From: Rhodovulum euryhalinum
Lineage (GTDB): Bacteria > Pseudomonadota > Alphaproteobacteria > Rhodobacterales > Rhodobacteraceae
DNA length: 64,000 bases
Direction of reading: 5' to 3'
NCBI RefSeq assembly: GCF_004342445.1
Contig: NZ_SLWW01000003.1
Span: 1-64,000 of the forward strand
How positions within the stretch are numbered: position 1 is the first letter of the stretch; each line of letters starts with the position of its first letter. A program made the translations under genes and the position numbers. The notes beneath the pieces are model-generated. The model saw only the letters and a program-made list of their open reading frames with translations. It had not been told where the DNA came from and made no database searches. Positions 1 to 64,000 of this stretch are shown here, piece by piece.

Positions 1-69
1 CGCGTCAGCGCCATGCACTTGAAACACATTCTTCGCCAGGTCGAGCCCGACCGTGATAATCTCCGACAT
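1..69 (-). CDS. IS110-family transposase, N-terminal fragment (runs off left edge)
   Basis: On the minus strand an ATG at 69-67 opens a frame that reads to the edge of the window without a stop. The 23 residues begin MSEIITVGLDLAKNVFQVHG, the hallmark start of IS110/IS1111 transposases: the first catalytic Asp of the DEDD (RuvC-like) fold lies in the GLDLAK segment. Only the extreme N-terminus is visible, so whether the copy is intact cannot be judged. The purine-rich stretch just before the ATG could serve as its ribosome binding site. It borders a second decayed transposase, marking the left edge as a mobile-element hotspot. Confidence 0.85.
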   Translation of the reverse strand, partial: MSEIITVGLDLAKNVFQVHGADA

Positions 70-281
70 GACCGCCCTCCTTTGTGGATCGTCGCAGACC
101 CACCTTGGCACATTGATGCCGTCGGGGGGCGGTCACATCATCAGAGTCATTTCGAGATCATCTCCGGCATCGAGTTCGGGCCGATCGGGCAACCGAAGCG
201 ACTTTTCCTCATGTCGCCTGCTCCTTCGCGTGTGAGCAGACTCTACATCACGGTGAGGGAGTTCGCGGGGGGGGCAGGTCA

Positions 282-490
282 AACGACGCGACGGTCAAGC
301 GGTTCCATTATGACAATCACGATCAACTGCGGACCCACCTCGCCGACTTCATGGCCGCCGACAACTTCGCCCGCCGACCGAAGACGCTCGCAGGGTTCAC
401 GCCCTAGGAATCATCTGCAAGGTCTGGACCTCAGAGCCGGGTCGCTTCATCCTGAACCCGATCCACCAGATGCCGGGACTGAACACCTAG
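282..490 (+). pseudogene. IS481-family transposase remnant (C-terminal part)
   Basis: Reading from 282, the frame gives NDATVKRFHYDNHDQLRTHL and continues to ARRPKTLAGFTP, then hits an in-frame TAG at 405-407 where the family has Tyr. One base is missing around 411. After a frame change at 413 the text resumes as ICKVWTSEPGRFILNPIHQM and stops at 488-490. This is the conserved C-terminus of IS481-like transposases. The catalytic N-terminal part is absent, so this is a dead fragment. Its stop overlaps by three bases the stop of the convergent dehydrogenase gene. No terminal inverted repeats could be defined. Confidence 0.82.
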
Positions 491-1629
491 AGGGCCTCCG
501 CGACGATCCGCGCCAGTGTTTCGGGCGGCAGGGCTGCCGGGTTCGCTTTCATCGACGAGGCGGCTTCGGCCTCGCGGGCCAGAGCGCCGGGGTCGGGCGC
601 GCCCTGTGACATGGCCGCCAGGCGCGGCAAGCCCGCCGCGTCGATCCACCCCGCAAAGCGGTCGAGCGCCATTTCGGCCGGGCAGTCAAGCGCACCGGCA
701 ATCCAGTCCGTCACCTCGTCGAAACGGCCGACCGGGCGGCCTGCTTCGGCCAATGCGGCCCGGTTCGCCCGCAGCACCGGCACCAGCAGGCGGCCGCAGA
801 TCGCGCCGTGCGGCGCGCCGTGGCGCCCGCCGATCACGCCGGACAGCCCGTGCACCGCGCCGAGCCCGGCATTGGCCAGCGCGAGCCCGCCGGTCAGGCT
901 GACATGGGCCATGGCATCGCGGGCGGCCTGGTCCTCGGCCTGCATCAGCCGGATTAACGCTGCCAGCCCGCGCGGAATCGCGTCGCGACACAAGGCGTCG
1001 GTAAAGGGCGTGGCGCGAGCCGAGAGGTAGGGCTCGATCACCTGGGTCACGGCGTCGAGTCCCGAGGCGAGCGTCACGCCCCGCGGGCAGTCATCGGTCA
1101 ACGCCGGATCCACCAGCGCCAGTGCCGGGATCATCCGGTCATCGCGCAACGACACCTTGCGGCCTGCATCGGGCACGCCGATCACCGCGTTCCGGGTGGC
1201 CTCGGCGCCGGTCCCCGCCGTGGTGGGCATGGCCGCAAAGGGCAACGGCGCTGCGGGCAGCGGCAACCCCAGGCCGACCACCTCGAGATGGTCGAGCGGC
1301 GGGCGGGTCGAGGGCAGCAGTGCCGCAAGTGCCTTGCCAAGGTCGAGGACCGAACCGCCGCCGACCGCCGCCACCGCGTCGGGGGCAAAGCCGCGGGCCT
1401 CGGCCAGCGCAGCCTCGAGTCCGGGCAGATCGGGCTCGCCCCGCCCGCGCAGGTCCAGTACCGCGCAGCCTGCCTGCCGCAACTCGGCGCCCAGCCGGTC
1501 GGCAAAGGCCACCGCGCCCCCGCGGACCAGCAGGACGCGCCGTCCCATGGCGGCGAGCCGCGATGCCGCCTCGGCCGCGACGCCGCGGCCAAAGACGATC
1601 CGTCCGGGGGTCAGGACCTCGAAGCGCAT
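487..1629 (-). CDS. Iron-containing alcohol dehydrogenase family protein
   Basis: 380 residues with the iron-type (group III) alcohol dehydrogenase fold: an N-terminal nucleotide-binding half with the AVGGGSVLDLGKAL motif (around 88-101) and an all-helical metal domain. The metal-ligand stretch reads SGLDAVTQVIEPYLS: the Asp is kept but the first His of the usual D-x3-H is Gln. Later His residues (GAVHG and GGRHGAPHG) are kept. The subgroup resembles maleylacetate reductase and other broad-range NAD(P)-dependent reductases; the substrate cannot be named. The ATG at 1629 lies 4 bp after the glpK stop, so the two genes are co-transcribed, hinting at a polyol or C3 substrate. Longer upstream starts would lie inside glpK. 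Confidence 0.85.
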   Translation of the reverse strand: MRFEVLTPGRIVFGRGVAAEAASRLAAMGRRVLLVRGGAVAFADRLGAELRQAGCAVLDLRGRGEPDLPGLEAALAEARGFAPDAVAAVGGGSVLDLGKALAALLPSTRPPLDHLEVVGLGLPLPAAPLPFAAMPTTAGTGAEATRNAVIGVPDAGRKVSLRDDRMIPALALVDPALTDDCPRGVTLASGLDAVTQVIEPYLSARATPFTDALCRDAIPRGLAALIRLMQAEDQAARDAMAHVSLTGGLALANAGLGAVHGLSGVIGGRHGAPHGAICGRLLVPVLRANRAALAEAGRPVGRFDEVTDWIAGALDCPAEMALDRFAGWIDAAGLPRLAAMSQGAPDPGALAREAEAASSMKANPAALPPETLARIVAEAL

Positions 1630-1633
1630 GGGG

Positions 1634-3118
1634 TCAGAACGCCTGTGCCGCCGCGACCGCCCGTTTCCAGCGCGCATAGCGTGTCGCGCGGTCTTCGGCG
1701 GCCATTGCCGGGGCAAAACTCCGGTCGAGTGCCCAGGTGCGGGCGAATTCCTCCATCCCCGGGTAAAGTCCGGCGTGCTGGCCGGCCAGCCAGGCCGCGC
1801 CCATGGCGGTGGTTTCCAGCACCCGGGGGCGGTCGACCTGCGCCCCCAGGATGTCGGCGAGGAACTGCATCGTCCAGTCGGACGCGCTCATCCCCCCGTC
1901 GACGCGCAGCGCGGTGCCGCCGCCCCCCGACCAGTCGGCGGTCATCGCCTCCAGCAGGTCACGGGTCTGGTAGCCCACGCTTTCCAGAGCGGCGCGCGCG
2001 AATTCCTCGGGGCCCGAGTTGCGGGTCAGCCCGAACACCGCGCCGCGGCAGTCCGCGTTCCAGTAGGGCGCGCCAAGGCCGGTAAAGGCGGGCACCAGAA
2101 CGACATGCTGGCCCGGATCGGCCGCCTTGGCCAGGGGCTGGGTTTCCGACGCGCTGCGGATCAGCCTCAGCCCGTCGCGCAGCCATTGCACCACTGCGCC
2201 CGCGATGAAGATCGAGCCTTCCAGTGCATAGGTGGGCTGGCCCTCCATCTGGTAGGCGATGGTGGTCAGCAGCCGGTTCCGCGAGGCGACCGGATCCGCC
2301 CCGGTGTTCAACAGCGCGAAGCAGCCCGTGCCATAGGTCGATTTCATCATGCCGGGGCGAAAGCAGGCCTGGCCGATGGTGGCCGCCTGCTGGTCGCCCG
2401 CGATGCCGAGGATCGGGATCTCCCGGCCGAACAGGTCGGGTCGCGTCACGCCGAAGTCGGCGGCGCAGTCGCGCACCTCGGGCAGGACCGCCATCGGTAT
2501 GTCCAGCATGGCGCACATCTCGTCGGACCAGCGGCCGCGGCGGATGTCGTACAGCATCGTGCGGGCGGCATTGGTGGCGTCGGTGACATGGACGCGGCCC
2601 CCCGTCAGGTTCCAGACAAGCCATGTGTCGACCGTGCCGAAGGCAAGGTCCCCGCGCACGGCGCGCGCCCGCGCGCCCTCGACCGTGTCGAGAATCCATT
2701 TCAGCTTGGTCCCCGAGAAATAGGGGTCGAGCAGCAGCCCCGTGGTTTCCGTCACGGCGGCCTCGTGGCCGGCCGCCTTGAGCGCGCGGCATGTGTCGGC
2801 GGTGCGCCGGTCCTGCCAGACGATCGCGCGGTGAATGGGCTTGCCGGTGGCCCGGTCCCACACCAGCGTTGTTTCGCGCTGGTTGGTGATGCCGATCGCG
2901 GCGATGTCGGTGGCATGCAGCCCCGCCTTCTCGATTGCCGCCCGGCAGGTGGCTGCGGTGCTCGACCACAGATCGGCGGGATCGTGCTCGACCCAGCCGG
3001 AGGCGGGGAAAAGCTGGGGGAATTCCTCCTGCGCGACCGAGACCACGGTCAGGTCGGGGCCGAACAGGATCGCCCGGCTCGAGGTGGTGCCCTGGTCAAT
3101 GGCGAGAACGTGGGTCAT
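1634..3118 (-). CDS. glpK: Glycerol kinase
   Basis: 494 residues, the usual length for GlpK of the FGGY kinase family, which phosphorylates glycerol to sn-glycerol 3-phosphate with ATP in the cytoplasm. It opens [19 protein letters not shown], the phosphate-1 motif. Further FGGY marks are [28 protein letters not shown] and [18 protein letters not shown]. The ATG at 3118 is chosen because the conserved N-terminus begins there. An iron-type alcohol dehydrogenase follows 4 bp downstream. No glpF or glpD lies next to it. The 229-bp divergent spacer to the dehydratase at 3348 must hold its promoter. Confidence 0.96.
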
Positions 3119-3347
3119 GGGGACCTCGTCTTGTCTCTGGTGAAGGCATCGCGGCGACGCCGGACCGCCTCGGCCTCCAGTCTTGCCGCAACAATCCGGA
3201 CCTGACCAGCCCTCGCGGACAGGGGGCTGCGGTGCGCTTGTCTCTGGACGTGGGCTTGCGTAAGCCTTGGCCGACCGCCCCGGGGCCGGGACGCCCGGAC
3301 TGCCTGCCCGGCGTTGCCCAGCCTTGCCACCGATCAGGAGACCGACC

Positions 3348-4328
3348 ATGGCCGAGCCGTTGTTCACGCTGGACGAGTTGCAACAGGCGGCGGCGTTCGT
3401 CCACGCCCGGATGCCCGCGACCCCGCAATACGCCTGGCCGCTGCTCGGCCAGGAGATCGGCGCCGAGGTCTGGGTCAAGCACGAGAACCACACGCCCACC
3501 GGCGCCTTCAAGGTGCGCGGCGCCTTCACCTTCATCGACTGGCTGAAACGCACCCGGCCCGATTGCCCCGGCATCGTCACCGCCACGCGCGGCAATCACG
3601 GCCAGGGCCAGGCGCTGGCCGCCCGCGCCGCGGGGATGACCGCCAGGGTCTACGTGCCCGAGGGCAATTCGGTCGAGAAGAACGCCGCGATGCGCGCCTT
3701 CGGGGCCGAACTGATCGTCCATGGCACCGATTTCGACACGGCGCTCCAGGAGGCGCAGCGCGTGGCGGAGGCCGAGGGGCTGGCGTTCGTCCCGCCGTTC
3801 CACCGCGAACTGGTGCGGGGCGTGGCGACCTATGCGCTGGAGCTGTTCACGGCGGTTCCCGATCTCGACACGGTCTACGTGCCGATCGGCTGCGGCTCGG
3901 GCATCTGTGGCACGATCGCGGCCCGCGACGCGCTGGGGCTCGACACCCGGATCGTCGGCGTCGTCTCCGAGAACGCCGATTGCGTGCTGCGCTCGATGGC
4001 GGCGGGCGACTACGTCGAGACCGAGACCGCGCGCACCTTCGCCGACGGGATCGCGGTGCGGGTGCCGGTGCCCGAGGCGCTGGCGATCTATTCGGGCGGC
4101 GCCGAGCGGATCGTGGCGGTCTCGGACGCCGAGGTGGCCGAGGCGATCCGGCTTTACTTCCGCACCACCCACAACGTAGCCGAGGGCGCCGGCGCGGCGC
4201 CGCTCGCCGCGCTGATGGCCGAGCGCGGGATGATGGCGGGCAAGCACGTCGGCGTCATCCTCTGCGGCGGGAACATCGACACCGACTGGTTTCGTGCCGT
4301 GATGTCGGGTGGCGTGCCGCGCGTCTGA
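3348..4328 (+). CDS. Threonine dehydratase-like PLP enzyme
   Basis: 326 residues of the fold-type II PLP family. The cofactor lysine lies in [11 protein letters not shown] (around residue 53), the Asn-loop in [12 protein letters not shown], and the glycine-rich phosphate-binding loop in [10 protein letters not shown]. The catalytic domain alone is present, without a C-terminal ACT regulatory domain, so it resembles catabolic threonine/serine dehydratases or the hydroxyectoine-pathway EutB type more than biosynthetic IlvA. The expected reaction is deamination of a beta-hydroxy amino acid to a 2-oxo acid; substrate unproven. ATG 3348 is preceded by AGGAG at 3336-3340. It ends 4 bp from a convergent gene. 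Confidence 0.88.
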
Positions 4329-4332
4329 GCGG

Positions 4333-4815
4333 TCAGAGGAAACTCAACGTCTCGCCCGTCTCGCAGGATCCGGTGCAGGTGCCCGGACGGCATAACGTCA
4401 CGCTACGCTCGTCGTGATATTCGATCTCGGGCTGGAAGAACCGCCGGTCGTGGGGCTCGTAGAACCCGCCGAGGATCAGGCCCGCGGCATGGAAGCAAAG
4501 CTGTTCCTGGCACAGCGTCACCGGGCCGAGATTCGATTCCAGGCGGCGGACGAACTCCACCGGGTCGTTGGCGAACGGATCCATCCCTTCGAGGTTGAGC
4601 CCCTCGACATGACGGCCCGCGACGATGCGCACCAGCGCATCATCCTGGTATTCGCAGATCGGCAGGGCGAGGCCGCGATATTCCATCTGCCGCCCGCCCG
4701 AGCCGCGATACACGTGCTGAGGTCTTCCCATGTCCGGCAGCGCCGCCACGTCACCTTGCGTCATGCCAAGACGCAAGGGACCACAGCCCTGCCCGGGCGC
4801 GATGCTCCAAGCCAT
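4333..4815 (-). CDS. Hypothetical protein, 160 residues
   Basis: The product begins MAWSIAPGQGCGPLRLGMTQ and has no signal peptide or membrane segment. The GPLRLGMTxxDV pattern near the N-terminus recalls small proteins that start with a short substrate-like repeat; the C-terminal half has several Cys (CQEQLCF, CRPGTCTGSC) that could form disulphides or bind metal. I do not recognise a family. ATG 4815 has a strong GAGGAGG-like ribosome binding site about 5 nt upstream on the minus strand. It lies 28 bp downstream of thpR on the same strand, so the two are probably co-transcribed. Confidence 0.7.
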   Translation of the reverse strand: MAWSIAPGQGCGPLRLGMTQGDVAALPDMGRPQHVYRGSGGRQMEYRGLALPICEYQDDALVRIVAGRHVEGLNLEGMDPFANDPVEFVRRLESNLGPVTLCQEQLCFHAAGLILGGFYEPHDRRFFQPEIEYHDERSVTLCRPGTCTGSCETGETLSFL

Positions 4816-4843
4816 GCCTACCTCCTCCTCGTTCCCTATTATA

Positions 4844-5410
4844 CTATGGAACAGTAGAGCCGCGAAACGAAGCGGAAAGCGGATAGCGCGCAAGTTCGGT
4901 GTAGCGCGCGCCGCCATGGCCGCGATCCGAGCGGTAGAGGCCGAAACCGGTGACCGGGAACGGCCCGGCCCGGAACGCCGCGCCGCCGGCGACGGCCCGT
5001 TCCAGCCGGTCGCAGTCAATGCGTGCCGGATCGAGATAGGCCAGCGTGACATGGGGGATGAAGCGGCGGTGCTCGACCACGACGCCCGCGCCGCGCGCGG
5101 CTTGTTCCACCTTGGCTTGCAGGTGGCGCAGGTCCGCGCTCTCGGCAAGCCCCGCATGGACGAGCCGCGGTTTCCGGCCGCCGAACAGCCCGAGCCCGTC
5201 AAGTGTCAGATCGCACCCGGGTGCGTGCAGCGCCGAGAAGGCGACATGCACCTCTTCAAGCAGCGGCTCGGCAAGCTCGCCGAGAAAGACCAGCGTCAGG
5301 TGCAGGTTCTCTTCGGGGACCGGGCGCTTGACCGGCAGCGAGGCCTGCATGCGTACCAGTTCCGTACGGATCGCGTCGGGCAGGGCGATGGCGGCGAAGG
5401 CGCGGATCAT
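4844..5410 (-). CDS. thpR: RNA 2',3'-cyclic phosphodiesterase
   Basis: 188 residues of the LigT/ThpR branch of the 2H phosphoesterase superfamily. Both catalytic H-x-T-x tetrads are visible: HLTL at 37-40 and HVTL at 120-123, spaced as in the family. The enzyme opens 2',3'-cyclic phosphates at RNA ends to 2'-phosphates and may also ligate tRNA halves; the physiological role is poorly defined. The protein should be cytosolic. ATG 5410 begins the conserved MIRAFAAIALPD segment. It heads a two-gene unit with the unknown gene at 4333-4815 and is transcribed away from the pst operon. Confidence 0.93.
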   Translation of the reverse strand: MIRAFAAIALPDAIRTELVRMQASLPVKRPVPEENLHLTLVFLGELAEPLLEEVHVAFSALHAPGCDLTLDGLGLFGGRKPRLVHAGLAESADLRHLQAKVEQAARGAGVVVEHRRFIPHVTLAYLDPARIDCDRLERAVAGGAAFRAGPFPVTGFGLYRSDRGHGGARYTELARYPLSASFRGSTVP

Positions 5411-5841
5411 GGCGAGGCCCTCCTGTGCTCTGGCTGCCGTCGCTGCCCGGTCCCCTCGGCACGCGGCGGCGCCGGCCGGGGCGCGTTGCGCGGGGGGCGG
5501 TTGACCTCCATCCTGCCTGCGGCCGGGGTCGCGCGCCGCGCTCCTTGTGCATGGTGTGCGGAAGGATGGCCGGAATGGCGAGAACGTTCAAGACGGCCCG
5601 GCCCCTGCTCCCGGCCCGCGGGACCGATCGGGAATCTATCCGTCTGTGCCCAGAACGGGCGTCAGCGGCGTAACGGCCGTTTGGCAAGGCCGCCTGATGC
5701 GGGGTTGGGTCAACCGCGCGATCAAGACCAACCCGCCAACGACCTCGCCGATGCGGACAGGTCATCCTGAAAACAACCTTAAAGCGACAAAAACAATCTG
5801 AAGAAGATGAGTGTCGGGTGGTTTCACCCGAAGGCGGCGAC
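5411..5841. other. Intergenic stretch between thpR and pst, no gene seen
   Basis: About 430 bp between the divergent thpR and pstS genes. The reading frames here have no recognisable protein features. The last part, from about 5750, becomes A-rich and leads into the Pho box. The thpR promoter must also lie here, but no convincing -35/-10 pair was picked out by eye. Confidence 0.5.
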
Positions 5842-5870
5842 CGTCACAAAAATGTTACAAAACTATTACA
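5842..5870 (+). promoter_or_regulatory. Pho box (PhoB binding site) upstream of pstS
   Basis: Three 7-mers, CGTCACA (5842-5848), TGTTACA (5853-5859) and TATTACA (5864-5870), repeat at exactly 11-bp spacing with A-rich 4-bp spacers. This is the architecture of PhoB sites, direct 7-mer repeats of the CTGTCAT type separated by 4 bp, so that each dimer binds one face of the helix. It sits 75 bp before the pstS start and is A/T-rich against a GC-rich background. PhoB, encoded at the end of the operon, is the expected activator under phosphate limitation. Confidence 0.82.
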
Positions 5871-5945
5871 AAAGGGTCGCCGACCGCCGATACCCAGCGC
5901 ATGCAGGTGCGAATCTGCACCCGGAACAAATCTTCAGGAGCACCC

Positions 5946-6977
5946 ATGTCCTACATCAAAGTGACCGCCTCGGCGCTGGCGATCGCGGCCGTCTCGGCCA
6001 CCGCGGCCGCCGCGCGTGACAATGTGCAGATCGCCGGTTCCTCGACCGTGCTGCCCTATGCGTCGATCGTCGCCGAAGCGTTTGGCGAGAACTTCGATTT
6101 CCCGACCCCGGTGGTGGAATCGGGTGGTTCGGGCGCTGGCCGCAAGAAGCTGTGCGAAGGCGTGGGCGAGAACACCATCGACATCGCCAACTCGTCCTCG
6201 CGCATCAAGCAGTCGGACATCGACCTCTGCGCCCAGAACGGCGTGACCGAGATCCAGGAAGTCCGCATCGGGTATGACGGCATCGTCTTCGCCTCGGACA
6301 TCAACGGCCCGGCCTTCGCCTTCACCCCGGCCGACTGGCACGCCGCGCTCGCCGCCAAGGTGGTCAAGGACGGCCAGCTCGTCGACAACCCGAACAAGCT
6401 GTGGTCGGACATCCGCGCCGACCTGCCGGCGCAGGACATCCTGGCCTTCATCCCCGGCACCAAGCACGGCACCCGTGAAGTGTTCGACGAGAAGGTGATC
6501 ATCGCCGGCTGTGAAGAGAACGGCACCCTGGCCGCCCACGAGGCCGCCGGCGCCGAGGATGCCGAGGACGCCTGCATGCAGCTGCGCACCGACGGCGTGT
6601 CGATCGACATCGACGGCGACTACACCGAGACGCTGGCCCGCGTGGATGCCAACAAGAACGGCATCGGGGTGTTCGGCCTGTCGTTCTACCAGAACAACAC
6701 CGACAAGCTGCAGGTCGCCACGATGAGCGGCGTGGTTCCCTCGGTCGAGTCGATCGCCTCGGGCGAATACCCGGTGTCGCGTCCGCTGTATTTCTACGTC
6801 AAGAACGCCCATCTCGACGTGATCCCGGGCCTTCAGGAATACATCGAGTTCTTCGTGTCCGATGACATGGCCGGTCCCGACGGCCCGCTGGCCGCCTATG
6901 GCCTGGTGTCCGACCCGGAACTGGCCAAGACGCAGGACATGGTCAAGAACCGCACCCCGATGGGGCCGCTGAACTGA
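5946..6977 (+). CDS. pstS: Phosphate ABC transporter substrate-binding protein
   Basis: 343 residues exported by an N-terminal signal peptide (SYIKVTASALAIAAVSATAAAA, cleavage near residue 22). The mature protein begins with the PstS signature NVQIAGSSTVLPYASIVAE and has the SGGSGAGRKK phosphate-binding segment, followed by IDIANSSSRIK. It captures phosphate in the periplasm for PstCAB. ATG 5946 follows CAGGAG at 5935-5940. It is the first gene of the pst-pho operon, behind the Pho box, and is followed by a hairpin with a pyrimidine-rich tail that should raise its transcript level over the distal genes. Confidence 0.95.
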   Translation: MSYIKVTASALAIAAVSATAAAARDNVQIAGSSTVLPYASIVAEAFGENFDFPTPVVESGGSGAGRKKLCEGVGENTIDIANSSSRIKQSDIDLCAQNGVTEIQEVRIGYDGIVFASDINGPAFAFTPADWHAALAAKVVKDGQLVDNPNKLWSDIRADLPAQDILAFIPGTKHGTREVFDEKVIIAGCEENGTLAAHEAAGAEDAEDACMQLRTDGVSIDIDGDYTETLARVDANKNGIGVFGLSFYQNNTDKLQVATMSGVVPSVESIASGEYPVSRPLYFYVKNAHLDVIPGLQEYIEFFVSDDMAGPDGPLAAYGLVSDPELAKTQDMVKNRTPMGPLN

Positions 6978-6989
6978 TCCATGCAATGG

Positions 6990-7024
6990 CGGGTGGCGCA
7001 ATCTGTGCCACCCGTCTTTCTTCC
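6990..7024 (+). terminator. Intercistronic hairpin between pstS and pstC
   Basis: CGGGTGGC (6990-6997) pairs with GCCACCCG (7007-7014) around a short loop that can extend the stem further. It is followed by TCTTTCTTCCTTTC. This looks like a leaky intrinsic terminator or 3' stabilising hairpin, as is typical after genes for abundant binding proteins at the head of ABC operons. pstC begins at 7042. Confidence 0.65.
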
Positions 7025-7041
7025 TTTCGGGCGGACTTGAT

Positions 7042-8502
7042 ATGAGCGTTGGCATCCTGATCGCGATCGTGCTGGGCCTGGCGATCGCAGGTTTCTTCCT
7101 GGGCCGACGACGTGCCATTGCGAAGGCGGGCGGGGACAGCCGGCGGCTTCATTCGCTTCCGGGCTACTACGGTCAGTCCGTGGCGCTGTTCGCATCGGTG
7201 CCGGCGCTTATTCTGATGGCGGCATGGCTGTTCGTGCAGCCGATCCTGATCGACGACAAGGTGGCCGAGCTTATCCCCGACAGCGCGATCGCCGATGGCG
7301 GCAGCCGTGGCCTTGTGCTGTCCGACGTCCGCCGGATCGCGGACGGAATCGACCTTCTGGTGGTGCAGGATTTGCTGAACGAGGCCGACCTCCAGAACAT
7401 GCGCGCCGACTTCACCAATGTCCGCAGTCGGCTTGGCGAAGTGGGCGTGGCGCTCGGGGCGAACGTGTCGCCCAGCGTTTTCGAGGCCGCCAAGGCCTAT
7501 CGCGACGCGCAACGCACGGGCGCGACCCTGATGTCGGTATTCGTTCTGGCGCTGGCAGCGGCGATGTTCGCCTTTTCCCTGCTTCGCATCAAACCCGACC
7601 TGCGCGCCCGCAACATCAGCGAAAGCTTTGTGCTGTCGCTGCTGATCGGCTCGTCGCTGGTCGCCATCCTGACCACGGTCGGGATCGTCGGCTCGCTGGT
7701 GTTCGAGACGATCCATTTCTTCCAGATGTATCCGGCGTCCGAGTTCTTCTTCTCGACGACCTGGAACCCTCAGTTCCGCGGCGGGTCCGAACTGGGCATC
7801 CTGCCGCTCTTGTGGGGCACCCTCTATGTCTCGTTCGTCGCGCTGGTCGCCTCGGTGCCAATCGGCCTGATGATCGCGATCTACCTGTCGGAATATGCCA
7901 GCAAGACCCTGCGCAGCCTGGCGAAACCAGCGATCGAGGTTCTCGCGGGGATCCCGACCATCGTCTATGGCCTGTTCGCGCTGATCACGGTCGGTCCGTT
8001 CATCCGCGACTGGATCGCCGAACCCACGGGGCTGGGCTCGTCGTCGTCCTCGGTGCTGACCGCGGGCCTGGTGATGGGCATCATGCTGATCCCCTTCGTC
8101 AGTTCGCTGTCCGACGACATCATCAACGCCGTGCCGCAGTCGATGCGGGACGGGGCCTACGGGCTGGGCGCGACGCGGTCCGAGACGATCCGGCAGGTGA
8201 TCCTGCCCGCCGCCCTGCCGGGCGTCGTGGGGGCAATCCTGCTGGCCGCGAGCCGCGCCATCGGCGAGACGATGATCGTGGTTCTGGGGGCAGGGGCCGC
8301 GGCCAGGCTGGGCCTGAACCCGTTCGAGGCGATGACGACCGTCACGGTCAAGATCGTCAGCCAGCTGACCGGCGACACCGAGTTCGCCAGCCCCGAGACG
8401 CTGGTCGCCTTCGCGCTGGGGCTGACGCTCTTCGTCTTCACGCTGGGGCTGAACGTCCTCGCCCTTTATATTGTACGCAAATATCGTGAGCAGTACGAAT
8501 GA
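7042..8502 (+). CDS. pstC: Phosphate ABC transporter permease PstC (long form)
   Basis: 486 residues, about 160 longer than the E. coli protein. The N-terminal third has two membrane segments (around 3-20 and 45-70) around a periplasmic segment of about 90 residues, then another helix near 165-185. The C-terminal half is the standard PstC permease domain with the EAA loop region (DGAYGLGATRSETIRQVILP) that contacts PstB. Together with PstA it forms the inner-membrane phosphate channel. The long N-terminal extension is usual for alphaproteobacterial PstC. It overlaps pstA by 4 bp (ATGA), indicating translational coupling. Confidence 0.93.
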   Translation: MSVGILIAIVLGLAIAGFFLGRRRAIAKAGGDSRRLHSLPGYYGQSVALFASVPALILMAAWLFVQPILIDDKVAELIPDSAIADGGSRGLVLSDVRRIADGIDLLVVQDLLNEADLQNMRADFTNVRSRLGEVGVALGANVSPSVFEAAKAYRDAQRTGATLMSVFVLALAAAMFAFSLLRIKPDLRARNISESFVLSLLIGSSLVAILTTVGIVGSLVFETIHFFQMYPASEFFFSTTWNPQFRGGSELGILPLLWGTLYVSFVALVASVPIGLMIAIYLSEYASKTLRSLAKPAIEVLAGIPTIVYGLFALITVGPFIRDWIAEPTGLGSSSSSVLTAGLVMGIMLIPFVSSLSDDIINAVPQSMRDGAYGLGATRSETIRQVILPAALPGVVGAILLAASRAIGETMIVVLGAGAAARLGLNPFEAMTTVTVKIVSQLTGDTEFASPETLVAFALGLTLFVFTLGLNVLALYIVRKYREQYE

Positions 8503-9860
8503 CCGACGTCTCCGCCTCGCAGGCCCCGTCCGCCGCCGGACCCCGCCGCCGGACCTCGCTGCTCGAACTTGACGACCGCACGAGGCGCCGCAACGCCGCC
8601 GAGGCGAGGTTCCGCCTGATGGGGCTGCTGGCGGTGACGTTCGGGGTGCTGGCGGTGATCGGGCTGGTCGCCTCGATCCTGTTGAATGGCCTGTCCTCGT
8701 TTCGCCAGACCTATATCACGGTTGACGTCTACCTCGACCCCGTGAGGCTGGACAAGGCGGGCACCCGCGACCGCGAGGCAATCGCCAAGGTCACGACCTT
8801 CGGCTACGCGCCGCTTCTCGAAAAGGCGCTGGTGGACGCGATGGCCGCCAACGGCATCGCGCTGGAGGGTCTGAGCGCCAAACAGGCGGCAGAGCTGATC
8901 TCGAAGGAAGCGCCGGCCCAGTTGCGCCGTTACGTGATGGCCGATGTCTCGCGGATCGGCGAAACGGTCACCTTCGACGTGCTGGCCGCGGGCCGGATCG
9001 ACGGCTACTACAAGGGTCGGGTGACGATGGAAAGCGCCGCGCTCGACCGCAACGTGTCGCCCGAACAGCTGATGCTGGCCGACCAGTTGAAGCAGGCCGG
9101 GTTGCTCGGGACCAAGTTCAACCCATCGTTCTTTTCCGCCCCTGACGCGTCCGACACCCGGCCCGAGGCGGCGGGGCTTGGCGTTGCGATCCTTGGCTCG
9201 GCCTACATGATGCTGGTCGTGCTGGCGCTGGCGCTGCCGCTCGGCGTGGCCGCCTCGATCTATCTTGAGGAGTTCGCGCCGCAGAACCGCTTTACCGACC
9301 TGATCGAGGTGAACATCTCGAACCTTGCGGCGGTACCCTCGATCGTGTTCGGTATTCTCGGCCTTGCGGTGTTCATCAACTTCGCCGGGCTGCCGCAATC
9401 GGCGCCCATCGTGGGCGGGCTGGTGCTGACGCTGATGACCCTGCCGACGATCATCATCGCCACCCGCGCCTCGCTGAAATCGGTACCGCCCTCGATCCGT
9501 GACGCGGCGCTTGGGGTCGGGGCGTCGAAGATGCAGTCGGTGTTCCACCACGTCCTGCCGCTGGCCATGCCGGGCATCCTGACCGGAACGATCATCGGCC
9601 TTGCACAGGCGCTGGGCGAGACCGCGCCGCTGTTGCTGATCGGCATGGTGGCCTTCGTGCGCGAGTATCCGTCCGCACCGCCCGAAGGGTTCTTCGAACC
9701 CGCCGCGGCGCTGCCCGTGCAGGTCTACAACTGGACCCAGCGCGGCGACCCGGCCTTCGTGGAACGGGCCTCGGGAGCGATCATCGTGCTGCTGGTCTTC
9801 CTCGTCATCATGAACGCGATCGCCATCATCCTGCGCCGGCGCTTCGAGCGCCGCTGGTAG
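8499..9860 (+). CDS. pstA: Phosphate ABC transporter permease PstA (long form)
   Basis: 453 residues. After a cytosolic Arg-rich start there is one membrane helix (around 45-68), a periplasmic domain of some 150 residues of the type found at the N-terminus of long PstA proteins, and then the permease core from about 225. The EAA-like loop reads IRDAALGVGASKMQSVFHHV. It pairs with PstC in the membrane. The start overlaps pstC by 4 bp and the stop is 21 bp before pstB. The extra periplasmic domain, matched by that of PstC, may dock this class of PstS. Confidence 0.93.
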   Translation: MTDVSASQAPSAAGPRRRTSLLELDDRTRRRNAAEARFRLMGLLAVTFGVLAVIGLVASILLNGLSSFRQTYITVDVYLDPVRLDKAGTRDREAIAKVTTFGYAPLLEKALVDAMAANGIALEGLSAKQAAELISKEAPAQLRRYVMADVSRIGETVTFDVLAAGRIDGYYKGRVTMESAALDRNVSPEQLMLADQLKQAGLLGTKFNPSFFSAPDASDTRPEAAGLGVAILGSAYMMLVVLALALPLGVAASIYLEEFAPQNRFTDLIEVNISNLAAVPSIVFGILGLAVFINFAGLPQSAPIVGGLVLTLMTLPTIIIATRASLKSVPPSIRDAALGVGASKMQSVFHHVLPLAMPGILTGTIIGLAQALGETAPLLLIGMVAFVREYPSAPPEGFFEPAAALPVQVYNWTQRGDPAFVERASGAIIVLLVFLVIMNAIAIILRRRFERRW

Positions 9861-9881
9861 GGCCGGGAAAGGACCCGTAAC

Positions 9882-10679
9882 ATGTACGACAATCCACTGA
9901 TGAAGAGGGACGCAGTGACCAAAGAGGTGAAGATCTCGGCCCGCGGCTGCCAAGTGTTCTACGGCGACACCCACGCCATCAAGGACGTGGACGTGGACAT
10001 CGAGGATAAGACGGTGACCGCCTTCATCGGCCCCTCTGGCTGCGGCAAGTCGACCTTCCTGCGTTGCCTGAACCGGATGAACGACACGATCGACATCTGC
10101 CGGGTCGAGGGCACGATCACGCTGGACGGCGAGGATATCTACGATCCCAAGGTCGATCCGGTGCAATTGCGTGCCAAGGTCGGCATGGTGTTCCAGAAGC
10201 CGAACCCGTTCCCCAAGTCGATCTACGACAACGTGGCCTATGGCCCCAAGATCCACGGAATGGCCCGCACCCGCGCCGAACTGGACGAGATCGTGGAACG
10301 CGCGCTGCGTCGCGGGGCCCTGTGGGACGAGGTCAAGGACCGGCTGGACGCGCCGGGCACCGGACTGTCGGGCGGCCAGCAACAGCGGCTGTGCATCGCG
10401 CGGGCCGTTGCCACCGAGCCCGAGGTGCTGCTGATGGACGAGCCCTGTTCCGCGCTCGACCCGATCGCCACGGCCCAGGTCGAGGAACTGATCGACGAGC
10501 TGCGCGAGCAGTATTCGGTGGTGATCGTCACCCACTCGATGCAGCAGGCCGCCCGCGTCAGCCAGAAGACCGCGTTCTTCCACCTCGGCAACCTGGTGGA
10601 GTTCGGCGAGACCGGTCAGATCTTCACCAACCCGCACGATCCGCGCACCGAAAGCTACATCACCGGCCGGATCGGCTGA
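9882..10679 (+). CDS. pstB: Phosphate ABC transporter ATP-binding protein
   Basis: 265 residues. The Walker A is GPSGCGKST (around 50-58), the ABC signature [16 protein letters not shown], and Walker [14 protein letters not shown], followed by the switch His in [12 protein letters not shown]. PstB powers phosphate import through PstCA and is also part of the PhoU-linked signalling complex. ATG 9882 has GAAAGGA at 9867-9873. A second in-frame ATG at 9900 is possible, but the first has the better ribosome binding site. phoU follows after 13 bp. Confidence 0.97.
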
Positions 10680-10692
10680 GAAGGGAACCGCC

Positions 10693-11403
10693 ATGTCCGA
10701 CCGTCACATCGTCAAGTCCTACGACCGCGACCTCGAGGCGATTCAGGCGCTCATCATGAAGATGGGCGGTCTGGTCGAGGCCGCGATCCTTGAAGCCGCG
10801 CAATCGCTGGAAAACCGCGACGAGGAGCTGGCCGAGAAGGTGCGCAAGGGCGACAAGTCCATCGACGCGCTTGAAGAGCGCGTGAACGAAGAGGCCGCGC
10901 GCCTGCTGGCGCTGCGCCAGCCCTCGGCGGGCGACCTGCGCACGGTGCTGACCGTGATGAAGATCGGCGCCAACCTCGAACGGATCGGCGACTATGCCAA
11001 GAACATGGCCAAGCGGACCGGCGTGCTGGTGCAGATGACGCCGATCGAGGGCTCGGCCGGGGCGATCCGGCGCATGGCGATGGCGGTCGAGGCGATGCTG
11101 AAGGACGCGCTGGACGCGTATATCCAGCGCGATCCCGAACTGGCCCAGGACGTGCGCCTGCGCGATCACGAGGTCGACCAGATGTACAACGCACTGTTCC
11201 GCGAGTTCCTGACGTTCATGATGGAGGATCCGCGCAACATCACCGCCTGCATGCACTTGCATTTCATCGCCAAGAACATCGAGCGGATGGGCGACCACGT
11301 GACCTCGATCTCCGAGCAGGTCATCTATCTGGTGACCGGCGAGATGCCCGAGGACGACCGGCCCAAGGCCGACCGCACCGCCGTCGACGTGCCGGGGTTC
11401 TAG
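10693..11403 (+). CDS. phoU: Phosphate signalling protein PhoU
   Basis: 236 residues, the expected length for PhoU, made of two tandem three-helix PhoU domains. The metal-binding E/DxxxD-type motifs appear in NLERIGDYAKNMAKR in the first half and NIERMGDHVTSISEQ in the second, symmetrically placed as in the family. PhoU links the transport state of PstSCAB to the PhoR kinase and restrains Pho activation when phosphate is plentiful. It lies between pstB and phoB with short gaps (13 and 3 bp). Confidence 0.96.
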   Translation: MSDRHIVKSYDRDLEAIQALIMKMGGLVEAAILEAAQSLENRDEELAEKVRKGDKSIDALEERVNEEAARLLALRQPSAGDLRTVLTVMKIGANLERIGDYAKNMAKRTGVLVQMTPIEGSAGAIRRMAMAVEAMLKDALDAYIQRDPELAQDVRLRDHEVDQMYNALFREFLTFMMEDPRNITACMHLHFIAKNIERMGDHVTSISEQVIYLVTGEMPEDDRPKADRTAVDVPGF

Positions 11404-11406
11404 ACC

Positions 11407-12099
11407 ATGTCGCCTGCCGAGCAGCCCTGTGTCCTGATCGTCGAGGACGAGCCCGCCCAGCGCGAGGTGTTGGCCTACAATCTCGAGGCCGAAGGCTTTC
11501 GCGTCGCCAGCGCCAGCACCGGCGACGAGGCGCTGATGCTGGTGGACGAGGTCGCGCCCGACCTGGTGGTGCTGGACTGGATGCTGCCGTCCGTGTCGGG
11601 GATCGAGATCTGCCGCCAGCTCAAGACGCGGGCCGAGACGCGGGGCCTGCCGATCATCATGCTGTCGGCCCGCGCCGAAGAGGTCGACCGGGTGCGGGGG
11701 CTGGAAACCGGGGCAGACGACTACGTGGTGAAGCCCTATTCCGTGGTCGAACTGATGGCGCGGGTGCGCGCGCTGCTGCGCCGTACGCGGCCCGCCGCGG
11801 TCGGCCAGCGGCTGGAATTCGAGGGCATCGTGCTGGACCCCGAGACGCACAAGGTGTTTCGCGACGACAAGCCGTTGAAGCTGGGGCCGACCGAGTTCCG
11901 CCTGCTGTCGACCTTCATGGAAAAGCCCGGCCGTGTCTGGAGCCGCGAGCAACTGCTCGACCGGGTCTGGGGCCGCGACATCTACGTGGACACACGCACC
12001 GTCGATGTCCATATCGGACGGCTGAGGAAGGCGCTTTGCCAGCAGGGCGGCGAAGACCCGGTGCGCACGGTGCGCGGCGCTGGCTACGCGCTGGGCTGA
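11407..12099 (+). CDS. phoB: Phosphate regulon response regulator PhoB
   Basis: 230 residues: a receiver domain with acidic pocket residues in IVEDEPA, the phospho-acceptor Asp57 in VVLDWMLP and the conserved Lys in DDYVVKPYS. An OmpR-type winged-helix DNA-binding domain follows (RLLSTFMEKPGRVWSREQLL). PhoB~P should bind the Pho box at 5842-5870. The cognate kinase phoR, often next to phoB, is not in this window. Starting 3 bp after phoU, it is the last gene of the operon, so the system is autoregulated. Confidence 0.96.
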   Translation: MSPAEQPCVLIVEDEPAQREVLAYNLEAEGFRVASASTGDEALMLVDEVAPDLVVLDWMLPSVSGIEICRQLKTRAETRGLPIIMLSARAEEVDRVRGLETGADDYVVKPYSVVELMARVRALLRRTRPAAVGQRLEFEGIVLDPETHKVFRDDKPLKLGPTEFRLLSTFMEKPGRVWSREQLLDRVWGRDIYVDTRTVDVHIGRLRKALCQQGGEDPVRTVRGAGYALG

Positions 12100-12449
12100 G
12101 GTCGCGATCCACACCCGCTGCCGGCAACGGGCATGCAAGCTGTGAATCGGGTGAAGGGGCACCCGGCGCCCTCGCCAGGGAAAACGCTTGACTTGGAAAC
12201 GCCGATAGCCCAATGGGTGAAGGTCGCTGCGCTGCCGCGTGAGCATGCCGTGCCCTGACCGGGGTGCATCAGCGCAACAAGACACCAGTTTCCCATCACG
12301 CAGGGTTCCTGATGCGACGGCCGGATGATGCGGGAAACGCCCGCCTGTCCAGAGGCCGCGCCGACCCTCCTGTGCCGCGCGGATTGCGCGGTGCTCGCCA
12401 TACCTCCGCGTGGGCCAATGGGGCGTGCGCGGATCGCAAAGGATATGCC
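12100..12449. other. Intergenic stretch before the RNA helicase gene, no gene seen
   Basis: 350 bp with no convincing coding frame on either strand. TTGACT at about 12188 could be a -35 element but no good -10 lies at the right distance. The rest may be the helicase gene's long untranslated leader; leaders of this kind are common for cold-inducible DEAD-box genes, though nothing here proves that. Confidence 0.4.
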
Positions 12450-13709
12450 TTGACCGATTTCACGACCCTCGGCCTTGCGCCGGCCCTGACCGCCGCCGTT
12501 ACCCGCGCCGGGTTTTCCCAACCGACCCCGATCCAGACGCAGGCGATCCCGCTGGCGCTGGCAGGGCATGACATCCTCGGCCTTGCCCAGACCGGTACCG
12601 GCAAGACGCTGGCCTTCGGCCTGCCGCTGATCGACCACCTGCTGGCGAAAGCGGGCAAGCCCACGCCGCGGATCGCCCGGTCGCTGATCCTTGCGCCCAC
12701 GCGCGAGTTGGTGAACCAGATCTCCGACAGCCTGCGCGCCCTGGCCGAGGGCACGCGCCTGCGCGTCGCCACCGTGGTGGGTGGCCAGTCGATCAACCGC
12801 CAGATCGCAACGCTGGAACGGGGTACCGATATCCTGGTGGCCACGCCGGGCCGTCTGATCGACCTGATGGACCGTCGCGCGGTTGATCTGGGACAGGTGC
12901 GCCATCTGGTGCTGGACGAGGCCGACCAGATGCTGGACCTCGGCTTCATCCACGCGCTGCGCCGGATCGCCCCGAACCTGGGCAAGCCGCGCCAGACAAT
13001 GCTGTTCTCTGCCACCATGCCGAAGCAGATGGAGGAATTGTCCCGCGCCTATCTGACCGATCCCCGCCGGGTCCAGGTGGCACCCCCGGGCAAGGCGGCC
13101 GACAAGGTCACCCAGTCGGTGCATTTCCTCGACAAGGCCCATAAACCTGCCCGGCTGCGGGAAATCCTGTCGCGGGATCTCGACGCGCTGACGCTGGTCT
13201 TCGCGCGCACCAAGCACGGCGCCGAAAAGCTGATGAAGGGGCTGGTGGCCGACGGCCACAACGCCGCCTCGATCCACGGCAACAAGAGCCAGGGTCAGCG
13301 CGACCGCGCGATCAAGGCATTCCGAGAGGGCAAGGTGACCACGCTGGTCGCCACCGATGTCGCCGCGCGCGGGATCGACATTCCGGGCGTGGCCTATGTC
13401 GTCAACTACGACCTGCCCGAGGTGCCTGACAACTACGTCCACCGCATCGGCCGTACCGCGCGGGCCGGGCGCGAGGGCGAGGCCATCGCGCTCTGCGCGC
13501 CCGAAGAGACCGACCTGCTGCACCAGATCGAGAAGCTGATGAAGATCGAGATCCCGGTCGGCAGCGGCAGCCGGCCCGCAGCGGCAGGCAAGCCTGCCGG
13601 CGGGGTGGGGCAGCAGCGGCGGCGCGGCGGCAATCCGGGCCAGCAGCCGCGAGGCGAGACCACTTCCCCGCAAAAGGGCCGGCGCCCCCGTCGGCGCCGC
13701 GCCGCCTGA
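12450..13709 (+). CDS. DEAD-box ATP-dependent RNA helicase (RhlE-like)
   Basis: 419 residues from a TTG start at 12450, chosen because the conserved MTDFTTLGLAPAL segment begins there and AAGGA (12438-12442) sits 7 nt upstream. All core motifs are present: Q-motif (GFSQPTPIQTQAIP), I (AQTGTGKT), Ia (PTRELVNQI), II (DEAD in LVLDEADQMLDLG), III (SATMP), V (TDVAARGIDIPG) and VI (HRIGRTARAG). The tail after about 370 is basic and Gly/Arg-rich, an RNA-binding tail. It unwinds structured RNA, typically in ribosome assembly or RNA decay. An alternative start further upstream is possible. Confidence 0.93.
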   Translation: MTDFTTLGLAPALTAAVTRAGFSQPTPIQTQAIPLALAGHDILGLAQTGTGKTLAFGLPLIDHLLAKAGKPTPRIARSLILAPTRELVNQISDSLRALAEGTRLRVATVVGGQSINRQIATLERGTDILVATPGRLIDLMDRRAVDLGQVRHLVLDEADQMLDLGFIHALRRIAPNLGKPRQTMLFSATMPKQMEELSRAYLTDPRRVQVAPPGKAADKVTQSVHFLDKAHKPARLREILSRDLDALTLVFARTKHGAEKLMKGLVADGHNAASIHGNKSQGQRDRAIKAFREGKVTTLVATDVAARGIDIPGVAYVVNYDLPEVPDNYVHRIGRTARAGREGEAIALCAPEETDLLHQIEKLMKIEIPVGSGSRPAAAGKPAGGVGQQRRRGGNPGQQPRGETTSPQKGRRPRRRRAA

Positions 13710-13724
13710 GGCGGCAGCGCCCTG

Positions 13725-13767
13725 GTGCGCAAGGGAACCGCCGGGCGAAGCCGCGTCCCTTGCGCAC
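13725..13767 (+). terminator. Perfect 12-bp hairpin after the RNA helicase gene
   Basis: GTGCGCAAGGGA (13725-13736) and TCCCTTGCGCAC (13756-13767) are perfect inverted repeats 19 bp apart, starting 16 bp after the helicase stop. The loop is itself GC-rich and can pair internally. There is no U-tract, so it may end transcription with Rho or protect the 3' end rather than act as a classic intrinsic terminator. Confidence 0.5.
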
Positions 13768-14362
13768 AACTCCTGCCAGATGGTCGCCGGATCCGTATGG
13801 TCCTGTCCGGCCATTCGGACCGACCGTTCCGTAACGATGGCCGGTGACACCGGAGGACCGCCCGCGGCAAACCCGGAGCGGTTCGGACAGACGCTGGTGC
13901 CGCGGGGCACGGGCGTCGGCAGCTGTGCCGAACAGGGCGCGGTCCACCTGCGCTGGCGGCGCGCATCGTCCGGGATGTTGAAGTCCGTGCCCGCGAAACC
14001 CGCAGACTTACTTTGCCCTTGACTGGTCATTTCGGCCGGCGCCTTGCCGCGGCACCCGTTGCAGCCCGGGACGCACCGGCGGGCGAAGGCAGGGCGGAAA
14101 CCGCGCCATTCGGCCTGTCGACCGGCAGCCTCGGTGCCGGGATCGCGTCAGGTGTCTCGCAAGGGAAATCCGGTGCACCGCGGGCCGATCAACAAGAATT
14201 CGCGCATGAAGGCGCGCTGTATCCGCAAAATCGAAAAAAATGCTTCGAAGATTGACGCCGCGCGGGGCGGTTTGACGGGGCAATTGTGACCCCAGGCCCA
14301 ATCAGACGTTAAGACCCGTGCGCCAAGACTCCATCCGCAACCTGCCAATGCCCTTGGGGAGA
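13768..14362. other. Intergenic stretch of about 600 bp, no gene seen
   Basis: No reading frame on either strand has recognisable protein features. The region becomes A-rich near 14230-14260 (AAAAAAATGC-like), which may hold the promoter of the binding-protein gene at 14363. No repeats or RNA gene were recognised. Confidence 0.4.
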
Positions 14363-15253
14363 ATGCTCGTGAGTCTTTCCGCACCGATCCTTCGCTGCAT
14401 GCTCGCCACGCTGTTGACGACGTCGTTGCTGTCACCGGCCCTTGCGGCCAGCCTGGAAGAGATCCGGGAAAGCGGAAAGATACGGCATCTCGGTATTCGG
14501 TATGCCAATTTCGTGACCGGGGCGGGTGATGGCTTCGATGTCGACCTGATGCGCGGGTTCGCGGACCAGATCGGTGTCGAATACGAACTGGTCTACTCGG
14601 ATTTCTACTCGGTGATCCGCGACCTGCTGGGCAAGGACGTGGTAACGACGCCGGACGGCATCACGCTCGAGGGGGATTTCCCCGTGCGGGGCGACGTGAT
14701 CTCGACGGGATTCACGGTTCTGCCCTGGCGGGAGGAGGTCCTGCTTTTCTCTGAACCCACATTTCCGTCGCAGGTCTTGCTTGTCGCACCGGCCGGGTCC
14801 GGGTTGTCGCCCATCCATCCGAGCGGGGATCTCGGCAGCGACATCGCGGCGACCAAGGCGCTGATCGGCTCGAACAGCCTTCTGGTCATGGAGAAGACCT
14901 GCCTCGACCCGTCCGGATACGGCTTGACCGGCAAGGGCATCGACCTTCGCAAATACACCGCAAGCACCAATCTGAACGAGATGGTGCCCGCGATGCTGAA
15001 CGGCACCGCGGATGTCACGCTGCTTGACGTGCCGGACGTGATCCTGGACCTGGCCCAGTGGTCGGGGCAGATCAAGATTCTCGGCCCGATCTCCAGGCCG
15101 CAGGTGCTGGCCACGGCGTTTCCGAAGGATGCCGGCGATCTGCGCGATGCGTTCGACGACTACCTGCGCCAGATCCGGGAAAACGGAACCTACGATGCCC
15201 TGGTGGACAGGTACTACCCGGGAATTCGCACGTTCTTTCCCGTGTTCTTCTGA
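14363..15253 (+). CDS. Periplasmic solute-binding protein (family 3 type)
   Basis: 296 residues with a signal peptide ending in SLLSPALA and a mature protein starting ASLEEIRESGKIRHLGIRYA, the opening of family 3 (amino-acid type) binding proteins. Later segments GFDVDLMRGFADQIGVEYEL and LNGTADVTLLDVPD fit that fold. GGGGAGA at 14356-14362 abuts the ATG, so a GTG at 14369 is an equally good start. No ABC permease or ATPase is adjacent. Instead a GGDEF-EAL protein follows after 6 bp, so this probably senses a ligand for c-di-GMP signalling rather than feeding a transporter. Ligand unknown. Confidence 0.78.
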   Translation: MLVSLSAPILRCMLATLLTTSLLSPALAASLEEIRESGKIRHLGIRYANFVTGAGDGFDVDLMRGFADQIGVEYELVYSDFYSVIRDLLGKDVVTTPDGITLEGDFPVRGDVISTGFTVLPWREEVLLFSEPTFPSQVLLVAPAGSGLSPIHPSGDLGSDIAATKALIGSNSLLVMEKTCLDPSGYGLTGKGIDLRKYTASTNLNEMVPAMLNGTADVTLLDVPDVILDLAQWSGQIKILGPISRPQVLATAFPKDAGDLRDAFDDYLRQIRENGTYDALVDRYYPGIRTFFPVFF

Positions 15254-15259
15254 TCCGCG

Positions 15260-18082
15260 ATGCCACGGCGATCGGGCATAGGACGGATCCTGCGGCACTG
15301 GCCGAGCCTGGTCGCGTGCGCCCTTGCGGCCGTCCTGCTGATCGCCGCCTGGCAGGTGGAGAGTTCGGCCAGGAAGCTGGCCGCAGTGTCCCAGGAGCGT
15401 CTGCTTGATAGCGAGCGGTCCGTCGCGGTCGACGTTTCCCGGATGCATCGACGCTTCCGGGATGCGGCGAAGGGGCTGGCCCGCTCCAGGGAGATCGAGA
15501 ACTATTTCGTCAACCTCGACCTCGGGATGTCCCGCCTCTACGGGTTGAACGCCAACCTGAAATTCATCGAGACCCTTCTGCGCTACCATGTCGCCACGAC
15601 GGGTGATGGGGCAGATGTCGCGTTCCGGCATATCGCCCTGTTCGGCGCCGACGGTGAACTGCTTGCAGCCAGCGGTCCTGCGGAAGTCTGGGCCGGAGAG
15701 CGCGAGGGCGCGCCGATCTACGCGCCGGGGATCGACGTCGCGCGGGGGACCCAGCGGACCAGCGTCAACGTCGTGATCAAGGGCAAGTTGCGCGGCACGC
15801 TTGTGGCGATCGCCGATCTCAAGGGGCTTTCCCGGCCGATCCGCCCCCGCTCTTCCGAAGACCGGGATCTGAGGTTCATCCTGTTCGCGTCCGGGGACTA
15901 TGTCCAGGACGGTGCGGGCAAGCAGGTGGAGAATGTCGACCTGCTCTCGCTGGTGTCGCAACTGCCGGACGAACGGCCCTCGATCGTCACGACGCTGCCC
16001 AGGGACGGTCCGTTCGGCAACAGGATCTCGATCGTCGTCGATGTTCCCGGCGCGCCGTTCACGCTGTTGACGCTCAAGCCCAGGACCGAGGCGTTCGCAG
16101 GCCTCTACAAGGATAACACCGGTCTCTTTCTGTTCGCGCTGGCCGCGGTGATCCTGGTGGCGACGCTTGTCGTGTCCAGGATGGGGTTGCGGGCCGAGCG
16201 GCTTCAGACGGTCTACGAGATGTCGCGCAAGCACCACGCCACCCTGCAGCGGAAGAATGCCGAGCTGTCGGACGAGATCTCGCGCAGACATATCATCGAA
16301 CTCGACCTCAAGTCCAAATCTGAGGAACTCGACCGAACCAACGAGAGTCTCCGGATCGCGGCGACGGCCTTCGAATCCCAGGAAGGCATGGCCGTTCTGG
16401 ACATGAGCGGGCGGATTCTGCAGGTCAATACGGCCTTGGCGCGGCTTGCGGGCTGCAACCCGGACAACCTGCTCGGGCTGCTGTTCTCGGAGATCGTGGA
16501 CGACGAGGAAAACGAAAGCGTCGAGCTGTCCCGGGCGCTTCGCGAGGGTCATCCCTGGAAGGGCGATGTCTGCGTCTGCGCCGGGATGGGGGTTGGCGCC
16601 TCGCGCTGGCTTACGCTGTCGCCGGTGCTGGGCGACGAGGGCAGGGCAACCAACATGATCGGCACGTTCTATGATGTGTCCGACCGCAAGCAGGCCGAAC
16701 GGCAGATCAAGAAACTGGCCTTCTACGACCAGTTGACCGGGCTGCCCAATCGTCCGCTGCTGACGGACCGGACGGTGCAGGCCATGCGCGCGAATGCTGT
16801 TTCGGGTGAATTCGGCGCTCTGCTGTTCATCGATCTGGATCAGTTCAAGCGGCTGAACGACACGCTTGGCCACGATGTCGGAGACAAGCTGCTGAAGGTG
16901 GTGGCCGAACGGATCTCCCTGCAGATCAGCGAGGATGCGACGGTCGCACGCTTCGGGGGCGACGAATTCGTCGTGCTGCTGCCGGGCCTGAAGACCGACG
17001 CGGACCGCGATGCGGTCTTTCTGGCCGAGGAAATGGCCGACCGGATCCTGGGGATCTTCGAAGAGCCCTTCCAACTTGACGGCTACGCGCACAGCTGTTC
17101 CGCCAGTATCGGCATTGCCTTCTTTTCCACGCCGCTGGAAAGCTTCGACGAGGTCCTGAAAAGGGCCGATATCGCCATGTACGAAGCCAAGGGCGCCGGC
17201 CGGAACCTTGTCCGTTTCTTCGATCCCGAGATGCAGCGTGTCGTGGCCGAGGAAGCCTCGCTAGAGGCGGACCTGCGCACGGCCGTCGATCATGGCGAGT
17301 TCGAGCTTCACTTCCAGCCGCAGGTCACCGCGTCCGGCCAGGTGATCGGGGCCGAGGTCCTGTTGCGCTGGCCGCACAAGGTGCGCGGGCTGGTGTCCCC
17401 CGCAGAGTTCGTTCCGATCGCGGAAAAGACCGGACTGATCGTTCCGATCGGCACCTGGGTGCTGCGGCGTGCAGTGGGAATTCTCGCCGACTGGGCCCGG
17501 AACGATGCCCTTGCCATGATGAAGCTGTCGATCAACGTCAGCGCGGCACAGCTTCACGGTGCCGGTTTCGTGGAAACCGTCCTGGGCGCGATCGACGCCT
17601 CTGGCGCCCGGCCGGAATGTCTTAAGCTGGAGATCACCGAAAGCCTCCTGGTCCGCAACATCGGCGACGCGATCCAGAAGATGTCCGCCCTGCAATCCCG
17701 CGGCATCCTGTTTTCGCTGGATGATTTCGGTACGGGCTATTCCTCGCTGTCCTACCTGAAGCTGTTGCCCCTCGACCAGCTCAAGATCGACCAGAGTTTC
17801 GTGCGCGACCTGCCCGAGGACGGCAACGATGCGGCAATTGCCGAAATGGTGGTTGCACTGGGACGTACCCTCGGTCTGAACGTCATCGCCGAAGGTGTCG
17901 AGACGATCGGTCAAAAGGAGTTCCTGCAAGAGATCGGCTGCGATCAGTATCAGGGGTACCTGTTCGGCAAGCCCATGCCGCTGGACCAGTTCGAGGCGTT
18001 CGCCCGTGCGAACGCCCACTCCGCGACGCACGGGCCGCAGGACGGGTTTGCGTCGGTCTCGCCCAGGCAGGGGACAGGGTAA
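15260..18082 (+). CDS. Membrane GGDEF-EAL protein with periplasmic sensor and PAS domain
   Basis: 940 residues. A membrane helix (about 15-31) and a second (about 286-308) bracket a periplasmic domain of some 255 residues. A PAS domain follows (around 363-475), then a GGDEF domain with intact GGDEF near 565 and no RxxD inhibitory site, and an EAL domain. The EAL signature reads EVL near 700 with the catalytic Glu kept, and DDFGTGYSS near 820 is intact. Both cyclic-di-GMP synthesis and hydrolysis are therefore possible from sequence. Co-transcription with the binding protein 6 bp upstream suggests that protein docks on the periplasmic domain. Confidence 0.92.
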   Translation: MPRRSGIGRILRHWPSLVACALAAVLLIAAWQVESSARKLAAVSQERLLDSERSVAVDVSRMHRRFRDAAKGLARSREIENYFVNLDLGMSRLYGLNANLKFIETLLRYHVATTGDGADVAFRHIALFGADGELLAASGPAEVWAGEREGAPIYAPGIDVARGTQRTSVNVVIKGKLRGTLVAIADLKGLSRPIRPRSSEDRDLRFILFASGDYVQDGAGKQVENVDLLSLVSQLPDERPSIVTTLPRDGPFGNRISIVVDVPGAPFTLLTLKPRTEAFAGLYKDNTGLFLFALAAVILVATLVVSRMGLRAERLQTVYEMSRKHHATLQRKNAELSDEISRRHIIELDLKSKSEELDRTNESLRIAATAFESQEGMAVLDMSGRILQVNTALARLAGCNPDNLLGLLFSEIVDDEENESVELSRALREGHPWKGDVCVCAGMGVGASRWLTLSPVLGDEGRATNMIGTFYDVSDRKQAERQIKKLAFYDQLTGLPNRPLLTDRTVQAMRANAVSGEFGALLFIDLDQFKRLNDTLGHDVGDKLLKVVAERISLQISEDATVARFGGDEFVVLLPGLKTDADRDAVFLAEEMADRILGIFEEPFQLDGYAHSCSASIGIAFFSTPLESFDEVLKRADIAMYEAKGAGRNLVRFFDPEMQRVVAEEASLEADLRTAVDHGEFELHFQPQVTASGQVIGAEVLLRWPHKVRGLVSPAEFVPIAEKTGLIVPIGTWVLRRAVGILADWARNDALAMMKLSINVSAAQLHGAGFVETVLGAIDASGARPECLKLEITESLLVRNIGDAIQKMSALQSRGILFSLDDFGTGYSSLSYLKLLPLDQLKIDQSFVRDLPEDGNDAAIAEMVVALGRTLGLNVIAEGVETIGQKEFLQEIGCDQYQGYLFGKPMPLDQFEAFARANAHSATHGPQDGFASVSPRQGTG

Positions 18083-18216
18083 TCTGCGCGGCGACGTGTT
18101 CCGCCTGGTTGCGCGAAGCGCCGCCTCTCGGGCGCATCGTGATCCGCAGGCCCGGCGATGGCCATTGCATCGCCCAGCGTCAGCCGCGATATCTGCGGCA
18201 CATCCAGGGGAGCCGA

Positions 18217-18840
18217 ATGCCGCATCGCGAGACCAGCAAGAGACGCCGGCCGTCCCTGTCCATGCCGATCCTCAGGACCTCGCGCGCGCAGCACAAGGCG
18301 GGCAACCTGACGCTTGGAACCCTGCTGGCGGGGCTTGGCGAACGGTCCTTCGGCTGGGCCATCGTGGTCTTTTCGCTGCTGACGCTGCTGCCGCTGCCCC
18401 CCGGATCGTCGCTTGTGACCGCGCTGCCGGTGCTGTTCACCACGGCGCAGATGATGGTCGGGTTTCCCCATGTGCGCCTGCCCGGTCCGGTCGCGCGGGT
18501 GAAGATCGACCAGCAAAAGCTGCGCCGCACCCTTCTGGGGCTGCGCCCCGTGACCCGCCGGCTGGAAAACACGCTGCGTCCGCGGCTGGTCGCGATCTTC
18601 GCGCCGCGGCACGAACCGCTGCTGGGTCTTGCGCTGTTCATCATCGCCTTTGCCCTGTTCCTGCCGATCCCGGGCAGTGGCTGGTTCCCGGCGATCTCGC
18701 TTTTCGTCGTGGGGGTTGGTCTGGTGGAACGGGACGGTGTGGTAACGGTGCTCGGCCTGGCCTTCGGGGCCTTCTCGGTGTTTCTGACGGTGGCGATCCT
18801 GATGTCGCTTGCGAACGGTGCCGAGGCGATGATCGGTTAG
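18217..18840 (+). CDS. ExoD-family membrane protein
   Basis: 207 residues with about four membrane segments and the ExoD-family layout: LTLGTLLAGLGERSFGWAIV near the start, LLTLLPLPPGSS, then FALFLPIPGSGWFPAIS. The family is named for rhizobial ExoD, linked to exopolysaccharide synthesis and alkali tolerance; the molecular role is unknown. ATG 18217 follows CAGGGGAG (18206-18212). A longer frame upstream lacks a good ribosome binding site and ATG 18217 suits a membrane protein start. It lies 134 bp after the c-di-GMP gene. Confidence 0.78.
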   Translation: MPHRETSKRRRPSLSMPILRTSRAQHKAGNLTLGTLLAGLGERSFGWAIVVFSLLTLLPLPPGSSLVTALPVLFTTAQMMVGFPHVRLPGPVARVKIDQQKLRRTLLGLRPVTRRLENTLRPRLVAIFAPRHEPLLGLALFIIAFALFLPIPGSGWFPAISLFVVGVGLVERDGVVTVLGLAFGAFSVFLTVAILMSLANGAEAMIG

Positions 18841-18981
18841 GACCCGAAGCGCACGCCAGGGCGCCGCCGCCCAAGGGGGAAACCGCGCCCGGTGCCGCGT
18901 CCGCGATTCTCGGCCGCCGGCACGCGGCCCTGCGGACGTGCACCCCGCGACTGCCGAAAAATGCGGCAGCGCAGCATGGAA

Positions 18982-18997
18982 TGTCGGAAAACTGACA
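18982..18997 (+). promoter_or_regulatory. NifA upstream activator site before nifA
   Basis: TGTCGGAAAACTGACA matches the NifA consensus TGT-N10-ACA exactly. It lies 110 bp before the nifA start. A weak GG-N10-GC element (GGTGCATCTCCCGC, about 19037-19050) could be the matching sigma-54 -24/-12 site. This suggests nifA is autoactivated or that a minor NifA-dependent promoter exists; the 16-bp motif alone can occur by chance. Confidence 0.55.
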
Positions 18998-19107
18998 AAA
19001 GCGTCGGCGCCCGGTACGGAAAACGGGGGATTCTGGTGCATCTCCCGCCGCATGCCATGGACAGGGACGCGGTGGCGGCGGATGATTTCCTTGGAAACGA
19101 GGATCAC

Positions 19108-20883
19108 ATGTCAATGTCCACCCTTGAGCACCGGACCGCCTTTGCCGCGGTGCGCCCGCAGATGGATCGGTTTCCGCTGGATACCGTCTGCGAGGCGGCG
19201 AAAATCCTGACCGGCGCCAGCGACCCGATCGCCGCGATGCCGTCTGTGCTGAACGTGCTGTCCTCGTTCATGGGGCTGCGGATGGGGGCGCTTGCGCTGC
19301 TGGACGACAAGGGCCGGTCGGGCGGGGACGGCAAGCCGGTGAACCCCTTCATCATTGCCGCGACCACCCACGGTTCGACCTGCGCGCCGCCCGAGACCCG
19401 GGCCCTGCCGATCCGGGCGACGCGGCAGGTGTTCCGCACCGGCGTCGCGCTGGTGTCGCGCAACGTGGTCGAGGAACTTGGCGAGGCGGCGATCCCGCCC
19501 GGCGCGCCGCACAACCGCTTCGCGCTGACCTCGGTGCCGATCCGCGAGCAGGTTCATTCGCCCTACGTGATCGGCGTGCTCGGCGCGTGGCGCGACCTCG
19601 ACGAGGGGGGGATGCGCTTTCTCGAAGAGGATCAGCGAGTGCTGACCATGGTGGCCGCGATCCTGGAACAGTCGATCAAGTTCCGCCGCCTCGTCGCCCG
19701 CGACCGCGAGCGGCTGATGGAGGAGGCGCGCCAGGCCCTGCACGCCGCCAACGAGACCGCCGCCGACAACTGCACGCTGCGCGGCGAGCCGATCAAGGGC
19801 ATCATCGGTGACAGCCCGGCGATCAAGGCGGTGACGGCGCAGATCCGCAAGGTCGCGCGCACCAACACCCCCGTCCTGCTGCGCGGCGAAAGCGGCACGG
19901 GCAAGGAACTCTTCGCCAAGGCCGTGCATGCGCTGTCGGACCGCCGCGACAAGCCCTTCGTCAAGGTCAACTGCGCCGCGCTCAGCCAGACGCTTCTGGA
20001 ATCGGAACTTTTCGGCCATGAGAAGGGATCGTTCACCGGGGCGCTCGCGCAGAAGAAGGGGCGGTTCGAACTGGCGGACACCGGCACACTTTTTCTGGAC
20101 GAGATCGGCGAGATCGGGCCCGAGTTCCAGGCGAAACTCCTGCGCATCCTGCAGGAGGGCGAGTTCGAGAGGGTCGGCGGGGCGAAGACGCTCAAGGTCG
20201 ATGTGCGGCTGGTGACGGCGACGAACCGCGATCTCGAGGCGGCGGTGGCGCGTGGCGATTTCCGCGCCGATCTCTATTTCCGCATCTGCGTGGTGCCGAT
20301 CGTGCTGCCGCCGCTGCGCGAGCGGGCCGAGGACGTGCCGACGCTGGCGCAGACCTTCCTTGACCGGTTCAACGCCCAGAACGGCATGGAAAAGCGGCTG
20401 ACCCCCCAGGCGATGGCCCAACTTGCCCGCTGCCAGTTCCCGGGCAACGTGCGCGAACTGGAAAACTGCATCAGCCGCGTCGCCGCGCTGTCCTCGGGCA
20501 GCGAGATCGACGAACGCGAACTGGCCTGCATGCAGGGCACCTGCCTCTCGGCCGAACTGTGGCGGATGCAGTCGGGTGACCGCTCGCCGATCGGCGGGCT
20601 TGCGACGGTGCGCACGCCGCTGCCGGTGATCGACAGCGGCGCAGGCCAGCGCCCGCCGGTGCCGCCGCTGCCGCCGGGGTTCGGCGAACCACCGCCTGCC
20701 GCTTTTGCCCCGCCGGCCGCCGCCGAGACGGCCGAGGCCGACGCGGACGAGCGCGCCCGACTGATCGACGCCATGGAGCGTGCGGGATGGGTGCAGGCCA
20801 AGGCCGCGCGGCTTCTGGGCCTGACGCCGCGCCAGATCGGCTATGCGCTGAAGAAGCACGGGGTCGAGGTCCGCAAGTTCTGA
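19108..20883 (+). CDS. nifA: Nitrogen fixation transcriptional activator NifA
   Basis: 591 residues: an N-terminal GAF domain (about 25-185), a sigma-54-interacting AAA+ domain with Walker A GESGTGKE near 260 and the loop [15 protein letters not shown] near 300, and a C-terminal helix-turn-helix ([20 protein letters not shown] region). A C-x11-C-x19-C-x4-C motif runs from the Cys in [15 protein letters not shown] to CMQGTC. This is the oxygen-sensitive NifA signature of rhizobia and Rhodobacter, which act without NifL. A Pro/Ala-rich linker precedes the HTH. ATG 19108 fits the conserved start. It should activate the nifB and nifH promoters. Confidence 0.96.
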
Positions 20884-20897
20884 GACACCCGCAGGCC

Positions 20898-21119
20898 TCA
20901 GGCCCCGCAGGATTCGCCCGAGGCGGGGCAGGCGGTCTGCCCATAGGACCAGGGTGCATCGCACCATGTCGCCCGGCAGGACTCGGCCCCGTCCGGCTGA
21001 CGTTCGCCGGGCACATGCATGCAGATCGGCGCGGGTGTCCGGCGCCGGGGCGCGCCGTGGGCTGCCGCGGCGCTGGTTCGGCCCTGGTGCCGTTCGGCGA
21101 AGTGCTCTGCTCTGTCCAT
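20898..21119 (-). CDS. Small Cys-rich protein, 73 residues (candidate)
   Basis: On the strand opposite nifA and nifB, an ATG at 21119 with a purine-rich GGGAAAAGG leader opens a 73-residue frame. The C-terminal half has five Cys: PICMHVPGER, AESCRATWCDAPW, GQTACPASGESCGA. Third codon positions are mostly G or C, as expected for a real gene here. No known family is recognised. The Cys pattern suggests metal or Fe-S binding or disulphides. Its position in the nifA-nifB gap is the only hint of a role. It could be a chance frame in GC-rich DNA. Confidence 0.4.
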   Translation of the reverse strand: MDRAEHFAERHQGRTSAAAAHGAPRRRTPAPICMHVPGERQPDGAESCRATWCDAPWSYGQTACPASGESCGA

Positions 21120-21257
21120 CCTTTTCCCTTTCCTGTTCGGTGTCGCCGGCTGCTGGGCTGCCGCTCGATATGGACCCTTGTAGCCGACCGTGCCTGACCG
21201 TGGCCTGACGCGGGTCGTCAGCCGGGCGACAGGGCGAATGTCGCGTTTCCGACGCTC

Positions 21258-21273
21258 TGTCGCCGCACCGACA
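21258..21273 (+). promoter_or_regulatory. NifA upstream activator site before nifB
   Basis: TGTCGCCGCACCGACA is an exact TGT-N10-ACA NifA site. It lies 55 bp upstream of the -24/-12 element of nifB, on the correct side for NifA contacting sigma-54 polymerase by DNA looping. Confidence 0.72.
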
Positions 21274-21325
21274 GCCCCCCGCCGCCTGTGGTCCGCAATC
21301 GGCAGCCATGGGCGTTGCGAACGGC

Positions 21326-21343
21326 TTGGCACGCTTTCTGCTT
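21326..21343 (+). promoter_or_regulatory. Sigma-54 promoter of the nifB operon
   Basis: TTGGCACGCTTTCTGCTT fits the -24/-12 consensus YTGGCACG-N4-TTGCW: GG at 21328-21329 and GC at 21340-21341 with the required 10-bp spacing. It is nearly identical to the nifH promoter at 25382-25399. Transcription should start about 12 bp further on, giving a short leader to nifB at 21382. Confidence 0.9.
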
Positions 21344-21381
21344 GTCTGTTCGGCAAGCATCCAAGCCGAAGGAGTCTGTCC

Positions 21382-22848
21382 ATGTCCTCGCCCCTGATCC
21401 CGCTGTCCGGCCTGAAGATCGCCACCAGAAAGGAGATGGGGCAGGGGGGGTGTTCGGCCTCGTCCTGCGGGTCCAAGGCCGGGCCGGACGACATGGACCC
21501 GGCCACCTGGGCCAAGGTCAAGGATCACCCCTGCTATTCCGAAGAGGCGCATCACTACTTTGCCCGGATGCACGTAGCGGTCGCGCCCGCCTGCAACATC
21601 CAGTGCAACTACTGCAACCGGAAATACGACTGCGCCAACGAAAGCCGCCCGGGCGTCGTGTCGGAGCGCCTGACGCCGGATCAGGCCGCGCGCAAGGTGC
21701 TGGCGGTGGCCGCCGAGGTGCCGCAATTGTCGGTTCTCGGGATCGCCGGGCCCGGCGACGCGGCCTATGACTGGAAGCGAACGAAATCCACCTTCGAACA
21801 GGTCGCAGAGCGGCTGCCCGACATCCGGCTGTGCCTGTCCTCGAACGGCCTCGCGCTGCCCGACCGGGTGGACGAGATCGTTTCGATGAACATCGACCAC
21901 GTGACGATCACGATCAACGCCATCGATCCCGAGATCGGCCAGCACATCTATCCCTGGGTCTTCTTCCAGGGCGCGCGGCACACGGGGATCGAGGCCGCCA
22001 CGATCCTGCGCGACCGCCAGCTTCTGGCGCTGGAAATGCTGACCGCGAGGGGCGTGCTGGTCAAGGTGAACTCGGTGCTGATCCCGGGCATCAACGACGA
22101 GCACCTGATCGAGGTGAACAAGGCGGTGAAAGCGCGGGGCGCCTTCCTGCACAACATCATGCCGCTGATCTCGGACCCGGCGCATGGCACGCATTTCGGC
22201 CTGACCGGCCAGCGCGGGCCGACCGGCGCCGAACTGAAAAAGGTGCAGGACGCCTGTGCGGGCGGCGCGAACCTGATGCGCCATTGCCGCCAGTGCCGGG
22301 CCGACGCGGTGGGCCTGCTGGGCGAGGATCGCGGGCAGGAGTTCACCCTCGACAAGCTGCCCGAGGTGATCGAGGACGCCCCCGAGGCGCGCGAAGCCTA
22401 TCGCGTCTGGGTGGCCGAGGAACGCCGTGACCGCGCCGCCGCCGCTGCCGCCGCAGAGGCCGTGGTTCCCGCCGCCGAAACGCCCACCCTGTTTGCCGTC
22501 TGCACCCGGGGGTCGGGCCGGATCAACCTGCATTTCGGATACGCGACGGAATTCCAGATCTACGAGGCCGATGCCGACGGCATCCGCTTCGTCGGGCATC
22601 GCCGGGCGGACAATTACTGCCTTGGCGGCCATGGCGACAGCGAACGGATGGAGGAGATCCTGCGGGTGCTGGCGGACGTGCCCTATGTCCTGTGCGCCAA
22701 GATCGGCGACGGCCCCCGCAAGAGGCTGGCCGCGGCGGGCATCGAGGCGATCGACAGCCTTGGACAGGACTATATCGAGACGGCGATCGCCGCGGTTCTG
22801 GAGGCCAGGACGGCGCGGACGGGCCGGGATGCCGCACGGCGCGCCTGA
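21382..22848 (+). CDS. nifB: Nitrogenase cofactor biosynthesis protein NifB
   Basis: 488 residues. A radical SAM domain with the C-x3-C-x2-C cluster motif (CNIQCNYC, around 71-78) makes up the first 300 residues. A C-terminal NifX-like domain (from about 370, beginning TLFAVCTRGSGRINLHFGYA) follows an Ala-rich linker. NifB builds NifB-co, the 8Fe-9S-C precursor of FeMo-co, from 4Fe-4S clusters and SAM. Further conserved cysteines occur near the N-terminus (GGCSASSCG) and in MRHCRQCRADAVG. ATG 21382 follows GAAGGAG. It heads a six-gene NifA/sigma-54 operon. Confidence 0.97.
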   Translation: MSSPLIPLSGLKIATRKEMGQGGCSASSCGSKAGPDDMDPATWAKVKDHPCYSEEAHHYFARMHVAVAPACNIQCNYCNRKYDCANESRPGVVSERLTPDQAARKVLAVAAEVPQLSVLGIAGPGDAAYDWKRTKSTFEQVAERLPDIRLCLSSNGLALPDRVDEIVSMNIDHVTITINAIDPEIGQHIYPWVFFQGARHTGIEAATILRDRQLLALEMLTARGVLVKVNSVLIPGINDEHLIEVNKAVKARGAFLHNIMPLISDPAHGTHFGLTGQRGPTGAELKKVQDACAGGANLMRHCRQCRADAVGLLGEDRGQEFTLDKLPEVIEDAPEAREAYRVWVAEERRDRAAAAAAAEAVVPAAETPTLFAVCTRGSGRINLHFGYATEFQIYEADADGIRFVGHRRADNYCLGGHGDSERMEEILRVLADVPYVLCAKIGDGPRKRLAAAGIEAIDSLGQDYIETAIAAVLEARTARTGRDAARRA

Positions 22849-22875
22849 CCCCCGGTTCAAACCCAGGAGACTCCG

Positions 22876-23070
22876 ATGGCCTTCAAGATCGTCACCTCGC
22901 AATGCACCGTCTGCGGCGCCTGTGAATTCGAATGTCCGAACGCGGCGATCCGGTTTCGCAAGGGCGCCTATGTGATTGACCCCGCGCTCTGCACCGAATG
23001 CGAGGGCCAGTTCGCGGCCCCGCAATGCGCCTCGATCTGCCCGGTGCCGAACACCTGCGTTCCGGCCTGA
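22876..23070 (+). CDS. 4Fe-4S ferredoxin of the nif cluster
   Basis: 64 residues with two cluster motifs: [12 protein letters not shown] (C-x2-C-x2-C-x3-CP) near the N-terminus, and [18 protein letters not shown] (C-x2-C-x8-C-x3-CP) in the second half. This is the 2[4Fe-4S] ferredoxin type that follows nifB in many diazotrophs (FdxN/FdxB-like) and is thought to supply electrons or clusters for NifB-dependent cofactor assembly. It is separated from nifB by 27 bp. The exact gene name differs between species, so none is assigned. Confidence 0.92.
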
Positions 23071-23074
23071 TGCG

Positions 23075-23848
23075 ATGCCGGGCGGTCCCGATCCGCTGGA
23101 CTGGCAGGGCCGGCCGCTGGAGTGCGGCGCCTGCCGGTTCGCGGCACTGCTTGCCCGGCGCCAGTGTGGGCCGGGCTGGTCCTGCGCCTTCGATCGCTAC
23201 GCGCCCCGGATCGCGCGGTTCTTCGTGATGAACCCCGAGGCCGCCGATCTCTGCCTCGATGCGCCTTATGCCGAGACTCGGGCTAACGCGGCGCGGGTCG
23301 CGAACCTGTTCCGGCTGCGCCCGCTGCTGGACGATCCCGACCCGGGGGTGCGCGCGGTTGCGGTGCTGCGCCTGCCCGCGGCGCAGGCCCGCGCCGCGCT
23401 GAACGATCCCGAACGCGAGGTGCGCCTCGCGCTGGCTTGGCGGTTGCCGTTTGCCGATGTCGTGCAGCTTCTGTCCGACGCGGATCCCCAGGTGCGGCTG
23501 GTTGCGGCGCGACGTGCCGATCCGGGCGTGCTGCCGCTTCTGGTGCATGACCCGGACCCGGAAATCCGCGCGCTGGTGGCCGGTCGCATCGGCCTGCGCT
23601 GGATCGACCCGCTGCTGGCCGATCCCGAACCGCTGGTCCGCCGCGCGGTCGCGGCCCGCCTGGCGCCCGAGCGACTGCCGGCTCTGGCCGACGACCCGGA
23701 CCTGCGGGTGCGCCACGCCGTCGCCGAACGGGCCGGTGCCGCGCTTGCCGCGCGCCTGCTCGACGACCCCGAACCGCCCGTCCGCGAGGCCGCTGCCGCG
23801 CGGCTTGCCGAACTTTCCGCCGAAAGGGAAACCGATGTCGACCGATGA
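23075..23848 (+). CDS. LRV (leucine-rich repeat variant) Fe-S protein
   Basis: 257 residues. The N-terminus has a Cys cluster (ECGACRF, RRQCGPGWSC) of the kind that holds a 4Fe-4S cluster in the Azotobacter LRV protein. The rest is a chain of about seven repeats of roughly 24 residues, each with a DPDPxVRAxVAxRL-like core (for example DPEREVRLALAWRL, DADPQVRLVAARRA, DPEPLVRRAVAARL). The function is unknown; such proteins recur in nif regions and may be scaffolds. ATG 23075 lies 4 bp after the ferredoxin stop and the 3' end overlaps nifZ by 14 bp. Confidence 0.88.
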   Translation: MPGGPDPLDWQGRPLECGACRFAALLARRQCGPGWSCAFDRYAPRIARFFVMNPEAADLCLDAPYAETRANAARVANLFRLRPLLDDPDPGVRAVAVLRLPAAQARAALNDPEREVRLALAWRLPFADVVQLLSDADPQVRLVAARRADPGVLPLLVHDPDPEIRALVAGRIGLRWIDPLLADPEPLVRRAVAARLAPERLPALADDPDLRVRHAVAERAGAALAARLLDDPEPPVREAAAARLAELSAERETDVDR

Positions 23849-24113
23849 CCGCGAAATCGAGATCTACGGCCCGCCCGCCTTCGAACCCGGAGAGAAGGTG
23901 CGCTGCCTGAAACACATCCGCAACGACGGCACCGTACCCGGCCGCGAGGTCGGCGAATTCGTCGTGCGCAAAGGTGAGGTGGGCTATGTCCGCGACATCG
24001 GCACCTTCCTGCAACAGTTTTACATCTACGCCGTCGAGTTCGTTGACAGCCGCAGCATCGTCGGCATGCGCCGCGATGAGCTTGTGAGCCTTGAAAAGGA
24101 GATCGCCCAATGA
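23835..24113 (+). CDS. nifZ: Nitrogen fixation protein NifZ
   Basis: 92 residues with the NifZ-domain features: EIYGPPAFEPGEKVRCLKHI at the start, then GEFVVRKGEVGYVRDIGTFL and IYAVEFVDSRSIVGMRRDEL. NifZ acts as a chaperone in formation of the second P-cluster of the MoFe protein. ATG 23835 lies inside the end of the LRV gene (14-bp overlap) and the stop overlaps nifT by 4 bp, so all three are translationally linked. Confidence 0.94.
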   Translation: MSTDDREIEIYGPPAFEPGEKVRCLKHIRNDGTVPGREVGEFVVRKGEVGYVRDIGTFLQQFYIYAVEFVDSRSIVGMRRDELVSLEKEIAQ

Positions 24114-24319
24114 AGATCATGGTCCGGGAAACGCCCAAGGGCATGGAGGTCTACGTGCCCAAGAAGGATCTCGAGGAACTGGTCGTCGAATCCGAGAAAC
24201 CGGGCGTCTGGGGCGGCTGGGCCAGGCTTTCGAATGGCTGGACCTTCGAGATGCCCGCTTTCGACGAGGCGCCGAAACTGCCGATCACGGTCGAGGCACG
24301 CCGGCTGTCGGTGGAGTAG
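24110..24319 (+). CDS. nifT: Nitrogen fixation protein NifT/FixU
   Basis: 69 residues, the usual size of NifT. It begins MKIMVRETPKGMEVYVPKKD and contains WGGWARLSNGWTFEMP, the typical family core. The role is not established; deletions in other diazotrophs have little effect on fixation. It starts at the ATGA overlap with nifZ and ends 5 bp before the SIR2-like gene. Confidence 0.93.
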   Translation: MKIMVRETPKGMEVYVPKKDLEELVVESEKPGVWGGWARLSNGWTFEMPAFDEAPKLPITVEARRLSVE

Positions 24320-24324
24320 GGGTG

Positions 24325-25158
24325 ATGGGGGACGAAACCCGCCTCGCGCATCTGATCGAAGAGATCGCCCAGGGCAAGCGCGTGCCCTATCTGGGCCCGG
24401 GCGTCGCGGCGCTGTCACCGGGGGCGGCACCCGCCTCACCGTCGGATCTGTGCGCCGCGATCGAGGCGAAGGTGCGGGCGCCGAAACGGGCCACGGGCAA
24501 CCTGTGGTCGGTCGCCCAGTTCGTCGAAAGCCGCCGGTTCCGCCGGACGCTGGAAGCGATCGTGCAGGAGGTCTTCACCGCGCGGCCCGTGCCGGGGTCC
24601 TTGCATCGCTGGATCGTCCGCGCGCGCCCGCCGCTGGTGATCGACGCCTGGTATGACGGCCAGATCCTGGATGCCGCGATGGCCGAGGGCATGGGCACCT
24701 GGGGCTGGGTGCAGGGCATCAGCCGCAATGGCGAAAGCCGCGACATCTGGACCCTGGCCTATGACTCGACCGGCGCGCTGCTTGGCGAGGCCCCCGATCC
24801 GGCCTGGGAGACGCTGGTCTACAAGCCGCACGGGTTGATCCGTCCGGGCCATTCCTTCCTGATCTCGGACAGCGACTATGTCGAGGTGCTGACCGAGATC
24901 GACATCCAGAGCCCGATCCCGGACGAGGTGCAGAACCGCCGCACCGGCCGCCCCTTCCTGTTTCTCGGCTGCCGCTTCGACGACCAGCTCTTGCGCACCT
25001 ATGCCCGGCAGGTGGCGAAACGGGCGGGGCAGGGCCATGTCGCGGTGATCGAGGGGCCGCTGACCCGGATGGAAGAGAAGTTCTTCGACGAGATGGGGAT
25101 CGAGCGGCTGGATCTGCCGCTGTCCGCGGTGGAGGCCGCGGTGTCGGTCCCGGCCTGA
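24325..25158 (+). CDS. SIR2-like protein at the end of the nifB operon
   Basis: 277 residues with the outline of the SIR2_2 group: an N-terminal glycine loop YLGPGV (22-27), IDAWYDGQILDAA (106-118) where the family has a TxNYD-type motif, the catalytic-type His in KPHG (167-170), DSDY (182-185) and the C-terminal strand FLGCRFDDQLL (213-223). Sirtuins and SIR2 NADases use the Asn of that motif plus the His; here Trp109 stands where Asn is expected, so NAD hydrolysis is doubtful and NAD(H) binding or sensing is an alternative. It is co-transcribed with nifT (5-bp gap) and followed by a strong terminator. Confidence 0.7.
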   Translation: MGDETRLAHLIEEIAQGKRVPYLGPGVAALSPGAAPASPSDLCAAIEAKVRAPKRATGNLWSVAQFVESRRFRRTLEAIVQEVFTARPVPGSLHRWIVRARPPLVIDAWYDGQILDAAMAEGMGTWGWVQGISRNGESRDIWTLAYDSTGALLGEAPDPAWETLVYKPHGLIRPGHSFLISDSDYVEVLTEIDIQSPIPDEVQNRRTGRPFLFLGCRFDDQLLRTYARQVAKRAGQGHVAVIEGPLTRMEEKFFDEMGIERLDLPLSAVEAAVSVPA

Positions 25159-25195
25159 ACACTCTGAAAACCGTGAGCTTGCGCCTTTCTGATGC

Positions 25196-25222
25196 GGCCC
25201 CCATCCGGGGGCCGTTTTCTTG
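25196..25222 (+). terminator. Rho-independent terminator of the nifB operon
   Basis: GGCCCCC (25196-25202), loop ATCC, GGGGGCC (25207-25213), then GTTTTCTT. It lies 38 bp after the SIR2-like stop and separates the nifB operon from the nifH promoter. Confidence 0.88.
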
Positions 25223-25299
25223 AGCATTTTTTCCCGGAGGAAGATGCGCGCGGCGGTTAGCGGCGCAGGGGCGAAGGCGACAGCCGGTTGTGGCTTCTT

Positions 25300-25315
25300 T
25301 GTCGGGTTCTACACA
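25300..25315 (+). promoter_or_regulatory. NifA upstream activator site before nifH
   Basis: TGTCGGGTTCTACACA is an exact TGT-N10-ACA site about 70 bp upstream of the nifH -24/-12 element. The stretch between the two is A/T-rich (25340-25375), which would favour DNA bending. Confidence 0.75.
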
Positions 25316-25381
25316 TCACAATACTGCGCGCGGGTATGATGCAGGTTATTGTTTTAAAATGATAAAAGTTTTTCGCCTGGC

Positions 25382-25399
25382 TTGGCACGCTTCCTGCTT
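25382..25399 (+). promoter_or_regulatory. Sigma-54 promoter of nifHDK
   Basis: TTGGCACGCTTCCTGCTT has GG at 25384-25385 and GC at 25396-25397, exactly 10 bp between, matching YTGGCACG-N4-TTGCW. It differs from the nifB promoter by one base across 18. nifH starts 72 bp downstream. Confidence 0.93.
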
Positions 25400-25452
25400 C
25401 AAGAGGGCCGAGAGGGGCCGCGACGCCTTCTCGCGACACCGAACCTAGATAG

Positions 25453-26346
<894 letters not shown>

Positions 26347-26353
26347 GACACGC

Positions 26354-26375
26354 GGGCCGGCCCGTGCGCCGGCCC
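26354..26375 (+). repeat. Hairpin between nifH and nifD
   Basis: GGGCCGGC (26354-26361) pairs with GCCGGCCC (26368-26375) around a 6-nt loop, 8 bp after the nifH stop. There is no U-tract, so it should not terminate strongly. It could protect the 3' end of a processed nifH transcript, fitting the known need for more Fe protein than MoFe protein. Confidence 0.6.
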
Positions 26376-26404
26376 ACCCCATCCCGCCCGAAGGAGTCAG
26401 CCAG

Positions 26405-27877
26405 ATGGCTAAAGACATTCCCGATCCGATCTCGCCCGAAAAGCTGATCGAAGAGGTTCTCTCCGCCTATCCCGCCAAAGCGGCCAAGAAACGCGCCAAG
26501 CACCTGGGCGTGGCCGAAGCGGTGCCCGAAGGGGAAACCGAGATCGTGTCGAAATGCGACACGGTGAAGTCCAACATCAAGTCCGTCCCCGGCGTGATGA
26601 CCATCCGCGGCTGCGCCTATGCGGGGTCCAAGGGCGTGGTCTGGGGCCCGATCAAGGACATGGTCCATATCAGCCACGGCCCCGTCGGCTGCGGCCACTA
26701 TTCCTGGTCGCAGCGCCGGAACTACTACACCGGTACCACCGGCGTGGACAGTTTCGTGACCTTCCAGTTCACGACCGACTTCCAGGAAAAGGACATCGTC
26801 TTCGGCGGTGACAAGAAACTGGAAAAGACGATCGACGAGATCAACGAGCTGTTCCCGCTGTCCAAGGGCATCACGGTGCAGTCGGAATGCCCGATCGGCC
26901 TGATCGGCGACGACATCGAGGCGGTCGCCCGCAAGAAGAACAAGGACATCGGCAAGACCATCGTGCCGGTCCGCTGCGAAGGTTTCCGCGGCGTGTCGCA
27001 ATCGCTGGGCCACCACATCGCCAATGACTGCATCCGCGACTGGGTACTGGACAAGGGCGAGGGTGCCGCCTACGAGCCCGGCCCGCATGACGTCACCATC
27101 ATCGGCGACTACAATATCGGCGGCGACGCCTGGTCGAGCCGCATCCTGCTGGAAGAGATCGGCCTGAACGTGGTCGGATCGTGGTCGGGCGACGCGACGC
27201 TGGCCGAGATCGAGAATGCGCCCAAGGCCCGGCTGAACCTGATCCACTGCTACCGGTCGATGAACTACATCTGCCGGCACATGGAAGAGACCCATGGCGT
27301 ACCGTGGATGGAATACAACTTCTTCGGACCCAGCCAGATCGCCGCCAGCCTGCGCGCCATCGCCGCCAGGTTCGACAAGACCATCCAGGACAACGCCGAG
27401 AAGGTGATCGCCAAGTACCAGCCGCTGGTCGACGCCGTGCTGGCGAAATTCAAGCCGCGGCTCGAAGGCAAGAAGGTGATGCTGTACGTGGGCGGCCTGC
27501 GTCCGCGCCACGTGGTCACCGCCTATCACGATCTGGGCATGGAAATCGTCGGCACCGGCTATGAATTCGCCCATGGCGACGACTACAAGCGCACCGGCGA
27601 GTACATCAAGGAAGGCACGCTGATCTACGATGACGTGACCGGCTACGAGCTGGAGAAGTTCATCGAGACGATCCGCCCCGACCTCGTGGGCTCGGGCATC
27701 AAGGAAAAATACCCGACGCAGAAGATGGGGATCCCGTTCCGCCAGATGCACAGCTGGGACTATTCCGGCCCCTATCACGGCTACGACGGCTTCGCGATCT
27801 TCGCCCGCGACATGGACCTGGCCATCAACAACCCGGTCTGGGGCCTGTTCGACGCGCCGTGGAAGAAATCGGCCTGA
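26405..27877 (+). CDS. nifD: Nitrogenase molybdenum-iron protein alpha chain
   Basis: 490 residues. P-cluster ligands are Cys70 (RGCAYAG), Cys96 (PVGCGHYSW) and Cys162 (QSECPIGL); FeMo-co ligands are Cys282 (LIHCYRS) and His449 (RQMHSWD). [15 protein letters not shown] and the QRRNYYTG segment are typical of molybdenum-type NifD, not VnfD or AnfD. The chain forms the alpha2beta2 tetramer with NifK. It starts 58 bp after nifH, behind GAAGGAG, and lacks any in-frame defect. Confidence 0.99.
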
Positions 27878-27886
27878 CGGCCCCTT

Positions 27887-27907
27887 GCGGGGGCTGGTGG
27901 CCCCCGC
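27887..27907 (+). repeat. Hairpin between nifD and nifK
   Basis: GCGGGGGC (27887-27894) pairs with GCCCCCGC (27900-27907) around a 5-nt loop, 9 bp after the nifD stop. Like the hairpin after nifH, it lacks a U-tract and sits in a 93-bp intercistronic gap, so it is more likely an RNA-stability element than a terminator. Confidence 0.58.
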
Positions 27908-27970
27908 GTCCCCTCAACCCTTTCGGCCGGCGTCCCGGAATGCGGACGGGCCCGAAGAAGGATCGCACAG

Positions 27971-29509
27971 ATGCCCCAATCGGCAGACAAGATACTGGAC
28001 CACGCCAAGCTGTTCCACGAGCCCGAATACAAGGAGATGCTCAAGAACAAGCGGGCGAAGTACGAGAACGCCCCGCCCGCGCCGCAGGTGACGGAAATCC
28101 TGGACTGGACCAAGTCCTGGGACTACCGCGAAAAGAACCTCGCCCGCACCGCGCTGGTCATCAACCCCGCCAAGGCCTGCCAGCCGCTGGGGGCCGTGTT
28201 CGCCTCGGCAGGCTATGAAGGCACGATGAGCTTCGTGCACGGCAGCCAGGGCTGCGTGGCGTATTACCGCTCGCACCTTTCGCGCCACTTCAAGGAACCG
28301 TCCTCGGCGGTGTCGTCCTCGATGACCGAGGATGCGGCGGTGTTCGGCGGTCTGACCAACATGGTCGAGGGGCTGGCCAACACCTACGCGCTCTATTCGC
28401 CCAAGATGATCGCCGTCTCGACCACCTGTATGGCCGAGGTGATCGGCGACGACCTCAACTCGTTCATCATCCAGGCGAAGGAGAAGGAAAGCGTTCCGGC
28501 CGATTTCGACGTGCCCTTCGCCCATACGCCCGCCTTCGTCGGCAGCCATGTCGACGGCTACGACAACATGCAGAAGGGCATCCTGGGCCATTTCTGGAAG
28601 GATGCCGAGCGGGTCGAGACCGACGCGATCAACATCATCCCGGGCTTCGACGGCTTTGCGGTCGGCAACATCCGCGAACTGAACCGGATGCTGGACGCGA
28701 TGGGCGTGACCTACACGATCCTGTCGGACGTGTCGGATGTCTTCGACACGCCGTCGGATGGCGAGTTCCGGATGTATGCGGGAGGCACCAGGCTTGAGGA
28801 TGCCAAGGCAGCGGTCAACGCCAAGGCGACGATCTCGATGCAGGAATACTGCACCCGCAAGACGATGGAACTGTGCGCCGACAAGGGCCAGCAAACCGCC
28901 GCCTTCCACTACCCGATGGGCGTGGGCGGCACCGACGAGTTCCTGATGAAGGTCTCGGAACTGACCGGCAAGCCGGTTCCCGACAGCCTGACGCTGGAGC
29001 GCGGGCGGCTGGTCGACGCGATGGCCGACAGCCAGTCCTATCTGCACGGCAAGACCTACGCGATCTATGGCGACCCCGACTTCGTCTATTCGATGGCCCG
29101 CTTCGTGATGGAAACCGGCGGCGAGCCGCGCCATTGCCTGGCCACCAACGGCGGCAAGGACTGGGTCGAGAAGATGGAGGCGCTGCTGGCCTCGTCGCCC
29201 TTCGGCGCAGGCTGCCAGGTCTGGGCCGGCAAGGATCTGTGGCACATGCGCTCGATCCTGGCGACCGAGCCCACGGACATGCTGATCGGCAGCAGCTATG
29301 GCAAGTACCTGGAACGCGACCTGGGTATCCCGCTGATCCGGCTCACCTTCCCGATCTTCGACCGGCACCATCACCACCGCTTCCCCACCTGGGGCTATCA
29401 GGGCGGCCTGACCGTGCTGGTCAAGATCCTCGACACCGTGCTGGACAAGCTCGACACGGACTCCGGCACCCTGGGCGAGACCGACATTTCCTTCGATCTC
29501 ACCCGCTGA
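27971..29509 (+). CDS. nifK: Nitrogenase molybdenum-iron protein beta chain
   Basis: 512 residues. P-cluster ligands are Cys70 (AKACQPLG), Cys95 (SQGCVAY) and Cys153 (STTCMAE). Residue 188, Ser in the Azotobacter protein and an oxygen ligand of the oxidised P-cluster, is Ala here ([11 protein letters not shown]), and residue 99 is Tyr (CVAYYRSH). This Ala188/Tyr99 pair is the combination described for Gluconacetobacter diazotrophicus, where the tyrosine takes over as ligand. It pairs with NifD. GAAGGA at 27956-27961 is the ribosome binding site. It is the last nif gene in the window; nifE, nifN and nifX do not follow. Confidence 0.99.
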
Positions 29510-29582
29510 ACGTCAGCCCCGGCGCGTTTCCCTGTCCTGTCCCCGCGCCGGGGCCGTCGACGAAGCTCTCCCCGGGGCTTCG

Positions 29583-29622
29583 CAAGGCGCGGCCGGTGGT
29601 GTTTTCCACCGGCCGCGCCTTG
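29583..29622. terminator. Perfect 17-bp hairpin downstream of nifK
   Basis: The two arms (29583-29599 and 29606-29622) are perfectly complementary over 17 bp with a 6-nt TGTTTT loop, one of the strongest stem-loops in the window. It lies 73 bp after the nifK stop, between convergent genes, so it can act on both strands. No long U-tract follows on either side (TTGG after the plus-strand arm). The remaining 260 bp up to the gene at 29884 show no convincing gene. Confidence 0.7.
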
Positions 29623-29883
29623 GTCATCCCGGCGGGGTCAGTCCCCGGATCCGGATAACCGCCTTTGGGGCTACGCGGGCCCTTGACCGCAGGCTATGCA
29701 TGGGGGCGCTGCCTCGCGTCCTTCGGACGTCCCCAAGCCAGTTCAGACCAGACAAAGCCCTGCCCGCACCCGCAAGTCGGCTGCGCCTCTCGGCCCCGGT
29801 GGAGCGGCGCAGGACGGATGCAGGCGGGTACCGCGGTGAGACCCGCAGCCAGTCCCCCCGGCAAGGCAGAACTGCGCGTCAGC

Positions 29884-30663
29884 CTAGTCGGTGCAAGGGA
29901 AGATCGAATTGTCAACAAAGCTGAGCCCGAAGCGGGCCTCGCGCGTCGGCGTTGCGACATGTTCCACGATCGGGCGGAAGAATGCCTCGAAATCCGCGCC
30001 CGGGTCGCGAAGGCCCCTGACGATGGGTGCCAGGTCGCGACAGCTGGCGGTCATCGCCGCATGGTCGTTCGTAATCCAGAAGCCGACCTCTGGGGCAACC
30101 GGAACCGCTTCGGCCGCGATCGGGAAGTAGCGCGGCGATGTCAGCGTCCGGATCGTCCAGTCCCGGCTTTCCTGGTTGCGCGCAGCGCTGGCCAGCAATT
30201 CGGCCAGCGCGCGGGAATAGCGGACTTCGTACCCGAGCAGTCGGCCCGGCGTGGCGCCGTGCACCACCGCCTGGGCCTCGATCCGGATTTCCAGCCGGGC
30301 CAGCGTCGGATGCCGCTGAAGCGTGAAGACGGCGGTCAGCATGTCCGGGTCGGCGCTGCCGATCGAGGTGATCGAGGCCGAGTCCGGCACCGAACCCCGG
30401 AGATAGTCCTCGACCTTCCGCTCGGTCTCCGTCACCAGCCGGTCGGTTCTGGTCTCGATATCGCGCATTACCGCGTTCTGCGAGACCGAGTTGTAGATCT
30501 GGATCCCGAGAAAGATGGCGACAATGAGCGAGGTCGACCAGCCGGTGGCCTTGATGAACGAGGCTTCCTTGCGGTTGGCTTCTTCCCGCGCCTTCCGGTC
30601 GGCATCGAATTCGGCACGGAGGCGGTGCAGTTCCAGGTCCGTCGTGGTCTGTTCCATGGGCAT
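29884..30663 (-). CDS. Hypothetical membrane-anchored protein
   Basis: 259 residues. A charged coiled-coil-like N-terminus (TTTDLELHRLRAEFDADRKA and on) leads to one membrane helix (around 45-65, TSLIVAIFLGIQIYNSV) and a periplasmic part beginning with another heptad-like stretch (DIETRTDRLVTETERKVEDY). The rest has no recognised domain. The start is uncertain: ATG 30663 has the better-spaced GGCAGG leader, but an ATG at 30657 is two codons in. It stands alone between the nifHDK end and the directon downstream; no link to either is evident. Confidence 0.7.
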   Translation of the reverse strand: MPMEQTTTDLELHRLRAEFDADRKAREEANRKEASFIKATGWSTSLIVAIFLGIQIYNSVSQNAVMRDIETRTDRLVTETERKVEDYLRGSVPDSASITSIGSADPDMLTAVFTLQRHPTLARLEIRIEAQAVVHGATPGRLLGYEVRYSRALAELLASAARNQESRDWTIRTLTSPRYFPIAAEAVPVAPEVGFWITNDHAAMTASCRDLAPIVRGLRDPGADFEAFFRPIVEHVATPTREARFGLSFVDNSIFPCTD

Positions 30664-30885
30664 GCCTGCCGTGCGATCATCAGGATCGTACGCGTGAGCC
30701 CCGCGTTGCGCCATGCGACCCGGTGGCCAGAAGTGGTGGCCGCCAGCGTCGATCATGGGTCCTGGAACGTGCCGGCCGCTGCTTGCCGCCGGTCGACCGC
30801 GGCAATTTCCGGCATGGCTGCCCTGCGTCGTGCAGCCGGGCAGCCCCATGGCGGCATACCGACGCCGTCGGAGGCGGTCAGGTCA

Positions 30886-32007
30886 TCAGGGCTGTCGGTC
30901 CGCTTGCAGGCCGGTGTCCGGATGGCCAACGACGATGACGTTCCGCAGGGCGGCGCCCGTTCTGGTGTCGGCGATGGCCTCGTTGATCTGGTCCAGCCTC
31001 CAGCGCCCCGAGACCAGGTCATCAAGCCTGAGGCGGCCCTGCCGGTAAAGATCGACGATCCACGGGATGTCGCGCGCCAGCACCGTGTCGCCCATCATCG
31101 AACCGCGCAGTTCCTGCCCCAGCAGCGCGATCGCCACCGGTTCATAGCGCGCGGTCTGGCCGGAATGGGGCATGCCCACCATCACCAGCCGTCCGCCGGG
31201 GGCGAGGTAGCGGGGCGCCGTGTCATAGGCCGCCGCCGACCCCACCGCGACCAGCACCGCGTCGGCGGCGCGGCCCGCGATCTGGCGCGCCTCGCGCCAG
31301 GGCTTGTCCCCTGTCGCCAGCACCCCATCGGTCGCGCCGAACGCACGCGCGGCCTCGATCTTGTCGGCCCGCATGTCCACCGCGATCACCCGCGCCGCCC
31401 CGGCAAGCCGCGCGCCCTGGATCGCGTTCAGTCCCACACCGCCCGCGCCGATCACCACCACCGTCTCGCCGGGCCGCACCCGCGCCGTGTTGACCGCCGC
31501 GCCCAGCCCGGTGATAACCCCGCAGGACATCAGGCAGGCCGCCTCCATCGCCATGTCGGGCGGGATCGGCGCCACCTGGCTGTGATGCACGACCACGGCC
31601 TCGGCGAAGGCGGCGGTATCCAGGCCCTGGTGCACCGGCTGGCCGTCCGGGGTGAAGAGCGGCGTGTCGCCGTCATTGGGTTTGGTCCGGCAGATGCTGG
31701 GGTGCCCCGAGGCGCAACTGGGGCAGCCGCCGCAGGCGCGGATCAGCGTGACCAGCACCGTGTCGCCCGGGGCGACCCCCGTGACCCCCGGCCCCACCGC
31801 GGCGATGCGGCCGGCGGCCTCGTGCCCGTAGACTGCGGGCAGGCTCTGGTTCCAGGCGCCGTCGGCCATCGAGATGTCGGACTGGCAGATCGCGACGGCC
31901 CCGATCTCCACCTCGACCTCGCCGGGGCCGGGCGGGCGCAGGTGCAGGGTCTCGATCGTCAGGGGCGCGCCGAAGGCGCGGCAGACGGCGGCACGGATCG
32001 GGCGCAT
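30886..32007 (-). CDS. Zinc-dependent alcohol dehydrogenase
   Basis: 373 residues of the medium-chain dehydrogenase family. Catalytic zinc ligands lie in AICQSDIS (Cys, around 41) and YGHEAAGRI (His-Glu), the structural zinc loop is CGGCPSCASGHPSIC, and the NAD-binding motif is GAGGVGLNAIQGA. The length and GVITGLGAAVNTA segment are like class III/aryl-alcohol-type enzymes. It oxidises an alcohol to an aldehyde or the reverse with NAD; substrate unknown. It is the last gene of the minus-strand directon that begins at 39384, 17 bp after the MFS gene. Confidence 0.9.
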   Translation of the reverse strand: MRPIRAAVCRAFGAPLTIETLHLRPPGPGEVEVEIGAVAICQSDISMADGAWNQSLPAVYGHEAAGRIAAVGPGVTGVAPGDTVLVTLIRACGGCPSCASGHPSICRTKPNDGDTPLFTPDGQPVHQGLDTAAFAEAVVVHHSQVAPIPPDMAMEAACLMSCGVITGLGAAVNTARVRPGETVVVIGAGGVGLNAIQGARLAGAARVIAVDMRADKIEAARAFGATDGVLATGDKPWREARQIAGRAADAVLVAVGSAAAYDTAPRYLAPGGRLVMVGMPHSGQTARYEPVAIALLGQELRGSMMGDTVLARDIPWIVDLYRQGRLRLDDLVSGRWRLDQINEAIADTRTGAALRNVIVVGHPDTGLQADRQP

Positions 32008-32024
32008 GGGCTCCTCCCTCGGGG

Positions 32025-33245
32025 TCAGGCGGGGGCGCGGGTGTCGGCCCGCGCGACGAAGACAAGGGCGCAGGCGATCATCAGGCCGGCCGCCAGCAGG
32101 AACGGCGCCCCGGGCAGGACCAGCGGTGCGCCCTCGCGCGTGAAGGCAGCGAAGATCTGCGTCATCGCGATGGGCGACAGGATCATCGCCACCGAGCGGG
32201 TCGAACTGATCGCGCCCTGCAACTCGCCCTGTTGGTTGTCATCGGCCGCCTTGGACATCAGCCCCAGGATCGCGGGCGTGACCACCGCCCCCAGCGCCAG
32301 AAGCGGCGTCATCAGCAGGATCGCGGCCGAGTTGTCGACGAAACCGATGATGAGGAAGGCCAAGAAATTGTACGACAGCCCGTACCAGACCGTGCCGCGC
32401 TCGCCCAGCACCCGCAGGATCACCCGGATCAGCCCGCCCTGCACCGCGGCGATGCCGATACCGAACAGCGCCAGCGAAATGCCGATGGTGCCGGTCGACC
32501 AGCCAAAGCGATACTGGGTGAAATAGGCCCAGATCGCGGGGTAGATGAACATCGCACATTCGTAGAGGAAGAACAGCGTCAGCAGCGGCCGCACCCCCGG
32601 CAGGCGCCCCATCTCGCGGAACGCGCCGAGCGGGTTCGCGCGGCGCCAGTCGAACGGGCGGCGGATGCGGTCGGTCACGGTTTCGGGCAGCACGAAATAC
32701 CCGAAGATCAGGTTGGCGGTGGCCAGCGCCGCGGCCGCCCAGAACGGCGCGCGGGGGCCCAACTCGCCCAGAAAGCCGCCGATCAGCGGGCCAAGCACGA
32801 AACCGATGCCGAAGGTCGCGCCGACAAGTCCGAAGCGCGCGGCCTTGCGTTCGGGCGGCGAGATATCGGCGATGAAGGCGCCCGCGGTCGCCTGCGTCGC
32901 GGCGGTGATGCCACCGACGATGCGCGCCGCGAACAGCAGCCAGATCGAGCCCGCCAGCGCCATCACGACATAGTCCAGCGCCATCGTGGCGAGCGAGATC
33001 AGCAGCACCGGCCGCCGCCCGTAGCGGTCGGACAGGTTGCCGACCAGCGGGCCGCAAAGGAACTGCATCACCGCAAACGAGGTGGCGAGGATGCCGCCCC
33101 AGATCGCGGCATCCGACAGCCCCACGCCCTCGATATCGCGGATCAGGTCGGGCATCACCGGCAGGATCAGCCCGATCCCGATGGCGTCGAGGATCAGGGT
33201 GATCAGGATGAAGATGATCGGCAGGCGGGTCTTGGGCTGGCTCAT
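32025..33245 (-). CDS. MFS transporter, TCR/Tet family
   Basis: 406 residues with twelve predicted membrane helices. The motif-A loop after helix 2 reads GNLSDRYGRRPVLL, and the opening PIIFILITLILDAIGIGLIL with PVMPDLIRDI matches TCR/Tet family efflux proteins. Many such chromosomal homologues do not confer tetracycline resistance, so in a catabolic context it may export or import a pathway compound. It is flanked by BKACE (74 bp upstream) and the Zn-alcohol dehydrogenase (17 bp downstream) on the same strand. Confidence 0.88.
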   Translation of the reverse strand: MSQPKTRLPIIFILITLILDAIGIGLILPVMPDLIRDIEGVGLSDAAIWGGILATSFAVMQFLCGPLVGNLSDRYGRRPVLLISLATMALDYVVMALAGSIWLLFAARIVGGITAATQATAGAFIADISPPERKAARFGLVGATFGIGFVLGPLIGGFLGELGPRAPFWAAAALATANLIFGYFVLPETVTDRIRRPFDWRRANPLGAFREMGRLPGVRPLLTLFFLYECAMFIYPAIWAYFTQYRFGWSTGTIGISLALFGIGIAAVQGGLIRVILRVLGERGTVWYGLSYNFLAFLIIGFVDNSAAILLMTPLLALGAVVTPAILGLMSKAADDNQQGELQGAISSTRSVAMILSPIAMTQIFAAFTREGAPLVLPGAPFLLAAGLMIACALVFVARADTRAPA

Positions 33246-33319
33246 GGGGCGCGCGTCCTGACGTTGTATGACAAAGGCTTAGCCGTGAGGGGTGCGCGCG
33301 GCAAAGCGTTTCGCGCGCC

Positions 33320-34150
33320 TCAGCCCGGCCGCAGCCCCAGGATCGCGCGTGCCTCGGTCCAGGTGGCGACGGGGCGGTCGTATTTTTCACACAGCTCGAC
33401 CGCCCGGCGCACCAGCGCCGCGTTCGAGGGCGCAAGCCGGTCGCGGTCCAGCCGCACGTTGTCCTCCAGCCCGGTGCGGGTGTGGCCCCCGGCGGCGATG
33501 GACCATTCGTTCACCTCGATCTGGTGCCGCCCGATGCCCGCGCCGCACCATTCGGCATCGGGGGCGATCCGCTTCAGGGTCTCGACGTAGAAATCGAAAC
33601 TGGGCCGGTCCGCGGGCATGGCGTTCTTCACCCCCATCACGAACTGCACATAAAGCGGTTTCGCCAGCCGTCCGTCCCCGCTCATCTTCACGGCCTGGAA
33701 GATGTGGGACAGGTCGAAGGCCTCGATTTCCGGCTTCACATCGTATTTGTGCATTTCCGAGGCCAGCCAATCCACCAGATCGGGCGGGTTCTCGTAGACC
33801 CGTGTCGGAAAATTGTTCGACCCGACGGCCAGCGAGGCCATGTCGGGGCGCAGGGGCAGCATGCCGCCGCGCGCCGCCCCGGCCCCGGACCGGCCGCCGG
33901 TGGACAACTGCACGATCATGCCGGGGCAATGGGTCTGGATGCCCTCCATCAGGCGGGCGAACCGCTCGGGGTCCGAGGTCGGGGTCTGGTCGTCATTGCG
34001 CACGTGGCAATGTGCGATCGAGGCACCCGCCTCGAAACATTCCTGCACGCTTTCCACCTGTTCCGAGACGGTGATCGGGACGGCCGGGTTGTCCTCCTTG
34101 CGGGGAACGGATCCGGTGATGGCGACGCAGATGATGCAGGGCTTGGTCAT
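33320..34150 (-). CDS. BKACE-family beta-keto acid cleavage enzyme
   Basis: 276 residues of the DUF849/BKACE family. The metal-binding HxH is in SIAHCHVRND (around 45-50), and STGG occurs at about 83. The opening KPCIICVAITGSVPRKEDNP is typical. These zinc enzymes cleave a beta-keto acid with acetyl-CoA into acetoacetate and an acyl-CoA; the best-known member is 3-keto-5-aminohexanoate cleavage enzyme of lysine fermentation, but most have other substrates. The ATG overlaps the upstream hydrolase by 4 bp. Confidence 0.92.
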   Translation of the reverse strand: MTKPCIICVAITGSVPRKEDNPAVPITVSEQVESVQECFEAGASIAHCHVRNDDQTPTSDPERFARLMEGIQTHCPGMIVQLSTGGRSGAGAARGGMLPLRPDMASLAVGSNNFPTRVYENPPDLVDWLASEMHKYDVKPEIEAFDLSHIFQAVKMSGDGRLAKPLYVQFVMGVKNAMPADRPSFDFYVETLKRIAPDAEWCGAGIGRHQIEVNEWSIAAGGHTRTGLEDNVRLDRDRLAPSNAALVRRAVELCEKYDRPVATWTEARAILGLRPG

Positions 34151-34854
34151 GGGGTCTCGGCGATGTTGATCAGGATTTGGGCCAGTCTATCGGGCCCGGC
34201 GAAGAAGGGCGAGTGCCCGGCCTCAATGCGGTGGACTTGCGCGGCCGGCCAGTCGCGCACCATGTCCTGCTGCGCCTCGGGCGGGATGACCCGGTCCTCG
34301 GTGCAGATCACGTAGTGGCGCGGGATTCCTGCGGGCAGCGCGGCGGCCGGTTCGGTACCCGGCGCGGTCGGCTGCGGGGTCAGGCGGGCACGGGCGTAGT
34401 CCACCGTGCCGGGTGGGCAGTCATGGTAGAAGAGCGGCGCGAGGTTCTCGTCGGCGAAGACCGAGGTCTTGCGGTCCGCGCTCATCCGGATCGCCGACAG
34501 CAGGTTCTCGCAGCGGTATTGCGCCCGCAGGTCGCGGGCCGACTGGCCCGCGCGCGGCGCCCAGGCGGCGACGAAGACCAGGGCGGCGATCCTGTCCGGC
34601 GCGGCGGCGGCCGCGGCGGTGATGGTGATGCCGCCCAGCGAATGGCCCACGAGGATCGTGGGACCGTCAAGCGCGGCCAGCACCGCGTCGCGGCAATCGG
34701 CCAGCGTGACCTGTTCTGGCGGCGTCGGGTCCGCCCCGGCCGACGGCAGATCCAGCGCCTGCGCCTCGTGCCCCGCGGCCCGCAGCAGGGGCAGCACGTC
34801 ACGCCAGCACCAGGCGCCGTGGTTCGAGCCGTGGATCAGCAGGAAGCGGGTCAT
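34147..34854 (-). CDS. Alpha/beta hydrolase (esterase-like)
   Basis: 235 residues of the alpha/beta-hydrolase fold. The nucleophile elbow is VGHSLGGITI (around 76) and the catalytic His is in IEAGHSPFF near the C-terminus. The N-terminal LLIHGSNHGAWCWRDVLPLL is characteristic of the MES/salicylate-esterase-like branch (HGxxHGAWCW), which acts on esters. The substrate is unknown. ATG 34854 begins the conserved segment. It is translationally coupled to BKACE. Confidence 0.88.
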   Translation of the reverse strand: MTRFLLIHGSNHGAWCWRDVLPLLRAAGHEAQALDLPSAGADPTPPEQVTLADCRDAVLAALDGPTILVGHSLGGITITAAAAAAPDRIAALVFVAAWAPRAGQSARDLRAQYRCENLLSAIRMSADRKTSVFADENLAPLFYHDCPPGTVDYARARLTPQPTAPGTEPAAALPAGIPRHYVICTEDRVIPPEAQQDMVRDWPAAQVHRIEAGHSPFFAGPDRLAQILINIAETP

Positions 34855-34920
34855 CAGCGGCCCATGACCGGGGGCAGGCCCCGCCGCGGATGTTCGATCC
34901 GTGCAAGTCCGGGGCAGGGG

Positions 34921-35709
34921 TCAGACATGGCCGATCTCCTTCAGGAAGCCGGTCAGGACCTCGGTATAGTCCCCGGGCCGGTCGACGCAGGGCAGATGCC
35001 CCGCGCCGCGGATCAGGTGGAACCGCGATCCCTTGATCAGCGCCGCGGTCTCGCGCACCAGATCGGGCGGGGTCGAGCCGTCCTCGCTGCCCGCGATGGC
35101 CAGCGTCGGCAGCGTCAGCCCCGAGGTCGGAGTATAGAAATCGGTGCCCGAGATCGCCGCGCAGCAGCCCAGATAGCCCTCGACAGGCTGGCGTGTCAGC
35201 ATGGCGCGCCAGAGCAGGCAGTCGGGGCTTTCGCGGAAGGGGCGCGCGAACCAGCGGTCCATCGTGGCATCCGCCAGCGCCGCGATCCCGCCCTTGCGCA
35301 CCGCCTCGATGCGGTCGGCCCAGATCGCGGGGGTGCCGATCTTGGCGGCGGTGTTGGACAGCACCATCGCCCGCACCTGATCCAGCCGCTTGACCGCCAG
35401 CCCCTGCGCGATCATGCCCCCGACCGACAGCCCGACGAAGACGCAATCGGTCACGCCCAGGAAATCCAGCAGCCGCTCGGCATCGCGCACCAGCGCGCCC
35501 ATGGAATAGGGCCCCGGCGGGCAGGACGACAGCCCGTGCCCCCGCTTGTCATAGCGGATCGCGCGCAGCCCCGGCGGCAGCAACGCCACCACCTCGTCCC
35601 AGATCCGCAGGTCGGTTCCCAGCGCGTTGGCCAAGACGACGGGCGCGCCATCCGGGTCGCCATCCTCGCGGTAATGCAACGCCACGTCGCCCAGATCGGC
35701 AATCCGCAT
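34921..35709 (-). CDS. pcaD: 3-oxoadipate enol-lactonase-like hydrolase
   Basis: 262 residues resembling PcaD: nucleophile Ser in VGLSVGGMIAQGLA, catalytic His in GAGHLPCVDRPGDYTEV, oxyanion segment VLANALGTDLRIW near the start. The classic reaction is hydrolysis of 3-oxoadipate enol-lactone to 3-oxoadipate in the protocatechuate/catechol pathway. None of pcaGHBCIJ lies in the window, so the true substrate could be another lactone or ester; the symbol marks the subfamily. ATG 35709 is the start of the conserved region, 60 bp downstream of the EEP gene. Confidence 0.75.
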   Translation of the reverse strand: MRIADLGDVALHYREDGDPDGAPVVLANALGTDLRIWDEVVALLPPGLRAIRYDKRGHGLSSCPPGPYSMGALVRDAERLLDFLGVTDCVFVGLSVGGMIAQGLAVKRLDQVRAMVLSNTAAKIGTPAIWADRIEAVRKGGIAALADATMDRWFARPFRESPDCLLWRAMLTRQPVEGYLGCCAAISGTDFYTPTSGLTLPTLAIAGSEDGSTPPDLVRETAALIKGSRFHLIRGAGHLPCVDRPGDYTEVLTGFLKEIGHV

Positions 35710-35769
35710 GAACCCCTCCTGTCCTGCCCGGCCGCGGCGCAGCATGGCCCGCGCGCCGGGGGGCGTCAA

Positions 35770-36888
35770 TCAGACCAGCCGGACATGGGCCATGATCTGG
35801 CCGTGGTCCGAGGCCCGCACATTGCCCGGTGCCTCGGGGTGGGTGCCGTCGGTGATGTGGTCGTTGTAGACGCCGAAATGGGTCATCTCGCCGATGCGGC
35901 CGGGCCAGTCCGGGTGGAAGTGGCGCGAGAACAGGATCGCGTCGAAGGATTCGAAGACGCCGCCGAAGGCATTGGTATAGGCCAAGTCGCGCAGGGATTT
36001 CCGGATGAACAGCCGTTCGGCCGAATGGAGCCGCACCCGCTCGACCGCCTCGCGGATCGTGGCATCCTCCGACCGCGTGTAGGTGTCGTCGGCGGATCTC
36101 GCGTCGTGGCGGCGCAGCCAGGTATGGTCGGGGAAGGGCGCTTCGCCCGCGATGATCTGTTGCGTCGCCGATTGCGGGGTGGCGTTCAGATCGCCCAGCA
36201 CCGCCACGGGGTTGCCCGCCTCCAGTTCGTCCACCACCAGCTTGCGCAGCACCCAGGCCTCGGCCATGCGCCGCAGCGAGGCGCGCAAGAGGCCCAGCGC
36301 CCGCCCGGCAGCGTCATACTGCAACAGGTCGATCTCGGGCGAAAAGCGCGCGCCCTTGGGGCGGACGAACTCACCCATTCGGGATTTCAGATGCACGTTG
36401 AAGACGGTCAGGACGTGGCCGCCCACCGGCACGCGCACCTTGAGGATCGGGCGGGTCAGCCGGGTCAGCTGATAGTGGCCGGCATCGCCGCCGCCGAGGT
36501 GGTGGAACGGGATGTCGAGCGGCGGATCAAGAAGCTGGATGGATTGCGGATCGCCCTCGAAGCCAAGGCGCGACAGTACGGCAAGCCCCGGCCGCCGCTC
36601 GCCCGGGCCGGAGTCGGCGAAGTTGGGGGCAAAGGCGAGGTCCGCCCCGGCATAGGGGGGGCGGCCGGGGGCCAGCGCGTCGGCCCCGGCGATAACCTCG
36701 CGCAGTGGTTCGGGGTCGATGATCTCCTGAAAGCCGACGATATCGGGTTTCATGCGGTTCAACTGCCCCGCCATCCAGTCGCGTTTCGCCGCGTAATCCT
36801 CTGGGGAATATTGCTCGAACCGCTGATACTCCTGATCCGGGCCGATCAGGTTCTGGGCGTTGAATGTCGCGATTCTGAAAGACGTCAC
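35770..36888 (-). CDS. Endonuclease/exonuclease/phosphatase (EEP) family protein
   Basis: 372 residues from a GTG start at 36888 that overlaps the upstream dehydratase stop (GTGA). EEP-fold motifs: FRIATFNAQNL (Asn), GFQEIIDPEPL (catalytic Glu), VFNVHLKSRM (His), VLGDLNATP (Asp-x-Asn) and ASDHGQIMAHV (Asp-His). The family splits phosphodiesters in nucleic acids, lipids or inositol phosphates. There is no signal peptide, so it should act in the cytosol. Its place inside a catabolic directon is odd and its substrate unknown. Confidence 0.85.
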   Translation of the reverse strand: MTSFRIATFNAQNLIGPDQEYQRFEQYSPEDYAAKRDWMAGQLNRMKPDIVGFQEIIDPEPLREVIAGADALAPGRPPYAGADLAFAPNFADSGPGERRPGLAVLSRLGFEGDPQSIQLLDPPLDIPFHHLGGGDAGHYQLTRLTRPILKVRVPVGGHVLTVFNVHLKSRMGEFVRPKGARFSPEIDLLQYDAAGRALGLLRASLRRMAEAWVLRKLVVDELEAGNPVAVLGDLNATPQSATQQIIAGEAPFPDHTWLRRHDARSADDTYTRSEDATIREAVERVRLHSAERLFIRKSLRDLAYTNAFGGVFESFDAILFSRHFHPDWPGRIGEMTHFGVYNDHITDGTHPEAPGNVRASDHGQIMAHVRLV

Positions 36889-37871
36889 GGCGTGTCTCCG
36901 GCCCGGTCGAGGGCCATGCGGAAGGTGTCGGCGCCGACATTTCCACCCGAGGCGACCGCGATCACCGCGTTTCCCGTCATCGCCGGGGCGTGGAACAGCG
37001 CCGCGGCCAGGGCCACCGCGCCGCCCGGTTCCAGAACGATCCTGAGATGCGCGAAGGCGGCGGCCATTGCCCGCAGCGCCTCGTCCTCGGTCACCACGAG
37101 GCCGGGGCCGCACAGCCGCGCCATGATCGGAAAGGTGATCTCGCCCGGGCTGGGTGTCAGGATCGCATCGCAGAGCGAACCCGCCCGCGCCTCGTTCCGC
37201 ACGATCCGCCCGGCGGCCAGCGAGCGGGCTGTGTCGTCGAACCCCTCGGGCTCGGCCGGGCGCACCTGCAGACCGGGCGCACGTGCCTCCAGCGCCAGTG
37301 CCACGCCCGCCGTCAGCCCGCCGCCGCCGCAGGGGACCAGCACGTCTGCCTGTGTCACGCCTTCGGCGGCGGCCTGCGCGGCCAGTTCCAGCCCCACCGT
37401 GCCTTGTCCGGCGATCACCTGCGCATCGTCGAAGGGTTTGACCAGCGTCAGCCCGCGGGCCTGCGCGATCTCGGCGCCGATCGCGTCGCGGTCGCCGGTC
37501 GCTCGGTCGTACAGCACCACCTCGGCCCCCAGCGCGCGGGTGTTCGCGATCTTGGGTTCGGGCGCGTCAGACGGCATCACGATGACCGCCGGCACCCCGA
37601 AGCTGGCCGCGGCCCGGGCCACCCCCTGCGCATGGTTGCCCGAGGAATAGGCGATCACGCCGCGGGCGCGGGCCGCTGCGTCCAGCGCCGAGACCGCCGC
37701 CCAGCCGCCGCGCGCCTTGAAGCTGCCGGTATGTTGCAGGCATTCCGCCTTGACCAGTACCCGCCGCCCCGCGATCCGGTCGAGAAACGGCGAGGACAGC
37801 AGCGGCGTTTGCCGCACATGGCCCGCCAGCCGCGCCGCCGCGGCCTCGATGATCTGCGGGGTCACGCGCAT
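36885..37871 (-). CDS. Threonine/serine dehydratase-like PLP enzyme
   Basis: 328 residues, fold-type II PLP enzyme. The cofactor lysine is in HTGSFKARGGW (around 52), the Asn loop in YSSGNHAQGVA, and the phosphate-binding glycines in PCGGGGLTAGVA. There is no ACT domain. It resembles catabolic L-threonine dehydratases, serine racemase and hydroxyaspartate dehydratase-like enzymes. It overlaps the upstream hydrolase by 10 bp and the downstream EEP gene by 4 bp. This is the second enzyme of its type in the window (the other at 3348). Confidence 0.88.
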   Translation of the reverse strand: MRVTPQIIEAAAARLAGHVRQTPLLSSPFLDRIAGRRVLVKAECLQHTGSFKARGGWAAVSALDAAARARGVIAYSSGNHAQGVARAAASFGVPAVIVMPSDAPEPKIANTRALGAEVVLYDRATGDRDAIGAEIAQARGLTLVKPFDDAQVIAGQGTVGLELAAQAAAEGVTQADVLVPCGGGGLTAGVALALEARAPGLQVRPAEPEGFDDTARSLAAGRIVRNEARAGSLCDAILTPSPGEITFPIMARLCGPGLVVTEDEALRAMAAAFAHLRIVLEPGGAVALAAALFHAPAMTGNAVIAVASGGNVGADTFRMALDRAGDTP

Positions 37872-38698
37872 CTCTCCAGGAAGGCCGCGATCGCCGCCAC
37901 GGATTCGGGTTCGTCGAGAAAGGGCACATGGCCGCGATCCGCGACCTCGGCATGGATCATGTCGGGGCGGCGGCGGCGCATCTCGGCCGCGGTGTCGGCT
38001 GACAGGATGTCGGAATTGGCGCCCCGGATCAGCGCCACCGGCAGCCCCGCGAGCGCGTCGAAAAGCGGCCAGAGATCGGGCATCGCCCCCGTGGCCGAGG
38101 CCTCGGCCACGGCGTGCCGCAGGCGCGGGTCGTAGCGCAGCGCCAGCCCGTCGGGCGCCTCGTCCCACAGCCGCCGGGCATAAACCCGCCACTGCGCGCG
38201 CGTGACGCCGGGAAACCGCCGGGCCATCGTCTGTTCCAGCCGCGCCGCGGCCGCGTCGTAATCCGCCAGTTCCGGCCGCTTGCCCAGGTAACTCATGATG
38301 TAGCCCATGCCCACCGGGTCGACCATCGGGCCGATATCGTTCAGGCAGACCCCGATCAGCCGGTCCTTGTGGCCAGCGGCCAGCACCATCGCGATCAGCC
38401 CACCCCGCGACGTGCCCAGGATCGCGGCCCGCGCCAGCCCCAGATGGTCGAGCAGGGCCAGCGCGTCGCGCCCCTCGCGGATCAGGTTGTAGTTCATGAA
38501 ATCCGGGTCATGGTCCGACCCGCCCCGTCCGCGGGTGTCCAGCCGGATGATCCGTGCACGGTCGGCGAACTGTTCCACCACCGGTTCGAAATCGTCCATG
38601 TTGCGCGTCAGCCCCGCAAGGCACAGAAGCGGCGTTCCCGTGCCCTGGTCGTCATAGGCCAGCCACAGCCCGTCATCGGCGGCAAAGCGCTGCATCAC
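37862..38698 (-). CDS. Alpha/beta hydrolase
   Basis: 278 residues. The nucleophile elbow reads LGTSRGGLIAM (around 94), a GxSxG variant with Arg after Ser; the acid and His lie in IRGANSDILS and ADRGHVPFLDEPE. The lid region is helical. The GTSRGG subgroup is widespread in alphaproteobacteria, mostly annotated as esterases or meta-cleavage-type hydrolases. It begins inside the end of the HAD gene (ATGA overlap). ATG 38695 is a possible alternative one codon on. Confidence 0.88.
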   Translation of the reverse strand: MMQRFAADDGLWLAYDDQGTGTPLLCLAGLTRNMDDFEPVVEQFADRARIIRLDTRGRGGSDHDPDFMNYNLIREGRDALALLDHLGLARAAILGTSRGGLIAMVLAAGHKDRLIGVCLNDIGPMVDPVGMGYIMSYLGKRPELADYDAAAARLEQTMARRFPGVTRAQWRVYARRLWDEAPDGLALRYDPRLRHAVAEASATGAMPDLWPLFDALAGLPVALIRGANSDILSADTAAEMRRRRPDMIHAEVADRGHVPFLDEPESVAAIAAFLERCA

Positions 38699-39384
38699 GC
38701 CCCCTCCGCCAGCGCCGGGATGCCGGTCAGGTCGGCCAGCACATGTGCGGGCCGCCAGGGCATCCGGTCGACGGGTGCCCCCGACCGGTTGACCCAGGCG
38801 GTGACGAACCCGTAGCCCGAGGCCGCCGCCGCGTCCCAGCCGTTCGACGACACGAACAGCACCTGCGCAGGCGCACAGCCGAAGCGGCGCCCGACAAGGT
38901 CGTAGACCTGCGGCGCGGGCTTGAAGATGCCGACGCTTTCGACCGACAGCACGTCATCCAGCAGGCCGCCGATCCCCGCCGAACCGACCGCGTCGGCCAG
39001 CATCCCCGGCGACCCGTTCGACAGGATCGCCGTGGCCTTGCCCGCCTGTTTCAGCGCCGACAGCATGCCGGGAACCTCGGGATAGGCTGACAATTCGCGG
39101 TAAAGCGCCAGCAGCCGCGCCCGCAGCCCGGCCTCGCCCGCCAGCCCATGCGCCTCCATCGCCCAGTCCAGGCCGTCCTCGGTCACCTGCCAGAAATCCG
39201 CATGCGTCCCGGTGATCGCCCGCAGCCAGCTGTATTCCAGTTGCTTGCGGCGCCAGTCCTCGGCCAGCAGCGGCCACAGATCGGCCAGCCGCGCGCCGCC
39301 CGGTTCGGCTGCCGCCTCGCGCGCGGCGGCGGCGACGTCGAACAGCGTGCCATAGGCGTCGAAGATGCAGGTTGTGATCGCCAT
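38695..39384 (-). CDS. Haloacid dehalogenase, type II
   Basis: 229 residues of the HAD type II (L-2-haloacid dehalogenase) family. Nucleophile Asp is in CIFDAYGTLFD (Asp9), the second motif AILSNGSPGM, the Lys in VGIFKPAPQVYDL and the loop FVSSNGWDAAAASGYG. The N-WDxxxA segment is characteristic of true 2-haloacid dehalogenases rather than phosphatases. They release halide from short 2-haloacids to give 2-hydroxyacids. It is the first gene of the nine-gene directon; the promoter must lie in 39385-39507, shared with the divergent VOC gene. Confidence 0.9.
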   Translation of the reverse strand: MAITTCIFDAYGTLFDVAAAAREAAAEPGGARLADLWPLLAEDWRRKQLEYSWLRAITGTHADFWQVTEDGLDWAMEAHGLAGEAGLRARLLALYRELSAYPEVPGMLSALKQAGKATAILSNGSPGMLADAVGSAGIGGLLDDVLSVESVGIFKPAPQVYDLVGRRFGCAPAQVLFVSSNGWDAAAASGYGFVTAWVNRSGAPVDRMPWRPAHVLADLTGIPALAEGA

Positions 39385-39507
39385 CGGGTTCTCCCTCGGC
39401 GCCGAGACTGGCACAGACCTGCCAAGGGGGGAAGGGTGCGGCGACGGGCATGACACCTCGTCACGCGAATCGGTTAGGCTGGCCCCGCACAGGGACAGGA
39501 GGCACCG

Positions 39508-39894
39508 ATGTCGCAGAACCACGGCAAGGTCTGGTGGACCGAACTGATGACCCGGGACGTGCCCGGCGCGCTGGCCTATTACAGAACGGTCTGCGGCTGG
39601 CATTTCGAGCCGATGCCGATGGGGGCCGGTGTCTATCAGGTCGGCCATCGTGGCGACCAGCCGGTGGTCGGCGTCATGGACCTGGCCAGCATCGAGGGTA
39701 GCGAGGACCTGCCGCCCCACTGGTTCAGCTACTTCGCGGTGGACAACCTTGACCGTGCGCTGGACGAGACCCGCGCCCGGGGCGGCACGGTGATCCGCGA
39801 GCCCTTCGTCATCCAGGGCATCGGGCGAATCGCGATCGTGACCGACCCCACGGGCGCGGCGATGGGGCTGCTGACGCCCGCGCCGATGGGCTAG
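39508..39894 (+). CDS. VOC-family (glyoxalase/bleomycin resistance fold) protein
   Basis: 128 residues forming one VOC unit of paired beta-alpha-beta modules: WWTELMTRDVPGALAYYRTV at the start, then HWFSYFAVDNLDRALDETRA and GRIAIVTDPTGAAMGLLTP. Members bind a metal and act on diverse small molecules or as antibiotic-binding proteins; this subgroup (GxVWWTELMTxD) is common in proteobacteria and unassigned. AGGAGG lies 5 nt ahead of ATG 39508. It is transcribed divergently from the HAD gene. Confidence 0.85.
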   Translation: MSQNHGKVWWTELMTRDVPGALAYYRTVCGWHFEPMPMGAGVYQVGHRGDQPVVGVMDLASIEGSEDLPPHWFSYFAVDNLDRALDETRARGGTVIREPFVIQGIGRIAIVTDPTGAAMGLLTPAPMG

Positions 39895-40034
39895 GCCGGG
39901 TCCGGGCCTCGGGTCCGTCCGGGGGTTTACATCGCCGTCCCGCCGGGTACGCTGGTCCCACACCCAGAGCACCTGCGCGGCGCATGCGCGGCCTCTGCAA
40001 ACCCATTTCCCCCAGAAACGCGAAGGACAGACCC

Positions 40035-40463
40035 ATGACCAAGGTCAAACCGGGCGACAAGGTTCGCATCCACTACACCGGCACGCTGGCCGATGGCACC
40101 ACCTTCGACACGTCCGAAGGCCGCGCGCCTCTGGAATTCACCGTCGGTTCGGGCGAGATCATCCCCGGCCTCGACGCGGCCCTTCCGGGCATGGCGGCGG
40201 GCGAGAAAAAGACCGTCGAGATCCCCTGCGCCGAGGCCTATGGCGACCACAATCCCGAAGCGCGTCAGGCGATCCCGCGCGCCCAGGTGCCCGACGAGAT
40301 CCCGCTCGAGATCGGCACTCGGCTGCAGTTGCAGACGCCGCAGGGCCAGGTGATGCCGGTCACCATCGCCGAGGTGACCGAAGACGAGGTTGTGCTGGAC
40401 GCCAACCACCCGCTGGCCGGGCAGGACCTGACCTTCGCGATCGAACTGGTCGCGATCGACTGA
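40035..40463 (+). CDS. FKBP-type peptidyl-prolyl isomerase (SlyD-like)
   Basis: 142 residues. The FKBP domain begins VKPGDKVRIHYTGTLADGTT and has SEGRAPLEFTVGSGEIIPGL; an IF (insert-in-flap) region of about 50 residues (EAYGDHNPEARQAIPRAQVP) is the SlyD/FkpB-type chaperone insert. It catalyses cis-trans isomerisation of X-Pro bonds and chaperones folding. The His-rich metal tail of E. coli SlyD is missing. ATG 40035 follows GAAGGA (40022-40027). No signal peptide is seen, so it is cytosolic. Confidence 0.92.
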   Translation: MTKVKPGDKVRIHYTGTLADGTTFDTSEGRAPLEFTVGSGEIIPGLDAALPGMAAGEKKTVEIPCAEAYGDHNPEARQAIPRAQVPDEIPLEIGTRLQLQTPQGQVMPVTIAEVTEDEVVLDANHPLAGQDLTFAIELVAID

Positions 40464-40530
40464 CCGGCACGCCGCCCGCAACGGCCGTTCCGCAGGCGCC
40501 GCTGGCACGAACGGGAAAACCCGTCCGGCC

Positions 40531-40581
40531 TTCTTCTTGGCGGAAATACTCCGGGGGCGTGCGGGGGGCAGCGCCCCCCGC
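40531..40581. repeat. Rhodobacterales-type intergenic repeat with GC hairpin
   Basis: TTCTTGGCGGAAATACTCC is followed by a perfect GCGGGGGG (40561-40568) / CCCCCCGC (40574-40581) hairpin with a 5-nt loop. The combination of a CGGAAATACTCC core and a G/C-block hairpin is an intergenic element I recognise as frequent in Paracoccaceae genomes. It lies between the convergent FKBP gene and the DUF gene at 40657, so it may act as a two-way terminator. Confidence 0.6.
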
Positions 40582-40656
40582 GCGGGTCGTCCCGGCGTCA
40601 GCCGGGGCGAAACCCGAAGCGCGGCATCGGCCCCGCCTGCCGCCCCGGCGCTGCGC

Positions 40657-40971
40657 CTATCGCGTGATCTTGACCGTCTGCCGCAATGCGCCCGTCGCCG
40701 CGTCATAGATCAGGATGCGGTCGTCCTCGGTCACCACCGCGACCCAGTCGCGCCCGCGGGTGAAGGCGCTGGCCCTCGCCCCCTCGGGCAGGACCACGGC
40801 CTCGGGCAGGGGCAGCGTGCCGCCGCCCGGCATCCGGATGACAAACAGCGCGACGATCACTAGAAAGCCTGCGATCATCGTCACCATCAGCACGGTGACC
40901 AGCACGCGCAGCAGTTTCAGGTTCGGGGGCAGGGCCTCCGGTTGTGGGGTATCGTCCATGTCCACGCCCAT
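40657..40971 (-). CDS. Small single-pass membrane protein
   Basis: 104 residues from ATG 40971 (GAGG just upstream), or 100 from ATG 40959. One membrane helix (around 27-48, LRVLVTVLMVTMIAGFLVIV) is followed by a short periplasmic part with WVAVVTEDDRILIYDAATGA, which reads like a single beta-propeller-type strand repeat. It is a small protein of the kind found next to rluD in Rhodobacterales; function unknown. Its 5' end overlaps that of the divergent rluD by up to 14 bp. Confidence 0.78.
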   Translation of the reverse strand: MGVDMDDTPQPEALPPNLKLLRVLVTVLMVTMIAGFLVIVALFVIRMPGGGTLPLPEAVVLPEGARASAFTRGRDWVAVVTEDDRILIYDAATGALRQTVKITR

Positions 40972-41998
40972 GTCCTCGCCTCGGCGGCTGACGGTCCGGA
41001 TCGGGCCGAACCCGCCCGACCGCCTTGATAAGGCGCTTGCCCGCGATGCGCCAGAGGCCGAGGGGCTGACGCGGTCGCGGCTGGCAAAGCTGATCGCAGC
41101 CGGCGGCGTGATGCGGGGCGGCGCGCCGCTGACCGGGCCGCGCGCCCGGGTGGCCGAGGGCGACGAGATCGAGATCGCCTTTGCCGAACCGGCCGAGGTC
41201 GCGGCCGCGCCGCAGGCGATTCCGCTGGTCGTGGTCCACGAGGATGCCGACCTGATCGTGATCGACAAGCCCGCCGGGATGGTGGTGCATCCGGCGCCGG
41301 GCTCGCCCTCGGGAACGCTGGTCAATGCGCTCCTGGCCCATTGCGGCGACAGCCTGTCGGGCATCGGCGGCGAGAAACGGCCGGGCATCGTCCACCGGAT
41401 CGACAAGGAAACCAGCGGGTTGCTGGTGGTGGCGAAGACCGACAAGGCCCATGCCGTGCTGTCCGCGCAATTCGCCGCCCACAGTGTCGAGCGGCATTAC
41501 CGTGCGCTGGTCTTCGGCCTGCCGGACCCGGCCGATCCCCGGCTCAGGGGCCTCGCGGGTGTCAGCTTCGAGCCGGGGGGCGTGATGCGGATCGCCACCC
41601 GCATCGGCCGCCATCCCTCGGACCGCCAGCGCCAGGCTGTGCTTGCCTCGGGCGGGCGGCATGCGGTCACGCGGGTTCGGGTCGTCGAAAGCTTCGGCAC
41701 GCCCCCCGCGGCCGCGCTGGTCGAATGCTGGCTGGAAACCGGGCGCACCCACCAGATCCGCGTCCACCTGGCCCATGTGGGCCACGGGCTGATCGGCGAT
41801 CCGGTCTATGGCGGGCGGCGGAAGCTGTCGGAAAAGGCGATGGGCGCCGAAGCCGCCCGGGCGGCCGATAGTTTCCCGCGGCAGGCGCTGCATGCCGCGA
41901 CGCTGGGCTTTGTCCATCCGGGTACCGACGCGACGACGCGCTTCGACTCGCCCCTGCCGGCGGACATGGCCGCGCTTGCCGCGGCGCTTCGGGGATGA
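40958..41998 (+). CDS. rluD: 23S rRNA pseudouridine synthase RluD-like
   Basis: 346 residues: an S4-type RNA-binding N-terminus (DRLDKALARDAPE, TRSRLAKLIAAGGV) and the RsuA/RluA-family catalytic domain. The catalytic Asp lies in GIVHRIDKETSGLLVVAKT (HRxDxxTSG motif), followed by ETGRTHQIRVHLAHVGHGLI. RluD makes pseudouridines in helix 69 of 23S rRNA. ATG 40958 has GGGG 8 nt ahead; ATG 40970 is an alternative that would reduce the overlap with the divergent gene. Subfamily (RluC or RluD) is likely but not certain. Confidence 0.88.
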   Translation: MSTPMSSPRRLTVRIGPNPPDRLDKALARDAPEAEGLTRSRLAKLIAAGGVMRGGAPLTGPRARVAEGDEIEIAFAEPAEVAAAPQAIPLVVVHEDADLIVIDKPAGMVVHPAPGSPSGTLVNALLAHCGDSLSGIGGEKRPGIVHRIDKETSGLLVVAKTDKAHAVLSAQFAAHSVERHYRALVFGLPDPADPRLRGLAGVSFEPGGVMRIATRIGRHPSDRQRQAVLASGGRHAVTRVRVVESFGTPPAAALVECWLETGRTHQIRVHLAHVGHGLIGDPVYGGRRKLSEKAMGAEAARAADSFPRQALHAATLGFVHPGTDATTRFDSPLPADMAALAAALRG

Positions 41999-42104
41999 AA
42001 CACAGGCACAAACCTGCGTGACTGGCTGACATCTTTACCGGAAATTAACCCGGTTTCGACGGAATCCGGTCCATTCTGCGTATATTGATGTGAAGTGCTG
42101 TAAC

Positions 42105-42132
42105 TTGAACCCGCCGGTTCGGTTGTTAGGTT
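42105..42132 (+). promoter_or_regulatory. Candidate promoter of rpoH
   Basis: TTGAAC (42105-42110) and TAGGTT (42127-42132) are separated by 16 bp, 34 bp before the rpoH start. It resembles a vegetative sigma-70 promoter more than a sigma-32 one. A TATATT at 42081-42086 could belong to a second promoter. Confidence 0.4.
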
Positions 42133-42166
42133 CACCGCCAAGCACGAGGGAGCGAAAGGGATTCAA

Positions 42167-43063
42167 ATGAGCAACTATGTCGGTCTTCCCGCCCCGTCTC
42201 CGGAACAGGGACTGAACCGGTACCTGCAGGAGATCCGCAAGTTTCCGCTGCTGGAGCCGGAAGAGGAATACATGCTGGCCAAGCGCTGGGTCGACCACCA
42301 GGACACCGAGGCGGCGCATCGCATGGTCACCTCGCACCTGCGCCTCGCGGCCAAGATCGCCATGGGTTATCGCGGTTACGGGCTGCCCCAGGCCGAGGTG
42401 ATTTCCGAGGCCAATGTGGGCCTGATGCAGGCGGTCAAGCGATTCGACCCCGAGAAGGGCTTTCGCCTGGCCACCTATGCGATGTGGTGGATCCGCGCCG
42501 CGATCCAGGAATACATCCTGCGGTCGTGGAGCCTGGTCAAGCTGGGCACGACAAGCGCCCAGAAGAAGCTGTTCTTCAACCTGCGCAAGGCCAAGGCCCG
42601 CATCGGCGCGCTGGAAGAGGGCGACCTGCGCCCCGAGAACCTGGCCCGGATCGCGCATGACCTGAACGTCACCGAGGACGAGGTCATCGCGATGAACCGC
42701 CGCCTGTCGGGGGGCGACGCCTCGCTGAACGCCATGGTGGGCAGCGACGGCGACACCTCGACCGAATGGCAGGACTGGCTCGAGGACGAGGATGCCGACC
42801 AGGCCGAGGCCTATGCCGAACGGGATGAACTGGAAAGCCGCCGGGCCCTTCTGGTCAAGGCGATGGACGTTCTGAACGAGCGCGAGAAGGACATTCTTCT
42901 GCAACGTCGGCTTCAGGACCAGCCGGTGACGCTGGAGGAATTGTCGGGCGTCTACGATGTCAGCCGCGAACGTATCCGCCAGATCGAGGTGCGCGCCTTC
43001 GAGAAGTTGCAGAAGCGGATGCAGGATCTGGCGCGTGAAAAGGGGATGCTGGCCCGCGCGTGA
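42167..43063 (+). CDS. rpoH: RNA polymerase sigma factor RpoH (sigma-32)
   Basis: 298 residues, all sigma-70-family regions: 1.2/2.1 (LNRYLQEIRKFPLLEPEEEY), 2.3-2.4 (FRLATYAMWWIRAAIQEYIL), the RpoH box (QKKLFFNLRKAK) and region 4.2 (LEELSGVYDVSRERIRQIEV). It directs heat-shock gene transcription. Alphaproteobacteria often hold two RpoH copies; the sequence is of the RpoH1 type, but the second copy is not in this window. ATG 42167 is preceded by GAGGGAGCG. It stands as a single gene. Confidence 0.95.
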   Translation: MSNYVGLPAPSPEQGLNRYLQEIRKFPLLEPEEEYMLAKRWVDHQDTEAAHRMVTSHLRLAAKIAMGYRGYGLPQAEVISEANVGLMQAVKRFDPEKGFRLATYAMWWIRAAIQEYILRSWSLVKLGTTSAQKKLFFNLRKAKARIGALEEGDLRPENLARIAHDLNVTEDEVIAMNRRLSGGDASLNAMVGSDGDTSTEWQDWLEDEDADQAEAYAERDELESRRALLVKAMDVLNEREKDILLQRRLQDQPVTLEELSGVYDVSRERIRQIEVRAFEKLQKRMQDLAREKGMLARA

Positions 43064-43215
43064 GCGGAAACGAGCCGTGCAGAACCCGCCCCGGTGCGGC
43101 ATGACCGAAAAAGACAACTAAAATTTGTCTCATTTCGACGCAAAAATGGCCGGATTCGACAACTAGGGCGAGTGCGCTGGGAGTCGTGGGTTCCTTTTTG
43201 TGTGTGGTGAGTGAG

Positions 43216-44250
43216 ATGAGTGTCGATCTGGCAGAATTGTTGTCGCGGCTCGATGGCGCGGCGCGGCGGGGGGCGTTCGACGAGTTCGAAACCCTTGTGG
43301 CGCAGGCCGTGGCGGTTCTGGCCGGGCTGCCGGCGGAGTCGCAGCACGAGGCCGTGCGCGCCCGCCGTGCCATTGCGGCCCTGCGGGGGGAACTGGTCCG
43401 CAGCGCGGGCTTCATCGCCGAGAACGAACGCCTGAGCGCGGAACTGGCCGCGGCCGAGACCATGGGCGAGACCGGCCGCGCGCGCCGCCTGTCCGAGGCG
43501 CTGTATCGGCGCGGCAAGGCGATCATGGCGACCCTGCGCACGCCCGGAGAAGAGACCGAGCCCCGCGACGAGCCCGTGCAGGCGCTGTTCGTGGCGATCG
43601 CGTCGGGCGATACAGACCGGGTGCGCGCCCGCCTTGCCGGTGCCGAGATCGACGCGCGGCATGGGCCCTTGCAGGAAACCGCGCTCTACCACGCGCTGTC
43701 GGTCGAGGGCCGGTCGGTCGAGATGGTCCGGTTGCTGCTGTCGCTCGGCGCCGACCCGAACGCGGGGATGGCCGAGGGGTATCGCCCTCTGCATGCCGTC
43801 GCGGCCTATCCATGGGGCTGGGAAACGGCCTCGGCCAAGGCGCTGCTGGCCGATCTGCTGGTCGAGGCCGGGGCCGATATCGAGGCGCGGACCGAAACCT
43901 GGGGCTGGACGCCGCTGCACCGGGCCGTGCTCGAGGGGACCGCGGACGAGGTCGAGGCGCTGCTGCGCGCGGGGGCCGATCCGAACATGCCGTTCGACGG
44001 CCGCTCGGAGCCCTGGTTCACCCCCGGCCGGCTGCCGCTGCAGATCGCGGGCCACGACACGGCCAAGGTCAGGCTGCTGCTGGACTATGGCGCCGATCCG
44101 AAGAAGACCGATGCGTTGGGTGATGATACCGCGACCTATCTGCGCTCTCTCATTGCCGAGCATATCGCCCGCCGCGCCGAGGAGGACGCCCACCGCGAGG
44201 GGCTGGAACGATCGCTGGCGATGGTGAGCGGTTGGCCGGCGCGGTCCTGA
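43216..44250 (+). CDS. Ankyrin-repeat protein
   Basis: 344 residues. An alpha-helical N-terminus of about 110 residues (charged, without a known domain) leads to four or five ankyrin repeats between about 125 and 315: VQALFVAIASGDTDRVRARL, ALYHALSVEGRSVEMVRLLL, TPLHRAVLEGTADEVEALLR and KVRLLLDYGADPKKTDALGD. It is probably a cytosolic protein-interaction protein. The start is uncertain: a GTG at 43186 is in frame, but ATG 43216 fits the helical domain better. It ends 7 bp before the convergent AEC gene. Confidence 0.82.
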   Translation: MSVDLAELLSRLDGAARRGAFDEFETLVAQAVAVLAGLPAESQHEAVRARRAIAALRGELVRSAGFIAENERLSAELAAAETMGETGRARRLSEALYRRGKAIMATLRTPGEETEPRDEPVQALFVAIASGDTDRVRARLAGAEIDARHGPLQETALYHALSVEGRSVEMVRLLLSLGADPNAGMAEGYRPLHAVAAYPWGWETASAKALLADLLVEAGADIEARTETWGWTPLHRAVLEGTADEVEALLRAGADPNMPFDGRSEPWFTPGRLPLQIAGHDTAKVRLLLDYGADPKKTDALGDDTATYLRSLIAEHIARRAEEDAHREGLERSLAMVSGWPARS

Positions 44251-44257
44251 GCCCGCC

Positions 44258-45187
44258 TCAGGGCAGCACGGCAAGCCAGACCCATGCCGTCAGGATCGAG
44301 GCGGCCGTTCCGATCAGCACCGCCGACGCCGCCACCCGCCGCGCCGCGCCGTACATGTTGGCGAAGATGTAGGCGTTGACCCCGGGCGCCATCGCCGCGG
44401 TCAGCACCGCCGAGCGGAACGGTCCCGTCTCCAGCCCGAGCCCCGATCCCATGCCCCAGACGATCGCCGGATGCGCCACAAGCGAGATCGCGCAGGCATA
44501 GAGGATCACCCGCAGGTCGCCTTCGGGCCGATAGCGGTAGAGGATGCCGCCCAGCCCGAACAGCGCCGCGGGCAGCGCCGCACGCACCATCAGGTCCAGC
44601 GCGTCGGTCAGCACGGCCGGAAGGGGGATGCCGGTCAGGTTGACGGCAAGCCCCAGCGCGATGCCGATGACCAGCGCGTTGCGGAACATGGCCTTCAGGA
44701 TCGCGCCCGCGGTGCCGAAAAGACCCGTGCCCTGGTTGCGCACGATCTCCATCGCGGTCAGGCCCAGCCCGTAGCAGAACGGCGAATGGACCGCGATGAT
44801 CGCGTAGTTGGGCGCCAGCGCGTCCGCGCCATAGGCCCGTTCGGTGATCGGCAGGCCCAGCAGCAGCGAGTTGGAGAACAGGCAGACAAAGCCGATGGCG
44901 ACGCTGTCCTCCCAACTGCGTCCGAACAGGACCCGCGCACCGACAAGCCCCAGGACGAAGCCGGCCGTCGCCCCGGCGTAGAAGCTCGACAACAGCCGCC
45001 AGTCGAACTCCTGGCCCAGATCCAGCGTCGAGACCGCGCGGAACAGCAGGCAGGGGATCGCGAAATGCTGGGTGAACTTCATCAGCCCGTCGACGCCCGC
45101 CTCGCTGAACAGCCCCCGCCAGACCGCCACATAGCCGAAGCCCAGCACCAGGAAGACCGGCAGGATGACGTCCAGCAGCGCCTGCAT
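44258..45187 (-). CDS. AEC-family (auxin efflux carrier type) transporter
   Basis: 309 residues with about ten membrane helices in two inverted sets of five. It opens ALLDVILPVFLVLGFGYVAV, typical of AEC/malonate-type carriers; the central SNSLLLGLPITERAYG and late GVNAYIFANMYGA segments match the family's Pro/Asn crossover regions. Members move carboxylates such as malate or malonate across the inner membrane, or hormones in plants. The start overlaps the metallohydrolase stop by one base. It is the last gene of the seven-gene operon. Confidence 0.87.
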   Translation of the reverse strand: MQALLDVILPVFLVLGFGYVAVWRGLFSEAGVDGLMKFTQHFAIPCLLFRAVSTLDLGQEFDWRLLSSFYAGATAGFVLGLVGARVLFGRSWEDSVAIGFVCLFSNSLLLGLPITERAYGADALAPNYAIIAVHSPFCYGLGLTAMEIVRNQGTGLFGTAGAILKAMFRNALVIGIALGLAVNLTGIPLPAVLTDALDLMVRAALPAALFGLGGILYRYRPEGDLRVILYACAISLVAHPAIVWGMGSGLGLETGPFRSAVLTAAMAPGVNAYIFANMYGAARRVAASAVLIGTAASILTAWVWLAVLP

Positions 45188-45987
45188 CAGGCGGGCAGGC
45201 TCAGCACCATCCCGTCATGGGCGGGGGTGATGTGGTCCGGCGTCTCGGCGGCCAGGGTCTCGTAGTCGAGGTCGATATGCATGTTGGTCAGCACCGCGCG
45301 TGCGGGGGCCAGCCGCGCGATCCAGTCCAGCGTGCGGTCGAGGTGGAAATGCGTCGGATGCGGTGTGCGCCGCAGCGCGTCGATCACCAGGATCTCCAGC
45401 CCCTCCAGCAGCGCGACGCTTTCCCCGTAGATCTCGGCCACATCGGGCAGGTAGGCCAGCCCGCCGATCCGGAACCCCAGCGCGTCGATCGCGCCATGGT
45501 TCACCCGGAACGGGACCAGCGTGATCCGCCCGCCCGCGCCGTCCACATGCACCGGCCCGTCGATCGTGTGCATGTCGAGGATCGGCGGGTAGGGCGAGCC
45601 CTCGGGCTGGGTAAAAGCATAGCCGAAGCGGGAGTAAAGCGCATCCTGCGTCGCGCCGTCGGCCCAGACGGCCAGCCTTTGCCGGGTGTTGAACACGATC
45701 TGGCGCAAGTCGTCGATACCGTGGACATGGTCGGCATGGGAATGGGTGTAGACCACCGCATCCAGCGTGCCGATCCCGGCCCGCAACAATTGCTCGCGCA
45801 GGTCGGGCGAGGTGTCGATCAGCACACGGGTTATCCCGCCGGGCGCCTCGCGTTCGACCATCAGGGAACAGCGCAGCCGGCGGTTTCTGGGGTTTGCGGG
45901 GTCACACTCCCCCCAATGCCCGCCCAGCCGCGGCACGCCGCCCGACGAGCCGCAGCCGAGGATGGTGAACCTGAGCGCGCCGGTCAC
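45187..45987 (-). CDS. MBL-fold metallohydrolase (PhnP-like)
   Basis: 266 residues from a GTG start whose GTGA overlaps the tatD stop. The metal site HxHxDH is THSHADHVHG (82-87), and GCGSSGGVPR with HWGECDP opens the chain as in PhnP-like enzymes; NMHIDLDYETL holds a late His. PhnP is a cyclic phosphodiesterase of phosphonate metabolism, but no phn genes are here, so a general phosphodiesterase role is likelier. It lies between tatD and the AEC transporter. Confidence 0.9.
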   Translation of the reverse strand: MTGALRFTILGCGSSGGVPRLGGHWGECDPANPRNRRLRCSLMVEREAPGGITRVLIDTSPDLREQLLRAGIGTLDAVVYTHSHADHVHGIDDLRQIVFNTRQRLAVWADGATQDALYSRFGYAFTQPEGSPYPPILDMHTIDGPVHVDGAGGRITLVPFRVNHGAIDALGFRIGGLAYLPDVAEIYGESVALLEGLEILVIDALRRTPHPTHFHLDRTLDWIARLAPARAVLTNMHIDLDYETLAAETPDHITPAHDGMVLSLPA

Positions 45988-46793
45988 GCGGCCTCCTGCC
46001 AGCTTGCGGCCTTGGCGAACAGCCGGTCGAAATTCGCCTGCGTCTGCGCGGCGAAGGCGGTGTAGTCGAGGCCGAACAGATCGGCGCCGACCCGCGCCGT
46101 ATGGGCGGTATAGGCCGGTTCGTTGCGTCGCCCGCGATGGGGCGGCGGGGCCAGGTAGGGCGCGTCGGTTTCCAGGAGGATCCGGTCCAGCGGCGCGGCG
46201 GCAAAGATGTCGCGCAACTCCTTCGACTTCGGAAAGGCCGCGATCCCCGACATCGACAGGTAGAACCCCAGGTCCAGCGCGGCGCGCGCCAGCCCCGCGC
46301 CCGAGCTGAAACAGTGCATGACGCAGGCATAGGCGCGCTCGCGATAGCCCTCGGCCAGGATGCGCGCCATGTCCTCATCGGCATCGCGCGCATGAACGAT
46401 CAGCGGCAGGCCGGTTTCCTGCGCCGCGGCGATGTGGACGCGCAGGCTTCGCTGCTGCACCTCGGCCGACTCGGCGGTGTAGTGATAATCCAGCCCGGTT
46501 TCACCGATGCCGACGAATTTCGGGTGCCGGGCCAGTGCGACCAGGTCGTCCACCGTGACCATCGGTTCCTCGGCCGCGCTCATCGGATGGGTGCCCGCGG
46601 CGTAGAACACGGGCGCATAGGCTTCGGCGATGCCACGTACCTGGGGTTCGTTCCTCAGCCGCGTGCAGATCGTCACCATCCGCGTCACGCCCGCCGCGAC
46701 AGCCCGGGCCACGACAAGATCGAGCTCGTGCCCGAAATCGGGAAAGTCCAGGTGGCAGTGGCTGTCGGTGATCTGGGGGGTCGCTTGGGTCAT
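45984..46793 (-). CDS. tatD: TatD-family deoxyribonuclease
   Basis: 269 residues of the TatD amidohydrolase-like family. Metal ligands are in DSHCHLDFPDFG near the N-terminus, the Glu in VGIGETGLDYHY, His in LIVHARDADEDM and MHCFSSG, and the Asp in LLETDAPYLAPPPHRGRRNE. TatD is a metal-dependent 3'-5' exonuclease linked to DNA repair and fragmentation. It starts 6 bp after holB and overlaps the metallohydrolase gene by 4 bp. The holB-tatD-MBL order is common in alphaproteobacteria. Confidence 0.94.
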   Translation of the reverse strand: MTQATPQITDSHCHLDFPDFGHELDLVVARAVAAGVTRMVTICTRLRNEPQVRGIAEAYAPVFYAAGTHPMSAAEEPMVTVDDLVALARHPKFVGIGETGLDYHYTAESAEVQQRSLRVHIAAAQETGLPLIVHARDADEDMARILAEGYRERAYACVMHCFSSGAGLARAALDLGFYLSMSGIAAFPKSKELRDIFAAAPLDRILLETDAPYLAPPPHRGRRNEPAYTAHTARVGADLFGLDYTAFAAQTQANFDRLFAKAASWQEAA

Positions 46794-46799
46794 CTCGCC

Positions 46800-47930
46800 T
46801 CAGGCGGCCAGCCGGCCGGCGGTCTCGTCCATTCTCAGAACCGTATCGAGGATGAGGGAGGCGGGGTCAAGGTTGACCGCCTTGCCGGTCCGGGCGCGGG
46901 CGGTCAGCGCCTGCGCGGCCTCGGCCCAGCCCCGCGCGGCGGTGGGGGTGGGCGCAAGCCGGGCCAGCATCGCCGCCTCGCCGGGCGCGGCTTCGGGGGG
47001 CGGGGTGCCGGTCGCGCCGGTGCGGGCGAGGCGGGCCAGCAAAAGCCCGATCAGCCGCAGCGTCAGATCGAACCGCGCCTCGGCCTCGCGCCCGGCCGCG
47101 GCTTGTGCCAGCCGGATCGCGCGGGCGCGGTCCAGCCGGGGATGGCCCGCGAACAGCGCGACCAGCTCGGCGTACAGCGCCAGCCCGTCCAGTTGCGCCA
47201 GCCGGATCGCCTCGCCCACCGAGCCGCCCGACAGTTCCGCCAGCGCGACCGGATCGGCTGGAACCTCCTGACCGGCGGCGGCCAGCGCCTCGGCAATGGC
47301 GCCGGGGGCCAGCGCCGAGAGGCGCAGCTCGCGGCAGCGCGAGCGGATCGTCGGCAACAGCCGCGCGGGCTGGTGGCTGACCAGCAGCAGCGTGGCGTTC
47401 GCTGGCGGCTCTTCCAGCAGCTTCAGAAGCGCGTTGGCGGCGCTGGGGTTCATCTCGTCGGCCGCGTCCACGATCACCACCCGCCGGCCGCCATCGGCCG
47501 CCGACATCCCGAAGAACCCGCGCAGGCGGCGCACCTCGTCCACGGTGATGACGGTTTCCAGCCGCTTCTTCTTGTCGTCCCAGGCCCGCCGGATCAGCAG
47601 CAGCCCCGGTTCCGACAGCGCCGCGATGCGGCGGGCGACCGGGTGATCGGGGGCGACCGCCAGCCCGCTGGGGGCCGGGGGCGCGTCGCCGAACAGGCCC
47701 CCGTCGCTGCCCGCGGGCTGCGCCAGCAGGAACCGCGCGATCGCCCAGGCCAGCGTCGCCTTGCCCACGCCGCGCGGCCCCGTCAGCAGCCAGCCATGGT
47801 GCATCCGTCCGCCCGTGAACGCATCGAGAAACCCCGCCTCGGCCGCCGCTTGCCCGATCACCCGCGCCGTCTCGCGCGGGTGGGGGGCGCCCTCGACGCG
47901 GTCGGGTTCGGGGATCGCCTCGTCGGTCAT
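46800..47930 (-). CDS. holB: DNA polymerase III subunit delta'
   Basis: 376 residues, a clamp-loader subunit of the AAA+ class. Walker A is GPRGVGKATL (51-60), the Walker B-like region is VVIVDAADEMNPSAANALLK, and a sensor Arg region follows (LPTIRSRCRELRL). Delta' lacks the zinc-ribbon found in gamma/tau and is the stator of the loader that puts the beta clamp on DNA. It overlaps the tmk stop by 4 bp, the conserved tmk-holB gene pair. Confidence 0.93.
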   Translation of the reverse strand: MTDEAIPEPDRVEGAPHPRETARVIGQAAAEAGFLDAFTGGRMHHGWLLTGPRGVGKATLAWAIARFLLAQPAGSDGGLFGDAPPAPSGLAVAPDHPVARRIAALSEPGLLLIRRAWDDKKKRLETVITVDEVRRLRGFFGMSAADGGRRVVIVDAADEMNPSAANALLKLLEEPPANATLLLVSHQPARLLPTIRSRCRELRLSALAPGAIAEALAAAGQEVPADPVALAELSGGSVGEAIRLAQLDGLALYAELVALFAGHPRLDRARAIRLAQAAAGREAEARFDLTLRLIGLLLARLARTGATGTPPPEAAPGEAAMLARLAPTPTAARGWAEAAQALTARARTGKAVNLDPASLILDTVLRMDETAGRLAA

Positions 47931-48553
47931 GCCAGCGCTGCCTCGGCCAGATCGGCGATCTCGGCGGCGATCGCGTCGGCGGCGCGATCGGCGTCGATCA
48001 CCCGGCAGCGGGAGTCGAATTCCTGCGCTAGGTCCAGGAAACCCGCCCGCATCCTCGCCTGCATCGCCTCGCCGAAATCCTCGAACCGTTCTTCCGTGCC
48101 GTTCCGTCCCCTGGCCCGCGCCAGCCCCGTGCCGGGCGGCATGTCGAGGATGAAGGTCAGGTCCGGCTCACGCCTGATCATCAGCACATGTAGCTTGTCG
48201 ACCACCCGGCGCAGGTCGCCCCGCGTTATGCCCTGGTAGACGCGGGTGGAATCGGCGAAGCGGTCGCAGATCACCACCCGGCCCGCGGCCAGCGCCGGGT
48301 TGATCGTCTTTTCCAGATGGTCGCGCCGCGCCGCGGTGAACAACAGGATTTCCGTCTCGGCCGACCATCGGTCGGGATCGCCCTCCAGCACCAGCCGGCG
48401 GATCTCCTCGGCGCCGGGGCTGCCGCCCGGCTCGCGCGTCAGCACCACGTCGCGGCCCTGCGCCCGCAGATGCTCGGCCAGCCGTCGCGCCTGGGTGGAC
48501 TTGCCGGAGCCGTCGATGCCCTCGAAGGTGATGAACTGCGCGGCCCCTGCCAT
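47927..48553 (-). CDS. tmk: Thymidylate kinase
   Basis: 208 residues. The P-loop is FEGIDGSGKSTQ (10-21), the DR(Y/F) motif VICDRFADSTRVYQG, and the lid LARARGRNGTEERFE. It phosphorylates dTMP to dTDP. ATG 48553 is chosen over one nine codons upstream because the shorter start fits the family and the longer one would overlap dac. The gene begins one base after the dac stop and is coupled to holB. Confidence 0.95.
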   Translation of the reverse strand: MAGAAQFITFEGIDGSGKSTQARRLAEHLRAQGRDVVLTREPGGSPGAEEIRRLVLEGDPDRWSAETEILLFTAARRDHLEKTINPALAAGRVVICDRFADSTRVYQGITRGDLRRVVDKLHVLMIRREPDLTFILDMPPGTGLARARGRNGTEERFEDFGEAMQARMRAGFLDLAQEFDSRCRVIDADRAADAIAAEIADLAEAALA

Positions 48554-48554
48554 C

Positions 48555-49724
48555 TCAGAGGCCCGTGGCCTCCCGGCCAAGCCCGACCAGAACCTCTGTC
48601 GCGGTTCTCAGGCGCGGCACGAAGCCACCGCGCGCGACCGAGCGTTCCGCCACCAGCGGCACCCGCAACTCGCCCAGTTCAGGCCGCGAGATCACCAGTT
48701 CGCCCAGTTCCTGGCCCTCCTCGACGGGGGCAAGGATCGGGTCGCGAAAGATCACCTCGGCGCCGATCTGTTCGCGCACCGTCGCGGGCAACAGGATCTC
48801 GACATCCTCGGGTACGACAAGGCCCACCTGTTCGATCTCGCCCATCCAGATCCTGGCCTCGGCGACCCGTTCGCCCTGGCGCAGCACCTCGCGCTGGACG
48901 AACTGGCGGAACGCCCAGTTGACGATCCGCTCGCCCTCTTCGGCGCGCTGGGCCTCGGTCTCGAGCCCGGTGATGACGAAGGTCACCCGCCGCCCGCCCT
49001 GCAGCGCCGAGCCGACAAGCCCATAGCCCGCCTCCTCGGTGTGGCCGGTCTTGAGCCCGTCTGCCCCGATCCCCAGTTTCAAGAGCGGGTTCCGGTTGAA
49101 CCGGTTCTGCGGCGCCCGCCCGTCGAACGGATACTCGGCCTCGGCGAAATAGCCGTAGTACTCGGGGAAATCCTCGATCAGCCGCTCGGCGATGATGCCG
49201 AGATCCTTCATGCTCATGCGCTGGTTCGGATGCGGCCAGCCGGTCGAATTGGCGAAGGTCGCGTTCTCCATCCCCAAGGCGCGGGCGCGTTCCGTCATCA
49301 GCCGCGCGAATGCCTCTTCGGTGCCCGCCAGCCCCTCGGCCACCACCACGCAGGCATCGTTGCCCGATTGCACGATGATGCCCTGGATCAGTTGCTCGAC
49401 CGTGGGCCGGTCCTGGTCGTTCAGGAACATCGTCGACCCGCCCATCGCCATCGCGCGGGACGAGACCGAGAACTGCGTCTCAAGCGTCACCCTCCCGTCG
49501 CTGAGCGCCTCGAACAGCATGTTCAGCGTCATCAGCTTGGACATCGAGGCCGGCGGCAGGGGCTGGTCGGCGTTCTTGGACAGCAGAACCGTGTCGGTGG
49601 TCTGGTCCACCACATAGGCCGCGGTGGCGCGCGTCTCGAACGCGGCGCCCGCAGGCAGGGCCAGCGCGGTGGCCAGCGCGGCCAGCGCGATCAGGGTCTT
49701 GGGTCGGATGGATGTCTGTCCCAT
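48555..49724 (-). CDS. D-alanyl-D-alanine carboxypeptidase
   Basis: 389 residues, a DacA/DacC/DacD-type low-molecular-mass penicillin-binding protein (peptidase S11). A signal peptide (TLIALAALATALALPAGAAF) precedes the active-site S60-M-S-K63 motif, S120-G-N122 and K225-T-G227. It trims pentapeptides in the periplasm. A C-terminal beta-sandwich (after about 280) and amphipathic tail (EVLVGLGREATGL) would anchor it to the membrane. It is 13 bp after the SPOR gene and just before tmk. Confidence 0.94.
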   Translation of the reverse strand: MGQTSIRPKTLIALAALATALALPAGAAFETRATAAYVVDQTTDTVLLSKNADQPLPPASMSKLMTLNMLFEALSDGRVTLETQFSVSSRAMAMGGSTMFLNDQDRPTVEQLIQGIIVQSGNDACVVVAEGLAGTEEAFARLMTERARALGMENATFANSTGWPHPNQRMSMKDLGIIAERLIEDFPEYYGYFAEAEYPFDGRAPQNRFNRNPLLKLGIGADGLKTGHTEEAGYGLVGSALQGGRRVTFVITGLETEAQRAEEGERIVNWAFRQFVQREVLRQGERVAEARIWMGEIEQVGLVVPEDVEILLPATVREQIGAEVIFRDPILAPVEEGQELGELVISRPELGELRVPLVAERSVARGGFVPRLRTATEVLVGLGREATGL

Positions 49725-49737
49725 GGTCCGCGGTGCC

Positions 49738-50715
49738 TCAGTTCGTCACGTAATAGGCATCGGTGTAGCCGAGCCCCCGGACCTTCTCAAGCAGCGCCGC
49801 CTGTTCCGAGCGGGTGCTTGCCGGTCCGATCACGACGCGCCAGAACTGCGCCCCGCCGCTTTTCTGCGCATGGATCGTCGGCACGATGCCGCCCTTGCGC
49901 AGCGTCTCGCTGGCGTCCTCGGCATAGGCCTCGACGGTAAAGATGCCGACCTGGATGAAGGGCTTGGCCAGCCCGGACGCCCGCGGTGCGGGTGCGGCGG
50001 CGGCAGGGGCAGGGGCAGGGGCAGGGGGGGCGGTCGCCGCGGCGGTCTCGGCCGGGATCGTCACGGTGCCGGGGGGCGGGGCGGCCACGTCGCCGGGCGC
50101 CATCTGCGCGGGGCGGGCGGCCGGCGTGGCGGGGGCAAGGGACCGCGCCGGCCGCGACGGGGGCGGCGTGGCGCCCGGAACGGCCTGCCGCGCCTCGGCG
50201 TCGTCGATCGCGGCCGCTGCGGCGGTCAGCGGTTCGGCCCCGTCCTTCGCCCCGGAGGCGGGCGCGGGCACTGGAACCTCCTCGCGGCGGAGTGCGACGA
50301 CGCTCAACTCGGTCGGCTTGCCCGCAAGCATCTCCAGCGCCGTGGCCGCGTCGGACGAAACCTGCAGCTTCGGCCCCGGCATTTCACGCTCGCGCCGAAA
50401 CAGCGCGCCGACGACCGACTTGCCGTTCTCGGTGTTGCGGATCATCACCCGTTCCGGGGTGGTCGCGTCGGGATGCGCGATCCAGACACCCCCGAGCGAG
50501 GGGCGGCCGTCCCACAGCGCCGGTTCGGTTGCCGAGAAGACGTCCGGCGCCTCGACTTCGCGTTCTGCCATGGTGGGGGCGGTTCCGATCTGTGCGGGCG
50601 TATCCCCGTCGGCCCCGCGCCCGAGCCCCGCGAACGGCCCGCTGCCCTGGCACCCCGGCACAAGAAGCGCCGCGCCCAGAACCAGGGCCAGCCGCCCGAT
50701 CCGGTTCGCCGTCAT
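49738..50715 (-). CDS. SPOR-domain lipoprotein
   Basis: 325 residues: a signal peptide with lipobox LLVPGC (Cys at about 22), a segment with WIAHPDATTPERVMIRNT that resembles the RlpA-associated region, a long Pro/Ala-rich linker (about 160-245) and a C-terminal SPOR domain (FIQVGIFTVEAYAEDASETL to the end) that binds denuded peptidoglycan at septa. It is therefore a periplasmic cell-division or wall protein. It heads the operon with the carboxypeptidase 13 bp downstream. The linker repeats PAPAPAPAAAAPAP. Confidence 0.88.
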   Translation of the reverse strand: MTANRIGRLALVLGAALLVPGCQGSGPFAGLGRGADGDTPAQIGTAPTMAEREVEAPDVFSATEPALWDGRPSLGGVWIAHPDATTPERVMIRNTENGKSVVGALFRREREMPGPKLQVSSDAATALEMLAGKPTELSVVALRREEVPVPAPASGAKDGAEPLTAAAAAIDDAEARQAVPGATPPPSRPARSLAPATPAARPAQMAPGDVAAPPPGTVTIPAETAAATAPPAPAPAPAAAAPAPRASGLAKPFIQVGIFTVEAYAEDASETLRKGGIVPTIHAQKSGGAQFWRVVIGPASTRSEQAALLEKVRGLGYTDAYYVTN

Positions 50716-50953
50716 GCCTTGCCCCCTTTTCGCACGGGCGCCCCCGTGTCGCTTGTTTGTCTGCCCGTATCCGATGTGCTGCATCCGCCCCGGGCCCGGT
50801 CGCCAGAACGCGCCCTTCGGCCCGCACCGCCTGCACGCCGGATGATAGCGGCAGGCGGGAAGCAAGGAAAGGCTCGTGCCCTGGCAAAGGCGGATTTCGG
50901 CACGCGGGTGCTTTCAGAATCGAACCCGCCGCTCTAAGCCTCAGGACCGGATC

Positions 50954-51001
50954 GGAGGAGCGGCAGAGCGGTCGAGTGGACCGGTCTTGAAAACCGGCGA
51001 C
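50954..51001 (+). pseudogene. 5' half of a tRNA-Ser(UGA), tandem to an intact copy
   Basis: 48 bases beginning GGAGGAGCGGCAGAGCGG hold the acceptor 5' strand, D-arm and a full anticodon arm (CCGGT-CTTGAAA-ACCGG, anticodon TGA). They stop before the variable arm; the T-arm and 3' acceptor strand are missing. The block aligns without gaps to the first 48 bases of the intact tRNA-Ser that begins at the very next base. The acceptor strand GGAGGAG finds no partner nearby, so it cannot fold as a tRNA. Confidence 0.8.
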
Positions 51002-51089
51002 GGAAGGGTGGCAGAGTGGTCGATTGCAGCGGTCTTGAAAACCGCCGATGGGCAACCATCCGTGGGTTCGAATCCCACCCCTTCCGCCA
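51002..51089 (+). tRNA. tRNA-Ser (anticodon UGA)
   Basis: 88 nt including an encoded CCA (51087-51089). Acceptor GGAAGGG (51002-51008) pairs with CCCTTCC (51079-51085), discriminator G. The anticodon stem GCGGT/ACCGC holds loop CTTGAAA, anticodon TGA at 51036-51038. A long variable arm (GATGGGCAACCATC) marks the class II tRNA-Ser. T-arm GTGGG-TTCGAAT-CCCAC is complete. Confidence 0.95.
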
Positions 51090-51143
51090 ATATTTTCAAC
51101 AGGTTATCGTCGCTGATCTCCGCCCGTAAAACCCCGCTGCAAA

Positions 51144-51216
51144 GCTGCTACAAGCTGGCGATTTAGGGTTGCGGGAATCGGTCCGCGCAGGCTGCATGTA
51201 GCAGATTTGTAGCAGC
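51144..51216. repeat. Inverted and direct short repeats downstream of tRNA-Ser
   Basis: GCTGCTACAA (51144-51153) and TTGTAGCAGC (51207-51216) form a perfect 10-bp inverted repeat 53 bp apart. TGTAGCAG also repeats directly at 51197-51204 and 51208-51215, 11 bp apart. Such repeats next to a tRNA 3' end resemble arm-type binding sites of a tyrosine integrase at an old attachment site. No integrase gene is present. Confidence 0.45.
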
Positions 51217-52100
51217 CGTCAGCACGAAGGGGCAGATTTGCGAAAGATCTCGCCAAATGGGGTCAGAGATGACTTCCAAGGATAACCGACTGCTATCAGT
51301 GCGTTTTGTGGCGCGGGGCTTGCGGCATTTGGTGGAGATGAGCACGGATCGACGTTGACGGCGCAGAGTCTGCTGGCTGTCGCAGTAGCGTGGGATGGAA
51401 CGCGCCCGAATGGGTGGCAGGGTCTCCAGTGCGCCCAGACGAAATCCTCGGTGGCGAAGAAGACGCGGTCGGTCTTGTCGAAGAACCCCATCGTCTCGGG
51501 CGCGTCCTGCTAGGGCGGCTTGCCCTGGTGCAGGCGCCGACCGCCGACCGCGAAGGCGTGGCGGCCGGACTGACCGTGGCCTTCGACGCGGGGCCGCACA
51601 TGGCCCGTCTCCGCCAACGATCCGCCACGCCCTGCGGTTCCAGACCTGGGCGGTTCTGGAGCAGCCGGGACTCGACGAGGACCAGAAGGTTGCCCTGGTG
51701 TCTCATTGGCTCTGGTGCCCTGACACGTGATCCCGGATTGCGGATGACGCTGCGCGAGCGATCCGAGATGTTCGCACCCGCTGGCCATCGCGAACGGCCA
51801 TGAGACCGCTGATCCGGCCTCCCATGAGCCCGAGATCGACGGGAATCCGGCCATGTCCGGAGTGGTCGTCAGGCGGCCCTGTCGGTGGACTCGTCGCTCG
51901 CCATGGTGTAGCTGCCCGACGCGGCTGCCGCGGGTTCCCGTCCCGCCTGCTGAAGCCGGGTCCAACCGCCACGCGGCTCTGGAAACGGACGCCATGGCCG
52001 CGTAGCTAGGATCAATCGGCCTCCGGCACATCCGGCGCGGTTCACGCATGTCGAAGCGCAGGGGCGGTGATGCGGATTTCCGGAACCTGGAAGGGCGGCA
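51217..52100. other. Gene-poor stretch of about 0.9 kb after tRNA-Ser
   Basis: No intact gene is recognised. Frames on both strands are short or have no known features, and the fragments look like decayed coding DNA. With the tRNA half and repeats just upstream it may be the relic of an integrated element. The promoter and GGAAGG ribosome binding site of the flavoprotein gene at 52101 lie at its right end. Confidence 0.45.
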
Positions 52101-53276
52101 GTGGACTACGACGCGATCATCCTGGGCGCAGGCGGTGCGGGCCTGATGGCGGCCGCGACAGCAGGCCAGGCCGGTGCCCGGGTGCTTGTCATCGACCACG
52201 CGGACCGGCCGGGCAAGAAGATACTCATCTCGGGCGGGGGCCGTTGCAACTTTACCAATACCGGGGCCGGGCCCGCGAATTTCCTGTCCGGGAACCCGCA
52301 TTTCTGCAAGTCCGCGCTGAGCCGGTATTCCCAGTGGGATTTCCTCGCCCTCGTCGAGCGCCATGGAATTGCGTGGCATGAAAAGACCCTTGGGCAGTTG
52401 TTCTGCGACGGCTCCGCGCGGCAGATCGTTGCCATGCTGCTTGAGGAATGTCGCAAGGGAGGGGTGGAAATCTGGCTTGGCACGCGCATCGGCGAGATCG
52501 AACATGCCGACGGGCGGTTCCGGGTGGCGGGCTGTGTCGCGCGCCAGCTTGTGATCGCCACCGGCGGGCCGTCGATCCCCAAGATGGGCGCCACCGGCAT
52601 CGCCTACGACATCGCCCGGCGATTCGGCCTCGAGGTTGTCCCGCCGCGTCCGGCGCTGGTGCCGCTGACGCTCGGGCAGGAGGATGCACTCTTCACGTCG
52701 ATCCCGGGCGTGTCCTGTCCGGTCGTGGCGCGGGTGGGCGATGTCGCGTTCGAGGAGGCGGCGCTGTTCACGCACCGGGGGCTGTCCGGTCCCGCAATCC
52801 TGCAGGCCTCGTCCTACTGGCGCCCGGGCGGGACGGTTTCGCTGAGTGTCCTGCCCGATGCGGCCGGGACGCTTCGGGCGGCACGGCGGCACATGCCGCG
52901 GTCGCATCTGAAGGCGGTGCTTGCGCAGCATCTCCCGACCCGTCTCGCCGAGGTGCTCGCGCTCCGCATCGGGTTGACCAGGGAGCTTGGCAACGTCACG
53001 GACGCCGATCTCGATGCCGCCACCGCGACGTTGACGCGCCTGACCTTCCGTCCGACCGGAACCGAGGGCTATGCCAAGGCCGAAGTGACGGCGGGCGGCA
53101 TCTCGACCGCCGCACTGTCGTCCAAGACGATGGAGGCGCGCGACGTGCCCGGGCTTTACGCGATCGGCGAAGCGGTCGACGTGACGGGCTGGCTGGGCGG
53201 GTACAACTTCCAATGGGCCTGGTCGTCCGGCGTCGCCGCCGGCCTGGCCATCGCGGCGCGTCACGGGTGCCCCTGA
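52101..53276 (+). CDS. HI0933-family flavoprotein (NAD(P)/FAD oxidoreductase)
   Basis: 391 residues from a GTG start with GGAAGG upstream. The FAD-binding Rossmann motif is ILGAGGAGLMAAATAG (around 7-22), followed by the HI0933 signature GKKILISGGGRCNFTN. A GGxxxPKMG segment (ATGGPSIPKMGATG) and the C-terminal GLYAIGEAVDVTGWLGGYNF (second flavin contact) are typical. The family includes BaiN-like enzymes of unclear substrate. It stands alone, 115 bp before the Hsp70 gene. Confidence 0.92.
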   Translation: MDYDAIILGAGGAGLMAAATAGQAGARVLVIDHADRPGKKILISGGGRCNFTNTGAGPANFLSGNPHFCKSALSRYSQWDFLALVERHGIAWHEKTLGQLFCDGSARQIVAMLLEECRKGGVEIWLGTRIGEIEHADGRFRVAGCVARQLVIATGGPSIPKMGATGIAYDIARRFGLEVVPPRPALVPLTLGQEDALFTSIPGVSCPVVARVGDVAFEEAALFTHRGLSGPAILQASSYWRPGGTVSLSVLPDAAGTLRAARRHMPRSHLKAVLAQHLPTRLAEVLALRIGLTRELGNVTDADLDAATATLTRLTFRPTGTEGYAKAEVTAGGISTAALSSKTMEARDVPGLYAIGEAVDVTGWLGGYNFQWAWSSGVAAGLAIAARHGCP

Positions 53277-53391
53277 CCGGCCGCGGTCGCGACCCATCGG
53301 CGGGCCATCCTCTCCATGCAAAAGAGGATGGGCTTGCGACCGGCGGGCCGATCGGCTAGGCCCCGCGGCCTGCATCCATCGAGGATCTGCC

Positions 53392-54645
53392 GTGACCCAT
53401 CCCACACTCGCCCTCGACTTCGGAACCTCGAATTCCGCCGCGGCGGTCCTGCGCGATGGCGTCGTGCGGCGCCTCGGGATCGAGGCGGGGGCGGACACCC
53501 TGCCCACGGCCGTCTTCCTGCCCGCCCGCGGCGGCAGCATGCGGATCGGCCGGGCCGCCGAGGCGGCGCTGGTCGAGGGCGAAGAGGGGCGCTACATGCG
53601 GGCGCTGAAAAGCATCCTCGGAACGCCGCTCTTCCATGAAGAGCGCCTGATCGCGGGCAGGCGGCGGACGCTTTGCAGCATCGTGACCGCCCTTCTGGCC
53701 GAGGTGAAGACGCGGGCCGAGGCCGCGGCGGGCACCCGCTTCACCCGCGTTCTCTCGGGACGCCCGGTCCATTTCCATTCCGGCGATGCCGACCGCGACG
53801 CCCGGGCCGAGGCGGACCTGCGCGCCTGTTATCTGGCCGCCGGGTTCGACGCGGTGGATTTCCTGTTCGAGCCCGAGGCCGCGGCCCTTGCCACAAGGCA
53901 GGCCGGAGGGCCGGAGGAAACCCGGCTGATCGTCGATATCGGCGGCGGCACGTCGGATTTCTCGGTCGTCCATACCCGCACCGACGGGATCGGGATCGTC
54001 GCAAGCCACGGCATCCGGCTTGGGGGGACGGATTTCGACCATGCGGTGTCGATGGCGCAGGCGATGCCGATGCTCGGCCTTGGCGGCGACCTGCGCCGCA
54101 CCCTGGGCGAAGGGCTGCTGCCCGTGCCGCGGGCGATCTATGCCGATCTCTCGACCTGGGCGATGATCCCCTTCCTCTATTCCCGGGACACGGAACGCGC
54201 GGTCGCCGACCTTGTGCGCCACGCGGTCGACCCGGCCCCGATGCGTCGGCTGGCCGCCGTGATCGAACACCGGCTCGGTCACGACCTGGCCTTCGCGGTC
54301 GAGCGCGGCAAGATCGCGGCGAACGCGGCCGCGCCCGGCGCGCGCATCGACATGGGCTGCATCGAGCCCGGTCTCGCCGTGCCGGTCACCGCGGGCATGA
54401 TGAACGCGGCGCTTTCGGACTGTCGCGACCGGCTTCGCACCGCGCTTTACGAAACCCTGGTCCTCGCCCGCGTGCCCCCGGCCGAGATCGGCTCGGTCGT
54501 TCTGGTCGGCGGGTCCAGCCTGATGTCGCTGGTCGAGGCCGAGGCGCGCGCGGTCTGCCCGGCCGCCCGCCTGGTCCGCGCGGACGCGTTCACCGCGGTG
54601 GTCGATGGCCTGGCCCTTGCGACCGGACCCGCGGGCGGACGATAG
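53392..54645 (+). CDS. Short Hsp70-family protein (YegD-like)
   Basis: 417 residues from a GTG start behind GAGGATCT. It holds only the actin-like ATPase domain: phosphate-1 LDFGTSNSAAAV, phosphate-2 VDIGGGTSDFSVVH, and adenosine motif VVLVGGSSLMSLVEAEA. There is no C-terminal substrate-binding domain or lid. This is the YegD/DnaK-like group of unknown function. It has no dnaJ or grpE neighbour. It ends 45 bp from the convergent CoA-transferase gene. Confidence 0.9.
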   Translation: MTHPTLALDFGTSNSAAAVLRDGVVRRLGIEAGADTLPTAVFLPARGGSMRIGRAAEAALVEGEEGRYMRALKSILGTPLFHEERLIAGRRRTLCSIVTALLAEVKTRAEAAAGTRFTRVLSGRPVHFHSGDADRDARAEADLRACYLAAGFDAVDFLFEPEAAALATRQAGGPEETRLIVDIGGGTSDFSVVHTRTDGIGIVASHGIRLGGTDFDHAVSMAQAMPMLGLGGDLRRTLGEGLLPVPRAIYADLSTWAMIPFLYSRDTERAVADLVRHAVDPAPMRRLAAVIEHRLGHDLAFAVERGKIAANAAAPGARIDMGCIEPGLAVPVTAGMMNAALSDCRDRLRTALYETLVLARVPPAEIGSVVLVGGSSLMSLVEAEARAVCPAARLVRADAFTAVVDGLALATGPAGGR

Positions 54646-54666
54646 CGCGGGCCAGCCCGCACCCTG

Positions 54667-54686
54667 CCGGGGACCCGTGGCCCCGG
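54667..54686. terminator. Short hairpin between convergent genes
   Basis: CCGGGG (54667-54672) pairs with CCCCGG (54681-54686) in the 45-bp gap between the Hsp70 and CoA-transferase genes. Six base pairs and no U-tract, so at most a weak bidirectional terminator. Confidence 0.35.
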
Positions 54687-54690
54687 GCGC

Positions 54691-55791
54691 TCAGCGCCCG
54701 CGCCAGCGGGCAAGGATCACCGCGGGGTCGCGGCGGTCGGTCTCGGGGGGCGACGGGCGCGGGGCCGGGGTGGCCGAGAAACGCGGCGCGGGCGCAGGCT
54801 GGGGCACGCCGCCCGCCTCGACAAAGGTGGCGCGGGCGGCATTGTGCGGGTGCGCCTGCGCCTCGTCCCAGTCGAGAACCGGGCCCAGGCAGGCGTCGAC
54901 CCCCTCGAACCGCGCCAGCCATTCGGCCCGTGTCCGCGTCTGGAACGCCGCGGCGAGGCAGGCGCGCCAGGCGGGCCAGCGTGTGCGGTCGTCCTGCGGC
55001 TGGAACGCGGCAGGGTCCAGCCCCAGCCCCGTCAGAAGTGCCACCAGGAACTGCGGCTCGATCGCGCCCACCGCCACGAACCGGCCATCCGCGCAGGCGT
55101 AGACCCCGTAGTAGAACGCTCCGCCGTCCAGCATGTTGGCCGCGCGGCCCGGTCCCCAGGCGCCGCCCGCGCGAAAGCCGTGGATCATCGCCGACAACAG
55201 CGCCGCGCCATCGGTCATCGCCGCATCGACGACCTGGCCCTGGCCGGTGCGCGCGGCCGAGATCAGCCCCGCCAGCATGCCAAAGGCCATGAGCATGCCG
55301 CCGCCGCCGAAATCGCCCACCAGGTTCAGCGGCACCGCAGGCCGGTCCGCGGGGCCGATTGCGTCCAGCACGCCGGTCAGCGCGATATAGTTGATGTCAT
55401 GCCCGGCGCGGGCGGCCAGCGGCCCGTCCTGGCCCCATCCCGTCATCCGCCCGTAGACGAGGCGCGGATTGCGCGACAGTCCCTCGGCCGGCCCCAGCCC
55501 CAGCCGCTCCATCACGCCGGGGCGAAAGCCCTCGATCAGCCCGTCGGCCTCGGCGATCAGGTCCAGCGCCATGGCCCGTCCCGCCCCGGATTTCAGGTCG
55601 AGCGACACGCAGGCGCGGCTGCGGGCCAGCACGTCGGCGGGGCTATCCATCGTGGCGATATCCGAACGCCGCGCGGGCGGGTGGATGCGCAGCACCTCGG
55701 CCCCGTGATCGGCCAGCATCATCGCGGCGAAGGGCGCGGGGCCAAGCCCGACGAACTCGACGATCCGAAGACCGTCCAGCGCCCCCGTCAT
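54691..55791 (-). CDS. CaiB/BaiF-family CoA-transferase
   Basis: 366 residues of the class III CoA-transferase fold, closest to alpha-methylacyl-CoA racemase: [44 protein letters not shown] and the catalytic Asp in [28 protein letters not shown] is a typical racemase (Amacr/Mcr) segment. It would act on 2-methylacyl-CoA epimerisation or CoA exchange. The ATGA overlap with the upstream acyl-CoA dehydrogenase indicates branched-chain fatty acyl-CoA metabolism. Confidence 0.9.
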
Positions 55792-56921
55792 GCGCTCAGC
55801 GCCCGGGCGATCACCAGGCGCTGGATATCGCTTGTCCCTTCGTAGATCTGGCAGACGCGGACATCGCGATAGATGCGCTCGACCGGGAAATCGCGGGTGT
55901 AGCCATAGCCGCCCAGCGTCTGGATCGCGTCGGAACAGACCGCCTCGGCCATCTCCGAGGCGAACAGCTTGGCCATCGACGCCTCTTTCAACGCCGGGCG
56001 GCCCGCGTCGCGCAGGGCGGCGGCGTGCAGCACCATCTGCCGCGCGGCCTCGATCCGCGTGGCCATGTCGGCAAGGCGAAAGGCGACGGCCTGGTGCTCG
56101 ACGATCGGCTTGCCCATGCTGGTGCGCGCGCCCGCATAGGCCAGCGCCGCGGCAAAGGCGGCCCGCGCCATGCCGACCGATTGCGCGGCGATGCCGATCC
56201 GCCCGCCTTCCAGGTTCGACAGCGCGATGCGATAGCCTTGGCCCTCTTCTCCCAGCAGGTTCTCGGCCGGGATCTCGAGATCCTCGAACGCGATCTGCGC
56301 TGTGTCGGACAGCGTCTGGCCCAGCTTCTTCTCCAGCGACGCGACGCGATAGCCGGGGGTGTCGGTGGGCACGATGAAGGCCGATATGCCCTTCTTGCCC
56401 GCCTGCGCATCGGTCACGGCAAAGACGATGGCCACGTCCGCGTTCCGGCCCGAGGTGATGAACTGCTTGACCCCGTTCAGTACCCAGCCCGTGTTCGTCC
56501 GCCGCGCCCGCGTCTTCAGCGCCGCCGCGTCCGAGCCCGCCTGCGGCTCGGTCAGGCAGAAGGCGCCAAGCATCCGGCCCGCCGCCATCGGGCGCAGGAA
56601 CCGATCCTTCTGGGCCGCGCTGCCAAAGCGCAGGATCGGCACGCACCCGACCGAGTTGTGCACCGACATGATGGTGGACACCGCCCCGTCGCCTGCCGCG
56701 ATCTCTTCCAGCGCGACGGCATAGGCGACATGATCGACCATCGCCCCGCCCCAGTCCTCGGGCACCAGCATGCCCATCAGCCCCAGCCGCCCCATCTCGG
56801 CCAGGTCTTCCTTCGGGAATTCGCCCGTTTCGTCGCGTTCGGCGGCCCTGGGGGCCAGCCGGTCCTCGGCAAAGCGGCGCGCCATGTCACGCACCATCTC
56901 CTGGTCGTCGGTCAGCAGCAT
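55788..56921 (-). CDS. Acyl-CoA dehydrogenase
   Basis: 377 residues. It opens [20 protein letters not shown]; the FAD-contact segment is [20 protein letters not shown], then [20 protein letters not shown]. The C-terminal [20 protein letters not shown] and the catalytic Glu in [16 protein letters not shown] are intact. It oxidises an acyl-CoA to the 2-enoyl-CoA with ETF as acceptor. The co-transcribed CoA-transferase (overlap 4 bp) suggests short-branched acyl substrates; the exact one is not evident. Confidence 0.95.
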
Positions 56922-57066
56922 CGGTCGTCTCCTCCCGGGTCGGCATCGGCCCCTCCCTGCGCGTATAGCGCCGGGGGCGCGCCCGGGGCAATCCGCGGGG
57001 TGGCCGCAACCGGAACCGGACGGCCGGGGTCAGGCCCGGCCGCCCGGCGCCGAAGGGGACGGCCCG

Positions 57067-58611
57067 CTAGCGGAACTTGCGGATCTCGCCGGATTTCAGC
57101 CGCGCGAGATAGCTGTCGAGTTCGCGCCGGACGATCGGCATCAGCAGGTACAGGGCGAAGATGTTCACCACCGCCATCGCAAAGATCGCCGCGTCCGAGA
57201 AGTCGATCACCGGGCCGAGGCTGGCGGCCGCGCCGATCACCACGAAGACGCAGAAGATCACCTTGAAGACCAGCTCGGTCGCCTTGCCCTCGCCGAACAG
57301 GTAGGTCCAGGCCTTGAGCCCGTAATAGGACCAGCTGATCATCGTCGAAAAGGCGAACAGGATCACCGCGATCACCAGGATGTAGCGGAACCACCCGAAG
57401 GCCGACGAGAACGCCGCCGAGGTCAGCGCGACACCGGTGTTGCCGTCGACCGTGGCGATGGCGGTGCCCGCCTCGTTCAGCACGTAAAGCCCGGTCGCGG
57501 GGTCGGCGACCAGCTGCCCGGTGATGATGATGACCAGCGCCGTCATCGTGCAGATCACCACCGTGTCGATGAAGGGCTCCAGCAGCGACACGAAGCCCTC
57601 GGTCACCGGCTCCTTGGTGCGCACCGCCGAATGCGCGATGGCCGCCGAGCCCACGCCCGCCTCGTTCGAGAACGCGGCCCGGCGGAAGCCCTGGATCAGC
57701 GCGCCGATCATGCCGCCCGCGACCCCCAGCCCGGTGAAGGCGCCCGCGAGGATCTGGCCGAACGCCCAGCCGATCTTGTCGGCGTTCATCCCGAGGATGA
57801 CCAGCGCGGTGGCGACGTAGAGGATGCCCATGAACGGCACCACCTTCTCGGTCACCCGCGCGATGGATTTCAGCCCGCCCACGATCACGGCAAAGACGAC
57901 GCCCGCCAGCACGATCCCGGTGATCCAGCCCGGATAGTCACCCACCACGTTGGCGATCTGCGCATGCGCCTGGTTGGCCTGGAACATGTTACCGCCGCCC
58001 AGCGCGCCGAGGATGCAGAACACCGCGAAGAACACCGCGAGGATCCTGCCCCCCGGCAGGCCGCGCTCGGCGAAGCCCTTGCGCATGTAATACATCGGCC
58101 CGCCCGAGACGGTGCCATCGGGGTACTCGTTGCGGTATTTCACGCCCAGCGTGCACTCGGTGAACTTGGACGCCATGCCCAGAAGACCCGCGAGGATCAT
58201 CCAGAACGTGGCGCCGGGGCCGCCGATGCCGACCGCTACCGCCACGCCCGCGATGTTGCCCAGGCCCACCGTGCCCGACAGCGCGGTGGCCAGCGCCTGA
58301 AAGTGGCTGACCTCGCCCGCGTCCTTCGGGTCGGAATAGTCGCCCCGGACCAGCGCGATCGAATGGCCGAAGCCGCGCAACTGGATCAGCCCGAAATAGA
58401 TGGTAAAGACGGTTGCGGCGACGACCAGCCACAGCACGATCCAGGGAAAGGACGTGCCCGGCAGCGGCGCGAAGATGAAGTTGACGAACCAGCCTGTGGA
58501 ACTGGCGAAGATCTCGTTGACCCTATCGTCGATGGATTGCGCCGTGGCCGGCGCGGCAAGGGCGCAAAGCGCCAGCGGCGCAGCCATCGCGCCCGCGAAA
58601 GACCTGGTCAT
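57067..58611 (-). CDS. Sodium:alanine/glycine symporter (AGCS family)
   Basis: 514 residues with about eleven membrane helices and an N-terminal signal-like helix ([15 protein letters not shown]). AGCS signatures are [30 protein letters not shown] and [20 protein letters not shown]. The family takes up alanine or glycine with sodium. The USP gene lies 22 bp upstream on the same strand, so uptake and stress protein are co-expressed. Confidence 0.94.
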
Positions 58612-58633
58612 GTCGGGTTCCTCCCTCTGCGTC

Positions 58634-59068
58634 TCAAGGCACGATGGTGACGGGGATCGGCGCGGCCTGGGCCAGCGTGCCCGCCACCGAGCCGAACAGC
58701 CGCGCGGCCAGCAGCGAATGGCCGGTGCGGCCGATGACGATCTGGCTTGCGCCGTGATCGGTGGCGATCCCGCACAGCGTCTCGGCGATATGGCCGTATT
58801 TCAGCTCGGTCTCGACCGGAACGCCGGTTCCCGAAAGACGCTCCAGCAGGGGGGCAAGCAGCGCGCTTTCGGCGCGCGCAAGCTCTTCGTTGCGCCGCTT
58901 GTGCCGTTCCGCCAGTTCCTCTGGTGTCAGGAATGAATAGGGCGACCATTCAAGGACATGGGCGATCACAAGGCCCGCGCCCTCGGCGGTGGCGTGGCCC
59001 AGGGCATAGTCGACCGCGCGGGCCGCGCTGTCGCTGCCATCAAAGCCGACAAGTATCTTTCCGGTCAT
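58634..59068 (-). CDS. Universal stress protein (UspA family)
   Basis: 144 residues of one USP domain. The ATP-binding signature G-x2-G-x9-G-(S/T) is present as [17 protein letters not shown] in the C-terminal third, and the opening [20 protein letters not shown] is typical. USP proteins bind ATP and are induced by stress; this one precedes the AGCS transporter by 22 bp. ATG 59068 is the only sensible start. Confidence 0.92.
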
Positions 59069-59293
59069 TCTGTCCTCCCTCGTGCTGTCCGGCCTGTCCG
59101 ACGAAGTTTATGCAAGATGGGACAAAAAGACGCGGATTATTTCCGGAGCGCCCGCAAAGGTCCGCAATTCGCCGGATTTTCCCGAAGGAAACCAGCAGTC
59201 TGCCGTACCTTGTCCGACGAAATGCGCGGTCTTGCGCAGGGGCCGCATCGGGCACCCCGCGCTGGGGCGGAAACGCCCCGGGGCTGGCCGGGG

Positions 59294-60751
59294 TCAGCCG
59301 CGCCGGGCCGACACCGCCTCGCGCAGGGCGCGGAACCGGGCAAAGGCCGCGTCATGGCTGGCCGCGTGGTCCGGGTCGGGGGCAAAGCTTCGGGCGACCG
59401 GCGGGGCGGTGCAGATCGCGGCCGGGTCGGCGCCCTCGGCCGCCATCAGCCCCAGCCGCGCTGCGCCGAAGGCCGCCCCCCGCTCGCCCGCCGCGGGCCG
59501 GTCGACCTGCAGGCCCAGAACCGTCGCGATGATCCCCAACCACAGGTCCGAACGGCTGCCGCCGCCCACCGCCATCAGCCGCGCGGGCCGGGTTCCGGCC
59601 GCCGCCAGCGCCATCAGGTTCTCGCGCAGCGCGAAGGCCACGCCGTCCAGCACCGCCCGCGTCATCTCGGCCCGCGTCGTCCCCGCCGACAGCCCGTGAA
59701 AGCCGGCGCGCAGCCCCGGGTCGTTATGCGGCGTCCGCTCGCCCGAGAGATAGGGCAGGAAGCTGACCGGCGACGGCCCGGCATCGGTCTGGTCCAGTTC
59801 CGCGATCAGCGCCGCAGGCGCGGCCCCGGCAATTCCGGCGAACCAGGCCAGCGCCGAGGCGGCGGACAGCATCACCCCCATCTGGTGCCACATCCCCGGC
59901 AGCGCGTGGCAGAAGGTGTGAACCGCCGTCTCGGGCCGGGGCGAATAGGCGTCGCAGGCCGCGAACAGCACCCCCGAGGTGCCCAGCGACACGAACCCGT
60001 CGCCGCGCCCGACGGTGCCCAACCCCACGGCCGAGGCCGCGTTGTCGCCCGCGCCGCCCGCGACCACGGTGTCCGCCCGCATCCCCCAGCGCCGCGCCAG
60101 ATCGGCGCGCAGCCCGCCCGACGGTGCCGACCCCTCGACCAGGCGCGGCATCTGCGCGCGTTCCATCCCCGTCGCCGCCAGAAGCCGGTCCGACCAGTCC
60201 CGCGCGCCCGTGTCCAGCCAGGATGTGCCCGCGGCATCGGACATTTCCGAGACATGCTCGCCGGCAAGCCACAGCCGCAGGAAATCCTTGGGCAACAGCA
60301 CCTTCGCCACCTGCCCGAACAGAGCCGGATCGGTCTCGCGCAGCCAGACCAGTTTCGGTGCGGTGAAGCCCGGAAAGACGATGCTGCCCGAGATCGCGCG
60401 GAAATCGGGATCGGCATCCAGCCGCGCGGCCTGCGCGGCGCTGCGCGTGTCGTTCCACAGGATGCAGGGCGCAAGCACCCGGTCGTCGGCCCCCAGCATC
60501 GTCGCCCCGTGCATCTGGCCCGACAGGCCGATGCCGCGGATCGCGGCCATCCGCTCGCCCAGCCCGGCCCGCAGCGCCTGCATCACCGTTTCGGCCGCCG
60601 CGATCCAGTCGGCGGGATCCTGTTCCGACCAGCCGGGGCGGGGGTGATGTGCCGTGATCGCCGCCTCGGCAGAGGCCACGACGCTTTGCGCCTCGTCGAT
60701 CACCAGCGCCTTCAGCGCCGAGGTGCCGAGATCGAGTCCGAGATAGAGCAT
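59294..60751 (-). CDS. xylB: Xylulokinase
   Basis: 485 residues of the FGGY kinase family. LYLGLDLGTSALKALVIDEA opens it; GIGLSGQMHGATML (the xylulokinase GQMHG motif), ILWNDTRSAAQA, SLGTSGVLFAAC and MAVGGGSRSDLWLGI follow. It phosphorylates D-xylulose to xylulose 5-phosphate. No xylA or sugar transporter is next to it; it follows a HAD-IIA phosphatase and an aminotransferase-like gene, 10 bp apart, so the operon's overall role is unclear. Confidence 0.93.
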   Translation of the reverse strand: MLYLGLDLGTSALKALVIDEAQSVVASAEAAITAHHPRPGWSEQDPADWIAAAETVMQALRAGLGERMAAIRGIGLSGQMHGATMLGADDRVLAPCILWNDTRSAAQAARLDADPDFRAISGSIVFPGFTAPKLVWLRETDPALFGQVAKVLLPKDFLRLWLAGEHVSEMSDAAGTSWLDTGARDWSDRLLAATGMERAQMPRLVEGSAPSGGLRADLARRWGMRADTVVAGGAGDNAASAVGLGTVGRGDGFVSLGTSGVLFAACDAYSPRPETAVHTFCHALPGMWHQMGVMLSAASALAWFAGIAGAAPAALIAELDQTDAGPSPVSFLPYLSGERTPHNDPGLRAGFHGLSAGTTRAEMTRAVLDGVAFALRENLMALAAAGTRPARLMAVGGGSRSDLWLGIIATVLGLQVDRPAAGERGAAFGAARLGLMAAEGADPAAICTAPPVARSFAPDPDHAASHDAAFARFRALREAVSARRG

Positions 60752-60761
60752 GGTCCCCCCG

Positions 60762-61661
60762 TCAGGTCGTCGCCACGATCACGTCGGGGCGGATGCCCGA
60801 CCGCGCGACATACTCTGCCACGGCGCGGCCCGCGAACAACCCGTGATCGGCCACCAGCACCGTGCCCAGCCCGGCCGCCCGCCCGCCCAGGATATCGGTA
60901 TGCAGCGTGTCGCCCACCATCGCGTGGCGCCCCGGTCCCAGCCGGTCCAGCGCCGCGGCAAAGGCCGCGCCATGGGGCTTGCCGAAGAAGGTCGGCATCC
61001 GCCCCGTGCGGTCGGCCATGTCGTGGCCCCACCAGCCGGGTTCGAGGCTCAGCCCCCCCTCGCGCGGGGCGACAAGGTCGGGATTGGCGATCACCACCGG
61101 GCGTGGCCGGGCCGTGATCGCCGCCACCAGCCGCTCCTGAAGCGCCCCGGTCCAGCGCGACGCGGACAGGAACAGGATCGCCTCGGCGCGTTCCAGCAGC
61201 GTGGGGTCGGCGATGGCATCGGCCATGCCCGCGGGCAGGTCCGCGAAATCGTCGCCCTCGGCGCAGATCGCGGCCCAGCCCGCGCCCGGCGCGATCGCCG
61301 CCAGATGCGCCGCCGCGATGTCGCGGCTGGACACCACCTCGTCGGCGGTGAAATCGAACCCCATCCGGCGATACTTGGCCACGGCCGCCGCGCGCGGCGT
61401 GCTGGCCGCGTTGGTCAGCACGCACAGCCGCTTGCCCATCGCCCGCAGCCGCGCCATGCGCGCCACCGCGCCCGGGATCGGCGTCTCGCCCACGTTCAGC
61501 ACCCCGAACGCGTCCAGCACAAAGCCGTCAAAGCGCCCGGCCACGTCCTCCAGCGTGCCTGCGATCAGCGGCTCGGCTGCGAATTCCGCCACGGGCAGGC
61601 GGCCGCGCAGCGCCTCGTAGCGGGCAAAGGCGGTCTCGACATCGACGGACGGGTTGGACAT
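60762..61661 (-). CDS. HAD-superfamily class IIA hydrolase
   Basis: 299 residues. Nucleophile segment DGFVLDAFGVLNVGETPIPG, the Thr motif VLTNAASTPRAAA, and the late KPHGAAFAAAL and MVGDTLHTDILGGRAAGLGT with the acidic pair all match class IIA sugar-phosphatase-like HAD proteins (NagD/TIGR01459 type). The substrate is unknown. It starts one base past the end of the aminotransferase-like gene upstream and ends 10 bp before xylB. Confidence 0.9.
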   Translation of the reverse strand: MSNPSVDVETAFARYEALRGRLPVAEFAAEPLIAGTLEDVAGRFDGFVLDAFGVLNVGETPIPGAVARMARLRAMGKRLCVLTNAASTPRAAAVAKYRRMGFDFTADEVVSSRDIAAAHLAAIAPGAGWAAICAEGDDFADLPAGMADAIADPTLLERAEAILFLSASRWTGALQERLVAAITARPRPVVIANPDLVAPREGGLSLEPGWWGHDMADRTGRMPTFFGKPHGAAFAAALDRLGPGRHAMVGDTLHTDILGGRAAGLGTVLVADHGLFAGRAVAEYVARSGIRPDVIVATT

Positions 61662-62914
61662 CAGGCCGCCAGCGCCTGCATCACCGACAGGAACCGCGCG
61701 ACCTCTGCCTCGGTGTTGTAGTGGCAGAACGACAGCCGCACGCAATCGGCCATCCCCAGCGGGACCAGCACATTGCCCGAGTAATGATCGGCCTTGCGGG
61801 TATGCACGCGAATCCCGTTGCGGCGCAGATGCTCGACCAGATCGGCCGAGTCCCAGCCCGCCAGCCGGAACGACACCACCCCTTCGCGCCCCTCGACCGC
61901 GCCGCCGCCGACCAGCGTGATGCCCGCCATCGCGCCCAGCCCCGGCAGGTTCCCCGTGCCCTTCAGCGCCGCCTTGGTCAGCCGCGCCTCGTGCGCCTTG
62001 ATGGCGCGCCCCGCCGCCTCCAGCCGCGCGCGCCGGTCGGCGCTGTCGGTGAACTGCCCGCCCAGCCAGTCCAGATAGGCCACCACGTCGGAAAACGTGG
62101 CATAGGCGCCGGCATCCCGCGTGCCGAGTTCCCAATTGTCCGCGGGGCCGTCGGCCAGATTGTCCTTGCCACAGGCCGTCAGCCGGTCCGAGGCCCAGGC
62201 CACGCCATAGCCGTGGCGCGAAAACATCTTGTAGGGCGACACCGCGTAGCCATCGACGCCCAGCGCGGCGACATCCACCGCCCCGTGGCTGGCATGCTGG
62301 ATGCCGTCCACCACGATCAGCGCCTCGGGCGCCACCTCGCGGATCGCCGCCGCGATGGCGCCCACCTCCACCGCCATCCCGGTCACGGGCGAGGTGTGCA
62401 GGATCGTTGCCACCCGGATATCGGGGGTCAGGTGCGCGCGGTAGGCCTCGGCGGTCACCGTGCCCGTCGCATCGTCATGGGGCACGCGGATCAGCTCCCG
62501 CCCGGTGATCCCCGCCCAGCGCGCCCTGGCGCTGGCGGTTGCCGGGTGTTCCAGGGTCGATCCGATCATCACCCCGCCCGGCGCCGCGCCCAGCGCCGCG
62601 GTGCGCACCAGCCGGAACAGCAGTTCCGTGCCGCTTTCGCCGACGAAGACCTGCCCGCCGGGGGCATTGAAGAACAGCGCCATGTCGGCCTTGCCGGTCT
62701 CGATCACCCGCTGCAACGCCTGCCCGGCCCCGTTCACCCGGCCCGGATTGTCCGGGAGGCTGGCATGAAAGGCCGAGGTCTCGGCCACCGATTTCAGGTG
62801 CAGCGCGCCGCCCGCGTTCTCGAAGAAGATGCGCGGCCCCTCGAAGGGGCAGCTTTCCACATGGGCGAACCGGGTGCGGATCTCGTCCATCAGGCCGGGC
62901 ATGTCTGCGATCAT
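61661..62914 (-). CDS. Cysteine desulfurase-like class V aminotransferase
   Basis: 417 residues, a PLP fold-type I enzyme. The cofactor lysine lies in AVSPYKMFSRHGYGV (around 228), the Asp in ILVVDGIQHASHG-like LIVVDGIQHA, and SPVTGMAVEV lines the site. The C-terminus (VRLSFCHYNTEAEVARFLSV) is that of the group often labelled cysteine desulfurase-like (TIGR01976). The usual RxGxHC active-site loop of SufS/CsdA is not seen, so desulfurase activity is doubtful. It is the first of a three-gene unit with the HAD phosphatase and xylB. Confidence 0.85.
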   Translation of the reverse strand: MIADMPGLMDEIRTRFAHVESCPFEGPRIFFENAGGALHLKSVAETSAFHASLPDNPGRVNGAGQALQRVIETGKADMALFFNAPGGQVFVGESGTELLFRLVRTAALGAAPGGVMIGSTLEHPATASARARWAGITGRELIRVPHDDATGTVTAEAYRAHLTPDIRVATILHTSPVTGMAVEVGAIAAAIREVAPEALIVVDGIQHASHGAVDVAALGVDGYAVSPYKMFSRHGYGVAWASDRLTACGKDNLADGPADNWELGTRDAGAYATFSDVVAYLDWLGGQFTDSADRRARLEAAGRAIKAHEARLTKAALKGTGNLPGLGAMAGITLVGGGAVEGREGVVSFRLAGWDSADLVEHLRRNGIRVHTRKADHYSGNVLVPLGMADCVRLSFCHYNTEAEVARFLSVMQALAA

Positions 62915-63037
62915 TCTCGGGGCTCCATCGTTGCCGCAAAGCCCCCGGGGCGTGGCCCGGGGTCCGGGGCGCGCGCGGCCCGGTCCCCTTCCGATACGCC
63001 AGGACGCGCGCCTTGCCCAGCCGGGACTCGCGGGGGC

Positions 63038-63724
63038 TCAGACCACGGTCACGGCCAGCGTGCCCACGCCCTCGATCGCGGCCTCGATCCGGTCGCCGGG
63101 CCGCACCGGGCCGACCCCGGCGGGCGTGCCGGTCAGGATCACGTCGCCCGCGGCCAGGGTGAAATGCGCGGACAGATGCGCGATGATCTCGGGCAGCGTC
63201 CAGATCATCTGGCCCAGGTCGCCTTCCTGCCGCACCGTGCCGTTCACGCTCAGCATGATCCGGCCCCGGTCGGGATGGCCGATCGCGGCCGCCGGAACCA
63301 GCGGCCCGATCGGGGCCGAGCGTTCGAATGCCTTGCCGATCTCCCACGGCCGGCCCAGCCGCTTTGCCTCGCCCTGCAGGTCGCGCCGGGTCATGTCCAG
63401 CGCGACCGCATAGCCATGCACATGGTCCAGCGCCCGCCCGGCGGGAATATCCGCGCCCCCCGACTGCAGCGCCACCGCCAGTTCGACCTCGTGATGCACC
63501 TCGTTCGTGCCAGGCGGATAGGGAAAGACGCCCGAGGGATCCAGGTTGTCGGCGTTTTTCTGGAAGAAGAAGGGCGGCTCGCGGTCCGGGTCGTGGCCCA
63601 TCTCCTGCGCGTGGGCGGCATAGTTCCGGCCGATGCAATAGACCCGGCGGACCGGGAACAGCGCCCCGTTGCCCGCGACCGGGATCGCAGCGGCCGGGAG
63701 CGGGTCGATGACGTAACGGGGCAT
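63038..63724 (-). CDS. Fumarylacetoacetate hydrolase (FAH) family protein
   Basis: 228 residues of the FAH superfamily. The entry segment VYCIGRNYAAHAQEMG, the metal-site EVELAVAL (Glu-x-Glu) with VHHE, DMTRRDLQGEAKRLGRPWEI and the end TGTPAGVGPVRPGDRI are conserved. Relatives are fumarylpyruvate hydrolase, acylpyruvase and oxaloacetate decarboxylase, so it cleaves or decarboxylates a small beta-diketo acid. ATG 63724 starts the conserved region. It lies 123 bp upstream of the csd-like gene on the same strand. Confidence 0.92.
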   Translation of the reverse strand: MPRYVIDPLPAAAIPVAGNGALFPVRRVYCIGRNYAAHAQEMGHDPDREPPFFFQKNADNLDPSGVFPYPPGTNEVHHEVELAVALQSGGADIPAGRALDHVHGYAVALDMTRRDLQGEAKRLGRPWEIGKAFERSAPIGPLVPAAAIGHPDRGRIMLSVNGTVRQEGDLGQMIWTLPEIIAHLSAHFTLAAGDVILTGTPAGVGPVRPGDRIEAAIEGVGTLAVTVV

Positions 63725-63989
63725 GCACTGTCTCCGCGCGGGGGCCTCCTGTGCGTTCTGGACCGGTTCGCCGGGCCAAGGCAAGGGCAGGCGGGGCCCG
63801 GGCCTGCCCGGCAGACGCCCGACGAAAGCCCGACGAAAGTCCGATGGTTTTCCGATCCCGAGACGCCGCCGGTCCGGGGCAGGGCGCCCGGCCCGGGGCG
63901 GTCCGCGGCGCGGCAGCCCCGCGACCGCCACCCGTTCGCCTTTCGCTGGAAAACCCCGCCGCGCTCGAATATGTGGTTCGTCGATCCGA

Positions 63990-64000
63990 GGAACAGGAGG
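63990..64000 (+). promoter_or_regulatory. Ribosome binding site for a gene starting beyond the window
   Basis: The window ends GGAACAGGAGG. An AGGAGG this strong at the edge suggests a plus-strand start codon within about 10 bp beyond position 64000. The 265 bp before it hold no gene; the divergent FAH promoter must lie there too. Confidence 0.5.

Follow-up and report, generated by a model that had tools for sequence, protein, structure and literature searches.

A nif-confined family of SIR2-like proteins predicted to lack the SIR2 active site

The nifB operon of Rhodovulum euryhalinum ends in a gene for a SIR2-like protein, which we analyzed in a 64,000-nucleotide stretch of the genome (the window). 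On balance, the evidence favors an accessory protein dedicated to the Mo-nitrogenase, with a SIR2 fold but no catalytic activity, that is made from the nifB operon under NifA/sigma-54 and works by binding. Earlier work had already recorded the gene, how it is regulated and probably a phenotype. The new element is a widespread family of SIR2 proteins, confined to nif clusters, that appears from its residues to be built without the SIR2 active site.

The ORF encodes a genuine protein of 277 amino acids that begins 5 bp past the nifT stop (24319). A preliminary description made from the DNA sequence had placed it there, ahead of the operon terminator, and a hairpin was indeed found downstream. 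The gene order is nifA, then nifB-fdxN-LRV-nifZ-nifT-SIR2, the hairpin, and nifH at 25471. The features are as follows.

21258-21273, forward strand: NifA upstream activator-like site (UAS-like; TGT-N10-ACA) before nifB, 54 bp before the -24/-12 element
21327-21341, forward strand: sigma-54 -24/-12-like element TGGCACGCTTTCTGC (TGGCAC-N5-CTGC), 1 mismatch, 40 bp before the nifB ATG (21382)
21382-22848, forward strand: nifB, radical SAM with NifX-like C-terminal domain, start of the operon
22876-23070, forward strand: fdxN-type 4Fe-4S ferredoxin
23075-23848, forward strand: LRV protein with N-terminal FeS4 motif (LRV_FeS 2.2e-18; start picked from the ORF translation)
23835-24113, forward strand: nifZ (NifZ 5.7e-32)
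24110-24319, forward strand: nifT (NifT 2.7e-27; TIGR02934)
24325-25158, forward strand: predicted nif-associated SIR2_2 pseudoenzyme, with Trp109 (DAWYD), His169 (KPHG) and Arg217 in the columns of the catalytic Asn, the catalytic His and the late Ser
25194-25215, forward strand: intrinsic terminator-like hairpin at the operon end, 9 bp stem and T-rich tail

The LRV protein with the FeS4 motif, between fdxN and nifZ, recurs regularly in the operons of relatives. In the source genome a nifE/N-type match (C7:100773-102032) and draT (C7:14910) lie on a different contig from nifHDK, unlike in several Rhodovulum relatives (L003, L007, L009), where nifE-nifN directly follow nifK.

The SIR2 gene is predicted to be co-transcribed with nifB-fdxN-LRV-nifZ-nifT under a NifA/sigma-54-type promoter and belongs to the NifA/sigma-54 nif regulon. 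Taken singly, neither the UAS-like nor the -24/-12-like pattern is commoner than chance (TGT-N10-ACA occurs 4 times in the window against a chance mean of 3.5). The promoter call draws its weight from their pairing, since both precede nifB and a similar pair precedes nifH (TGT-N10-ACA at 25300, -24/-12 element at 25383). A further TGT-N10-ACA, at 18982-18997, falls within the long nifA ORF in its 5' portion, perhaps ahead of the actual start of nifA, and may serve NifA autoregulation.

Published work on related bacteria points the same way. The R. capsulatus operon nifB1-rcc03265-nifZT-rcc03262 depends on NifA; its SIR2 protein, Rcc03262, was detected in the wild type and absent in a nifA double mutant (PMC6925177). 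A drawing of a Rhodovulum nif operon likewise shows a “SIR2-like protein” (PMC9412634). These proteins share with ours the position nifB-...-nifZT-SIR2 and the dependence on NifA (PMC6925177, PMC9412634). In these two papers we found the name, operon place and abundance of the protein, and no catalytic-residue analysis or function. NifA control, which had been proposed from the position of the gene, is thus upheld both by the elements before nifB and by the R. capsulatus counterpart.

The motifs LGPG, DAWYD, KPHG and FLGCRFDD are all present in the protein, and residues 104-260 matched Pfam SIR2_2 (PF13289) with 70.1 bits and an E-value of 2.7e-19 (curated cutoff, 24.5 bits), while none of the NCBIfam models covers it. 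When the single 277-residue protein was compared with the PDB by phmmer, chance matches only were obtained, and a family profile was therefore required. This profile, made from an alignment of 26 members (A2) and run against PDB sequences with hmmsearch, recovered SIR2 NADases: ThsA 7uxt (4.3e-8), ThsA 6lhx (1.6e-6), KomC (~5e-6) and DSR2 (3.5e-4). In the hmmsearch alignment the Trp109 column is the Asn of TTNYD in ThsA 6lhx (N112, counting from the first residue printed), and YKMHG (His152) of the same protein lies at the K-P-x-G column that contains His169. An AF2 model built from 12 close sequences (pLDDT 70, pTM 0.68, poor at 182-195) gave ThsA and DSR2 as its best PDB matches in Foldseek (prob 1.00, TM ~0.6). 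The predicted SIR2 Rossmann fold stands, at medium model confidence. Both the SIR2_2 fold and the replacement of the catalytic Asn by Trp in DAWYD, as given in the preliminary description, are confirmed by these comparisons.

The best Foldseek match, ThsA (the Thoeris NADase, SIR2_2; PDB 6lhx, 8btp), has the same fold, and the G-x-G start and the NYD/WYD, HG and late G-x-x-F-x-D blocks all align. Unlike ThsA, the nif protein is without the catalytic Asn, consists of a SIR2 domain alone in its 277 residues and occurs in nif operons, not defense loci. PADLOC matches to ThsA1 and LmuA were weak (0.02-0.03), and assignment as a defense gene was rejected.

To follow these residues across the family, relatives were taken from Rhodovulum, Rhodobacter and Cereibacter, from proteobacterial genomes that span more than one class, and from symbiotic and other plasmids, including those of Paraburkholderia and Methylococcus. 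Clade 1 comprises 55 proteins from alpha-, beta- and gammaproteobacteria (41 non-redundant, below 90% identity). Trp stands in the Asn column in all 55 (41/41 non-redundant), and invariance over so many sequences and three classes argues that this is not chance. The Tyr after this column and the Pro before the HG position are also invariant in the 55 proteins. The His column is less uniform: it is H in 33/41 members, the R. euryhalinum protein included, and L, S, W, Y, M or I in 8/41. In the distant clade 2, five proteins of 21-31% identity, Asn is retained in DINRD or DCNRD, with Met or Leu at the His column. Four clade-2 members (L055, L057, L058, L059) come from small proteobacterial genomes, often beside ankyrin-repeat and ArsC/Spx-like genes.

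No nif-linked member sampled in either clade has both catalytic residues together. SIR2_2 proteins encoded elsewhere in related genomes, on the other hand, have the Asn in 14/14 cases, H in 12 and Y in 2 (mostly in KLHG-like motifs), and the Ser of GxGxS in 14/14. Clades 1 and 2 group together, apart from the sampled canonical SIR2_2 proteins (support 100/99; several canonical branches are very long), and P21, E68, R73, P168, D182, D184, V186, I198, P199, R206, R224 and E250 are invariant in both. A literature search for an analysis of the family's catalytic residues found none, with subscription papers mostly outside its scope, and a search for biochemistry on any clade-1 member found none.

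These data bear on whether the protein could be an active NAD-dependent deacetylase acting on nitrogenase or NifA. Such a role has been suggested in print for ZMO1821 of Zymomonas mobilis (PMC8600466), and the SIR2 annotation and the retained His169 of the R. euryhalinum protein would be in keeping with it. However, Trp occupies the catalytic Asn column throughout clade 1 and the His is not conserved. The protein has just two Cys, C43 and C216, and so the Cys4 zinc module of sirtuin deacylases is absent. The nearest folds are the ThsA and DSR2 NADases, with SIRT3 reaching just rank 50 among the Foldseek matches of the model. Sirtuin deacylases such as CobB and SIRT3 have the superfamily fold in common with the nif protein but differ in their zinc module, catalytic Asn and other motifs. 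We therefore consider a working deacetylase highly improbable. More generally, either deacetylase or NADase activity of the nif SIR2 protein seems unlikely from its residues.

The preliminary description had raised a different role, in which the protein may bind NAD(H) as a sensor. In its broader form, the pocket would bind NAD(H), NAD-derived or other nucleotides uncleaved and signal the redox state to nitrogenase or NifA. A Rossmann-type SIR2 fold kept while catalysis is lost is the pattern expected of such a sensor; the first Gly of the N-terminal GxG is invariant and the second mostly retained, and the invariant new Arg224 and the near-invariant Arg217 could bind phosphate. The remainder of the pocket argues otherwise. 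GxGxS reads GPGVA here, its Ser column being A/L/T/F in nearly all nif members; the Thr before the Asn column is also replaced in nearly all of them; and the late GYS Ser is Arg in 52/55 clade-1 proteins and in all of clade 2. The second Gly is E, D, A or S in 12/55 clade-1 proteins, the residue before HG has become Pro, and Trp at the Asn position would presumably occupy the pocket at its nicotinamide end. Because these signature residues are lost beyond the Asn itself, NAD(H) sensing is not favored, and we judge the sensor unlikely. The earlier observation was confirmed; its interpretation was partly supported overall, NAD(H) binding being so far unsupported.

The distribution of the gene ties it to nitrogen fixation. 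All clade-1 loci examined are within a nif cluster. The upstream neighbor is mostly nifT directly, or otherwise a PLP-enzyme or 2Fe-2S ferredoxin gene that is itself downstream of nifT, and rhizobial plasmids have the order nifA-nifB-fdxN-nifZ-nifT-SIR2. Two clade-2 loci are beside nifB, one is near nifHDK and one is on a contig with nifD/nifE; the fifth is on a short contig piece with no nif gene. In a sample of 385 alphaproteobacterial genomes the gene was found in 7/13 with nifD and 0/372 others (p = 7e-12, ignoring phylogeny), and in a phylum sample of 398 genomes in 15/41 with nifD and 2/357 others (p = 1e-14, ignoring phylogeny). Both exceptions without nifD in the phylum sample carry NifE/N-type matches. 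Roughly one nifD genome in two thus carries the clade-1 gene in the alphaproteobacterial sample and about one in three in the phylum sample; genomes without nif practically never do. Within the genus, 14/15 relatives have a clade-1 copy. For 30 nifD genomes lacking the gene, the family profile also gave no match, in a search run without a positive control.

One Rhodobacteraceae genome (G514) with the gene and no nifD was rejected as a true exception: there the gene is cut off by the end of its contig and preceded by nifB-fdxN-LRV-nifZ-nifT, which indicates an assembly gap. Weak or partial extra genome matches were likewise discarded as family members, being canonical SIR2_2 proteins or fragments. 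The survey of nif loci found both the neighborhood and the Asn-to-Trp change conserved. Neither of the outcomes named beforehand as speaking against the preliminary description, a protein without a Rossmann SIR2 core or absence of the gene from other nif operons, occurred.

The genome survey also addresses a link to the DraT/DraG switch, in which the protein would bind ADP-ribosylated NifH or its NAD donor. NAD chemistry connects SIR2 folds with ADP-ribosylation and the source genome has DraT. However, DraT was present in 7/20 carriers of the SIR2 gene (13/20 without it) compared to 24/30 nif genomes lacking the gene (6/30 without it), the opposite association, with phylogeny uncorrected. The absence of DraT from 13 of the 20 carriers contradicts the link, and we regard this largely refuted role as the least probable of those considered.

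It could also be speculated that the gene is a relic of a defense NADase, a passenger of nif operons that has lost its function. The homology to anti-phage SIR2 effectors would be consistent with this, as would broken SIR2 copies, each next to nifT, in R. gallicum M101 and Microvirga lotononidis (frame change) and Bradyrhizobium sp. 187 (several stops). Between-species dN/dS, obtained by the crude NG86 method, was 0.23-0.55, with ~0.5 toward more distant genera; the range as a whole suggests constraint on the SIR2 gene, while its upper end could be read in favor of a relic. On the other side are 17 invariant columns over the 26 proteins of A2, the invariant Trp of clade 1, and strict nif linkage in three classes. 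Furthermore, Rcc03262 is made at levels on par with other Nif accessory proteins (PMC6925177), and the mutant of a presumed P. stutzeri counterpart, PST1325, loses activity (PMC2820453). A non-functional relic is therefore quite improbable. Since about half or more of the sampled nifD genomes are without the gene and three symbiotic plasmids have broken copies, it is dispensable in some settings.

PST1325 has been called a SIR2 family protein (PMC11332353) and resembles the R. euryhalinum gene in that it adjoins nifH and was induced under nitrogen fixation, by 9.7-fold (PMC2820453, PMC11332353). In the 2010 study, nitrogenase activity in its non-polar mutant fell to 23% of the wild-type level, lower than in any other of the nine mutants tested (PMC2820453). 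By annotation and neighborhood PST1325 presumably belongs to the same family, and it could be clade 1, clade 2 or neither. ZMO1821, compared here by description, is similarly a SIR2-like gene within a nif island whose protein is up under nitrogen fixation (PMC8600466, PMC8594446); it differs in being a proposed deacetylase.

Loss of the Asn abolishes SIR2 chemistry, as is established for sirtuins and ThsA. Because the Asn column is fixed as another residue while the His varies, selection is evidently not on catalysis, and the invariant residues common to both clades suggest a retained binding or assembly role. We infer that the clade-1 protein lacks catalysis and acts by binding. The SIR2 pocket would have been remodeled, with an invariant Trp in place of Asn, Arg in place of Ser, Pro ahead of what was the HG motif, and D182, D184, V186, I198-P199, R206, R224 and E250 as new invariant residues. 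The protein would then bind a nitrogenase maturation partner, or a ligand other than substrate NAD+. The operon partners NifB, NifZ, NifT and the LRV protein either work in cofactor and MoFe maturation or close to it, or have no known function, and from its position among them we would place the SIR2 protein there as well. It would be a helper that raises the yield or activity of nitrogenase and not a strictly essential step, as some nif genomes are without the gene and broken copies exist.

More tentatively, the family may represent a pseudo-sirtuin class specialized for nitrogenase, a non-catalytic module that delivers, senses or protects something specific to maturation. The invariant Trp/Arg pocket would then be a new site for a ligand or partner, and a different catalytic residue would have been lost in each of the two branches.

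The practical question of which accessory proteins nitrogenase needs is still open, and it matters for any transfer of nitrogen fixation to other organisms. The family is found widely in proteobacterial nif operons, and its earlier label as a likely SIR2 deacetylase motivated an acetylome study. Once the loss of catalytic residues and the phenotype of PST1325, a likely relative, are joined, Trp109 offers a defined residue for testing a nitrogenase helper.
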